DNA from: a virus
Strand: one strand, 5' to 3'
DNA length: 35,692 bases
IMG/VR virus record: IMGVR_UViG_3300048044_000167
Coordinates: 1-35,692 of that record
In this document: in pieces, positions 1 through 35,692 of the stretch
How positions within the stretch are numbered: the first letter of the stretch is position 1
Layout of the letters: the number at the start of each line of letters is the position of its first letter
The notes under the pieces: generated by a model
The model's database searches: none
Told to the model about the DNA's origin: nothing
Seen by the model: only the letters and a program-made list of their open reading frames with translations
Program-made: the position numbers and the translations under genes

Positions 1-1722
1 TTCTTGCTGTGCAGCGGAAACATCATTGCCACCGGATGCTTTCAGGACTCCAAGGCGGGAGTCTTCAAGCCTCTTGTTATCCTCAATAGCAAACTTCATA
101 CGGTCGGTTTCGATTTTCCTTAACTCGGCATCTGCCCACTTGGCGGCCGCTACGGCTGTAGCACCCTCATCCCGCAACACTTTCTCTTTTTGTTGAATAT
201 CGAATACCTCATTTTCATAACGGGTATGTGAAAGGTGGTATAAGGTAGCTTCCGTTTGTGCGTTTACCTCGACATTTTTTTTAGCAAGCGCTTCTGCAAG
301 ACGAGCTTTTTCTTCCTCACTCATTTCCGGATTTTTAGGAGGAGCATCGGGCGGTTTGTCTTTGTTTAAATTATCTACTGCTGAATCACCAAACAGGAAA
401 TTTGATACTGGGCCGCCTTTTATTTTATTATGAATCTGTCCAAGCAGCGTACCAGGAGTGGCTAATATATTCATCATCTTTTGCGCTGGGTTAGCACCCG
501 AATTCAAGGCATCCACTGTATCTCGAATGTAATCAGCTAAATTCTTGAAACCTGTAGTAACTAAAGGTAATAATTGATTTGCAAGCGGCAACAATGCCCT
601 TTCGGCTGATGTTTCCAAGGCTTTCATTTGCAGGTCCATCAGCTTTAATTGCTGAGCGGCTTGCCTAGCTTCTTCGGGGTTTATCTTTATAATAGGCCCA
701 GCTTTTTTTGCTAGTTCATCAATTTCTTTTGCTTGACTAAGATACTCTGTTAAAGCCCCCGCAGCCTTCGGTCCCAGCCCTGCGGCAAATTCTTCTTCCA
801 TGCCTGCCGACTTCGCTTTTTCCCATGCTTGACCTAATAAATCGACTTGATCAGTTACTTTCAGCAGATGACCGTTATCATCAGTCAATTTAACGCCTAA
901 TGCTCCGAGTATTCGGGTCATATCATTGCCGCCACTTACACCTGATATTGCAGATTTTCCAACTCTGACCATGGCCTGCGAAAAATCATTGGCCTCTACA
1001 CCAGCAATCCCCAGCTTTCGCGACAGATCTGTGGCTTCATCAAACGACATGCCCATCTTTTCAGACATTATCAAAGTGGCGCTTCCAGCTTCGGCAGCTT
1101 TCTTTGTCATTTCGAACATTGCAGTTCCTACAGCACCAACGCCAAGTATGGCTGCACCTGCAATAGCACCCTGCGGTCCCAATGAGCCAAGTGTCATAGC
1201 CATATTAGTTACCGCGGCAGGTTCCGATCCGCTCATTCCGGGAATAATACTCATGACGCTCTGAGCCATCGTACCGCCTTGCTTTACCGTAGCAGCACCT
1301 TGCGCTTTACTAGCTGCTAAATGAGCCGCGTTAGTTTGCTTAATCTGACTCTCTAATTGCGCCTGAGCCTTCTGTTCTCTGAGCAGATTCGTAAGCATCC
1401 TCTGACTTGCAGTGTTAGCCTCGCCATAGGTCGTAACAGATTTTTTGTACTCTGCATCGACCAGTCGGACTTTATCGCGCTGAGCGGCAAGCTGATCGTT
1501 TAAACTCTTGTTCTGCATTGCCAACCCAGCCATTGAGTTCATAGCTTCGCCCATATTGGCTTTATCAATTTCAGCACGGATCTTTATTTGAGTCTGCTTA
1601 CGACTTAAATCTGCCATCGCAGTACGGACCGTGCTATCAGCAGTTATAAAATCAGATTCTAAGCTAGTTAGATCAAGACCAAGGCTTAGAAATAATTCAT
1701 CTACTTTCGTTCCTTTGGCCAT
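1..1722 (-). CDS. Tail tape measure protein, C-terminal part missing
   Basis: This is the tape measure that sets tail length and is ejected with the DNA. It starts at an ATG at 1722 behind a strong GGAGGTGA site, and 574 codons are open to the window edge, so the end is not seen. The N-terminal 150 residues are Lys/Gln/Ala-rich and look coiled-coil (runs of QAQLESQIKQ type). A Gly/Ala-rich hydrophobic stretch follows around residues 180-220, typical of the membrane-inserting part of tape measures, and then a second charged helical part. It follows the tail chaperone pair, which is the classical order in siphoviruses. The call rests on composition, length and position; no catalytic domain is visible in the part present. 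Confidence 0.85.
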   Translation of the reverse strand, partial: MAKGTKVDELFLSLGLDLTSLESDFITADSTVRTAMADLSRKQTQIKIRAEIDKANMGEAMNSMAGLAMQNKSLNDQLAAQRDKVRLVDAEYKKSVTTYGEANTASQRMLTNLLREQKAQAQLESQIKQTNAAHLAASKAQGAATVKQGGTMAQSVMSIIPGMSGSEPAAVTNMAMTLGSLGPQGAIAGAAILGVGAVGTAMFEMTKKAAEAGSATLIMSEKMGMSFDEATDLSRKLGIAGVEANDFSQAMVRVGKSAISGVSGGNDMTRILGALGVKLTDDNGHLLKVTDQVDLLGQAWEKAKSAGMEEEFAAGLGPKAAGALTEYLSQAKEIDELAKKAGPIIKINPEEARQAAQQLKLMDLQMKALETSAERALLPLANQLLPLVTTGFKNLADYIRDTVDALNSGANPAQKMMNILATPGTLLGQIHNKIKGGPVSNFLFGDSAVDNLNKDKPPDAPPKNPEMSEEEKARLAEALAKKNVEVNAQTEATLYHLSHTRYENEVFDIQQKEKVLRDEGATAVAAAKWADAELRKIETDRMKFAIEDNKRLEDSRLGVLKASGGNDVSAAQQE

Positions 1723-1733
1723 AAGTCACCTCC

Positions 1734-1919
1734 TTAGAGGGCATCGATGTAATAAAGTTTTTCGCCCGTTTCTTCATCAATATAAGATTTATCGTCAGAT
1801 TTAGGCTGATTGGCTTTGGCTCGAACAACAATTAAATCCAATAGATATTCAAGGTCTTCCTCATCAACCTGCTGCCGAGTCCAACCATAGGACTCATGTA
1901 TGCCAGAATAAAAGTACAT
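1734..1919 (-). CDS. Tail assembly chaperone, T-like downstream frame
   Basis: This 61-codon acidic frame lies between the G-like chaperone and the tape measure, exactly where lambda-type phages carry the T part of a G-GT frameshift pair. The frame is open upstream of its ATG as far as the slippery site at 1973-1979, and it is in the -1 frame relative to the 1946-2254 gene. It is therefore probably translated mainly as the C-terminal extension of that gene, giving a fusion of about 173 residues (94 from G, 79 from here). A separate start at 1919 has only a GGAG 12 bases upstream. By analogy with lambda gpGT, the extension would bind the major tail protein while the G part coats the tape measure. 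Confidence 0.75.
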   Translation of the reverse strand: MYFYSGIHESYGWTRQQVDEEDLEYLLDLIVVRAKANQPKSDDKSYIDEETGEKLYYIDAL

Positions 1920-1945
1920 AACTTTTTCATACTCCGATAGGCTCT

Positions 1946-2254
1946 CTAAATTTGCTCCTTCGGAGTCTCGGGGTTTGGGGGTATTTTACTCAGCTTTGAA
2001 TTTAAGTTTCCAATAATATGATTAGACAAAGCATAGTAAGCGGGCATTATTTCATCAAGATCGGCATTTTCAATAATAAAACCAGCAGTAATTTCTTTAT
2101 CATTAAGTAAAGCAGCTATAATTTCAGCATGCTTATCAACATAATCAACAGAAGAAATCTCTTTCCTTTCATCCATGAATTTTGACAATTCGCGCCATTC
2201 TTTTGCTTTCGGTTTTCCGATTGGATACTTTTTACCGGCAATCACAATTTCCAT
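1946..2254 (-). CDS. Tail assembly chaperone, G-like
   Basis: This 102-residue protein sits between the major tail protein and the tape measure. The start ATG at 2254 follows a GAGGAGG-type site. It is mostly helical and acidic, with an N-terminal beta-like piece (MEIVIAGKKYPIG), as in the Firmicutes phage tail chaperone family. In the siphovirus model it coats the tape measure during tail assembly. Near its 3' end it carries the heptamer CCCAAAC in the correct phase for -1 frameshifting into the next frame. The short product ends eight codons beyond the slip. Confidence 0.8.
   Translation of the reverse strand: MEIVIAGKKYPIGKPKAKEWRELSKFMDERKEISSVDYVDKHAEIIAALLNDKEITAGFIIENADLDEIMPAYYALSNHIIGNLNSKLSKIPPNPETPKEQI
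1973..1979 (-). promoter_or_regulatory. -1 programmed frameshift site (CCCAAAC)
   Basis: The heptamer is read C-CCA-AAC in the zero frame of the G-like chaperone, the canonical X-XXY-YYZ arrangement. Slipping back one base gives CCC-AAA and leads into an open frame of 79 codons that ends at 1734. In that frame the nearest upstream stop (TAA) lies only about 12 bases before the heptamer, so the overlap window is short and contains this site. No obvious downstream pseudoknot was worked out. Confidence 0.8.
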
Positions 2255-2275
2255 TTAAATAACCTCCTCGATATA

Positions 2276-2303
2276 GAAAATAAGAGGGGAACTTCCCCTC
2301 TTA
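2276..2303 (-). terminator. Intrinsic terminator after major tail protein
   Basis: On the minus strand a 9-bp perfect stem (TAAGAGGGG / CCCCTCTTA) with an AAGTT loop is followed by TTTTCT. The stem overlaps the stop codon of the major tail protein. It probably lowers transcription of the chaperone and tape measure relative to the abundant tail tube protein. Confidence 0.75.
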
Positions 2304-3200
2304 CACTGTAAATGTAGTAACGCTCGGCAATGCTAAAGGAATACCGAAGGTATCCTGTATGCCGATATTGGCAACAGTGTTATAAACACCCGTACTCAAT
2401 GCAACGCTCGGGGTAAACGTAATAATCTCACCTGTCGTATCAACTGACAAAGTGCCAGTAATAAGCGCGCTACCCTTGGAAACGAAGAAATTTGCTGCAT
2501 TAATACAAGCGGATTGCAATTTCTTGTTGAACGTCCAGATAACAGTAGCCGTTGTGGAAACGCCTGTAGTGGCATTGGCCGGGGACGTCGAACTGATAGC
2601 AAGCAGAGTAGGATCATAGGTAGCCAGCGGAGAATCAAAGAATGTCGCTTCTTGCCCTGAAACATAACTAGCCGATTCAGTATCTAAAAAGCGCTCTTTT
2701 CGGCTATCAAATTGGTGCCCAAGAAATGTTGCCGTGATCGTCAATGGGTTCAATTTAGCAGTAGCGCCTTTGGAAGCGTCTTCCTCTTGATTTGGCTCAA
2801 ACTGGCCTTTATATAGCCAGCGGTAAATAGAATTTGGCGTACCGTTAGCCATTTTGGTGGATTTCGTGGCTTGATAACCAACAGCCAGATAAGGCGCAAT
2901 ATCGCCATTCTTTGGAAAAACTTCAGCGCCAACCATGTCATGTCCCATGATTTCAGCGTAAGTTTCCGGCAGTAACGTAGCAACAATTAATTCAAGACTG
3001 CTTACATCATTGCCGGTAACACTATCCCATGGACCATTATCGGCATAAAATGTATCCCTGGAATTTTTACGCCCAAGAGTCGCTTTGTTCGTGCCAATAA
3101 TAAATTTCGTCGCAACATATTGCGGTCCAATAATATGTTCCGTATCAGGATTCGTCAAAATTGCATAGCACAGTTGCTTTAAGCCTACTTTCATTGACAT
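2301..3200 (-). CDS. Major tail (tube) protein with C-terminal Ig-like domain
   Basis: This is the tail tube subunit. I chose the ATG at 3200 (MSMKVGLK, 299 residues) because GGAGG lies 9 bases upstream; a longer frame from 3221 has no such site. Residues 1-190 form the tube domain (ILTNPDTE...GPQYVATKFI), similar in layout to phi13-type major tail proteins. Residues about 198-299 form a separate Ig-like domain of the SbsA/Big_5 type (STSPANATTGV, WTFNKKL, ITFTP motifs). Such domains decorate the outside of phage tails and are thought to bind host surface sugars weakly. The gene starts just inside the stop of the preceding tail completion gene and is followed by a strong terminator. Confidence 0.88.
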   Translation of the reverse strand: MSMKVGLKQLCYAILTNPDTEHIIGPQYVATKFIIGTNKATLGRKNSRDTFYADNGPWDSVTGNDVSSLELIVATLLPETYAEIMGHDMVGAEVFPKNGDIAPYLAVGYQATKSTKMANGTPNSIYRWLYKGQFEPNQEEDASKGATAKLNPLTITATFLGHQFDSRKERFLDTESASYVSGQEATFFDSPLATYDPTLLAISSTSPANATTGVSTTATVIWTFNKKLQSACINAANFFVSKGSALITGTLSVDTTGEIITFTPSVALSTGVYNTVANIGIQDTFGIPLALPSVTTFTV

Positions 3201-3201
3201 A

Positions 3202-3582
3202 CTATAAAACCTCCATTTCAATTTTAAATCTTATTAACTTACAAAAATTTTGATCAATCGGCAGAACTGGCCCTGTGCTGTCGCGGATATATCCGAGGCA
3301 AACCATAATCCTGTCAACATCCAATAATATAGCTGCCAACACTGTTTTGTTGGCAGCTACTGCAGTTATTGCAATTGTGATTTCTGATGCTTTCTCAGCA
3401 TCATCAGCCCCAAATGCAGGCTTATTATTATCTTCTTCGAAAATGACATAAGGCTCAGCGACTTCGATACTTGGATAAGCATTGAAGACCTTGCCGACTT
3501 CAGAGACACCTGTACCAATCTTCGCTGTCAGCGCCACATCTGAGGATAAGGCTGCCATAATTTCAGGAATAGGATTGAGCAT
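3202..3582 (-). CDS. Tail completion protein, DUF3168/gp17-like
   Basis: A 126-residue protein with the layout of SPP1 gp17-like tail completion proteins: an N-terminal helix (IPEIMAALSSDVALTAKIG), the central PYVIFEEDN strand and a C-terminal strand (FKIEMEVL). It is made between the gp10-like protein and the major tail protein, as expected for the factor that caps the tail tube and joins it to the head. Its start overlaps the end of the upstream gene by about 20 bases, indicating translational coupling. The family call comes from pattern and position. Confidence 0.7.
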   Translation of the reverse strand: MLNPIPEIMAALSSDVALTAKIGTGVSEVGKVFNAYPSIEVAEPYVIFEEDNNKPAFGADDAEKASEITIAITAVAANKTVLAAILLDVDRIMVCLGYIRDSTGPVLPIDQNFCKLIRFKIEMEVL

Positions 3583-4012
3583 TTTCTTTCGCTGCCTCCT
3601 GAATTGACTTAATGAGTTTTTCTCTTATCCCAGGCGCTTTCGCATCCATAGATGGATACATAAATGGTTTTTTAATTCGTGGGTCAAACTCTACAAATTG
3701 ACCGTATGGCATCCCTTTTGGATTCTTCGCCCCAGCAGTTATGACAATTCTTGTTCCGTCCCTGTTTGGAGTTGCAACAATGCTATCGCGCAACGCCCCT
3801 GGCACATGTTCCTCAATACCCATGTCTGCCAAGTAAGCACTGTGAATATCGCTATGATCTCTCGGTTTCCCTACTGGGCAAGTTTCTTTGGCCAATTCAA
3901 CTATTTCTTCGGCTCCTTCGGCTAAGACAGGAACGACATTTTTCAGAACTGTTGAACCAAACTCACGTGCAAACTCCTTGAACCGATTGCCGTGATTCCT
4001 GCTTTTCGCCAT
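3563..4012 (-). CDS. HK97 gp10-like tail/neck component
   Basis: A 149-residue protein with the features of the HK97 gp10-like family: a helical N-terminus, then CPVGKPRDHS, PGALRDSI, a beta hairpin around VITAGAKN and the YGQFVEFDPR turn near residue 110. Members are tail or neck completion proteins. It lies in a tightly overlapped run of joining proteins between the capsid and the tail tube. It starts with ATG at 4012, sharing bases with the previous stop. Confidence 0.75.
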   Translation of the reverse strand: MAKSRNHGNRFKEFAREFGSTVLKNVVPVLAEGAEEIVELAKETCPVGKPRDHSDIHSAYLADMGIEEHVPGALRDSIVATPNRDGTRIVITAGAKNPKGMPYGQFVEFDPRIKKPFMYPSMDAKAPGIREKLIKSIQEAAKENAQSYS

Positions 4013-4320
4013 TACTTATCACCGCCCAGTGCATTGTTCAAGCCAATCACACGGATTTTCCCGTAATCAAGTATTTTTTCGATATATAACGGTTCGTTAT
4101 TGACGATAAACCGGTTCCCTTTAATCATTTGGGCATTCTCAACTTTGGTGTAAAACTCATAATCAACATCATCAATAAGCCCAGCAGATCGAACAGATAT
4201 GGTGTTAGAAACCGGAATCAAAGTTCCATAAATCATCGCAACATTAGACCAGTTTTTTTGAACATTGCCCTCACCGTCAGTTGCGGGAACACATCCCTGC
4301 AGTTGAATTGATGTTTTCAT
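4012..4320 (-). CDS. Phage head-tail joining (head closure) protein
   Basis: A 102-residue beta-rich protein whose pattern fits the head closure family (SPP1 gp16/HK97 gp9-like): a central strand set around VAMIYGTLIP, VDYEFYTKVE and GNRFIVNNEPLYIEKI. These proteins close the connector after packaging and give the tail its docking surface. Start and stop overlap neighbours by a few bases on each side. The assignment is partly from gene order. Confidence 0.65.
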   Translation of the reverse strand: MKTSIQLQGCVPATDGEGNVQKNWSNVAMIYGTLIPVSNTISVRSAGLIDDVDYEFYTKVENAQMIKGNRFIVNNEPLYIEKILDYGKIRVIGLNNALGGDK

Positions 4321-4964
4321 GTGATCACCGGCTTATAATAATGTTCGAGCTTTTCTTTGATCCACGTCGGAATAGTAGTGATATATTTATTTCGCATCGG
4401 CCCGACATCTTCTTGCTCGTTGTGTTCGCTGCCACGCATTTGATAGGTGATAGATAAGAGTTGGCAACAGGTTTCTTCAAGATCATAGGGCAATGTGCGG
4501 GGAACGCCAACAGGATCGTCGGTAGTTGGCAAAACTTCATCTTTGGGCAGAACATAACCGGCAGTAAAACTCCCATCAATCTTTCCTTGCCATCCGTGAT
4601 GATTCCGCAACATTCCGCTTTCTGCAAGCAACTTGTAATCAGTAAATGGCTGTTCATCGACCATCACAGATACCGTTGCAATAGGATATTGTTCTAAAAG
4701 TAAATCTTTTTTGCAATTAAGCAATGGTGGCGCTTGAAGAATTTGATTATAAGGATACATCGGGAGCGGTGAAGGCGCCCGTTCAACAAAAAATGAAAAA
4801 GTATAACTTCCTACTGCAAAAATACGGCTACATTCTTTTTGAATAGCGTCGGTTGTCGAATTAATAAGAAATTCCAGTAAAGTATCCTGCGACGTGTCAG
4901 TTAGATCAATCCCCATGAACATTTTTGCAGTAACAAGGGTTGTTAAAGCATAAGAAGATAGCAT
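4317..4964 (-). CDS. Head-tail connector protein, gp6-like
   Basis: A 215-residue protein with an N-terminal helical bundle (DTLLEFLINSTTDAIQKEC) of the HK97 gp6/phiETA gp6-like connector family. A beta-rich middle (VSVMVDEQPFTDYKLL...IDGSFTAGYVLP) and a C-terminal helix (WIKEKLEHYYKP) follow. It would form the ring below the portal. It lies directly after the head fibre gene and before the closure protein, matching the usual order. The ATG at 4964 follows a GGAGGTGGCATT site. Confidence 0.75.
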   Translation of the reverse strand: MLSSYALTTLVTAKMFMGIDLTDTSQDTLLEFLINSTTDAIQKECSRIFAVGSYTFSFFVERAPSPLPMYPYNQILQAPPLLNCKKDLLLEQYPIATVSVMVDEQPFTDYKLLAESGMLRNHHGWQGKIDGSFTAGYVLPKDEVLPTTDDPVGVPRTLPYDLEETCCQLLSITYQMRGSEHNEQEDVGPMRNKYITTIPTWIKEKLEHYYKPVIT

Positions 4965-4976
4965 AATGCCACCTCC

Positions 4977-5198
4977 TTACAGGATCAATCCTGCTGCCCT
5001 AAGTGCATCTAGGACAGCATTTAATGCCGTTGCGCAATCTGTTGCAGTTGCGGCAGTTGGAGTTGCAATGTCGGCAATCGTAGGCTGAGCCCCGATAATA
5101 GCTCCTGGATCAATGACAATTGAACCACCAGCAGCTACATGTAATGTGTCGCCCCCGTTTTCTCTATAAATCTTCGGTTGATAAGTAGGATCAGACAT
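4977..5198 (-). CDS. Small head fibre protein
   Basis: A 73-residue protein with the start YQPKIYRENGGDTLHVAAGG, characteristic of the Phage_fiber_2 (phi29 gp8.5-like) head fibre family. An Ala/Thr-rich middle and a C-terminal helix (CATALNAVLDALRAAGLI) follow. It lies between a probable decoration protein and the connector. In phi29 these fibres decorate the head and are dispensable; this form is short and would keep only the attachment base and a short stalk. Confidence 0.7.
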   Translation of the reverse strand: MSDPTYQPKIYRENGGDTLHVAAGGSIVIDPGAIIGAQPTIADIATPTAATATDCATALNAVLDALRAAGLIL

Positions 5199-5218
5199 AT
5201 TTTTTTCTCCTCTCTTTC

Positions 5219-5250
5219 AATTAAAAGAAGAACAAGCTTTACGCTTGCCC
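5219..5250 (-). terminator. Weak terminator-like hairpin
   Basis: Minus-strand CAAGC-GTAAA-GCTTG followed by a T-rich run (TTCTTCTTTTAATT) overlaps the end of the 5239-5673 gene. The stem is only five pairs, so any effect is likely partial. Confidence 0.35.
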
Positions 5251-5673
5251 TTCGATTGGAGTCGCCACAACTTTTCCGGTAATCGTGCCGGCAATTACAT
5301 TTTGAGCCGGAAAGCGTTTCCCATTGTATTGCAGAGCGTAAATATCACCGACTGCCGTAGCTACACCTCTTGCAATGCTTGCCCGAACATAACGACTAGG
5401 CGGCTGATAGACGTCAATATATAACACCTCGGTATTGGCATCAGGAGTAACCCTAGATCCAGCCAAATCCGCAGCCGTAGTCATAGCAGAAGTAACATCT
5501 TCCTGTACCTTGATATAATTCGTTTGAGCCGTATTATCAGCCGTTGCCATGGAGCCAAAAAACAAAACTCCATCAAAGTCAGCCATATCGACAGGGGTTG
5601 TGGTAAGCGTAGTAGTACCGGAAGCCTGGCTTGCTTGCACCAGGCTAATTTTTACTGCATTAGAAAGATTCAT
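5239..5673 (-). CDS. Probable head decoration/capsid-associated protein
   Basis: A 144-residue, Ala/Thr-rich, beta-rich protein (VLFFGSMATADNTAQTNYIKV; VLYIDVYQPPSRYVRASIARG). It lies directly after the major capsid gene, where HK97-like phages often encode a decoration or accessory head protein. The ATG at 5673 follows GAGGAGGACATAAAATA, a strong site, fitting an abundant structural protein. I do not recognise a named family with certainty. The function is inferred from position. Confidence 0.55.
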   Translation of the reverse strand: MNLSNAVKISLVQASQASGTTTLTTTPVDMADFDGVLFFGSMATADNTAQTNYIKVQEDVTSAMTTAADLAGSRVTPDANTEVLYIDVYQPPSRYVRASIARGVATAVGDIYALQYNGKRFPAQNVIAGTITGKVVATPIEGQA

Positions 5674-5703
5674 TATTTTATGTCCTCCTCGTTTTTTTTG
5701 AAA

Positions 5704-6948
5704 TTAAGATCCGAAACCTATACGAACAAAGGCTTCTGCCAAAACCGGCATACCATCTGTTTCCAGTCTGCCGATAAACCCGATTTGATTTGTTTCGGCA
5801 TAGAGCTCTACCAAGCGCTGAACATTCATATCAAGGGCATCAACCACCCAATAAAAGCTAAAGTCACCGATAATACCCGCGTAACCCCCGGCCGCTATCG
5901 TATTTGGTGCATATTCAGACATTTTATAAGGAAGATCCAAAATAGTATCAGGTGCCCCTGTTTTGATGCCAGCGTTCCAGACATAATTGCCATCGCCATC
6001 TTTCAGTTTGCGAATCATACGTACAATATCGCGGTGGAAAATCCATTGTGCTTTATCCCAGTATTGCGGCTTTAAGGTGAATTTGGCATCAATCAAACCG
6101 TCAGTTACAATTCCTTTCGCAGTACCTGAAACAACATCGCGACTCGTATCAATGCCATTGGGCGATGCCGTAAATAGGCCAAGAGGCTGTTCAGTACCGC
6201 TGCCTGTCATGAAAGCTTTTTCCTGAGTAATGCCGATTTTATAACCAAGACGATCACGGACAAGTCCCTCAATATCAATAGTCGCCGTGTTTAAAAGTTT
6301 ATTGCTCAGCTTAATGCGCTTTGCAAGTGGATGTGGCCGGAATTCACGTTTGCCGAATTTAATTCCGGTATCTTCTTTACCTGTTTGAAGTTCAGTGGTC
6401 CAATCGAAATCATCCAGATCATTATCAAGAGATGGAACGCCAAGAGATTCAGCTTTTGCAATCTGAAATTTACGTGCTAATGCGCGCACTACCGTTGCAT
6501 TATCAACAAATTTAATGATCTCAGCAACAAAGTCCTGCGGGGCTACGACAAAGCCGCCGGAAGTGTCCGATCCCATTTGCAAATCACGAAATTCTTTATC
6601 TCCCAACGATTTTTCTCCGGAACGCACATACCGATTAAACAATTCACGATATTCTTTTGTTTCGCGCGGATTTTTAGATTTCCGTTGTTCGTTCCCTTCA
6701 TCGCCACCCTGTGGATTGGGTTTAAAAGGATTATCACCCGTCCCGGCAAGGTTCGCTTCCAACCCCAATTGCCGTTCTTCGCGAGTAATTTGATTACCAG
6801 TAGCATCTACGTCAGCCATAATGCGCTCATATTGAACGTTTTCTTCCTGCGTTAAATCGCGTTTTTCGGTATCTGCCAGATTAATCAGATCACGTGCTTG
6901 TTTCACCAGTGCGGCACGTTTTTGTCTTAATTCAAGAATTTTATCCAT
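5704..6948 (-). CDS. Major capsid protein, HK97 fold
   Basis: A 414-residue capsid precursor. The first 100 residues form a charged coiled-coil (RQKRAALVKQARDLINLAD...), the delta domain that serves as built-in scaffold and is removed by the protease encoded upstream. The mature HK97-fold part begins around residue 105-120 and includes GSDTSGGFVVAPQDFVAEII, the P-loop-like PLAKRIKLSNKLL and GSGTEQPLGLF motifs typical of the Phage_capsid family. The cleavage site cannot be fixed from sequence alone. The position after portal and protease is standard. Confidence 0.95.
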   Translation of the reverse strand: MDKILELRQKRAALVKQARDLINLADTEKRDLTQEENVQYERIMADVDATGNQITREERQLGLEANLAGTGDNPFKPNPQGGDEGNEQRKSKNPRETKEYRELFNRYVRSGEKSLGDKEFRDLQMGSDTSGGFVVAPQDFVAEIIKFVDNATVVRALARKFQIAKAESLGVPSLDNDLDDFDWTTELQTGKEDTGIKFGKREFRPHPLAKRIKLSNKLLNTATIDIEGLVRDRLGYKIGITQEKAFMTGSGTEQPLGLFTASPNGIDTSRDVVSGTAKGIVTDGLIDAKFTLKPQYWDKAQWIFHRDIVRMIRKLKDGDGNYVWNAGIKTGAPDTILDLPYKMSEYAPNTIAAGGYAGIIGDFSFYWVVDALDMNVQRLVELYAETNQIGFIGRLETDGMPVLAEAFVRIGFGS

Positions 6949-6980
6949 TTTCTTCCTCCCACTTGGCCTTTAGCCATTTT

Positions 6981-7712
6981 TTATATTGATTTTTCAGCAA
7001 TATTGAGGCGTTGGCGCATAAAAAATAGACGTCTACGCGTCTCTTCTGTTTGCTTATTTTGTTCAGGCGGAATAACAGGCTCCTTTGCGACTTGAAATGA
7101 CCGCTTGATGAAGTCTTTTTCTTTGTCGCTAAGAACAACACCGCGCTTTTGCTTGATAACAATTGAATTTAACTGCTCAAAATCAAGGTTCTTTTCTCTG
7201 CAAAGGCTGCGAACCTGGGCATTTGTATCAGTGAACGCCGGATAGGTAACAGGTGAAACGTCAAATAGCTCCTCAAATACGTTAATGGTCCGCAAAATCA
7301 TTCCGTCTGCTGTTTCATCCCAATCATCGCCATCATCAGCAACAGTAAATGAAAAGGAACATTGATTTACATCCCCACGGTCAATACTAACCATTAAATC
7401 ATTAGCTATAGAAGTATTGGGTGGGGTATTTTCGAAATATAATCCTTTGGCATCATCAGTTACATTTAATGTCCCAGCTGCCATACGCCCAAGAACAAAA
7501 TTGGCATCGTGGTTAAATAGACAACGGATATCGCTTTTAGATATTACTCCGGCAAATGCCCCTTGGGCTATCTTTTCTTGTACGCAGCCCCACATAATCT
7601 CCGAAAGCGAATTATACAATGCTGCATAACCTACAATTTTAGACGGTTGCTCATCCTGCTTGATTGCTCGAAGTTCCGCTGCCTGGATTGTTCGTCTCTC
7701 CGTTTGAATCAC
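6981..7712 (-). CDS. Prohead protease, family S78
   Basis: This HK97-type serine protease cleaves the capsid delta domain. The core begins at ELRAIKQ...SKIVGYAALYNSLSE. The catalytic His is in CLFNHDANFVLGR (about residue 68) and the Ser in NQCSFSF (about residue 119). The start is unclear. The perfect AGGAGGTGAT site has no ATG, GTG or TTG at the right distance downstream; a GTG at 7712 lies inside it, and an ACG at 7703 is at the ideal spacing. I give 7712 (243 residues) as a compromise. The 5' end overlaps the portal 3' end by about 60 bases in another frame. Confidence 0.88.
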   Translation of the reverse strand: MIQTERRTIQAAELRAIKQDEQPSKIVGYAALYNSLSEIMWGCVQEKIAQGAFAGVISKSDIRCLFNHDANFVLGRMAAGTLNVTDDAKGLYFENTPPNTSIANDLMVSIDRGDVNQCSFSFTVADDGDDWDETADGMILRTINVFEELFDVSPVTYPAFTDTNAQVRSLCREKNLDFEQLNSIVIKQKRGVVLSDKEKDFIKRSFQVAKEPVIPPEQNKQTEETRRRLFFMRQRLNIAEKSI

Positions 7713-8961
7713 CTCCTTTCCCTGCAACCATTCTTGCTTTCCAATATTCATGAGCCATATCTGCCGGGATCGTATTAAGCGGCCAACGATATGTTTGACC
7801 TTGACCATTTGGCAACGGGTCCATGTCTTCTTTATGACAAACCCCATCGGGATTGAGGAACCCGTTATTAATACCTGCTGAATATGCTTGGTAACGAGAG
7901 AGCAAGTCACCACGTAATAACTCGTCCATATCGAACTTGGTATAATATTTTTTGCGCTGATTTGGAGCCAACAGTTTATAATTCATAACTTGTTCCCAGC
8001 GCACGCACCAAGGCATCATGGTGTTTGTGGCAAATTCACGACCTTGATGTTCAATATTATTGTTAGTGCTGGAAGAAAGATCACCGATCATATGAGGGGG
8101 TATGCGATACATCCTTGCGATATCAGTTACTTGAAACTGCCTACTTTCTAAAAACTGTGCATCGGTAAGCGGCATGCCAAATTTTTCATACTTCATTCCT
8201 TCTTCAAACACGGCAACTCTATGAGATTTATCAAGTCCTTTATACATCGAATCAAAACTATTTCGTAGTCGATCTTTTGCTTCTTTTGATAATTTACCAG
8301 GATGAGTAAGAACACCGCCTATGTTTGTCCCGTTTCCAAAAAACCTTGCAGCAAAAGCTTCGCTCGCAGCTGTAATTCCCAAGGATTCACGCATTAATCC
8401 AACAACAGATAAACCAGTGATTCCGTTATAACTCAGGCCTGGAATATGAAGTACATATTCTTTCGGCAAAACCTTCAACTCACCAGTTCCCGGTATTGTC
8501 GTATAATAAACAAGTTTTCCGGTAACTTCATCACGCCATGGATAAGTTGACCAGGGCATTAGCGGCCAGAGCGAGTCAATATATCCAGCATTATTAAACT
8601 GAATATACGCGTAAGCGTTTCCCCATAAAGTCAAATGAGTCATGAGAGATTCGCGAAACTGAAAGGCGGTCATTTCTTCATTCGAATGATCATGAAGAAC
8701 AGAAAAGATTGGATGATCAGTAGCTATTGAATTTTTACCCGCTTGCGTTTTGTACAAATCAAGAGGCATAGCAGCCATCGTTTCAGCCAAAACACGCACA
8801 CAAGCAAAAACAGCTGAAATTCGTAGGGCATTAAATTCATTGATTTGTACACCCGACTGAGTTGTTGAACCGCCTAATAAAGAAATCAGCCATCCTGCGG
8901 GCTGATCAAGACTTGATGAGAAATTACGTTTTTCTGTGAAGCGTTGTGTCAGACTACCCAT
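7651..8961 (-). CDS. Portal protein, HK97 family
   Basis: A 436-residue portal of the HK97 type: an N-terminal INEFNALRISAVFACVRVLAETMA segment, a core with LTLWGNAYAYIQ, the wing and stem region, and the RIPPHMIGDLSSSTNNNIEHQ motif near residue 290 that is diagnostic for the family. It forms the 12-fold ring through which DNA enters and leaves. The last 30 residues are Gly/Asn/Ser-rich and disordered, and overlap the protease start. It begins with ATG at 8961 and overlaps the stop of a small membrane-protein gene. Confidence 0.95.
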   Translation of the reverse strand: MGSLTQRFTEKRNFSSSLDQPAGWLISLLGGSTTQSGVQINEFNALRISAVFACVRVLAETMAAMPLDLYKTQAGKNSIATDHPIFSVLHDHSNEEMTAFQFRESLMTHLTLWGNAYAYIQFNNAGYIDSLWPLMPWSTYPWRDEVTGKLVYYTTIPGTGELKVLPKEYVLHIPGLSYNGITGLSVVGLMRESLGITAASEAFAARFFGNGTNIGGVLTHPGKLSKEAKDRLRNSFDSMYKGLDKSHRVAVFEEGMKYEKFGMPLTDAQFLESRQFQVTDIARMYRIPPHMIGDLSSSTNNNIEHQGREFATNTMMPWCVRWEQVMNYKLLAPNQRKKYYTKFDMDELLRGDLLSRYQAYSAGINNGFLNPDGVCHKEDMDPLPNGQGQTYRWPLNTIPADMAHEYWKARMVAGKGGDSNGETNNPGSGTSSNQAG

Positions 8962-9103
8962 TGCTACCGCCTAGAGCAAATTTAATGCACACTGCGCCTA
9001 AAAATAGTGCGGCAGCTGGTTGATACATTTGATATAGGCCGTAGGCAATTAAAAACAAACCAATAACTAGCGTTATATCTTCCGTACCCAATTTAAATTT
9101 CAA
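8954..9103 (-). CDS. Small membrane protein between terminase and portal genes
   Basis: A 49-residue protein starting at TTG 9103, seven bases after a clean GGAGGTG site. Its stop overlaps the first codons of the portal gene, so the two are coupled. One or two hydrophobic segments are visible (ITLVIGLFLIAYGLYQMY and AAALFLGAVCIKFAL), so it is probably an inner-membrane protein. Short membrane proteins in this place are seen in other Firmicutes prophages, but I know no function. It is easily missed because of its size and TTG start. Confidence 0.7.
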   Translation of the reverse strand: MKFKLGTEDITLVIGLFLIAYGLYQMYQPAAALFLGAVCIKFALGGSNG

Positions 9104-9126
9104 TGACTTACACCTCCCTTCAAGCA

Positions 9127-9149
9127 ATAAAAAAGACCTCCTTGGCCTT
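9127..9149 (-). terminator. Weak intrinsic terminator
   Basis: Minus strand: AAGGCC-AAGGA-GGTCTT with one G-U pair, followed directly by a T run. It lies between the 9185-9463 gene and the small membrane-protein gene. The stem is short, so read-through to the portal is likely. Confidence 0.4.
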
Positions 9150-9184
9150 ATTGTCCATGCGTTAACATGGAGATAACCTCTCTA

Positions 9185-9463
9185 TCAGCTAATCACTTGT
9201 ACAACAGACGCATCAGTGCTCACTATGCTAACAGTATTGAACGGGTCTAACTTATATAGTTTTTCGGATTGCCCAACAGCTAACTTCAAGCAGTTCGGAT
9301 CAGCAGCCACTGCAGTTCTAAATAAGTTGGCGTAAATTATACCGGGTCCATAATTATAGATCTCTACCGAATTTCGCAAATCAGAAAACTGCACTTGTGT
9401 TTCAGTACCGGCAGCCATGGTAAAATTATTGGCCATGGGATCGCCAATGATTATCGTTGCCAT
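9185..9463 (-). CDS. Unknown small phage protein, probably structural
   Basis: A 92-residue, beta-rich protein (SVEIYNYGPGIIYANLF, VGQSEKLYKLDPFNTVSIVS) with no signal peptide or helix of note. It is encoded just after the large terminase, with ATG at 9463. The Gly-Pro-Gly turn followed by alternating strands resembles small virion accessory or decoration proteins, but I do not recognise the family. The gene is followed by a weak terminator. Confidence 0.6.
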   Translation of the reverse strand: MATIIIGDPMANNFTMAAGTETQVQFSDLRNSVEIYNYGPGIIYANLFRTAVAADPNCLKLAVGQSEKLYKLDPFNTVSIVSTDASVVQVIS

Positions 9464-9475
9464 ATGATCACTCCT

Positions 9476-11191
9476 CTATATACAAAATATATCTTCTTCC
9501 TCATAAATGGATGTTTCATTTTCCGGTTTAATCATAGCTCTTACGTGAGCGTTGACTGCTGATGCTATCGGATCAATCCGTTCCGTTGATTTCGACTTAT
9601 CGAGCATAATATTATCATTGGTATCTTTTCGCATGACTGCATTACTCGCTGCCCATTCCAGCACTGGGTTACCATCATGAATCACGTTGTCGGAATAAAT
9701 CTCTTCACGCAAATTCTTTGTTGGCTCAGACAAGGTCTGATATCCCTGCCGAATTTCAACGCACACATAGCCATCATCCTCCAGGTCTTGTGATATCTGC
9801 GTCGCATTATATGGGTCGAAACAAATTTCTTTGATAATCCAACCGTTTTCTTGTGCTGTGTCGACAATATATTTTTTAACTATACGGTAATCAACAACAG
9901 CGCCATCAGTTGCCGTAATCCAACCTTGTTCTATCCATAAATCATAAGGAGCTTTATCAGTTTTCCGCTTAGCTTCCAATGTGTCGCTTGGCATAAACGA
10001 ATGGCCAAGTAAAACATATTTATCATCATCATTAACGGGAGGAAAATCGAATGCTGTGGAAGTTAAATCGATCTTGGCCGATAAGTCGACGCCTACATAA
10101 CATTCACGACCTCTTAAATCTGGAATTATACCTTTGCAAGCAGCCCACTTTGACATGTTCATGTAACCGCCAGCTCTTGCATTCACCCATACATTCATAT
10201 TTTTAGTAAGCCAATCCGCCATTTTTTCAGGAGCTTCGAGAGCTAGGTTTAATCGTTCTCGAATATACTTGATACCTTCAGGATAGGAACACAGAATAGG
10301 ATTAGCTTTTGGCCAACAATATTCGTCTTTCACGTCATCAATTAAATGGCCCTCATCATCTTTATCCAGCTCGTTGATCATGACAAAATAATTTTCAGCA
10401 GTAAACGTCATATCTGGATTTAATATTTTACTAACCAATTTATATTCCACTGAGTAACATGGGTAACTTAGGTTCTTTCCTGCAGTGGTAATGATCATAA
10501 TTAATGGCTGCGGTCGTGCTCCCATGCCAGAATCAATAATGTCGTACATATCGCTTGTGGGATGAGCGTGATATTCATCGATTATGCCGCATTGCGGATT
10601 CAAGCCATCGCCACTTTTTTGATCTTCTTTACTGAGTGGACGCATGATAGAACCACTTTTAATATGAACTATCTCGCCATAAGCAGTTCTGAACTTACCC
10701 TTTAGATCAGCACAACCTTTGATCATGGCGTCTGTTTCTTTCCAGACTATTTTAGCTTGCTCGGATTTTGTAGCAGTACAATAGACCTCTGAGGCTCCTT
10801 CACCGAATGGTGCTAATTCGTAACTGCCAACACAAGACAATGACTGTGATTTTGCATTCTTCCTACCTACCTGCCAATAAGCTTTTGTAAACCGCCGATA
10901 TTCAGTTTCCCTATGAATCCATCCGTAAATATTTCCGAAGACGAATTTTTGAATGATATGAGGCTCAATATATTGACCTTTCAGTATGCCTTTACGATGC
11001 TTAAACATTCGCATCCAATTTAAAAAACGATTTGCCCTATCTTCATCAAAGATATAAGGAAAATCGTCAGTATCTTCTCGTTCCAAATCATGAATAAATC
11101 TCATGCAGGACCACTTATGTTTTTTACAGGCTATGATCTTACTGTCAATTACATCCTGTGAATATTGGATTAGTTCTTCGCGAAGTGTCAT
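9476..11191 (-). CDS. Terminase large subunit
   Basis: This 571-residue packaging motor has two domains. The ATPase carries Walker A at residues 109-115 (GRKNAKS) and Walker B around 203-208 (IIDEYH). The RNase H-like nuclease has its first catalytic Asp in VGVDLSAKIDLTS (366-378). The layout and motifs are those of the HK97/Terminase_1 group, generally cos-type phages. The gene overlaps the small subunit by four bases (ATGA). The product cuts concatemers and drives DNA through the portal. Confidence 0.95.
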   Translation of the reverse strand: MTLREELIQYSQDVIDSKIIACKKHKWSCMRFIHDLEREDTDDFPYIFDEDRANRFLNWMRMFKHRKGILKGQYIEPHIIQKFVFGNIYGWIHRETEYRRFTKAYWQVGRKNAKSQSLSCVGSYELAPFGEGASEVYCTATKSEQAKIVWKETDAMIKGCADLKGKFRTAYGEIVHIKSGSIMRPLSKEDQKSGDGLNPQCGIIDEYHAHPTSDMYDIIDSGMGARPQPLIMIITTAGKNLSYPCYSVEYKLVSKILNPDMTFTAENYFVMINELDKDDEGHLIDDVKDEYCWPKANPILCSYPEGIKYIRERLNLALEAPEKMADWLTKNMNVWVNARAGGYMNMSKWAACKGIIPDLRGRECYVGVDLSAKIDLTSTAFDFPPVNDDDKYVLLGHSFMPSDTLEAKRKTDKAPYDLWIEQGWITATDGAVVDYRIVKKYIVDTAQENGWIIKEICFDPYNATQISQDLEDDGYVCVEIRQGYQTLSEPTKNLREEIYSDNVIHDGNPVLEWAASNAVMRKDTNDNIMLDKSKSTERIDPIASAVNAHVRAMIKPENETSIYEEEDIFCI

Positions 11192-11754
11192 ACATTTCCA
11201 AAACCTTTTTCAGTAAGCGGATCTGTTTTTTTCTCTTCTTTCTTTGGTACGTTCTTAACTTTTGATAACGGCGTGAGGAATATCCGGTCTTCCATCTTAA
11301 TCAGCATGTCCATTTTTTTATTAATGGCTGAATCAAATTGCAAAATACCGGCAGCTGATGTGATAAAGCTTTCGCGTTTCAATATTGCCTCTACTACTTT
11401 TTCATTTAAATTATCGTTCATCCAGGCTTCTTCAACTTCAGTTAAATCTCCAAGGTTAATAATTCTTTCACGATAATCAACCAAATTATGATACTCAGAA
11501 AAAGTCTTGCAATAGCGACCTAAAAGTCCAACGTCACCACTAGAAACAAAGTCAAAATTCTTATAAATTCTAATGATTTCTTTCCATTTTTCATAAGCAA
11601 TAATATCTCTTTTTACATAGGCTGGACATTTTAATTTATGTTCTCCAAGTTGGATCTCAGATTTCTCACGCCGCGCAATCTCTGCCTTCGTCAGGCGGTT
11701 CGGGTTTCCTTCGGCTATGTGCAGTTGAATTGGTTTAGCATTTCGACCTCCCAT
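11188..11754 (-). CDS. Terminase small subunit, P27 family
   Basis: A 188-residue DNA-recognition subunit. The start MGGRNAKPIQLHIAEGNPNR is the typical opening of P27-type small terminases, so I place the start at ATG 11754, with AGGTGATG seven bases upstream, and not at the in-frame ATG 18 bases earlier. The middle is helical (VGLLGRYCKTFSEYHNLVDY) and the C-terminus is Lys/Glu-rich. It recognises the packaging site and passes the DNA to TerL, with which it overlaps. Confidence 0.9.
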   Translation of the reverse strand: MGGRNAKPIQLHIAEGNPNRLTKAEIARREKSEIQLGEHKLKCPAYVKRDIIAYEKWKEIIRIYKNFDFVSSGDVGLLGRYCKTFSEYHNLVDYRERIINLGDLTEVEEAWMNDNLNEKVVEAILKRESFITSAAGILQFDSAINKKMDMLIKMEDRIFLTPLSKVKNVPKKEEKKTDPLTEKGFGNV

Positions 11755-11914
11755 GACATCACCTAATTTCAAAAATTTTCAAAAAACGAATTTTTTACAA
11801 AGAAAACGACTGCCCGCTCGCCATGGTCATCGATTTGGAGGGATTTTACCCCTATGGGGGTCTACAGGATGGTCCGCTGGTATAAGTATCGGTATTAATT
11901 GCACCACAATTCAC
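11755..11914 (-). other. Gene-free segment, candidate cos/packaging region
   Basis: No believable gene lies in this 160-base stretch between HNH and TerS. In HNH-TerS-TerL phages the cos site usually lies here. It contains an AT-rich part next to TerS, a GC-rich part, and a short inverted repeat ACCCC-TATG-GGGGT at 11848-11861. The exact nick positions cannot be seen. Confidence 0.3.
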
Positions 11915-12259
11915 TCACCCCTTCGTCTTCTCATGGCATCCCCAAGCCAGTGCTTTCAGATACTTCCAATCACAAGGATCTAATCCTTTAGCCAGCAATA
12001 CCCTAACCTCTGGATCATGATGAACCATCCTGCTTGGTTTGCCACATCCGCACTCGCACATGGGATGGAAGGCTCGATATTCAGTAGAAGCTCGTTTCCA
12101 TCTTCCGGTCCGATAAAACGCTTGCTCTGCTTCATCAGTTCGCTGTGCTGAATATTGTTTATGGCCTGCGCCTTTATGCTTAGCACAATAGCCATCAATA
12201 TCCCGCGTAAGTTGATTACATCCCGACTTACGGCATGGTTTGGCTAGTCTCATAGGCAT
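11915..12259 (-). CDS. HNH endonuclease next to terminase
   Basis: A 114-residue HNH protein. It has two Cys pairs (CRKSGCN...CAKH and CECGCG), then the MVHHDPE motif and a terminal ALAWGCHEKTK, which fit the beta-beta-alpha metal fold. The usual central Asn is not obvious (CDWKYLKALAWGCH), so the active site may be variant. HNH proteins beside TerS and TerL are needed for cos cleavage in HK97-like phages. The ATG at 12259 follows GGGTGA at good spacing and overlaps the preceding stop. Confidence 0.85.
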   Translation of the reverse strand: MPMRLAKPCRKSGCNQLTRDIDGYCAKHKGAGHKQYSAQRTDEAEQAFYRTGRWKRASTEYRAFHPMCECGCGKPSRMVHHDPEVRVLLAKGLDPCDWKYLKALAWGCHEKTKG

Positions 12260-12450
12260 TAATTATTCACCCATTTACCATTGCGTCTATAACCTTTTGG
12301 CTCGTCTGGTCGCATCATCCGTTCATAATCATCAATTCGTTTCTTGCGTCCAGTTATACAGAAGCGGTCAGCAGTATGATCGACGGTTGGAGCCGTACAT
12401 CCTGTGTTCGTATAATATTGGCATTCCGTATCTCCGCACGTTACGATCAT
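12259..12450 (-). CDS. Small Cys-rich protein, DUF1540-like
   Basis: A 63-residue protein starting at ATG 12450 after GGAGGTGAACAAT. Four Cys are spaced as C-x4-C-x7-C-x12-C with a TAPTVDHTADRFC segment, which resembles the DUF1540 metal-binding pattern. A basic C-terminus (GRKKRIDDYERMMR) could touch nucleic acid. It is the first gene after a terminator and is coupled to the HNH gene. No function is known to me. Confidence 0.6.
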   Translation of the reverse strand: MIVTCGDTECQYYTNTGCTAPTVDHTADRFCITGRKKRIDDYERMMRPDEPKGYRRNGKWVNN

Positions 12451-12471
12451 ATTGTTCACCTCCAATTGGAT

Positions 12472-12505
12472 ATAAAAACAGCCGCCTATCATCACGATAA
12501 GCGGC
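12472..12505 (-). terminator. Intrinsic terminator between replication and packaging genes
   Basis: Minus strand: a ten-pair stem GCCGCTTATC / GATAGGCGGC (one G-U) with a GTGAT loop, followed by TGTTTTTAT. It separates the early operon (12564 upward) from the packaging and head genes, which therefore need their own promoter or antitermination. Confidence 0.8.
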
Positions 12506-12563
12506 TTTATAAACTATGCGTTTTTGAACATAACTTTATGCATTAATTATATTGCAGGTGAAA

Positions 12564-12920
12564 TTAAATGTCAACAGCTTTCTTCGGACGCCCTGGTGGC
12601 TTTAATATTGGGTTCGAACTGGCAGCTAAACGTTTATATATCTCGCTATTCGGTAGTTTCTTCATAAGTTGCTTCTTGTTTGACTTGCCGTTCTTGCTGC
12701 CACCACCAAGTTTAACAGCTCCACCCATTAAAATTGTTGTCTGATTGTGAGTTTCATAGCATTCTTGCATAAGATCTGAAATTTCATCAGGTTCCGGATC
12801 ACTATATTCATACCAGACCTCAGTTCCACATTTGGGACACTTGCAATGATCTTCGTCAACCGTTTCCATCATGATGCAACACTCCATGCATGGCCATGGC
12901 TTTCGCTTCGTTGTTGGCAA
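12564..12920 (-). CDS. Unknown phage protein with zinc-ribbon-like N-terminus
   Basis: 118 residues if begun at TTG 12920, which has GGGGAG eight bases upstream; an in-frame TTG at 12941 has no good site. Cys pairs CMECC...CKCPKC (first 40 residues) suggest a zinc ribbon. The C-terminal part is basic and Gly/Lys-rich and ends in PPGRPKKAVD, an AT-hook-like motif, so DNA binding is likely. Overlap with the preceding gene suggests coupling. It could be a late regulator, but that is a guess. Confidence 0.6.
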   Translation of the reverse strand: MPTTKRKPWPCMECCIMMETVDEDHCKCPKCGTEVWYEYSDPEPDEISDLMQECYETHNQTTILMGGAVKLGGGSKNGKSNKKQLMKKLPNSEIYKRLAASSNPILKPPGRPKKAVDI

Positions 12921-13308
12921 TTGTCCCACTCCCCTGGTCAAATAAGTCTTTTATCACTCTTGGATTATAATGTCGTTCTTTTTCAATATAAGTAATTTGC
13001 CTTTTCATTTCACCACTAACGGTATTAAGCTCATTCCATATTCTTTGCTTCGAAACAAAAGCTTCAAGCGGAGATAAGACAAGCAAATTATCTTTAGCAA
13101 TTCGGCGACGATCACTGTATTGTTTGATTAACTGAGTTATTTTTCGTTGCATTTTCCTGTCTGGCTTATTTGTTTCGACATAATGACGAATATCGCTGAA
13201 TGCCTTATCACAAGTACTAATTTCTTCTTTGAAATAAATAACACTAGGAGTAATCTCTCGTACAATTTTGCGGAAATCTTCTACGGTTTGTTTTACTTCT
13301 GCATACAT
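12856..13308 (-). CDS. Unknown helical phage protein
   Basis: 150 residues from ATG 13308 after AGGGGTGATAGC. It is almost wholly helical and charged (FRKIVREITPSV, RKMQRKITQLIKQYSDRRRIAKDN). No signal peptide, membrane segment or catalytic motif is visible. It sits at the end of the replication operon, where late regulators (ArpU/RinA-like) are often found, but I cannot confirm a family. Confidence 0.55.
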   Translation of the reverse strand: MYAEVKQTVEDFRKIVREITPSVIYFKEEISTCDKAFSDIRHYVETNKPDRKMQRKITQLIKQYSDRRRIAKDNLLVLSPLEAFVSKQRIWNELNTVSGEMKRQITYIEKERHYNPRVIKDLFDQGSGTIANNEAKAMAMHGVLHHDGNG

Positions 13309-13319
13309 GCTATCACCCC

Positions 13320-13724
13320 TTAAACTATTAATTTTTGTTCATACCTTCTACGTAACTCAGCAAGTGCTGCTATTAACTGATTCCCATACGGTACCAAGTA
13401 CTGTTTCTCCTGATCGTACTGTTGCTGTGACTGCCAACCTTGTTTTCCGGCTGGATCGATCACTGGACGAATTATATATCCCCATTGCTGATCTGGTACC
13501 AACATGGTGCCAGTGTTACGAATATATTTTAGTATATCAGTTAGTCGATGATCTGGACTATCAACCATTTTCATAAACGCTATCCACAACTTGCTATCTG
13601 GCGGTGAATGTTCGTAACCGTCTTTATACTCATACCCACCAAAATTTAACGGTTGAATCGGTGGTAAGTTCGGTTTTGATACCGATATTGAAGAAGATTG
13701 CTGGATATAATCATATAACTCCAT
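13320..13724 (-). CDS. Unknown phage protein
   Basis: 134 residues. The first 60 are Ser/Pro/Tyr-rich and probably disordered. The rest includes MKMVDSPDHRLTDILKYIRNTG, a helix-turn region, and a C-terminal helix (LIAALAELRRRYEQKLIV). Homologues of this type are seen in Clostridia prophages next to replication genes; I do not know a role. The ATG is at 13724, next to the repeat array. Confidence 0.55.
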   Translation of the reverse strand: MELYDYIQQSSSISVSKPNLPPIQPLNFGGYEYKDGYEHSPPDSKLWIAFMKMVDSPDHRLTDILKYIRNTGTMLVPDQQWGYIIRPVIDPAGKQGWQSQQQYDQEKQYLVPYGNQLIAALAELRRRYEQKLIV

Positions 13725-13779
13725 ATAATCACCTACTTATTGTAAATTTGTCCAACTTTCGATTTTACGTTTGTCCAAC

Positions 13780-13896
13780 CGCTATAACCCTTGTTACCAT
13801 TGACTTCATGACTATTTTTGAAAGCCGTTTGTCCAACCTGTGTCCAACTTATAAAATCGCTACAGCCCTTGCTACCATTGACTTCATGGCTACTTG
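13780..13896. repeat. Pair of 38-bp imperfect direct repeats
   Basis: Positions 13780-13817 and 13859-13896 are near-copies, sharing the core TACCATTGACTTCATG and differing at a few bases. The period is 79 bases. They lie inside the TTGTCCAAC array, so each forms part of a larger composite unit. Confidence 0.7.
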
Positions 13897-13939
13897 ACCA
13901 ACTTGTCCAACCTTGCGCAGGGTGTGTGTGTATTATATA

Positions 13940-13998
13940 TACCACCTTATACCTTAATAATATGTAAACTAATGCAGTTATTGGTAACTAAGGTGGTA
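13940..13998. repeat. 10-bp perfect inverted repeat around AT-rich centre
   Basis: TACCACCTTA at 13940-13949 and its complement TAAGGTGGTA at 13989-13998 flank 39 AT-rich bases in the middle of the array. This resembles the layout of a DNA unwinding element bounded by protein sites, though the role is not shown. Confidence 0.55.
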
Positions 13999-14141
13999 GG
14001 TGTATTTTACAGTGTAAATGTAGTTTATAAGTTGGACAAGTTGGTCAACTACTATAAACCTATATACTATAAGGCTTCAAGCCTGTCCAACCTTTGTCCA
14101 ACCTTGTCCAACTTGTCCAACTTGTCCAACTTTTTAGTTCG

Positions 14142-17126
14142 TTAAAGTAATAAAATTTGCTTTTCTTCCTCTTTAATTCGAATAACATAAGGTCTAATGC
14201 CATTGATTAATTTACCTCGAATACCAAATGTTCGTTTACCACCTCCGGAATTACTACATGCGATGCGGCCTTTATCCGCCCAAGAACGAAATATCTTTTC
14301 CGGAGAATATCCCTCAATACGCATGGCAGCCGTCAATTCGGTTTTTATAATATTTATATAACCTTCCTCGTGATAACCGATTACCTGTATCTGATATTTA
14401 TTAGCGTTATGATCTCGTGAGAATCGTCCTTCATTCGCGGCAAGCCAATCCTGCATCCATTCCCAAACGCGCTCTGACTCATCTGATTCCGATTTCGATA
14501 CCAGCTCGCCTATAATATGATCGGACATATTTGCCGCGCCAACGATGGCGCTATCCTTCTGCTCCGCAAATATCCACTGACTAATTAGGTAATCTGCTAC
14601 CGACACGCAGGCAACCGCATCCAGGTGCGATTCAAGATTATCCGTATATTTATTACGCAGGGCATAACGCGTTTTATTGTATAGATCGCGTATTTCATCA
14701 TGATTGGCTGCCAGCAACATTTCAATAAACAACCTTCCAGCATGGCCATGATTTGCGGCCGTAATCCGATATAAATCTGATGCGAAAACTTTATTATCAG
14801 CAAGTGGTCCCCCGTTAAATTCGAGTACACGGGTAATTACGCCACCCCGGCTGTTATTCCTAGTCAGCGGTGTTTCTCCGTTGCTGATGGCAATTGTACG
14901 CCATTGAGCAGTTTTTTGCAGGCCTTCCCGTTTGGCTCGCCCGCGACCTTTACCTTCACAAATCATATATGTCAGCTGATCTTGATCACCTTTTTTACGA
15001 TCGGTCAAAACCTCGTACTCGTTGACACCTAAAGGCAAATCCGTGAACAACTCAGCAGTACGTTCAACAAAAGTATTCGTTTGATTAAATGTCTGTTTGA
15101 GATTGTCTGGATCACCCCAGGCAGATAATGCTGCAAACAATGTGGCTGACTTTCCATCTGCTGTGGTACCCCAATTGTGTATGCAAAATATTCGTTGACC
15201 AACAATTTTGAGTAGTGGCGCTGCAAATGATGCTGCCAGAATAAATCTGGCCTTCGGCCTTGTCCGCATTTTACGCATGGCTTCGATCCATACACCAAGA
15301 TCGCCAGCAACACCAAAACCGTCAACGGCTCCATCGCCGCCTGAATCGCCCAGGTCTAAGGTATAGCCAGTTTCAAGCCCAGGTAAAATAAATTTTGTTT
15401 CATGATCACGCCAACCGAGTTTTCCAACTCCCGATCGATCGGGGATTGTGCTGGCATTGGCCGCCTCCAAAGCCGACAGCCATTTCGTCAAACCTCTGGC
15501 CATCGCAGAATCAAAAATTAACCCACTATCTGTTAAGCACATTATTTTTTTCGAATCGAAAATTGTTGATTTTGGCAGGATCACGCTGCGCCATTTACCC
15601 TTGTGCGTCTTAAACGCCACAACGGCTTTTTCTTGACCACTGTCGATATTATAAATTCGATCGGTAATAACGATCGGTACATAGGAGACCTTAGTTATCG
15701 TCTCGCCTCCTTGCTCTGATACTTTTCTCATGGAAACGCCGTTTTTGCTGAAAATCCAGTTGAAATAATGCGACGATGCAGCGGGTAATTTTAAATTGAT
15801 GGGTACATCAGGCACTGTGCTGGCTAACGTTTGACCGTCACCGTCTGAAGAATCAGCGCCATCTTGACCACCGCCTTCGATGACAGTTAACCCAGCGCCT
15901 TCGCGTTTATGTTGTGCAAGCTGATGCTTTAAAGTATTGAGGTTAACCTGACCTTTGCAACGCTGATAAAAGCCATCGTAATCGGCTGGTGATTGTTTCT
16001 GTAAAGTTGCGAGAGCACCTAATACCTCAGGTGTATAAACCGTCTCAGGCGTTGGTACCGAGATGGCCCGAATGATTGCTTTAGCCTGTGGCAGTTTACC
16101 CAGGGACCAGCCGCAAGGTGCAGCCATTCCGCAACCGCCTTCCGGGCACCCCTGAAAACCAAGACTTCGAATATAATCGCAGTTCTGCGGATTCATCGCG
16201 CCCAAGGCTTCGTCAATTTTTTTATCAGTGTCAGCTGGCTTATATCTGGCTGAATCTAACGCTGACATTGCGTGTGCCGCTTCTATCCCGTCTATTGCCC
16301 TGACAACATTAGTTATCATGGCCAGCCATTCATTATAGGACAGCGTTTTAGCATTCAATTGGCAGTGCTGCATAAACATGCAGTTAGTAAGCATATAATT
16401 TGCGGTACCATCTGTCGGCCTACGTTCGAATGTTGCAGTCCGATTTTTATTGAGTGTGGATGATTCCACTATAGCCGGAAGGACGTCGTCAAAATCAGAT
16501 GGATTGTACCGAATATCTGTAGACTCAATCACGCTGGCCATGATTAAACTTTGGGGGTTCTTATAATTAACGGTACCTGGTAGACGCATTACATGCGATA
16601 TATCAAATGTCGAATCAAGATGCCAACCAGAATCAGCTGCCCGCTTTTTAACACACGCTTGTAAGCGATTCATAAGATTCTCAGCTTCGCCTTTTTCTTC
16701 TGGAGTATCGAAGTACCAACATTCCCGCAAGATGTACCAGGCATGAATTCCGTATCCACTATGGACTATGATTGATGGTGGCAATGGCAATAACGTTCGG
16801 GCTTCATCAACTGTCATCGGCAAATTCTTCTTGGCATGTGCGGCCGGATTACCGGGATCGTAAATATCAATATCTACCCATAGCGCTGGTATGCCGATTA
16901 TGTCATTATCAGACGGTTTTTTATTTATCGGTCCCGCTGTAATTCCTGCTGAAAAATATATATTCTGACCAGGCGGCACATTCGGCAATATGCCAGCGAC
17001 TCTGTCCAAATCGGCTACAGCGCAAGCGATACCTTTTGCTGACGGCAACGCAAATATCTCCGTATAACCATTTTCAGCATTTTCATATATAGTTTTTAAA
17101 AATGATATCGCATCCATGGGCTTCAC
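14142..17126 (-). CDS. Primase-helicase: AEP-like primase plus DUF927 helicase
   Basis: This 994-residue replication enzyme has an N-terminal archaeo-eukaryotic primase-like domain, with the acidic pair WVDIDIYD (84-87), HSGYGIHAWY (122-131) and MRLPGTVNYKNPQ (180-192). A Cys-containing stretch follows at 316-339 (CPEGGCGMAAPCGW). The DUF927 helicase domain runs from about residue 450, with the P-loop GTTADGKS at 653-660 and DRKKGDQ-type motifs after it. The last 100 residues look like a winged helix (ELTAAMRIEGYSPEKIFRSW...GGGKRTFGIRG). It lies between the repeat array and a second helicase gene, and is the probable initiator and replicative helicase. Confidence 0.88.
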   Translation of the reverse strand: MKPMDAISFLKTIYENAENGYTEIFALPSAKGIACAVADLDRVAGILPNVPPGQNIYFSAGITAGPINKKPSDNDIIGIPALWVDIDIYDPGNPAAHAKKNLPMTVDEARTLLPLPPSIIVHSGYGIHAWYILRECWYFDTPEEKGEAENLMNRLQACVKKRAADSGWHLDSTFDISHVMRLPGTVNYKNPQSLIMASVIESTDIRYNPSDFDDVLPAIVESSTLNKNRTATFERRPTDGTANYMLTNCMFMQHCQLNAKTLSYNEWLAMITNVVRAIDGIEAAHAMSALDSARYKPADTDKKIDEALGAMNPQNCDYIRSLGFQGCPEGGCGMAAPCGWSLGKLPQAKAIIRAISVPTPETVYTPEVLGALATLQKQSPADYDGFYQRCKGQVNLNTLKHQLAQHKREGAGLTVIEGGGQDGADSSDGDGQTLASTVPDVPINLKLPAASSHYFNWIFSKNGVSMRKVSEQGGETITKVSYVPIVITDRIYNIDSGQEKAVVAFKTHKGKWRSVILPKSTIFDSKKIMCLTDSGLIFDSAMARGLTKWLSALEAANASTIPDRSGVGKLGWRDHETKFILPGLETGYTLDLGDSGGDGAVDGFGVAGDLGVWIEAMRKMRTRPKARFILAASFAAPLLKIVGQRIFCIHNWGTTADGKSATLFAALSAWGDPDNLKQTFNQTNTFVERTAELFTDLPLGVNEYEVLTDRKKGDQDQLTYMICEGKGRGRAKREGLQKTAQWRTIAISNGETPLTRNNSRGGVITRVLEFNGGPLADNKVFASDLYRITAANHGHAGRLFIEMLLAANHDEIRDLYNKTRYALRNKYTDNLESHLDAVACVSVADYLISQWIFAEQKDSAIVGAANMSDHIIGELVSKSESDESERVWEWMQDWLAANEGRFSRDHNANKYQIQVIGYHEEGYINIIKTELTAAMRIEGYSPEKIFRSWADKGRIACSNSGGGKRTFGIRGKLINGIRPYVIRIKEEEKQILLL

Positions 17127-17129
17127 AAC

Positions 17130-18335
17130 CTAACGTAGCCAGACTAGTCTTTTAGCTGCTCTTGTTATTCCTGTATATCTCCATCGTGCCTGAAACATCG
17201 GATCTTTGCTATCTTGCCAGCTGTCGTCATACAACAAAATATTGTCCCATTCGCTACCCTGGGAAGCATGACAAGTAATGCAGTAAGCAAATTGAAAAAT
17301 GATTCCTTTCATGTTGCCCCTGGCCTGTTTCGTTTCCCATAATGATTCCGGATTATATTTGAGATCTTTAAATTCGGCTGTTTCTTCAAAAATCGGCCGC
17401 AAATTCAATAAATGTTCGATACTGATCATCGGCCGATCTCGCCAAGGAACGGATTCCGACTTTTCACGCTGATCCGTATGGGTGCAATAGCCAATCAACC
17501 CATTCACCAGTGCTGTCGGCAATTTACCATCGAACAGAATCGTATCCCATTGATTTTTCTTGCAGATTAGCTTGTCCCCTATGACGGGTAAATCCCCCTC
17601 AAACCCAAGGTGCTGCCGAGCTTGCTTGTTGACCATTCCGACAGTCGCATTTCGGCCGGCAATGATCTGATCTGCCCAGGCAAACATGTCTTTTTGGTAT
17701 TCATCTCGAATGATTTCTTTCGACATTTGCCATATGCACCCGGGCGAACTTTCATCTTCACGGAGTGGCTTACCCTTGCGGATTTTCTCAGCCAGGTAAG
17801 CAATGCCGCTGCCTTCATCCTGGCGCATGATTTCTTCAAGCGTTACGTCCAGATCAGTGAGTAAATCCGACTCGTCCCCGTTGACAGGGGGCAGCTGGAA
17901 TGGATCTCCAACTGCAATAATCGGTATATTGAAAGATAGTAAATCGCGAAGTATTGTTTTATCGACCATGCTGGCCTCATCAACCAAAATAATTTGAGGT
18001 TTAGGTACTAGTTTTTCTTTGAGCTCGGTAACAAGTTTACGTTTATATTTGTGATGCCCGTTATCGTCAATGTACGAAACCATTTTAACTTCGGTATTAT
18101 ATATCAGCTGGTGAATGGTTGTTGCTGGCATTCCCCGTTGTTGCATGACGAGAGCAGCCTTGCCTGTGTAGGCGCAAAAAGCAATATTGTTACTTGCCAG
18201 TTCGGTGGCAATATTTGATGATAAATACGTTTTTCCAGTACCGGCATAACCAGCGATTTTAAATATTTGCTCGTTGCCATCCAACCACCATTTTTTAGCC
18301 CGATCAAATCCGACTTGCTGCATTCTATTAAGCAT
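17130..18335 (-). CDS. RecD/Pif1-type SF1 helicase
   Basis: A 401-residue SF1B helicase with Walker A GYAGTGKT (29-36), Walker B LVDEASMVDK (117-126), the sensor VGDPFQLPPV, and a C-terminal UvrD_C_2-like segment (CITCHASQGSEWDNILLYDD, then YTGITRAAKRLVWLR). The size is that of phage Dda/RecD2-like enzymes, which move 5' to 3' and help restart replication or recombination. It directly precedes the primase-helicase gene (three-base gap). Confidence 0.9.
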   Translation of the reverse strand: MLNRMQQVGFDRAKKWWLDGNEQIFKIAGYAGTGKTYLSSNIATELASNNIAFCAYTGKAALVMQQRGMPATTIHQLIYNTEVKMVSYIDDNGHHKYKRKLVTELKEKLVPKPQIILVDEASMVDKTILRDLLSFNIPIIAVGDPFQLPPVNGDESDLLTDLDVTLEEIMRQDEGSGIAYLAEKIRKGKPLREDESSPGCIWQMSKEIIRDEYQKDMFAWADQIIAGRNATVGMVNKQARQHLGFEGDLPVIGDKLICKKNQWDTILFDGKLPTALVNGLIGYCTHTDQREKSESVPWRDRPMISIEHLLNLRPIFEETAEFKDLKYNPESLWETKQARGNMKGIIFQFAYCITCHASQGSEWDNILLYDDSWQDSKDPMFQARWRYTGITRAAKRLVWLR

Positions 18336-18495
18336 GATTACTCACCGGTCCCGCTACACAATTTTGATCAATATATCTTGGGCCTTGTTCATCTTTATAA
18401 CATTGGCTGAAATATTTGCAATCTTGGCAATGTATAAATTGTATTTTAATCGTTCGAGCATTTATGTTGATAATTATATTTTGTTCGCTCGGCAT
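18328..18495 (-). CDS. Tiny Cys-rich protein
   Basis: 55 residues starting at ATG 18495, with AAGGTGACG at suitable distance. Cys residues at 23, 26, 32 and 46 (IHCQDCKYFSQCYKDEQG) make a zinc-knuckle-like pattern. Its stop overlaps the start of the helicase gene at 18335 by eight bases, so it is coupled. No function is recognised. It is too short for many gene finders but has a good ribosome site and fills the gap exactly. Confidence 0.65.
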   Translation of the reverse strand: MPSEQNIIININARTIKIQFIHCQDCKYFSQCYKDEQGPRYIDQNCVAGPVSNHA

Positions 18496-18504
18496 TACCT
18501 ATCG

Positions 18505-18870
18505 TCACCTTTCTTTTAAAATTTTCAGCGCGTCATCGGGTGAACGTGCTACACCTGCCTTGGCTCCAAGGGATTGCATTTGTTCGATGAAATGTAATTG
18601 CGCCGGCCGTACTCGGCCAGTTTTCGTTTTTACTTCGATAAATGCAGGGCGGGCTCCACTGCCAATCGGCTGAATCACCAGCAAATCTGTAAATCCATCT
18701 GGAAGCCCTGTGTTAAACGGCCGCGGATGAATGATCGTGATTGATCCGTCTGGGTTTCGGATAATACGTTCTCCAGTCCAAGCTTGGCCAACATTACATC
18801 TGAAAGAAACGCCTAAATTATTTTCTGATATGGCAACGCGAATCGCGTTTTGAATGTCATGTTCTTGCAT
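18505..18870 (-). CDS. VRR-NUC domain nuclease
   Basis: 121 residues. I choose ATG 18870, which has GGAGGG ten bases upstream; a longer frame begins in sequence that overlaps a plus-strand gene's promoter area. This is a single VRR-NUC domain (PD-(D/E)XK type): E3 near the start, GFTDLLVI with D62, FIEVKTKTG with E79 and K81, and Q91 in RPAQLHFIEQM. Stand-alone phage forms are thought to be junction- or flap-cleaving nucleases. It begins the leftward replication block. Confidence 0.88.
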   Translation of the reverse strand: MQEHDIQNAIRVAISENNLGVSFRCNVGQAWTGERIIRNPDGSITIIHPRPFNTGLPDGFTDLLVIQPIGSGARPAFIEVKTKTGRVRPAQLHFIEQMQSLGAKAGVARSPDDALKILKER

Positions 18871-18921
18871 CAATTTATACCCTCCTATGGCAATTTCCAA
18901 ACAAATCAGAAATACAATAAT

Positions 18922-18927
18922 TATAAT
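18922..18927 (+). promoter_or_regulatory. Possible -10 box of the DUF1540 gene
   Basis: TATAAT lies about 40 bases before the plus-strand gene. The -35 region 17 bases upstream (AAACAA) is poor, so this is only a candidate promoter. Confidence 0.35.
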
Positions 18928-18967
18928 CACTTCTAAACGAGCCATACTAAAACAGGAGGTGATTACA

Positions 18968-19135
18968 ATTTCGAAAGTAGCTAAATGCATGTGCGAAGAA
19001 TGTCATTACAACACCGACTTCGAATGTAACGCCGGTAGTATCGAAGTTATATCAAGCAGTGATAGTCATGTATTAACTGCGGATGGTACGGCTTGTAATA
19101 CTTTCAAAGCAAGACAAACACATACTCTCTATTAG
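18968..19135 (+). CDS. DUF1540 metal-binding protein on the opposite strand
   Basis: 55 residues with the DUF1540 pattern: C-M-C-x2-C-x-YN (KCMCEECHYN), then CNAGSIEV and a final TACNTF. Family members are small Cys proteins of Firmicutes, of unknown but probably metal- or sporulation-related role. The ribosome site AGGAGG at 18954-18959 is ideal for an ATT start at 18968; a GTG at 18959 lies inside that site. The gene points against the surrounding operon and has its own terminator, so it is an independent cargo gene. Confidence 0.75.
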   Translation: MSKVAKCMCEECHYNTDFECNAGSIEVISSSDSHVLTADGTACNTFKARQTHTLY

Positions 19136-19160
19136 GGCGGCTATTACCGCCCTTCTTTTA
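19134..19160 (+). terminator. Intrinsic terminator of the DUF1540 gene
   Basis: AGGGCGG-CTATTA-CCGCCCT followed by TCTTTTAT: seven perfect pairs starting at the stop codon of the plus-strand gene. Confidence 0.85.
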
Positions 19161-19175
19161 TAAAATCGCCTTATT

Positions 19176-19310
19176 TTAATGGCAACAATCGGGACAATCA
19201 TCAGAATGCTCATACCCGTGTGGGCAAACATATTTCGGGTTTTTAGATTTGCATCTCTTCAGCCCACGAAGGATAAAACCAACCATTACGCCTGCAAGAA
19301 AATTAATCAT
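19176..19310 (-). CDS. Tiny protein with N-terminal hydrophobic helix and Cys/His tail
   Basis: 44 residues from ATG 19310, with GAGGTG 10 bases upstream. MINFLAGVMVGFILRGLKRC is a likely membrane anchor. The tail has CPHGYEHSDDCPDCCH, a metal-binding-like cluster. The start overlaps the stop of a 24-codon frame upstream. Unknown function. Confidence 0.5.
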   Translation of the reverse strand: MINFLAGVMVGFILRGLKRCKSKNPKYVCPHGYEHSDDCPDCCH

Positions 19311-19381
19311 GTATTGTTTTCACCTCGATATTTCCGGCTTTCTTTATTCAAACGCTTACTACGGAAATTTATTTCGCTCAC
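19307..19381 (-). CDS. Possible 24-residue leader peptide
   Basis: GTG 19381 follows GGGAGGGGTTAAG. The peptide is very basic (FRSKRLNKESRKYRG) and its TGA overlaps the ATG of the next small gene. It may be a coupling leader or just a chance frame; the ribosome site is the only support. Confidence 0.3.
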   Translation of the reverse strand: MSEINFRSKRLNKESRKYRGENNT

Positions 19382-19455
19382 CTTAACCCCTCCCGCATAA
19401 TCTCTTTATCTTTGGGTATCCTATAAATGACATTTTGACATTCTGCTCAGTGATT

Positions 19456-19493
19456 AGCCAGAGACTTCACGCGCACGGTGGCTCTGGCTTTTC
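19456..19493 (+). terminator. Terminator-like hairpin 1 in intergenic segment
   Basis: AGCCAGAG / CTCTGGCT, eight perfect pairs around an 18-base loop that can itself pair CAC with GTG, followed by TTTT. The T run favours the plus strand, where no gene is visible upstream. Confidence 0.45.
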
Positions 19494-19542
19494 CATGTAT
19501 AAGAACCGATTAACCGGCAATACTATAAACCTCTCTCTATAT

Positions 19543-19575
19543 AGCCAGGACCACTCATCAGGTTCTGGCCTTTTT
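19543..19575 (+). terminator. Terminator-like hairpin 2
   Basis: GCCAGGACC / GGTTCTGGC, nine pairs with one G-U and an eight-base loop, followed by TTTTT. It shares the GCCAG arm with hairpin 1. It lies beyond the 3' end of the leftward HNH gene, so it faces that gene. The 210-base segment 19382-19594 otherwise holds nothing I can call. Confidence 0.55.
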
Positions 19576-19594
19576 ATGCCATCCGCTCAATACC

Positions 19595-20212
19595 CTATAA
19601 TTCTACTCGTTTTTTTCGCTCGCCAATTTTTAAATAAATATCCGCAATTGTAACACCGGTTTTGGTCAATTCCGCATTATTGGTTATTAACCTCTGCTTA
19701 TTCATAACGGCCAATTCCCGCCTGGAAATTAACAACAAATTGTCCAAAATAACATTTTGTTTATTACCATCCGCGAAAATCACTACATGCCCCGTAGGTA
19801 CAGCCCCATTGACTTCTTCCCAAAGTATGATGTGCTTGCCCTTCCACTTGCCAGGGTCGGCAATCTTTATCTCTACATACCCGTCAGTATTGGTTCGCTC
19901 GGTACCGACCGGCTTATAATTATGGGGCCTACAGCCTTTTTTAAACTGCGTGGGCTCCCAGCCGCCAATTCCTTTTTTGCCTTTATTAAACGGAACATGA
20001 CCTTTTTTAAACTGCGTAGGTTCATATCCGGTGTTAAAGTGTGTGTCACGTCCGTTATGCAGGCCATGTTTACATGCCAGTGAAACCATTGCGGAAACAT
20101 TTATGTCCATCCCAAAACGCTCATTAAACATGTCGGTCAATTCCCGATAACTCCGACCCTTTATATTAATACTGATATATTCGATATGCTCTGCCGTGTA
20201 TTTTCTGTTCAT
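19595..20212 (-). CDS. HNH homing-type endonuclease
   Basis: 205 residues. The N-terminal part looks like a helix-turn-helix (YTAEHIEYISINIKGRSYRELTDMFNERFG). Two FKKG-type repeats follow (GYEPTQFKKGHVPFNKG and GGWEPTQFKKG), then an HNH_3 core (HIILWEEVNGAVPTGHVVIFADGNKQNVILDNLLLISRRE). These are standard for free-standing phage HNH endonucleases that spread by cutting related genomes. It is probably a selfish insertion within the early region, next to the two plus-strand genes. Confidence 0.88.
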   Translation of the reverse strand: MNRKYTAEHIEYISINIKGRSYRELTDMFNERFGMDINVSAMVSLACKHGLHNGRDTHFNTGYEPTQFKKGHVPFNKGKKGIGGWEPTQFKKGCRPHNYKPVGTERTNTDGYVEIKIADPGKWKGKHIILWEEVNGAVPTGHVVIFADGNKQNVILDNLLLISRRELAVMNKQRLITNNAELTKTGVTIADIYLKIGERKKRVEL

Positions 20213-20218
20213 ATGCCT

Positions 20219-20446
20219 TTACTCCAGCAGGTTAGACGGGATTGGGTTTCCTCTACCAACCATATCAACCGCAACCTTCGCCTTTAGTACCAGTGCTCCA
20301 TTGGCGATAATTTGCTGAGAAACATCCGTCACAGCTTTTGCACGACTAATCTCTTCAATAAGTTTATCGCCGATCAAATCTTCATCACCAAGCCTTTCAA
20401 GCTGGGCAAACAGATGATTATTCAGATCAGAAAGTTTATTTTGCAT
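20219..20446 (-). CDS. Small helical phage protein
   Basis: 75 residues from ATG 20446, with GGGAGGAG upstream; longer in-frame starts lack a site. Helical and acidic (KLSDLNNHLFAQLERLGDEDLIGDKLIEEI) with a second helix VTDVSQQIIANGALVLKAKVAVDMV. It resembles a widespread but unnamed Firmicutes prophage family in the replication region. No function is known. Confidence 0.65.
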   Translation of the reverse strand: MQNKLSDLNNHLFAQLERLGDEDLIGDKLIEEISRAKAVTDVSQQIIANGALVLKAKVAVDMVGRGNPIPSNLLE

Positions 20447-20627
20447 GATTATATCTCCTCCCTTTTGTTTGAGTTGCTTTCTATATGCGTGCACTAATAA
20501 CCACTAATAGCCTTACATCGCAGGAATCGGCTATAGTTTTCACGAACATATTTTTTATTGCAATAATTAACTTGAATTGTAGGTATGCTGAACTGGCAAG
20601 AAAATATTTCAAATGAGGTGCTTTTCT

Positions 20628-20978
20628 ATGAAAAAAATGCTACTAATTTTATTGGCAACAGTACTTATAATTGGCTCTTTTCAGGTGACTACATATGCGT
20701 ATAATCAGAATCAGCTTGACAAAATAAAGACCGGTTGGAAACTCTGTAACGGGTTTGACCTGAGCAACGCTAACCTTAGCGGGTTAAATCTAAAATACGT
20801 CTATCTGGAAGGAGCCAACCTGAAAGGAGCTAACTTGTTCAACGCCAATCTAACCCGTGCCCACCTAAAGGGAGCCGATCTGAGAAAGGCCATCCTTAGA
20901 AATGCTAATCTAATTGGGGCAGACATGGCCCACGTCCGCTTAATTGGAGCTATAATGCCAAACGGTTCTGTCTTTTAA
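20628..20978 (+). CDS. Exported pentapeptide-repeat protein
   Basis: 116 residues from ATG 20628 with GAGGTG upstream. A clear signal peptide (KKMLLILLATVLIIGSFQVTTYA) is followed by about ten pentapeptide repeats of the A(N/D)LxG type (LSNANLSGLNL, LKGADLRKAI), giving a short right-handed beta-helix. It is on the plus strand against the operon with its own terminator, so it is probably expressed from the prophage as a cargo gene. Known pentapeptide proteins include DNA mimics, but an exported one must act at the surface or periplasm. Role unknown. Confidence 0.8.
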   Translation: MKKMLLILLATVLIIGSFQVTTYAYNQNQLDKIKTGWKLCNGFDLSNANLSGLNLKYVYLEGANLKGANLFNANLTRAHLKGADLRKAILRNANLIGADMAHVRLIGAIMPNGSVF

Positions 20979-21037
20979 AATACGATAATTCATAGTACTC
21001 AGTTGTCACGTCCAAGCCTCCATCGCCCTTTCCAGCA

Positions 21038-21070
21038 CCGCCTCAAATCCCTTTGATGGCGGCTTTTTCT
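21038..21070 (+). terminator. Intrinsic terminator of the pentapeptide gene
   Basis: CCGCC-TCAAA then TCCC loop then TTTGA-T-GGCGG, ten pairs with a one-base bulge, followed by CTTTTTCT. Confidence 0.75.
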
Positions 21071-21103
21071 GTTGCTGCTGCATACTTCGGACGACCCCTA
21101 ATT

Positions 21104-21274
21104 TTAATCGCTCTCCTCCTCATCACCTATATACACATCTGGCTGTTCTGTAACTTCATGGCCCTCGCCAGTGTGATTGTCATGAAACAACTTATCAATA
21201 AACGCTGCATTATCGGGCTTATCCGTTTTATATGACATGTTGCCGCCGCAACTACAGCTTAAGGTCTTTTTCAT
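21104..21274 (-). CDS. Small Cys/His protein
   Basis: 56 residues from ATG 21274, eight bases after GGGAG. KTLSCSCGGNMSYKT carries C-x-C-GG, and FHDNHTGEGHEV supplies His residues, so a metal site is likely. The C-terminus is very acidic (DVYIGDEEESD). Coupled to the LysM-like gene, whose last codons it overlaps. Unknown role. Confidence 0.6.
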   Translation of the reverse strand: MKKTLSCSCGGNMSYKTDKPDNAAFIDKLFHDNHTGEGHEVTEQPDVYIGDEEESD

Positions 21275-21567
21275 TGGTCCGTCTCCCAATATGTGATTTT
21301 TAAAACCTCACCCGCATGAACCTCGCCGTTTCCAATAACATCGTAATTTTCCTCACGAATCCCCTCGCAGAATTCATCAATTTGCCGGACGGTCCCAGTG
21401 TTTTTCACAATGAACTGCTCAGCGATTGTCAACAGAGTATCCGACTTCGTGACAGTATACGTTTCAGTAACGTAGGTATAACCGCACTGTGTAACCACAA
21501 TCACCAGTAACACAGCGATTTTCATAATGGTTGTGACCGTATGCTTGATAAACCGATGCTTATACAT
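21271..21567 (-). CDS. Membrane-anchored LysM-like protein
   Basis: 98 residues from ATG 21567 with GGAGGT upstream. One N-terminal membrane segment (IMKIAVLLVIVVTQCGYTYV) is followed by a LysM-like motif (YTVTKSDTLLTIAEQF and GEVLKITYW), although a longer insert separates the two halves. This suggests a cell-wall-facing anchored protein. It overlaps the 3' end of the helicase gene, an unusual place for an envelope protein. Confidence 0.6.
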   Translation of the reverse strand: MYKHRFIKHTVTTIMKIAVLLVIVVTQCGYTYVTETYTVTKSDTLLTIAEQFIVKNTGTVRQIDEFCEGIREENYDVIGNGEVHAGEVLKITYWETDQ

Positions 21568-23782
21568 TTTCAGTACCTCCAAACGGTATTCGCTTCAACT
21601 CGCATTGCTTGACAACCCAATTCGGATTGTAGCCTCTCTGCATGGCGATCTGCTCCAAACTAACTACATTTTTGGCCTTATGGACTTCTTCTTTTTTACG
21701 CTTCTTTTCAAGTTCAATTATTTCTGCAAGCTCGCCGTCACGCTGTTCTATTTCTTTCTGTTGCTCTACCTGGTAAATATGGTAACAATATGGACATACC
21801 GGTGATGGTTTGTGAACGCCAAAACATTTCGGACAAATTTTCATCGGAAACTCACGTTTTTCAGTAGGCTTTTTCTTTTTCGATTCCAGAGACCACTCGC
21901 GATCTTCATCAGGCAAACCATGCCGATACACATTGCCAACGTGGTCAATAATTTTTGCTATCTTACCAGGATTATCATCGTTCGGACGCATGGGCCGCAT
22001 TGCTTGCTGGATAAACAACGTTAGTGATTGTGTCGGCCTAGCTAATATGACCGTCTCCATAGCGGGAACATCAAATCCCTCGCTGATGAGATCAACATTA
22101 CACAATATTTTAATGGCACCTGTTTTAAATTCGTTGATAGCTGCAGCTCGGGTTATGCTCGGAGTCTCACCATCGATATGTAGCGCAGGAATACCAGACT
22201 GGCGAAACATGTCTGCGGTATGCTGACTATGCTCGATACTAGCGCAGTAGCAAACTGCTTTTGTACCTGGTGCCAACTCCTGATATTTTTTAATTAAGTC
22301 CCCGATAATTTCCGACTTGTCCATTCTCATAGCAATTTCAGACTGAACATAATCGCCGTATTTAACTTTCAAACCTTCAAGATTAGCTGCTACTGGTGGA
22401 GCGTAATAACGATAAGTCGATAAGTTTCCAGCAGCTACTAACTCCTTTACCGATGGTCCTATAATCATCGAATCAAATATGTCGCCGAGACCTTGACCGC
22501 CCATCCTCTGAGGTGTTGCCGTTAGCCCAATAACATAAGCGTCGGGGTAAATATCGAGTAGCTTACGCCAAGTATTCGCTACGGCATGATGACAATTATG
22601 GACCGCTATTCCATTGGCAAAGTAGGTTTGGTATTTTGCAACTTCAATATTGTAGACATAACCGTCTTGACACAAATGTGTAAATTTATCAGAACTTCCT
22701 TGTTCGAAAATCTCAACACGGTCCACCCGAGCGAGCTCAATAGTTCCATTTTCTTTTTGTCCTGCTTTTTCCGTTCCAAGGCCGCGTGAGAATAGCCGTC
22801 TATTTCTATGGCTATTTTTAATTCTGGATTGGCAATGTCGATCTTGTAATTTGTTGGATACCCCATTCCTAATGGAACCCCAGTTGGGACAGCGTACTCC
22901 ATATGAGGCCACCCCAACGTTTCCGATAGTATTTGTTGTGGAACTGAACTGCCGGTTCCATTTCCTCCGCGAACGGAAGGCTTGTGATGTATCCTTTTGA
23001 GAGTAGCTGACATTTTTTCTCTTGCATTTTGATCCTGCATTGGATTGTGATTTTTCATTCTTTCGGAAGCATCGCGATGATTGCGATCGATCATTTCCTC
23101 TCTGTAACACGTTTGGCATCTTTGCGACCTTTTTGTCTTCTTGGGTCCGCCGCAACAAGGGCATATATACATAAACTTCATCGCCTTTGGTTATCGCTTT
23201 TGCTTTTTTCCAACCATTATCCGTGAAGATTGGATGGTCAGCTGTACAAACTATGGTTTGATCATCGATCAGCAAACGGTATAGCGTTTGAGGAGCAAGT
23301 TTTCTTGAAATATTAGTCACAACTGAATAACAAACTTTCTTGGTTATTTCATCAAAACAAGGTATGGAATCGCCAACTTTTATTTTTTCAATAGTCGTAT
23401 TGCCAACTGCAGTCCCAGCAACAAAACACTCGTCCAATATGATTAACTGCGGCTGCTGTATACGGTTGGTTCTATTGACGATCGTTTTGATACTACCAAT
23501 CTGAATACTTTCGCTTGGATTCATCGGATATTTAGCGGCAACGATGCCATGAGAAACATTGAGTTTGTTGAATGTTTTTGAAGACTGGTCAATTAATTCT
23601 TGGCGGTGGACCGCAAACAATGTGTTATTACCTTTGAGCCTTGCCTGTGATGCCATCCACGCCATGATTATTGTCTTGCCGGAACCACATGGACTAACTA
23701 TACATATTCTTTTTTTTCCACTCTGGAATTCTATTCGGCTACCATCGATCAGCATTTCTTGATAATCACGAAGTTCGAACAA
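21560..23782 (-). CDS. SF2 DEAD/DEAH helicase interrupted by an intein
   Basis: 740 codons from TTG 23782, seven bases after GAGGTGA; the frame is open a little further up without a site. Helicase motifs: Walker A PCGSGKT (31-37), DExH box split as LIILDE | CHH (118 / 397), GLTATPQR, SEGFDVP and QAMRPMRP (motif VI). A C-terminal Cys4 zinc ribbon (CPKCFGVHKPSPVCPYC) and a coiled tail follow. Residues 119-396 are a 278-residue intein. The spliced product would have 462 residues. This family of phage helicases lies with SSB and annealing genes and probably serves replication or recombination. Without splicing the DExH box is broken and the enzyme dead. Confidence 0.92.
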   Translation of the reverse strand: MFELRDYQEMLIDGSRIEFQSGKKRICIVSPCGSGKTIIMAWMASQARLKGNNTLFAVHRQELIDQSSKTFNKLNVSHGIVAAKYPMNPSESIQIGSIKTIVNRTNRIQQPQLIILDECFVAGTAVGNTTIEKIKVGDSIPCFDEITKKVCYSVVTNISRKLAPQTLYRLLIDDQTIVCTADHPIFTDNGWKKAKAITKGDEVYVYMPLLRRTQEDKKVAKMPNVLQRGNDRSQSSRCFRKNEKSQSNAGSKCKRKNVSYSQKDTSQAFRSRRKWNRQFSSTTNTIGNVGVASYGVRCPNWGSIRNGVSNKLQDRHCQSRIKNSHRNRRLFSRGLGTEKAGQKENGTIELARVDRVEIFEQGSSDKFTHLCQDGYVYNIEVAKYQTYFANGIAVHNCHHAVANTWRKLLDIYPDAYVIGLTATPQRMGGQGLGDIFDSMIIGPSVKELVAAGNLSTYRYYAPPVAANLEGLKVKYGDYVQSEIAMRMDKSEIIGDLIKKYQELAPGTKAVCYCASIEHSQHTADMFRQSGIPALHIDGETPSITRAAAINEFKTGAIKILCNVDLISEGFDVPAMETVILARPTQSLTLFIQQAMRPMRPNDDNPGKIAKIIDHVGNVYRHGLPDEDREWSLESKKKKPTEKREFPMKICPKCFGVHKPSPVCPYCYHIYQVEQQKEIEQRDGELAEIIELEKKRKKEEVHKAKNVVSLEQIAMQRGYNPNWVVKQCELKRIPFGGTENV
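22595..23428 (-). other. Class 1 intein in the helicase DExH box
   Basis: 278 residues with block A (CFVAGTAVG, Cys1; TIEKIKVGD), block B (TIVCTADHPIFTDNGW, with the TxxH), block F (YVYNIEVAKYQTYFANG) and block G (IAVHN then Cys+1). All residues needed for standard splicing are present. Roughly residues 1-97 and 233-278 make a normal mini-intein of about 145 residues. The middle, in this frame, is rich in Arg, Ser, Asn, Gln and Lys, looks like no folded protein, and is the out-of-frame reading of the nested endonuclease gene. Yet it has no stop. Confidence 0.93.
22606..23181 (-). CDS. EDxHD (Vsr-like/DUF559) homing endonuclease nested out of frame in the intein
   Basis: 191 residues in the +1 frame relative to the intein. 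Two CxxC pairs (C7/C10, C22/C25) form an N-terminal zinc finger. A basic linker with RMKNHNPMQD and SVRGGNGTGSS is followed by a Vsr-like nuclease core: IAIEIDGYSH with E126, D128, H132, then D141, and LGWTVLRFSNKEVL. This matches the EDxHD homing endonucleases of phages. It has its own ATG (23181, or 23172 with AAAGG 11 bases upstream) and its own stop, 11 bases before the intein end. Its last 40 codons overlap the intein splicing blocks F and G. Confidence 0.88.
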   Translation of the reverse strand: MKFMYICPCCGGPKKTKRSQRCQTCYREEMIDRNHRDASERMKNHNPMQDQNAREKMSATLKRIHHKPSVRGGNGTGSSVPQQILSETLGWPHMEYAVPTGVPLGMGYPTNYKIDIANPELKIAIEIDGYSHAALERKKQDKKKMELLSSLGWTVLRFSNKEVLINLHICVKTVMSTILKLQNTKPTLPME

Positions 23783-23853
23783 TAAAATCACCTCGAAAAG
23801 GGTAAAGAGTAGCCCATCCAAAGCGAATTAGATGGGCTATGTTAAGTTATATA

Positions 23854-24435
23854 TTAGTAGGGTGAATTGGACGGTGGGAACGGCAATGTAGTTGCTGGTG
23901 TAAACGGTGGTGTAGCTGGTGCCGGTGCGGCAGCCGCAGGTTTAATAATTTGCCAATTGCCATTTATTTGTTGCCACAGATTACCCGCATTATCATACTG
24001 TGGTGCCAGTGCTGCAGCTGGTGCAGCTGGTGCAGCCGGTGGCGCATATTGAGGACCAGCTGGTGGCTGTCCGTATGGCTGAGCAGTTGCAGGAGGCACT
24101 CCATATGGTTGAGCAGGGGCAGCTGCCGGTGTGGACCCTTTCGGTTCAACAAAATCAATGGTATTAATATTGCACTGCCAAGATCGTTGTTTCTGGCCAT
24201 TGTTATCAGTCCATTGCTGTTCTTCCATTCGACCAGATACAACCAACTTATGGCCTTTTTGGCAAGAATTTAAAATTAATTCAGCTGTTTTTCCAAATGC
24301 TGAGCACCGGAAGAAACTAACCTTATCCTGGCCATAGTTGTCAGCCAGATTAAAATGTGCGATTGCTTTACCGTCTTGAGCTGTTTTTGATTCCGGATTA
24401 TCTGTAAATCTTCCTGAAATTACAATACTATTCAT
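23854..24435 (-). CDS. ssb: Single-stranded DNA-binding protein
   Basis: 193 residues. The OB fold spans about 1-105 (SIVISGRFTDNPESKTA, HFNLADNY, FFRCSAFGKTAELI, LVVSGRMEEQQWTDNNGQK). A long Pro/Ala/Gln/Tyr-rich tail follows. The tail end is LPFPPSNSPY and lacks the acidic DDDIPF tip, although an LPF is present. It protects ssDNA during phage replication and sits next to the helicase and the ERF annealing gene. Start at ATG 24435 after GGAGGT. Confidence 0.95.
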   Translation of the reverse strand: MNSIVISGRFTDNPESKTAQDGKAIAHFNLADNYGQDKVSFFRCSAFGKTAELILNSCQKGHKLVVSGRMEEQQWTDNNGQKQRSWQCNINTIDFVEPKGSTPAAAPAQPYGVPPATAQPYGQPPAGPQYAPPAAPAAPAAALAPQYDNAGNLWQQINGNWQIIKPAAAAPAPATPPFTPATTLPFPPSNSPY

Positions 24436-24473
24436 ATGTTATTTACCTCCAAATTTTTGTTGTGCGTAGTGAA

Positions 24474-24659
24474 CTAACGTGATTGCAGCCCTAAAATATG
24501 GATACCTTTAAGTTTTTTAGTTCCATCATAATTACTACAATTGGTCATTGGTTCATCTTCGAGGCAAAAGTCGCAATGATGGCAATCATCATTACCGCCT
24601 TCTGGCATAGCCATCAGACAATCATTGCATTGACATATCTTGCAAATATTCGCTATCAT
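24474..24659 (-). CDS. Small Cys-rich protein
   Basis: 61 residues starting at ATG 24659; the ribosome site GGAGG comes from the last codons of the ERF gene. Nine Cys and two His in the first 42 residues (ICKICQCNDC, CHHCDFC) predict one or two zinc sites. Coupled between ERF and SSB. It may be a small DNA-binding or adaptor protein; no family recognised. Confidence 0.6.
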   Translation of the reverse strand: MIANICKICQCNDCLMAMPEGGNDDCHHCDFCLEDEPMTNCSNYDGTKKLKGIHILGLQSR

Positions 24660-24661
24660 GA

Positions 24662-25435
24662 CTATTGACCTCCAAATTTTTTCTGTGCGAAAACTTTAAA
24701 TTCCTCAATAATTGTCTTGCATTCTTCAAACATTAACTGCGCTGGTGCTTTACCGAATCGATTCTGAACCCAGGTGAGCAAACCATTTGGATCCCAGCCA
24801 GCTTTATTCCAAGCTTCGATAATCTCATTTTCTTTAGCAGGAAATCCATATATAGGCCGAGCAGGCTGTTCTGAAATAAATGGTTGTTCAACCGTAAACG
24901 GCTGCGGAGCCGGTATAAATGGCGGTGCAACTTGTTGAGCTGGCACAAACGGTGGTGCTGCAGCCGCTGTAAACGGCTGAGCAAGTGTAAATTGTTGCTG
25001 GTCCGTTCGTGGATCGGCTTCCGGATCGTTGCCAATCGGAATATTTAATAATTTGCACCATGCGTTTTTCATGGCCATTGTTTGAGCTTTGGCCACCGCC
25101 TTATCACCTGGATCAGTGCCGCTCCCTTCACATATAGACGTGCAATATTCGCCCGTTTCTACATCAATGACCTGTAAATAAACTTTTGATCTTATATACT
25201 TCCAAGTAGCGCCTTTGGCCGTATTATAATTTGATTGCTCAACGGTCTCAAATTGTGGAATTGATACAACTTTTAATGCAACTAATTCTTCTTGCACTCG
25301 ATCAGATACAGCTTCATAGCTAAGATATTTGTAACGGAGCTCCTTAGAATCGACATCTTTTTGCATGTATGGTATTTTTGCCATAAGCTGAAGCAATTTC
25401 TCAGCAATGGCCTTCCCCGAGAAAAACTGCTCCAT
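24662..25435 (-). CDS. ERF-family single-strand annealing protein
   Basis: 257 residues. The N-terminal 150 residues match the ERF recombinase family: YKYLSYEAVSDRVQEELVALKVVSIP, a strand set with WKYIRSKVYLQVID, and GSGTDPGDKAVAKAQTMAMKNAWCKLLNIP. A Pro-rich linker with repeated PPF/QPF motifs (residues about 155-205) leads to a short C-terminal helical part. It anneals complementary ssDNA during phage recombination, working with SSB and probably the Gam-like protein beside it. Confidence 0.88.
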   Translation of the reverse strand: MEQFFSGKAIAEKLLQLMAKIPYMQKDVDSKELRYKYLSYEAVSDRVQEELVALKVVSIPQFETVEQSNYNTAKGATWKYIRSKVYLQVIDVETGEYCTSICEGSGTDPGDKAVAKAQTMAMKNAWCKLLNIPIGNDPEADPRTDQQQFTLAQPFTAAAAPPFVPAQQVAPPFIPAPQPFTVEQPFISEQPARPIYGFPAKENEIIEAWNKAGWDPNGLLTWVQNRFGKAPAQLMFEECKTIIEEFKVFAQKKFGGQ

Positions 25436-26004
25436 TATTTACGCTCCTTCACACTAACTGAATCAGGATACTCAATTGCCGTAAGAAAATCTAAAATCTC
25501 GCCATCGGCTGATATAACTTGTCCGGTTTTTGTGACTGTGAGCGTATTTTTAAATTCAGTCCAATTTGTTGATTTTTCGGTAATGATAAATTGTGGTGCT
25601 AACTTTTCTATTTGGTCAGTGAGTTTTTTACTCTTGCCGTCGACTTTCTCTTCAGCAATGAAAAATACCGGATCTCGTGAGTGAAAACTAATATTGCCGC
25701 TGGGGAGTTTGACAGTTTTTTTCTTACCATCAAGCTGTTGCTCAGCATAAGGCCTTAACAATCCCAGAAAAAATTCAATTGAACTATCGTTATCGGCTTC
25801 TATGCCAGATTGCCATTCCTTGATTTTTGCTATCTGTTCAGCAGCAAGTTTCTTTGCATCAGCAGTTTTCTGCTGCAGTTTAATAATCTTACGAACAGCC
25901 CAATCAGCTTTGTTATCATCATCAATGACAGATTTTTGACTTTGCTGTTCAAGATCAGTGTCGATATTTAAAAACTCGTCTAAACTTTCGGCCAAATCCG
26001 GCAT
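25435..26004 (-). CDS. Gam-like host nuclease inhibitor
   Basis: 189 residues from ATG 26004 (GAGGAA upstream). A long helical N-terminus (ADWAVRKIIKLQQKTADAKKLAAEQIAKIKEW) and the VKLPSGNISFHSRDP segment are hallmarks of the Gam family of Firmicutes phages. In phage Mu, Gam binds DNA ends and blocks RecBCD-type exonuclease. Overlaps the ERF gene by one base and the upstream DUF1351 gene by the TGATG arrangement, so the three are co-translated as a recombination module. Confidence 0.82.
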   Translation of the reverse strand: MPDLAESLDEFLNIDTDLEQQSQKSVIDDDNKADWAVRKIIKLQQKTADAKKLAAEQIAKIKEWQSGIEADNDSSIEFFLGLLRPYAEQQLDGKKKTVKLPSGNISFHSRDPVFFIAEEKVDGKSKKLTDQIEKLAPQFIITEKSTNWTEFKNTLTVTKTGQVISADGEILDFLTAIEYPDSVSVKERK

Positions 26005-27059
26005 CACACATTCCTCTTTTCTTGGCTGACAATCTCAAACCGAATGCCGCGATCATCTAGAAACGCCTTAAACCCGCTTGCCTGTGGAATTGTAATCTCT
26101 GGCAATCTCAGTACGACATTCCAAGTTGCTGGCATCACTGGCGGCATTGGTGGTATTGCGTTCGGGATGAATTGTGGATGTACCGGCGGCATCGGTGGTC
26201 CTGATTGTGAGACTGGATTCGGTGGTACAAATCGCGGCGGCCCTGATGGAATATATGTCGGTTCAATTATTACCGGTTCCGGTGCAGCTGGTGGAGGATC
26301 AGGAATGGCTGCTCGTTGCTCCATATCGCGGCGATCATGACAAACCTGGATGATTATATTTGATATTTCCGGTAGCGGTGCCATAGCTACCAGGTGATTT
26401 ACATCGTCTGGTATGACAGGAGTTTTTAATCCCGCTGACTGAGAGTGTACAGCACACAATCCGGCGATCATTTCGATACGTTCCCGCTTCAATTTTACGG
26501 CCTCGTCATCACGAGATTGCTGGCTCAACATATCTTCAATAACTGTGATAACCGCTTTTTTCGTCGCTGGCAGCTTTGCCGTTTTCTTTGTCCAGTCAGA
26601 TTTGATGGCAAACTTGCCAAAATACTCAGGCCGGACTCCCAGGCTGTTCGCGGATTTCTCAGCAAACGTCAGTAATTCTGATTCCAGTTTGACGATGCGA
26701 GCGTTCTCGTATTTCAGGATCTGATCTTTAAGCGGTTTTTCAACCTGCTCAACAAGTAACTGCAGCTCTTTGATTTCCGTTTCGAATCGCTTGTAAGGTT
26801 CTTCAAGCTTTTTCTTAACTTCCTTCCGGAAATTATCAATCTTGATGCGTACACCGGCAATCTCTTTTTGATCGGATTCCATACTCTTCAAATTTTCTTC
26901 GTTGACGACAAGATTAGTGTATTTAGCTATGTAATCTTGGAGTTTGATTTTTATTTCAAGAAAATTCCAAACGAAATTATTCTTGTTCTCAATTATTTTG
27001 GGTTCCATTATTACCGGCTCTGCTGTTATCGGTTCCAATGACTTTTCATCAGTTTCCAA
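26004..27059 (-). CDS. DUF1351 family protein with Pro-rich tail
   Basis: 351 residues. A long coiled-coil region (LKSMESDQKEIAGVRIKIDNFRKEV...) and the adjoining EYFGKFAIKSDWTKKTAK segment are typical of DUF1351, a family found beside ERF/RecT genes. Residues about 250-320 are Pro-rich (PPMPPVHPQF, IPPMPPVMP). The C-terminal 45 residues form a small domain. Probably a structural partner in the recombination complex; exact role unknown. Confidence 0.75.
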   Translation of the reverse strand: METDEKSLEPITAEPVIMEPKIIENKNNFVWNFLEIKIKLQDYIAKYTNLVVNEENLKSMESDQKEIAGVRIKIDNFRKEVKKKLEEPYKRFETEIKELQLLVEQVEKPLKDQILKYENARIVKLESELLTFAEKSANSLGVRPEYFGKFAIKSDWTKKTAKLPATKKAVITVIEDMLSQQSRDDEAVKLKRERIEMIAGLCAVHSQSAGLKTPVIPDDVNHLVAMAPLPEISNIIIQVCHDRRDMEQRAAIPDPPPAAPEPVIIEPTYIPSGPPRFVPPNPVSQSGPPMPPVHPQFIPNAIPPMPPVMPATWNVVLRLPEITIPQASGFKAFLDDRGIRFEIVSQEKRNV

Positions 27060-27351
27060 TTAATTCACCTCGTTTCAATTGTTCTGACCAATCAGGCACC
27101 CCTACACCAACGCATTCAACAATCGATGCATAGCGGTCATTGATGGTAATTACTTTTTTGATGGAAACGAAATCTCCAACAGAAAATTCAGTAGGATACA
27201 CTTTTAAAAATTTTCGGGCCTCATCTGCAGAAGGGAAAACCACAGCGGAATCTTGACCAACAGCATCAATTTTTGACCAAAAATGAAACCCGAAACAACT
27301 TCCTAGATAAACGCCAATTTCTTTACTGACGATAATGTAACGCTCAAACAA
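27049..27351 (-). CDS. Unknown small phage protein
   Basis: 100 residues starting at TTG 27351 (GGTGA five bases upstream). Beta-rich with FPSADEARKFLKVYP in the middle, a pattern seen in small phage proteins of the early operon. It overlaps the DUF1351 gene start by 11 bases. No function recognised. Confidence 0.55.
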   Translation of the reverse strand: MFERYIIVSKEIGVYLGSCFGFHFWSKIDAVGQDSAVVFPSADEARKFLKVYPTEFSVGDFVSIKKVITINDRYASIVECVGVGVPDWSEQLKRGELIGN

Positions 27352-27365
27352 TTAATTCACCACTT

Positions 27366-27551
27366 TTACGTATATTTTAAATTCCGATTGCATATCATAG
27401 ACTGGAAATTATTGCCCTTGTGCTCAATAAAATGTTCATACCAGCACCGATAGCAAATTAACTTCCCATTCAATATCCGAAATTCTGAGCCGTGCGGCTT
27501 TAAAATCCAGCCGCATTCCTGGCAATAAATATGTCGAATTATCCGCTTCAT
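27366..27551 (-). CDS. Zinc-ribbon-like small protein
   Basis: 61 residues with two CxxC pairs (YCQECGW and ICYRCWYEHF), as in rubredoxin-like or zinc-ribbon knuckles. ATG 27551 shares bases with the stop of the 42-residue gene upstream. Possibly DNA- or protein-binding; unknown. Confidence 0.6.
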   Translation of the reverse strand: MKRIIRHIYCQECGWILKPHGSEFRILNGKLICYRCWYEHFIEHKGNNFQSMICNRNLKYT

Positions 27552-27676
27552 GACGCCACCAACTTTCTTTTTTCCATGTAAACGAATGTCAGTCCATTTT
27601 TCAAAATCACTCTACCTATTTCAACGTAATCCCCGTGATACCAAACAGCGATGTGATGTGGAGGTGCCTGGATCAT
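27548..27676 (-). CDS. 42-residue overlapping gene
   Basis: Starts at ATG 27676 with GGGGG/AAGGGGG about 10 bases upstream, overlaps the end of the 89-residue gene in another frame, and ends in an ATGA overlap with the next gene. The peptide (VWYHGDYVEIGRVILKNGLT) alternates charged and hydrophobic residues like a small beta barrel. The perfect fit between neighbours supports it. Function unknown. Confidence 0.5.
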   Translation of the reverse strand: MIQAPPHHIAVWYHGDYVEIGRVILKNGLTFVYMEKRKLVAS

Positions 27677-27890
27677 TTAGAATCGCCCCCTTCTGCTGCG
27701 CAATCTCCCGGCAGTATTGTGCCAATCCATCGGCAAATGAGGATTCAATTAATTTATATACTTTCGCATACCGAAGTAATTCATCAGCAGATAACACGTC
27801 ATAAGCAAATTCGTGATCAATTCCGTAGGCATACCCCCGACGATATTCGGGATCTTTGCGGAGTCTACAATCATGCGCCGTGACGGTCAT
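27621..27890 (-). CDS. Unknown small phage protein
   Basis: 89 residues from ATG 27890 after GGGAGATGAATAAAC. Helical, with YRRGYAYGIDHEFAYD and AQYCREIAQQKGA. Some similarity in feel to other early phage regulators; no family recognised. Confidence 0.55.
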   Translation of the reverse strand: MTVTAHDCRLRKDPEYRRGYAYGIDHEFAYDVLSADELLRYAKVYKLIESSFADGLAQYCREIAQQKGAILNDPGTSTSHRCLVSRGLR

Positions 27891-27914
27891 GTTTATTCAT
27901 CTCCCGAGTTGTGT

Positions 27915-27978
27915 TATAATACAGTTGTGTATATGTCATTGGAGTCTCTTACGTTCGAGCGTAATTGACTCTTTTTTT
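27915..27978 (+). ncRNA. Possible short RNA: extended -10 box plus hairpin
   Basis: TGTTATAAT (27912-27920) is an extended -10 box. About 25 bases later GAGTC-TC-TTACG-TTCGAG-CGTAA-TT-GACTC is followed by seven T (27942-27978). Together they could give a transcript of roughly 50 bases, antisense to the start region of the 27621-27890 gene. No -35 box is obvious, and TATAAT also falls in a minus-strand reading frame, so this is tentative. Confidence 0.3.
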
Positions 27979-28009
27979 ATGCCCGTTGCCATCCATTGCA
28001 CCTCACATG

Positions 28010-28168
28010 TTATGGACTTCCCAACAATACTACCACCACGCCAGCAATTGGCACTGACAGCAATCCCAACAGAAACAACAGATCACATAAAAATATTTTT
28101 GGTTTCAGTCGGCGGTGCAAGTGAATTGTTTTTGCTGACACTGGATAAACGGTGATCGTTTTAATCAT
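28010..28168 (-). CDS. Small membrane protein
   Basis: 52 residues from ATG 28168 with a strong AAAGGAGGTGAAATCC site. A basic N-terminal half (IHLHRRLKPKIF) is followed by two short hydrophobic stretches (LCDLLFLLGLLSVPIAGVVVVLLG), so one hairpin or single-pass membrane protein. Nothing else is known. Its start region is one copy of a duplicated regulatory element. Confidence 0.6.
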   Translation of the reverse strand: MIKTITVYPVSAKTIHLHRRLKPKIFLCDLLFLLGLLSVPIAGVVVVLLGSP

Positions 28169-28172
28169 GGAT

Positions 28173-28217
28173 TTCACCTCCTTTCGAAGGAAATTTATGG
28201 ATTTTGTCGAAATGTCG
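28173..28217. repeat. Duplicated regulatory element, copy A
   Basis: Shares with 28617-28664 the order TTCACCTC, CTTTCG, GGAAATTT, TGG, TGT(C/T)GAAAT(G/A)TCG. Both copies sit between a leftward small gene and a rightward small gene, covering the leftward ribosome site and the upstream region of the rightward gene. Confidence 0.6.
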
Positions 28218-28253
28218 TTATAGAGATGTTAGACCGCTTAGATTGGAGGAAAT

Positions 28254-28478
28254 ATGGCAAAATTGTTGAACTGGGAAATCACTCCCTACAGAGACACACT
28301 AGAAATATTCGAAGGTGAAAATAATCGCTTAGCTGTACTTTCAAATGTTACGGGTGAATCTCAAGCTTTTATATCTCTAAAAACCGAAAATGATTCTTCA
28401 TTGATAAAATTAACATCAGGTAACGTTACTTTTTTGATGAATCCAGAAGCTAAAACTATTATGGTTAAAAAGAGGTAA
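28254..28478 (+). CDS. Unknown small protein on plus strand
   Basis: 74 residues from ATG 28254 after TTGGAGGAAAT. Beta-rich (LEIFEGENNRLAVLSN, FISLKTENDSSLIKLTSGNVTFLMN). Its stop overlaps the 3' end of a convergent minus-strand gene. It belongs to a mixed-orientation block of small genes between immunity and recombination regions. No function recognised. Confidence 0.65.
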   Translation: MAKLLNWEITPYRDTLEIFEGENNRLAVLSNVTGESQAFISLKTENDSSLIKLTSGNVTFLMNPEAKTIMVKKR

Positions 28479-28611
28479 CTTTTTGACTTTTTAAATCGTT
28501 CTTTAAGCGGTCTAACGTTTCTTCTGCTGTTTCAATCGAGTAACCATATTTCCGGCAAAATTTCAGAAATATAGTTTCGATTTCGTCATAGTGCCAATCG
28601 GTAGTATTCAT
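28465..28611 (-). CDS. Unknown 48-residue protein
   Basis: ATG 28611 follows GAGGTGAAAAGCA. Helical and charged (YDEIETIFLKFCRKYGYSIETAEETLDRLKNDLK). Convergent with the 28254-28478 gene, overlapping by 14 bases at the 3' ends. No function recognised. Confidence 0.55.
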   Translation of the reverse strand: MNTTDWHYDEIETIFLKFCRKYGYSIETAEETLDRLKNDLKSQKVTSF

Positions 28612-28616
28612 TGCTT

Positions 28617-28664
28617 TTCACCTCACTTTCGTATAGGAAATTTTTGGTTATTGTTGAAATATCG
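28617..28664. repeat. Duplicated regulatory element, copy B
   Basis: Partner of 28173-28217. It lies between the leftward 28465-28611 gene and the rightward KTSC gene. Confidence 0.6.
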
Positions 28665-28685
28665 CTTTCAAAGGAGGTGATAAAA

Positions 28686-28892
28686 ATGACTAGGCAACCT
28701 GTAGTTTCTAGTAATTTAAAATCAGTCGGTTATCAAGGCAACACTCTTGAAGTTGAATTTAATTCTGGCAGCGTATACCAATATTCAGGAGTACCAAGAT
28801 ATATTTACGACGATTTAATGTCCGCAAGTTCCCATGGTTCATATCTTGCTAATCACGTCAAAGGATCGTACTCGTACCGACAAATAAGCTAA
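28686..28892 (+). CDS. KTSC domain protein
   Basis: 68 residues from ATG 28686 with AAAGGAGGTGAT upstream. The sequence SSNLKSVGYQGNTLEVEFNSGSVYQYSGVP and the ending GSYLANHVKGSYSYRQI are the KTSC fold, named for a Lys-Thr-Ser-Cys-like motif. Found as a small domain in phage and lysyl-tRNA synthetase-associated proteins. Its function is not established. It converges with the damaged gene at 28889. Confidence 0.8.
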   Translation: MTRQPVVSSNLKSVGYQGNTLEVEFNSGSVYQYSGVPRYIYDDLMSASSHGSYLANHVKGSYSYRQIS

Positions 28893-29035
28893 TCAATGAC
28901 AACTAGTACAATTGCTGGGCCTTTTACGACTATCGACTCGTCCACATAAGGCGCGACAATTATGGAATTGACTCCTTCTCTGCTTGTTAGTTCCTCAACT
29001 AACTTACAAGTAGAGATCTTTTTTTAATCGTTCAC
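28889..29035 (-). pseudogene. BC1881-like small protein with early stop
   Basis: From GTG 29035 (GAGGTGAAAAATA upstream) the frame reads MND, then TAA, then KKISTCKLVEELTSREGV...KGPAIVLVVID. The latter part looks like the BC1881 family of Bacillus-type phages. A Leu codon TTA at the fourth position would restore it, so a single T-to-A change probably inactivated the gene. Translation from a later, non-standard start cannot be excluded. 3' ends overlap with the KTSC gene by four bases. Confidence 0.5.
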
Positions 29036-29065
29036 TATTTTTCACCTCGCTTTGCTTGTCCACTT

Positions 29066-29254
29066 TTACTTCGGCAAGCTATCGAATTCAATCTGACGTT
29101 TCGCCGCTCTGATGGCGTCCAATGCTATCCTAAGCAAATCTTGTACAGCTGCCTGACTTGGCGTTTCAGGATGTTCCAATGTTACGTGAGCGACACGGGT
29201 TAGCGATTCACGGGAGTCTTCTAGAAGTTGCAATGCACGTTCTTGGTTGGTCAT
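29066..29254 (-). CDS. Small helical protein
   Basis: 62 residues from ATG 29254 (AGGAAGTGAAATC upstream). Almost all helix (TNQERALQLLEDSRESLTRVAHVTL, LLRIALDAIRAAKRQIEF). Part of a chain of four tightly spaced tiny genes. No function recognised. Confidence 0.55.
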   Translation of the reverse strand: MTNQERALQLLEDSRESLTRVAHVTLEHPETPSQAAVQDLLRIALDAIRAAKRQIEFDSLPK

Positions 29255-29258
29255 GATT

Positions 29259-29453
29259 TCACTTCCTTTCTGCCTGTCCACTTTTTATTGCAGATAAGAC
29301 TTGCATTCCTTCAGGACTATCCATCCAGTCAATCAATATTTTCGCTAATACCGGTATAATTGGCACATCATCAGGTGATGGATAAGATTCCACTTTCGTG
29401 TTCTGCCAATTTCCAGACATTAGATCGGCACGGGAAAGAGTAAGTTTAGTCAT
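29259..29453 (-). CDS. Small unknown protein
   Basis: 64 residues from ATG 29453 with AAGGGGATAAACATC upstream; a longer start at 29480 has no site. Contains VPIIPVLAKILIDWMDSPEGMQVL. Coupled to its neighbours. Unknown. Confidence 0.55.
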   Translation of the reverse strand: MTKLTLSRADLMSGNWQNTKVESYPSPDDVPIIPVLAKILIDWMDSPEGMQVLSAIKSGQAERK

Positions 29454-29616
29454 GATGTTTATCCCCTTCCGCTTGTCCAATTTTTACAAATCCATGCTTG
29501 ATTGCAAAATCAGCAATGACCATCGCCACGGCTTTAAAGGGATCATCTCCCTCAGCGGGATAACTATCAATTATGGCGGATTCGCCAGTTTTACGGTCAA
29601 CTCTGATGGTAATCAT
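29446..29616 (-). CDS. Small unknown protein
   Basis: 56 residues from ATG 29616 (AAAGGAAAACC). Strand-helix layout (ITIRVDRKTGESAIIDSYP then FKAVAMVIADFAIKHGF). Overlaps both neighbours by a few bases, supporting a real gene. Unknown. Confidence 0.55.
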   Translation of the reverse strand: MITIRVDRKTGESAIIDSYPAEGDDPFKAVAMVIADFAIKHGFVKIGQAEGDKHHD

Positions 29617-30023
29617 GGTTTTCCTTTATCATCCTTTTTCTCAAAGTTCAAACTTAATTGTCCCGCGAGTTCTGCCTGACGCATTTTAATCTTAGCTCGT
29701 GATTTAACACTGCCTTTAATATTCAGGTCATACCGCTTGCGAATAATACTGAGTGCATTAGGATCGGTCGTCTTTTCAATGTTGTGAACTTCTACCCCTT
29801 TGTTTCCATGTATAGGAAACGCAATTCGAATATAATTTTTATCGCGAACTGAAGCCGTAACTGAATTTGCCGTTCTATTCCAATACTGATCTTCGAGTTT
29901 TTGCAGGTTAGGCTTATCCATACAAGCTTTGCAACGTACAATGATATCATTTTGGTTGGTTATGTTGTTTTCACGAATCCATTCGCAAATAGCCGATTTT
30001 GCAGTAGTCCGTTTCTTTGCCAT
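29613..30023 (-). CDS. Unknown phage protein
   Basis: 136 residues. The N-terminal part (AICEWIRENNITNQNDIIVRCKACM) and a middle with SVTASVRDKNYIRIAFP suggest a winged-helix-like unit; the C-terminus is basic. It directly follows the ParB-like gene (one-base gap). Probably DNA-binding; no family certain. Confidence 0.55.
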   Translation of the reverse strand: MAKKRTTAKSAICEWIRENNITNQNDIIVRCKACMDKPNLQKLEDQYWNRTANSVTASVRDKNYIRIAFPIHGNKGVEVHNIEKTTDPNALSIIRKRYDLNIKGSVKSRAKIKMRQAELAGQLSLNFEKKDDKGKP

Positions 30024-30024
30024 C

Positions 30025-31011
30025 TTATTTCACCACCTTTAACGTTTTTGTTTTGGAAAACGCGGCTTTGAGCATTTGTAAACGTTCGATACAATTTGTG
30101 ATATCAATAATAATGTCATCCCTTTCATCAACTGATCGAGCGTGTTCTAGCCAATATTGCACGGCTTCATCTATTTCACTGGGCTGAATTTCCAATATAG
30201 TAAAAACCGTTTTGTCAATTTGTTTGGATAATTTAAATTCATTGTCAATTTTTTTATCACTGTCACGAATACGTTGTTCAGATTCTTGACGCTGCTCTGG
30301 CGTTACATTTAAAAAATTCTCGAATTTTTGCTGGTTAAGCCCCTCCATCAAGTAAGGTACTTTACCATCTTCGAGGCGTTTAAGTGCCTCCGTTTGCTGT
30401 TCTTTTGTGGCAGCAGATGCAACCGCATGAGCTTGCATTAACGGAACTTTGTTACCTGCAACTGCCTGTACTAATTCAGGAGATGCATTTTTAACTAATT
30501 CTTTTGCAACATCAATTTTCGATTTTGTAGGATTGAAGATGGTAATAGGTTTGTGGTCGATCTGGCGGGGGCGTTCTTTACCATCAGCGCCGATGTTTGT
30601 TTTCAACTGCGGAATTTCCGCAGTTCGTTCCATTTCTTTACGCTGAACTCCGACCGTTTTATCGCTTACTCCTAACCTCTGAGCAATCTGCCTGTCGCTC
30701 TTTTCAGGGGTTTCCTGCAATTGCTGGCGAATCAGCTCTTGCCGCTGTTCCCTATTCAATTGCCTACGAGCCATATTCAATTTTCGGGCATGCTCTCGTT
30801 TCTGTGCTTCTGTCATTCCCACCCTGACTACTTTAGGCCAGTCCGCAATACCTAATTCGCTGCAAATCTTCAATCGGTGATGACCGTCAAGAACGTTTCC
30901 ATCTTCGTCATACTCTATGGCCACCTGCACGCCCCGATTGGCAATGTCGGTTTTAAGTTCGGCATAATCTTCCGGCATTAAATCTGGCATGAACTGATAT
31001 TTATTTGTCAA
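30025..31011 (-). CDS. ParB-like nuclease/DNA-binding protein
   Basis: 328 residues. An N-terminal ParB/Srx-type domain has GNVLDGHHRLKICSELG (about 39-55), the nucleotide-binding motif. A HTH segment follows (SDRQIAQRLGVSDKTVGVQRKEM, about 104-126), then a helical C-terminus. Such phage ParB-like proteins regulate transcription or genome partition. First large gene of the leftward early operon after the Cro-like regulator. A possible target is the repeat array at 13748-14130, but that is speculation. Confidence 0.85.
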   Translation of the reverse strand: MTNKYQFMPDLMPEDYAELKTDIANRGVQVAIEYDEDGNVLDGHHRLKICSELGIADWPKVVRVGMTEAQKREHARKLNMARRQLNREQRQELIRQQLQETPEKSDRQIAQRLGVSDKTVGVQRKEMERTAEIPQLKTNIGADGKERPRQIDHKPITIFNPTKSKIDVAKELVKNASPELVQAVAGNKVPLMQAHAVASAATKEQQTEALKRLEDGKVPYLMEGLNQQKFENFLNVTPEQRQESEQRIRDSDKKIDNEFKLSKQIDKTVFTILEIQPSEIDEAVQYWLEHARSVDERDDIIIDITNCIERLQMLKAAFSKTKTLKVVK

Positions 31012-31012
31012 T

Positions 31013-31264
31013 TTATTTCACCTGCCTTTTATGTTGACTCCCTATCAACGTTGTAGTGTTATTGATAAAAAAAAGATCTGCAAAACTGTATTCTGGAAAA
31101 GCTGTTAAAGTTTTCTCAATAAATTCACTTCCTGCCCCACTACGTCCTGCTAATATTCGCCAAAGTTGATTAGGAGTAACATCTATTTTTGCTGCCAACT
31201 GGTGATTTTTAAGTTTAAGTCTATTTTGTATTTCACTAAATTCTGCAGTGTTTACTTTAATCAT
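31013..31264 (-). CDS. Cro-like HTH regulator
   Basis: 83 residues, XRE-like HTH (FSEIQNRLKLKNHQLAAKIDVTPNQLWRILAGRSGAG) at the front of the leftward operon, divergent from the repressor. ATG 31264 with GGAGGTGACC upstream. By position it is the Cro counterpart; it would act on the operator repeats at 31288-31398. The HTH differs from the repressor's. Confidence 0.75.
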   Translation of the reverse strand: MIKVNTAEFSEIQNRLKLKNHQLAAKIDVTPNQLWRILAGRSGAGSEFIEKTLTAFPEYSFADLFFINNTTTLIGSQHKRQVK

Positions 31265-31287
31265 GTTGCGGTCACCTCCTTTGTCAC

Positions 31288-31404
31288 TACAACCTTGTTG
31301 TATATATTTATAATATCACAATTACTACAACGTTTCAATACTTTTTGGAAGGGTTTTTATCAATGTTGTAGTAATTGTATATTGCTACATTGTTGTAGTA
31401 CAAT
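31288..31404. promoter_or_regulatory. Immunity region: operators and divergent promoters
   Basis: The half-site TACAAC/GTTGTA occurs at 31288-31302 (TACAACCTTGTTGTA, a full palindrome), 31326-31331, 31365-31370 and 31392-31397 (in the palindrome CTACATTGTTGTAG). An 11-bp inverted repeat pairs 31321-31331 with 31365-31375. Leftward promoter: TTGAAA (31333-31338) 17 bases from TATTAT (31310-31315), with one half-site in the spacer. Rightward promoter is less clear: TTGTAT 18 bases from TACAAT (31399-31404). Confidence 0.75.
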
Positions 31405-31429
31405 AACATTATTGAAGGGAGTTTTAAAA

Positions 31430-31861
31430 ATGTCAGAACCAAGAAATATTGAACGAATTCAGAAATTTGCAGCGTGGTTAAAAGAAGCCATTGAGAAAGC
31501 CGGTTATCCGTCTCCTAGGCAATTTGCTCTTTCAACTGGTATTAGTGATGCTACTATTTACAGACTGCTTCAAGGTAAAAACCGTCCAGACGAAGAAACT
31601 ATCAAAAAAATAGCTCCGGCATTAAAAATTAATATTAATGAAGTAATGATTCAGGCTGGATATCCAATTAGTGAGCATGGTTCTGCCGATTTTGTACGCA
31701 TGGTTGGAAACACAACCTCAACTTTTGAAGACACCAATGAAATTTTAGAGTTTTTTCATAAACGTCCCGAAATGAAAGTTTTATTTAGTGCAACTAAAAA
31801 CGCCACTAAAGAGGATATTGAACAAGCTGTAAAAATCATCGAAGCGTTAAAAAAATCATAA
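31430..31861 (+). CDS. CI-like XRE repressor
   Basis: 143 residues from ATG 31430 after GAAGGGAG; an upstream extension lies in the operator region and is not used. The HTH is at about 24-60 (SPRQFALSTGISDATIYRLLQGKNRPDEETIKKIAPAL). The C-terminal half is helical and lacks an S24 peptidase, so release is not by RecA-type self-cleavage but probably by the IrrE-like peptidase encoded next. It keeps the prophage silent by binding the operators. Confidence 0.82.
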   Translation: MSEPRNIERIQKFAAWLKEAIEKAGYPSPRQFALSTGISDATIYRLLQGKNRPDEETIKKIAPALKININEVMIQAGYPISEHGSADFVRMVGNTTSTFEDTNEILEFFHKRPEMKVLFSATKNATKEDIEQAVKIIEALKKS

Positions 31862-31874
31862 AGCGGTGAAATAA

Positions 31875-32090
31875 ATGAGTCTAATCGTAAGATCAATTTG
31901 TTTACCCTGTTCAGTTAAAGGATTAACCGTACCTGACGATGCTGGAGATTATAATATCTATATAAATACACAACTAAATTACGAAACGCAAAGAAAAGCA
32001 TTAAAACACGAAGTCGAGCATATAAAAAATGATCATTTTTATAGTACACGACCTGTATCATTTTTAGAAAATGAAATAAACGGGGACTAA
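31875..32090 (+). CDS. Short IrrE/ImmA-like zinc peptidase
   Basis: 71 residues after GGTGAAATAA. The zinc motif HEVEHIKNDHFY fits HExxH. Only the central ImmA/IrrE core is present (usual proteins are 130 or more residues), so it is short. ImmA proteins cleave the partner repressor to induce the element; the gene follows the repressor by 13 bases, as in ImmR-ImmA pairs. Confidence 0.75.
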   Translation: MSLIVRSICLPCSVKGLTVPDDAGDYNIYINTQLNYETQRKALKHEVEHIKNDHFYSTRPVSFLENEINGD

Positions 32091-32141
32091 TATAGGTGTA
32101 AGTTTCGCGTCTTTTTATAATTTGACAATGGAGATGTTATT

Positions 32142-32609
32142 ATGGAAGACAAGCCGTCAAGAGATAAAAGAAGCCCCGATCTTATTGCCAACTTTGTTGA
32201 TGGTTATGCAAAGGATTGGAAATTTACTGTGATTGAGGCGTTTCGTGAATCTCTTGATATTAAATGGACACCGAAAGTTGCTGATAAAGCTGAAATCTTT
32301 ACATGGACTCAAGGAAAGCAGTTCAATTTTAAACAAGGGCAAGTTATTTACGACACTCCTCTTGCATATAAGCTACAGTGGAATGAAGCTTTGAAGCATA
32401 TCAATTTATATATTCAAATTACTGAGTCTTTTGAATCTGGATTATTAAAATTCAAATTATATCGACCAATTAAAGATAAGTCTAATGTTGAAATTATTGA
32501 TAGATTTTGTTGTACACAAGATGAATTTGTTGCTTTTCTTAAAACAGGATTTTTAAAAACAGGGAATAATTACCCTCGAAATTTATTTAGCGAATATAAG
32601 ATTAATTGA
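32142..32609 (+). CDS. Unknown AT-rich cargo gene
   Basis: 155 residues from ATG 32142 (GGAGATGTTATT upstream). Cytosolic, mixed strands and helices (FTWTQGKQFNFKQGQVIYDT, NLYIQITESFESGLLKFKLYR). No family recognised. It lies between the repressor-peptidase pair and the integrase, where phages often carry immunity, exclusion or host-benefit genes, and its composition is more AT-rich than the lytic genes. Confidence 0.6.
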   Translation: MEDKPSRDKRSPDLIANFVDGYAKDWKFTVIEAFRESLDIKWTPKVADKAEIFTWTQGKQFNFKQGQVIYDTPLAYKLQWNEALKHINLYIQITESFESGLLKFKLYRPIKDKSNVEIIDRFCCTQDEFVAFLKTGFLKTGNNYPRNLFSEYKIN

Positions 32610-32644
32610 TGCGCTTATAGAAATAACATGAAAGGATGTTTTTT

Positions 32645-33184
32645 ATGAAAGAATTTTGGAATGACACCATTCTTAGTGCTAAAACAGGAACGATTTCAAA
32701 AATATCTAGGGCTAAAAAGGTTAATCTAATTAAAATTAATAAAAATACCAATACTGCTTGTGTTGCTGAAAAAGACTATAAAGTTTCTCTTGAAAATTGT
32801 ACTTGCTATGATTATGAAATGCATCAAAAGCCATGTAAACATATGTATAAGTTAGCTATTGATTTAGAATTAATGCCTGATTTTATTGATTTGAGTTCAA
32901 TTAGATATAAAAAAGACATCACTATGCTAATTAATAACATTACTAACGAAGAAGCTAATAAACTATTAGAAGTTTTATCTATTTTTTCTCGGCAGAAAAT
33001 TATGCAACCATTATTTATGTCTGTAGATGATTTAACTTTATGCAGTTTAATCTTAAAAAAAATACTTATTCCTCTGGAAGTAAACCATCCAACAATGGTT
33101 AATTGGTTTTTAATTGTTCCCCATGAAAAAAGTATAAAAATAATTCCTGATCTCATTCAATCTTTAAAAAATAACTTTAAATAA
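32645..33184 (+). CDS. SWIM zinc-finger protein
   Basis: 179 residues from ATG 32645 with GAAAGGATG at good spacing. The SWIM motif CTCYDYEMHQKPCKH (C-x-C-xn-C-x-H) is near residue 50, after a strand-rich start, and the rest is helical. SWIM fingers bind DNA or proteins. AT-rich, transcribed with the previous gene. A role in superinfection immunity or phage defence is possible but not shown; there is no other known domain. Confidence 0.7.
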   Translation: MKEFWNDTILSAKTGTISKISRAKKVNLIKINKNTNTACVAEKDYKVSLENCTCYDYEMHQKPCKHMYKLAIDLELMPDFIDLSSIRYKKDITMLINNITNEEANKLLEVLSIFSRQKIMQPLFMSVDDLTLCSLILKKILIPLEVNHPTMVNWFLIVPHEKSIKIIPDLIQSLKNNFK

Positions 33185-33273
33185 GTACGAGAAGCGAAAT
33201 TATGATTATTGAAGAGTTTCAAACCCTTCCATAGGACAAGTTGTGCTTAAATATATCGAAAGGAGATCATCAA

Positions 33274-34773
33274 ATGAACCTCGCCGCCGTTTACGCTCGT
33301 TATTCTTCGGACAAGCAGAACGAAACGTCTTCACAAGCCCAAATTAGGGCCGCAGAGGCTTACTGTGCAGCTAAGAACTATACTGTAGTAAAAATATACA
33401 CCGACGAAGCAAAGTCCGCTAAAACAGACGACAGACCCGCTTTCCAGCAAATGATCACCGACGCTAAAAACAAATTATTCAACATATTGATTGTCCATAA
33501 AATCGACCGTTTTTCTCGTAATCGATATGATTCAGCCATCTATAAACGTGCCCTACAGAAAGCCAATGTGACGATTGAGTATGTTGAGCAGTATATCGAC
33601 GGATCGCCTGAATCAGTCATAATGGAATCTTTGCTGGAAGGAATGGCTGAATATTATTCTTTGAATCTTGCCAAAGAAACCATGAAAGGACTCAACGAAC
33701 GCGCCTATAGTGCCAAATTTAATGGTGGAACACCACCACTGGGCTACGATATTGTCAACGAACAATATGTTATAAATGAACGCGAATCAAACGCTGTGCA
33801 AATGATTTTCAAAATGTTTATTGATGGCCATGGCTACGGTAAAATATCCGATGAATTAACACGACTTGGATATCGCACAAAACGAGGTAACCCATTTGGT
33901 AAAAATTCATTGCATGAAATATTAAAAAACCAAAAATATATTGGAAGATACACTTTTGGTAAAGTAAAAAAACAAAAAAATGGCAAGAGAAATTCTCATG
34001 CCATTAATGATGATGCCGTTATTGTTGAAAATGCCTTACCCGTAATCATCAATAAAATACAATTTGAAAAGGTGAAAACTATAATGGAAAAAAACAAAAA
34101 ACGCCCAGGCTCTTTTCGTGCTAAAGAAATTTATTTGTTATCTGGTAAGATTTTTTGCGGTGAATGTAATGCAGCCATGATTGGAAAAACATCTACGGTT
34201 AGACAAACGTATCGTTATAGTCGCTACGTATGTGGCTCACAAGATCGTCATTTAGGGACTTGTCATAACTCCGTTATTCAGCGCGATACAATTGAAAGTC
34301 ATGTTGCTAATTATATTGAAAAAAGCTTATTTTCCCCACTAGCTATTGCCGAACTAACACAAAAAATAAATTCTAGTATGCGAGCAAAAGCATCTAATGT
34401 CTTGAAAGAATTTGATTTATTAACGTTAGAAGAAAAATCCGTTATAAAAAAAATATCGAATCTATATGAAACCATTGAAGACGGTGAAGCTGATGATTTC
34501 GATAAATCACGATTAAACAAAAACAAATCGCGTGCTAATCAAATACATTCACGGCTAATTGAACTTCATCAAATGATGGAATCACAATATTTAAGTGAGG
34601 AGCAAATCTCAATCACCTTAGAATCTTATAAAAACATGGCAAAAGAAAAAACACCTGAATCTCTTCAGATGTTATTCAACACTTTTCTTGACCGAGTAAT
34701 TATCAATAATGATGATTTCGAAGTCATTTTAAAAGTGTGTGTCGGTTTGATTGGTGCCGAGGACCGGAATTGA
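33274..34773 (+). CDS. Large serine integrase
   Basis: 499 residues from ATG 33274 (GAAAGGAG upstream). Catalytic domain: VYARYSSDKQNETSSQ with Ser11, IVHKIDRFSRNRYD, and EGMAEYYSLNLAKE. Recombinase domain (GTPPLGYDIV...RTKRGNPFGKNSLHEIL) from about 150. Zinc ribbon (FCGECNAAM ... CGSQDRHLGTCHN) near 300-345, then a coiled coil. It joins attP and attB without needing the host factors used by tyrosine integrases. The last six codons and stop (34753-34773) lie inside the tRNA-Leu gene on the other strand, so the crossover point must be at or near this gene end. Confidence 0.95.
   Translation: MNLAAVYARYSSDKQNETSSQAQIRAAEAYCAAKNYTVVKIYTDEAKSAKTDDRPAFQQMITDAKNKLFNILIVHKIDRFSRNRYDSAIYKRALQKANVTIEYVEQYIDGSPESVIMESLLEGMAEYYSLNLAKETMKGLNERAYSAKFNGGTPPLGYDIVNEQYVINERESNAVQMIFKMFIDGHGYGKISDELTRLGYRTKRGNPFGKNSLHEILKNQKYIGRYTFGKVKKQKNGKRNSHAINDDAVIVENALPVIINKIQFEKVKTIMEKNKKRPGSFRAKEIYLLSGKIFCGECNAAMIGKTSTVRQTYRYSRYVCGSQDRHLGTCHNSVIQRDTIESHVANYIEKSLFSPLAIAELTQKINSSMRAKASNVLKEFDLLTLEEKSVIKKISNLYETIEDGEADDFDKSRLNKNKSRANQIHSRLIELHQMMESQYLSEEQISITLESYKNMAKEKTPESLQMLFNTFLDRVIINNDDFEVILKVCVGLIGAEDRN
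34752..34773. other. Right prophage boundary / attachment site region
   Basis: The integrase end and the tRNA-Leu 3' end share these 22 bases. The integrase frame here encodes GAEDRN and stops, which is the antisense of a tRNA 3' end. This places the attachment core in or beside the tRNA-Leu gene. The left half is outside the window, so the exact core cannot be set. Confidence 0.6.
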
Positions 34774-34840
34774 ACCGGTACGGAGATCACTCTCCGAGGG
34801 ATTTTAAGTCCCTTGCGTCTGCCAGTTCCGCCACCCCGGC
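34752..34840 (-). tRNA. tRNA-Leu (UAA)
   Basis: 89 bases with a long variable arm, acceptor GCCGGGG/CCTCGGC, anticodon TAA in GACTTAAAATCC, T arm GGTTCAATTCC and encoded CCA. The prophage end lies in its 3' part and leaves the gene intact. Last tRNA of a five-gene operon. Confidence 0.95.
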
Positions 34841-34858
34841 ATGGGGTTTATGAAAATG

Positions 34859-34933
<75 letters not shown>

Positions 34934-34936
34934 ATA

Positions 34937-35011
34937 TGGAGCGGAAAACGAGATTCGAACTCGCGACCCTCGCCTTGGCAAGGCGATGCTCTACCGCTGA
35001 GCTATTTCCGC
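34937..35011 (-). tRNA. tRNA-Gly (GCC)
   Basis: 75 bases with acceptor GCGGAAA, anticodon GCC in CTTGCCAAG, T arm GTTCGAAT and encoded CCA. Confidence 0.95.
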
Positions 35012-35025
35012 ATGTAAAAAACAAA

Positions 35026-35101
<76 letters not shown>

Positions 35102-35105
35102 AAAT

Positions 35106-35181
35106 TGGCGACCCAGATCGGATTTGAACCGACGACCTCCGCCGTGACAGGGCGGCATTCTAACCGCTAAACTACTGGGCC
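35106..35181 (-). tRNA. tRNA-Asp (GTC)
   Basis: 76 bases with acceptor GGCCCAG/CTGGGTC, anticodon GTC in CTGTCAC, T arm GTTCAAAT and encoded CCA. First gene of the leftward tRNA operon. Confidence 0.95.
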
Positions 35182-35201
35182 ATTCCGTAAGTTACTTTAA
35201 T

Positions 35202-35230
35202 ATTATATTACTTTTAACTTACTATGTCAA
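35202..35230 (-). promoter_or_regulatory. tRNA operon promoter
   Basis: TTGACA (35225-35230), 17-base spacer, TATAAT (35202-35207): both hexamers match the consensus exactly. It drives the five tRNA genes leftward. No terminator is visible after tRNA-Leu, so transcripts may run antisense into the integrase. Confidence 0.92.
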
Positions 35231-35332
35231 CAGTTTTATTTTAAAAAAATCAAAAACAATTATTTAAACAATTTGCTAGAACAGCAAGTATTATTATATC
35301 AAGTTTTAAAAATAAGTCAAGATAAGACTGCA

Positions 35333-35692
35333 TTATTTTAATAGTTTTTCAATGGTGCTCAAAACTTTAAGTGGATCAAAAGGTTTTACAAGGAAGTCAG
35401 ACGCGCCGGCTTGCAAGGCTTCAGTCATTACTGCGCGTTGTCCAATTGCAGTTACCATGATGATTCGCGCTAAGGGATCTTCATCATGAATCAGCCTTGT
35501 AGCCTCTACGCCGTCTAACTTGGGCATTGTAATATCCATCGTTGTTAAATCAGGTTTTAATTGGCGAAAAAGCTGCACCGCCTGCATACCATCACCTGCT
35601 TCACCAATTACCTCGTGACCATTATCAATTAAAAGTTTTTTTAGCATCATCCGCATAAACGCTGAATCATCACAGATAAGAATTTTAGCCAA
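35333..35692 (-). CDS. CheY-like response regulator
   Basis: 119 residues, a single receiver domain: acidic pair D8/D9, phospho-acceptor D53 (TTMDITMPKLDG), Thr in IIMVTAIG and Lys in FLVKPF. The start is TTG at 35692, the last base of the window, so a longer N-terminus cannot be excluded, though MAKILICDDSAFMR is the usual beginning. Such free-standing regulators act in chemotaxis. Host gene flanking the prophage. Confidence 0.9.
   Translation of the reverse strand: MAKILICDDSAFMRMMLKKLLIDNGHEVIGEAGDGMQAVQLFRQLKPDLTTMDITMPKLDGVEATRLIHDEDPLARIIMVTAIGQRAVMTEALQAGASDFLVKPFDPLKVLSTIEKLLK

What the first reader, a model, noticed from the sequence alone, without database searches (positions are those of the whole stretch)
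22595..23428. Homing endonuclease nested out of frame inside a functional-looking intein
The intein has intact splicing blocks A, B, F and G in the helicase frame. The endonuclease is a complete 191-codon gene (22606-23181) in the +1 frame with zinc-finger CxxC pairs, a Vsr-like core with E126, D128, H132, D141 and its own stop. Normal inteins carry the endonuclease in the same frame between the splicing halves; free-standing Vsr-like enzymes occur between split inteins. Here one stretch must serve both a continuous intein and a separate protein. With equal codon use, 192 codons free of stops in a second frame would occur by chance with probability around 1 in 10,000 (my rough estimate). I know of no described case of this arrangement.
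Basis: partly seen in the sequence, partly recalled or inferred. Interest (0 to 1): 0.95.

Follow-up and report, generated by a model that had tools for sequence, protein, structure and literature searches.

The report
Endonuclease gene hidden inside intein
A phage helicase gene carries a self-splicing protein insert (an intein) whose DNA-cutting enzyme is written in a second, overlapping reading frame of the same DNA, and this double-coded arrangement recurs with the same frame offset in well over a hundred distinct phage and prophage genes, so it is an established mobile-element design and not a sequencing error.

Summary
The minus strand carries a Walker-B helicase intein (22595-23428, 278 aa). 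A complete 191-codon EDxHD/Vsr-type endonuclease ORF (22606-23181) lies inside it in the +1 frame. In 100 relatives (84 distinct inteins) with a continuous intein ORF, the endonuclease is out of frame at the same +1 offset every time; only one relative (L102) is in frame. An independent search with the intein gave 73 of 80. Substitution patterns show dual coding: the linker is constrained only in the endonuclease frame (dN/dS-like 0.22 against 1.91 in the host frame), the Hint-N part only in the host frame (0.27 against 1.06), and the C-blocks in both (0.62 and 0.39). AlphaFold gives a Hint fold with a disordered linker in one frame and a confident I-Bth0305I/Vsr-like nuclease in the other. 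The endonuclease is most likely made by internal initiation from a Shine-Dalgarno embedded in the Hint codons. Two split-intein relatives (L062, L177) sit inside the nested clade, which suggests that nested inteins give rise to 'fractured gene' split inteins. Prior art is partial: an out-of-frame HNH in the ShiLan insertion, which lacks splicing blocks. Relevant papers could not be read.

The parts
21560..23782 (-). Host gene: SF2 (ResIII/Helicase_C) phage helicase, likely TTG start at 23782 behind GAGGTGA; 740 aa precursor, 462 aa after splicing
   Evidence: ORF; Pfam ResIII 1.3e-24 and Helicase_C 3.2e-17; PHROG 16 DNA helicase 1.5e-103; start codon is my reading of the sequence
22595..23428 (-). 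Intein, 278 aa, inserted between DE and C of the Walker B motif DE|CHH
   Evidence: PT-HINT and Intein_splicing Pfam hits; AF2 residues 1-98 and 228-278 mostly pLDDT about 90 or more; Foldseek matches inteins and BIL domains
23405..23428 (-). Intein block A (CFVAGTAV), nucleophile C1
   Evidence: C1 invariant in the 20-intein alignment
23216..23257 (-). Intein block B region (..VCTADHPIFT..), T62 and H65
   Evidence: H65 invariant, T62 at least 90%
22748..23134 (-). Host-frame linker (intein residues 99-227): disordered, low-conservation reading of the endonuclease DNA
   Evidence: AF2 pLDDT under 50 over 99-194 and 196-227; host-frame dN/dS-like 1.91 in relatives
22616..22657 (-). Intein block F (VYNIEVAKYQTYFA)
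   Evidence: Y259/N260/E262 at least 90%, Y269 invariant
22592..22615 (-). Intein block G plus +1 residue (NGIAVHN|C)
   Evidence: V276, H277, N278 invariant; +1 Cys
22606..23181 (-). Nested endonuclease gene, 191 codons, +1 frame relative to the helicase; alternative ATG at 23172
   Evidence: ORF; DUF559 5.7e-12; +1 in 100 of 100 continuous-intein loci; AF2 pLDDT 90.8
23101..23169 (-). Endonuclease N-terminal zinc ribbon (C7xxC10 ... C22xxC25)
   Evidence: C10 and C22 at least 90% conserved in 23 sequences; beta-hairpin in the model
22633..22965 (-). Endonuclease EDxHD/Vsr-like nuclease core (residues 73-183)
   Evidence: VIA-align Z 12.4 to 3hrl, 11.1 to I-Bth0305I 3r3p, 9.5 to Vsr 1cw0
22759..22806 (-). 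Active-site set E126, D128, H132, D141
   Evidence: All invariant in 23 diverse relatives
23184..23188 (-). Candidate Shine-Dalgarno (AAAGG) inside Hint-N codons, 11 nt before the ATG at 23172
   Evidence: Duplex dG -4.2 for this locus; family median -6.3 against -3.3 for control ATGs, p 3e-10
22606..22608 (-). Endonuclease stop codon TAG, embedded in the codons of intein block G
   Evidence: Sequence; in relatives the stop is also usually within the last 70 nt of the intein

Best explanation
This is a mobile intein whose homing endonuclease is a separate gene nested in the +1 reading frame of the intein. Ribosomes that start at the helicase start codon read straight through and make helicase plus intein. 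The Hint domain (blocks A/B and F/G) folds around a disordered, sequence-indifferent linker, excises itself and restores the DE|CHH Walker B motif. Ribosomes that initiate internally, at an ATG at the end of Hint-N behind a Shine-Dalgarno supplied by the Hint codons, make the 191-residue zinc-ribbon plus EDxHD/Vsr endonuclease. That enzyme presumably cuts intein-free helicase alleles at the Walker B codons, and the intein is copied in by repair. Shown here: dual coding, conserved frame, both predicted folds, conserved catalytic residues, insertion at Walker B, intein-free homologues. Inferred: splicing activity, internal initiation, cleavage site and homing.
For: The endonuclease is +1 to a continuous intein ORF in 100 of 100 such loci, 84 distinct. 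An intein-based search gives 73 of 80, and intein-only and endonuclease-only tblastn return the same 40 phage records. Selection switches frame as predicted: Hint-N host 0.27 / endonuclease 1.06; linker host 1.91 / endonuclease 0.22; C-block 0.62 / 0.39. Third-position T before AAN/AGN/GAN, which would make a host stop, is 0 of 1205 against 3226 of 5339 elsewhere. AF2: confident nuclease in one frame (pLDDT 90.8), Hint with disordered linker in the other. Shine-Dalgarno strength at the nested ATG exceeds controls. Intein-free helicases have uninterrupted DE|NHH or DE|SHH. Insertions lie at Walker B DE|C in nearly all loci.
Against: No experimental evidence of splicing, of the nested product, or of cleavage. 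This locus's own Shine-Dalgarno is moderate (-4.2). No nearly identical allele with and without the intein was found, so recent homing is not demonstrated. Splicing competence is inferred from residues and fold only. The zero count of third-position T is partly a consequence of choosing loci with continuous ORFs. One relative (L102) is in frame.
Confidence: 0.85

Rival explanations
1. A normal in-frame intein endonuclease was thrown out of frame by two compensating indels or sequencing errors, leaving a relic.
For: One distant relative, L102 (Methanosuratincola, UvrD-like host), carries the same nuclease in frame with the intein blocks.
Against: The same +1 offset in 100 of 100 continuous-intein loci from unrelated phages and assemblies; purifying selection in the nested frame; active-site residues invariant.
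Confidence: 0.02
2. The endonuclease is made not by internal initiation but by programmed +1 frameshifting near the end of block B, giving an N-extein/Hint-N/endonuclease fusion.
For: The frame offset is constant (+1) in all loci, which a frameshift mechanism would require.
Against: A stop in the endonuclease frame sits within a few codons upstream of the ATG in most loci and directly before it in L028, L032, L036 and L085, leaving almost no room for a shift; Shine-Dalgarno strength at the ATG is raised. Conserved slippery sites were not searched systematically.
Confidence: 0.08
3. The insertion is an unspliced, tolerated insert like the published ShiLan domain, carrying an out-of-frame endonuclease with no protein splicing.
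For: PMC11855218 describes exactly this for HNH insertions in phage methylases.
Against: Here blocks A, B, F and G with C1, H65, N278 and +1 Cys are conserved and fold as a Hint domain, the host-frame Hint-N part is under purifying selection, and the insertion splits a catalytic Walker B motif that must be restored.
Confidence: 0.03
4. The nested ORF is a decayed or non-expressed passenger in this particular phage, although functional in the family.
For: Moderate ribosome-binding site; no expression data.
Against: Complete ORF, all four catalytic residues and both CxxC pairs intact; 50-61% linker identity to its nearest relatives in the endonuclease frame against 26-34% in the host frame.
Confidence: 0.07

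Closest known systems
Canonical large inteins (Hint plus in-frame LAGLIDADG or HNH endonuclease)
   Same: Hint splicing domain with blocks A, B, F, G; endonuclease position between B and F; insertion in a catalytic motif of a conserved gene
   Different: Endonuclease in another frame, with its own start and stop, overlapping block F/G codons; the intein linker is a poorly conserved, disordered reading
'Fractured genes': split inteins with an EDxHD/Vsr endonuclease between the halves (Dassa et al. 2009, NAR 37:2560; known from citations and memory, full text not held)
   Same: EDxHD/Vsr endonuclease between intein halves; L062 and L177 have this layout
   Different: Here the intein is one continuous ORF in cis, with no host-frame stop, so the same DNA is dual-coding
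I-Bth0305I, EDxHD homing endonuclease of a group I intron (PDB 3r3p)
   Same: Same nuclease fold (Z 11.1) and profile hit (0.002); E/D/H/D active site
   Different: Intron-borne rather than nested in an intein; ours carries an N-terminal zinc ribbon
ShiLan domain and Pacc40 insertion (PMC11855218, 2025)
   Same: Out-of-frame endonuclease nested in an in-frame phage gene insertion with no host-frame stop
   Different: HNH nuclease; no recognisable splicing blocks; host protein thought to keep the insert

Membership tests
Intein | Hint domain with blocks A, B, F, G in the host frame | tested here: met
   Pfam, alignment of 20 inteins, AF2 and Foldseek
Intein | C-terminal Asn followed by Cys/Ser/Thr; insertion at a conserved site; intein-free homologues exist | tested here: met
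   HN|C; DE|CHH; intein-free L157 and L158 with DE|SHH and DE|NHH
Intein | Protein splicing occurs | not testable with these tools
   Needs expression
EDxHD (Vsr-like) homing endonuclease | E, D, H, D catalytic set on a PD-(D/E)xK-like fold | tested here: met
   E126, D128, H132, D141 invariant; 3r3p Z 11.1, Vsr 1cw0 Z 9.5
EDxHD (Vsr-like) homing endonuclease | Cleaves the empty allele and drives homing | not testable with these tools
   Only patchy distribution: 40 phage records carry this intein family, 3302 have a helicase homologue
Fractured gene / split intein | Host frame interrupted; halves encoded as separate proteins | tested here: not met
   Window host frame continuous; met in relatives L062 and L177
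ShiLan-type hidden endonuclease | Out-of-frame endonuclease inside an insertion that keeps the host frame open | tested here: met
ShiLan-type hidden endonuclease | HNH nuclease, no splicing domains | tested here: not met
   EDxHD nuclease and intact Hint
Group I or II intron | Intron RNA structure | tested here: not met
   No Rfam match at E up to 1 in 22000-24000

The most novel reading that the evidence does not exclude
Nested-frame inteins are an old, phage-spread lineage specialised on Walker B motifs of unrelated P-loop ATPases, and they are the evolutionary source of naturally split inteins. Because the host-frame linker carries no information, a stop in it plus an ATG before the C-block yields a 'fractured gene' with an apparently free-standing endonuclease in few steps, as L062 and L177 show.
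Probability: 0.5. Interest if true: 0.9.

Novelty: new variant of a known kind. Interest (0 to 1): 0.83.

Why it matters
It shows that an intein and its homing endonuclease can be two proteins written on the same bases, in a family conserved across distant phages and prophages in many bacterial phyla. The phage records examined annotate only the helicase or hypothetical ORF there, so the nuclease has been overlooked. It separates splicing from endonuclease expression, gives a concrete evolutionary route to natural split inteins, and supplies more than 80 distinct compact inteins with naturally dispensable linkers as candidates for new split inteins and new EDxHD endonucleases with Walker B targets.

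Tried and rejected
ORF length as proof: rejected, because keeping the host protein and reshuffling codons gives a +1 run of 191 codons or more in 3.5% of trials. Compensating indels or sequencing error: rejected by 100 of 100 loci at +1. Group I/II intron: no Rfam match. In-frame homologues were sought: one found (L102), plus free-standing copies L072 and L073 and, at low score, ordinary DUF559 proteins. Plasmids gave only DUF559 fragments, none covering 80% of the query. The genome search 'relatives' is not available for a virus record. Dassa 2009, Gorbalenya 1998 and the Gosselin 2025 preprint could not be opened, so prior description of an out-of-frame EDxHD endonuclease in a splicing-competent intein cannot be ruled out. 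A 16-mer repeat of the tRNA-Leu region elsewhere in the window, as an att site, was not found.

Full report
What is there. On the minus strand, a phage SF2 helicase gene (21560-23782; Pfam ResIII and Helicase_C; PHROG 16) is interrupted in its Walker B motif, DE|CHH, by a 278-residue intein (22595-23428). In the helicase frame the intein has block A (CFVAGTAV), block B (T62, H65), block F (VYNIEVAKYQTYFA) and block G (NGIAVHN) followed by Cys. Pfam PT-HINT and Intein_splicing match it. In the +1 frame the same DNA carries a complete ORF, 22606-23181, of 191 codons with ATG and TAG. The ORF has a CxxC...CxxC zinc ribbon and a DUF559 nuclease domain (5.7e-12). The nested ORF lies wholly within the intein and overlaps the block F and most of the block G codons; its stop TAG is formed inside block G. 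The surroundings are a prophage: portal, capsid and terminase genes, SSB, Erf and Gam next to the helicase, and a serine recombinase beside a tRNA cluster.

Is it more than chance? ORF length alone is weak evidence. If the host-frame protein is kept and its codons are reshuffled, a +1 run of 191 codons or more appears in 3.5% of trials. In the other direction, keeping the endonuclease protein and reshuffling its codons gives 13.6 host-frame stops on average and none of 20,000 trials is open. Comparison settles the matter. tblastn of the endonuclease found 40 phage records, all inside a helicase or otherwise named CDS. In the eight records opened (Pseudomonas MR14, Corynebacterium phi673, Vibrio CP-T1 and others) the offset is +1, and the nested gene is not annotated. 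IMG/VR and GTDB scans raised this to 100 loci, window included, 84 of them distinct inteins, with both intein halves in one continuous ORF; all 100 have the endonuclease at +1, none at +2. One further locus (L102) is in frame and one (L062) is split. A search started from the intein instead of the endonuclease gave 73 of 80, and in the phage collection the two queries return the same 40 records.

Selection in each frame. In eight independent close pairs, substitutions were classified by effect in both frames. In the Hint-N stretch before the nested gene the host frame is constrained (dN/dS-like 0.27) and the endonuclease frame is not (1.06). In the linker the endonuclease frame is constrained (0.22) and the host frame is not (1.91). 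In the C-block overlap both are constrained (host 0.62, endonuclease 0.39). The window shows the same pattern against its own nearest relatives: linker identity 50-61% in the endonuclease frame against 26-34% in the host frame, C-block 51-65% against 44-48%. Endonuclease codons before AAN, AGN or GAN never end in T (0 of 1205), although T is used in 3226 of 5339 other opportunities. Part of this follows from having chosen continuous ORFs, but it shows what keeping both frames open costs.

Structure. AlphaFold models the nested product confidently (mean pLDDT 90.8). Its core matches the homing endonuclease I-Bth0305I (Z 11.1), Neisseria NGO0050 (12.4) and Vsr (9.5) (profile search). The host-frame reading gives a Hint fold at residues 1-98 and 228-278, most like bacterial intein-like domains and mini-inteins, with residues 99-227 disordered. 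The same bases thus encode an ordered enzyme in one frame and a featureless linker in the other.

Expression. In most loci a stop in the endonuclease frame lies within a few codons upstream of the nested ATG, and in four directly before it. This leaves little room for a frameshift fusion and favours internal initiation. The ATG usually sits near the end of Hint-N, and Shine-Dalgarno pairing there is stronger than at control ATGs of the same genes (median -6.3 against -3.3 kcal/mol, p 3e-10). In several phages the GAGG comes from the Hint 'DEV' codons. In the window the best site is AAAGG, 11 nt before the ATG at 23172; it is moderate (-4.2). Start codons were chosen by best pairing among in-frame ATGs, with the same choice allowed to the controls.

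Host genes and site. Hosts include SF2 helicases, a clamp-loader-like ATPase and SNF2-type helicases. Nearly all insertions lie after the Walker B acidic pair (DE|C, or DEAH|C/S in some). The nearest intein-free helicases read DE|NHH and DE|SHH without interruption. The EDxHD enzyme therefore probably recognises DNA encoding Walker B, which would explain jumps between unrelated ATPase genes (inference).

Relation to split inteins. L062 and L177 have the same endonuclease at the same +1 offset, but the host frame carries many stops, the N-half protein ends just after block B, and an in-frame ATG precedes the C-block. This is the 'fractured gene' layout. In the endonuclease tree the two group together (SH-aLRT 97) with continuous L170 (93) inside the nested lineage. 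L215 has a single host-frame stop. The simplest reading is that nested inteins came first and split ones arose by stops in a linker that carries no information in the host frame. Support along the backbone of that tree is low, so I give this 0.5.

Comparison with what is known. Out-of-frame HNH endonucleases in phage methylase insertions have been published, but without splicing domains (PMC11855218). EDxHD endonucleases between split intein halves are known from Dassa et al. 2009 (cited in PMC12350094 and PMC10448857; full text not held). A continuous, splicing-motif-complete intein with an out-of-frame EDxHD gene, conserved as a family, was not found in the ten literature searches made. A cited preprint on non-canonical actinophage inteins could not be opened, and PMC11855218 cites it, with Gorbalenya 1998, for overlapping frames in actinophages. 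I therefore rate this a new variant of a known kind.

What is shown and what is not. Shown: both genes, the conserved frame offset, selection in both frames, both predicted folds, insertion site, intein-free homologues. Not shown: splicing, translation of the nested gene, DNA cleavage, homing.

Noticed in passing
L062 547-1522; L177 3500-4454: Split-intein relatives: N-half ends after block B, endonuclease at +1, C-half ATG just before the C-block, many host-frame stops between.
   Followed up: yes
L215 2720-3890: Otherwise continuous intein with a single host-frame stop in the linker: an incipient split intein or an assembly error.
   Followed up: partly
L102 3209-3983: Methanosuratincola UvrD-like gene with the same nuclease in frame with the intein blocks and without a zinc ribbon: the only in-frame relative.
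   Followed up: partly
L073 about 3320-4400: Free-standing copy of the endonuclease directly upstream of a helicase gene that lacks an intein but has a frame break exactly at the Walker B site.
   Followed up: no
L236 and L237 3893-4891: Possible ribonucleotide-reductase-like host with an N-half intein ORF ending before an ORF in which an endonuclease and the C-half are in one frame: another split layout.
   Followed up: no
L217 3572-4400: Continuous intein with a 222-codon +1 open run that the endonuclease profile does not recognise; perhaps a diverged or different nested endonuclease.
   Followed up: no
L061 3141-4184; L014 3291-4082: Nested endonuclease ORF runs past the intein end into the C-extein (stop 214 and 34 nt beyond).
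   Followed up: no
window 19595-20212: Free-standing HNH_3 endonuclease gene (7.1e-14) in the same prophage, a second likely homing-type nuclease.
   Followed up: no
window 33241-35692: Serine recombinase ending in a tRNA-Leu gene of a five-tRNA cluster, then a response-regulator gene: the prophage/host junction probably lies here; no repeated att core found in the window.
   Followed up: partly
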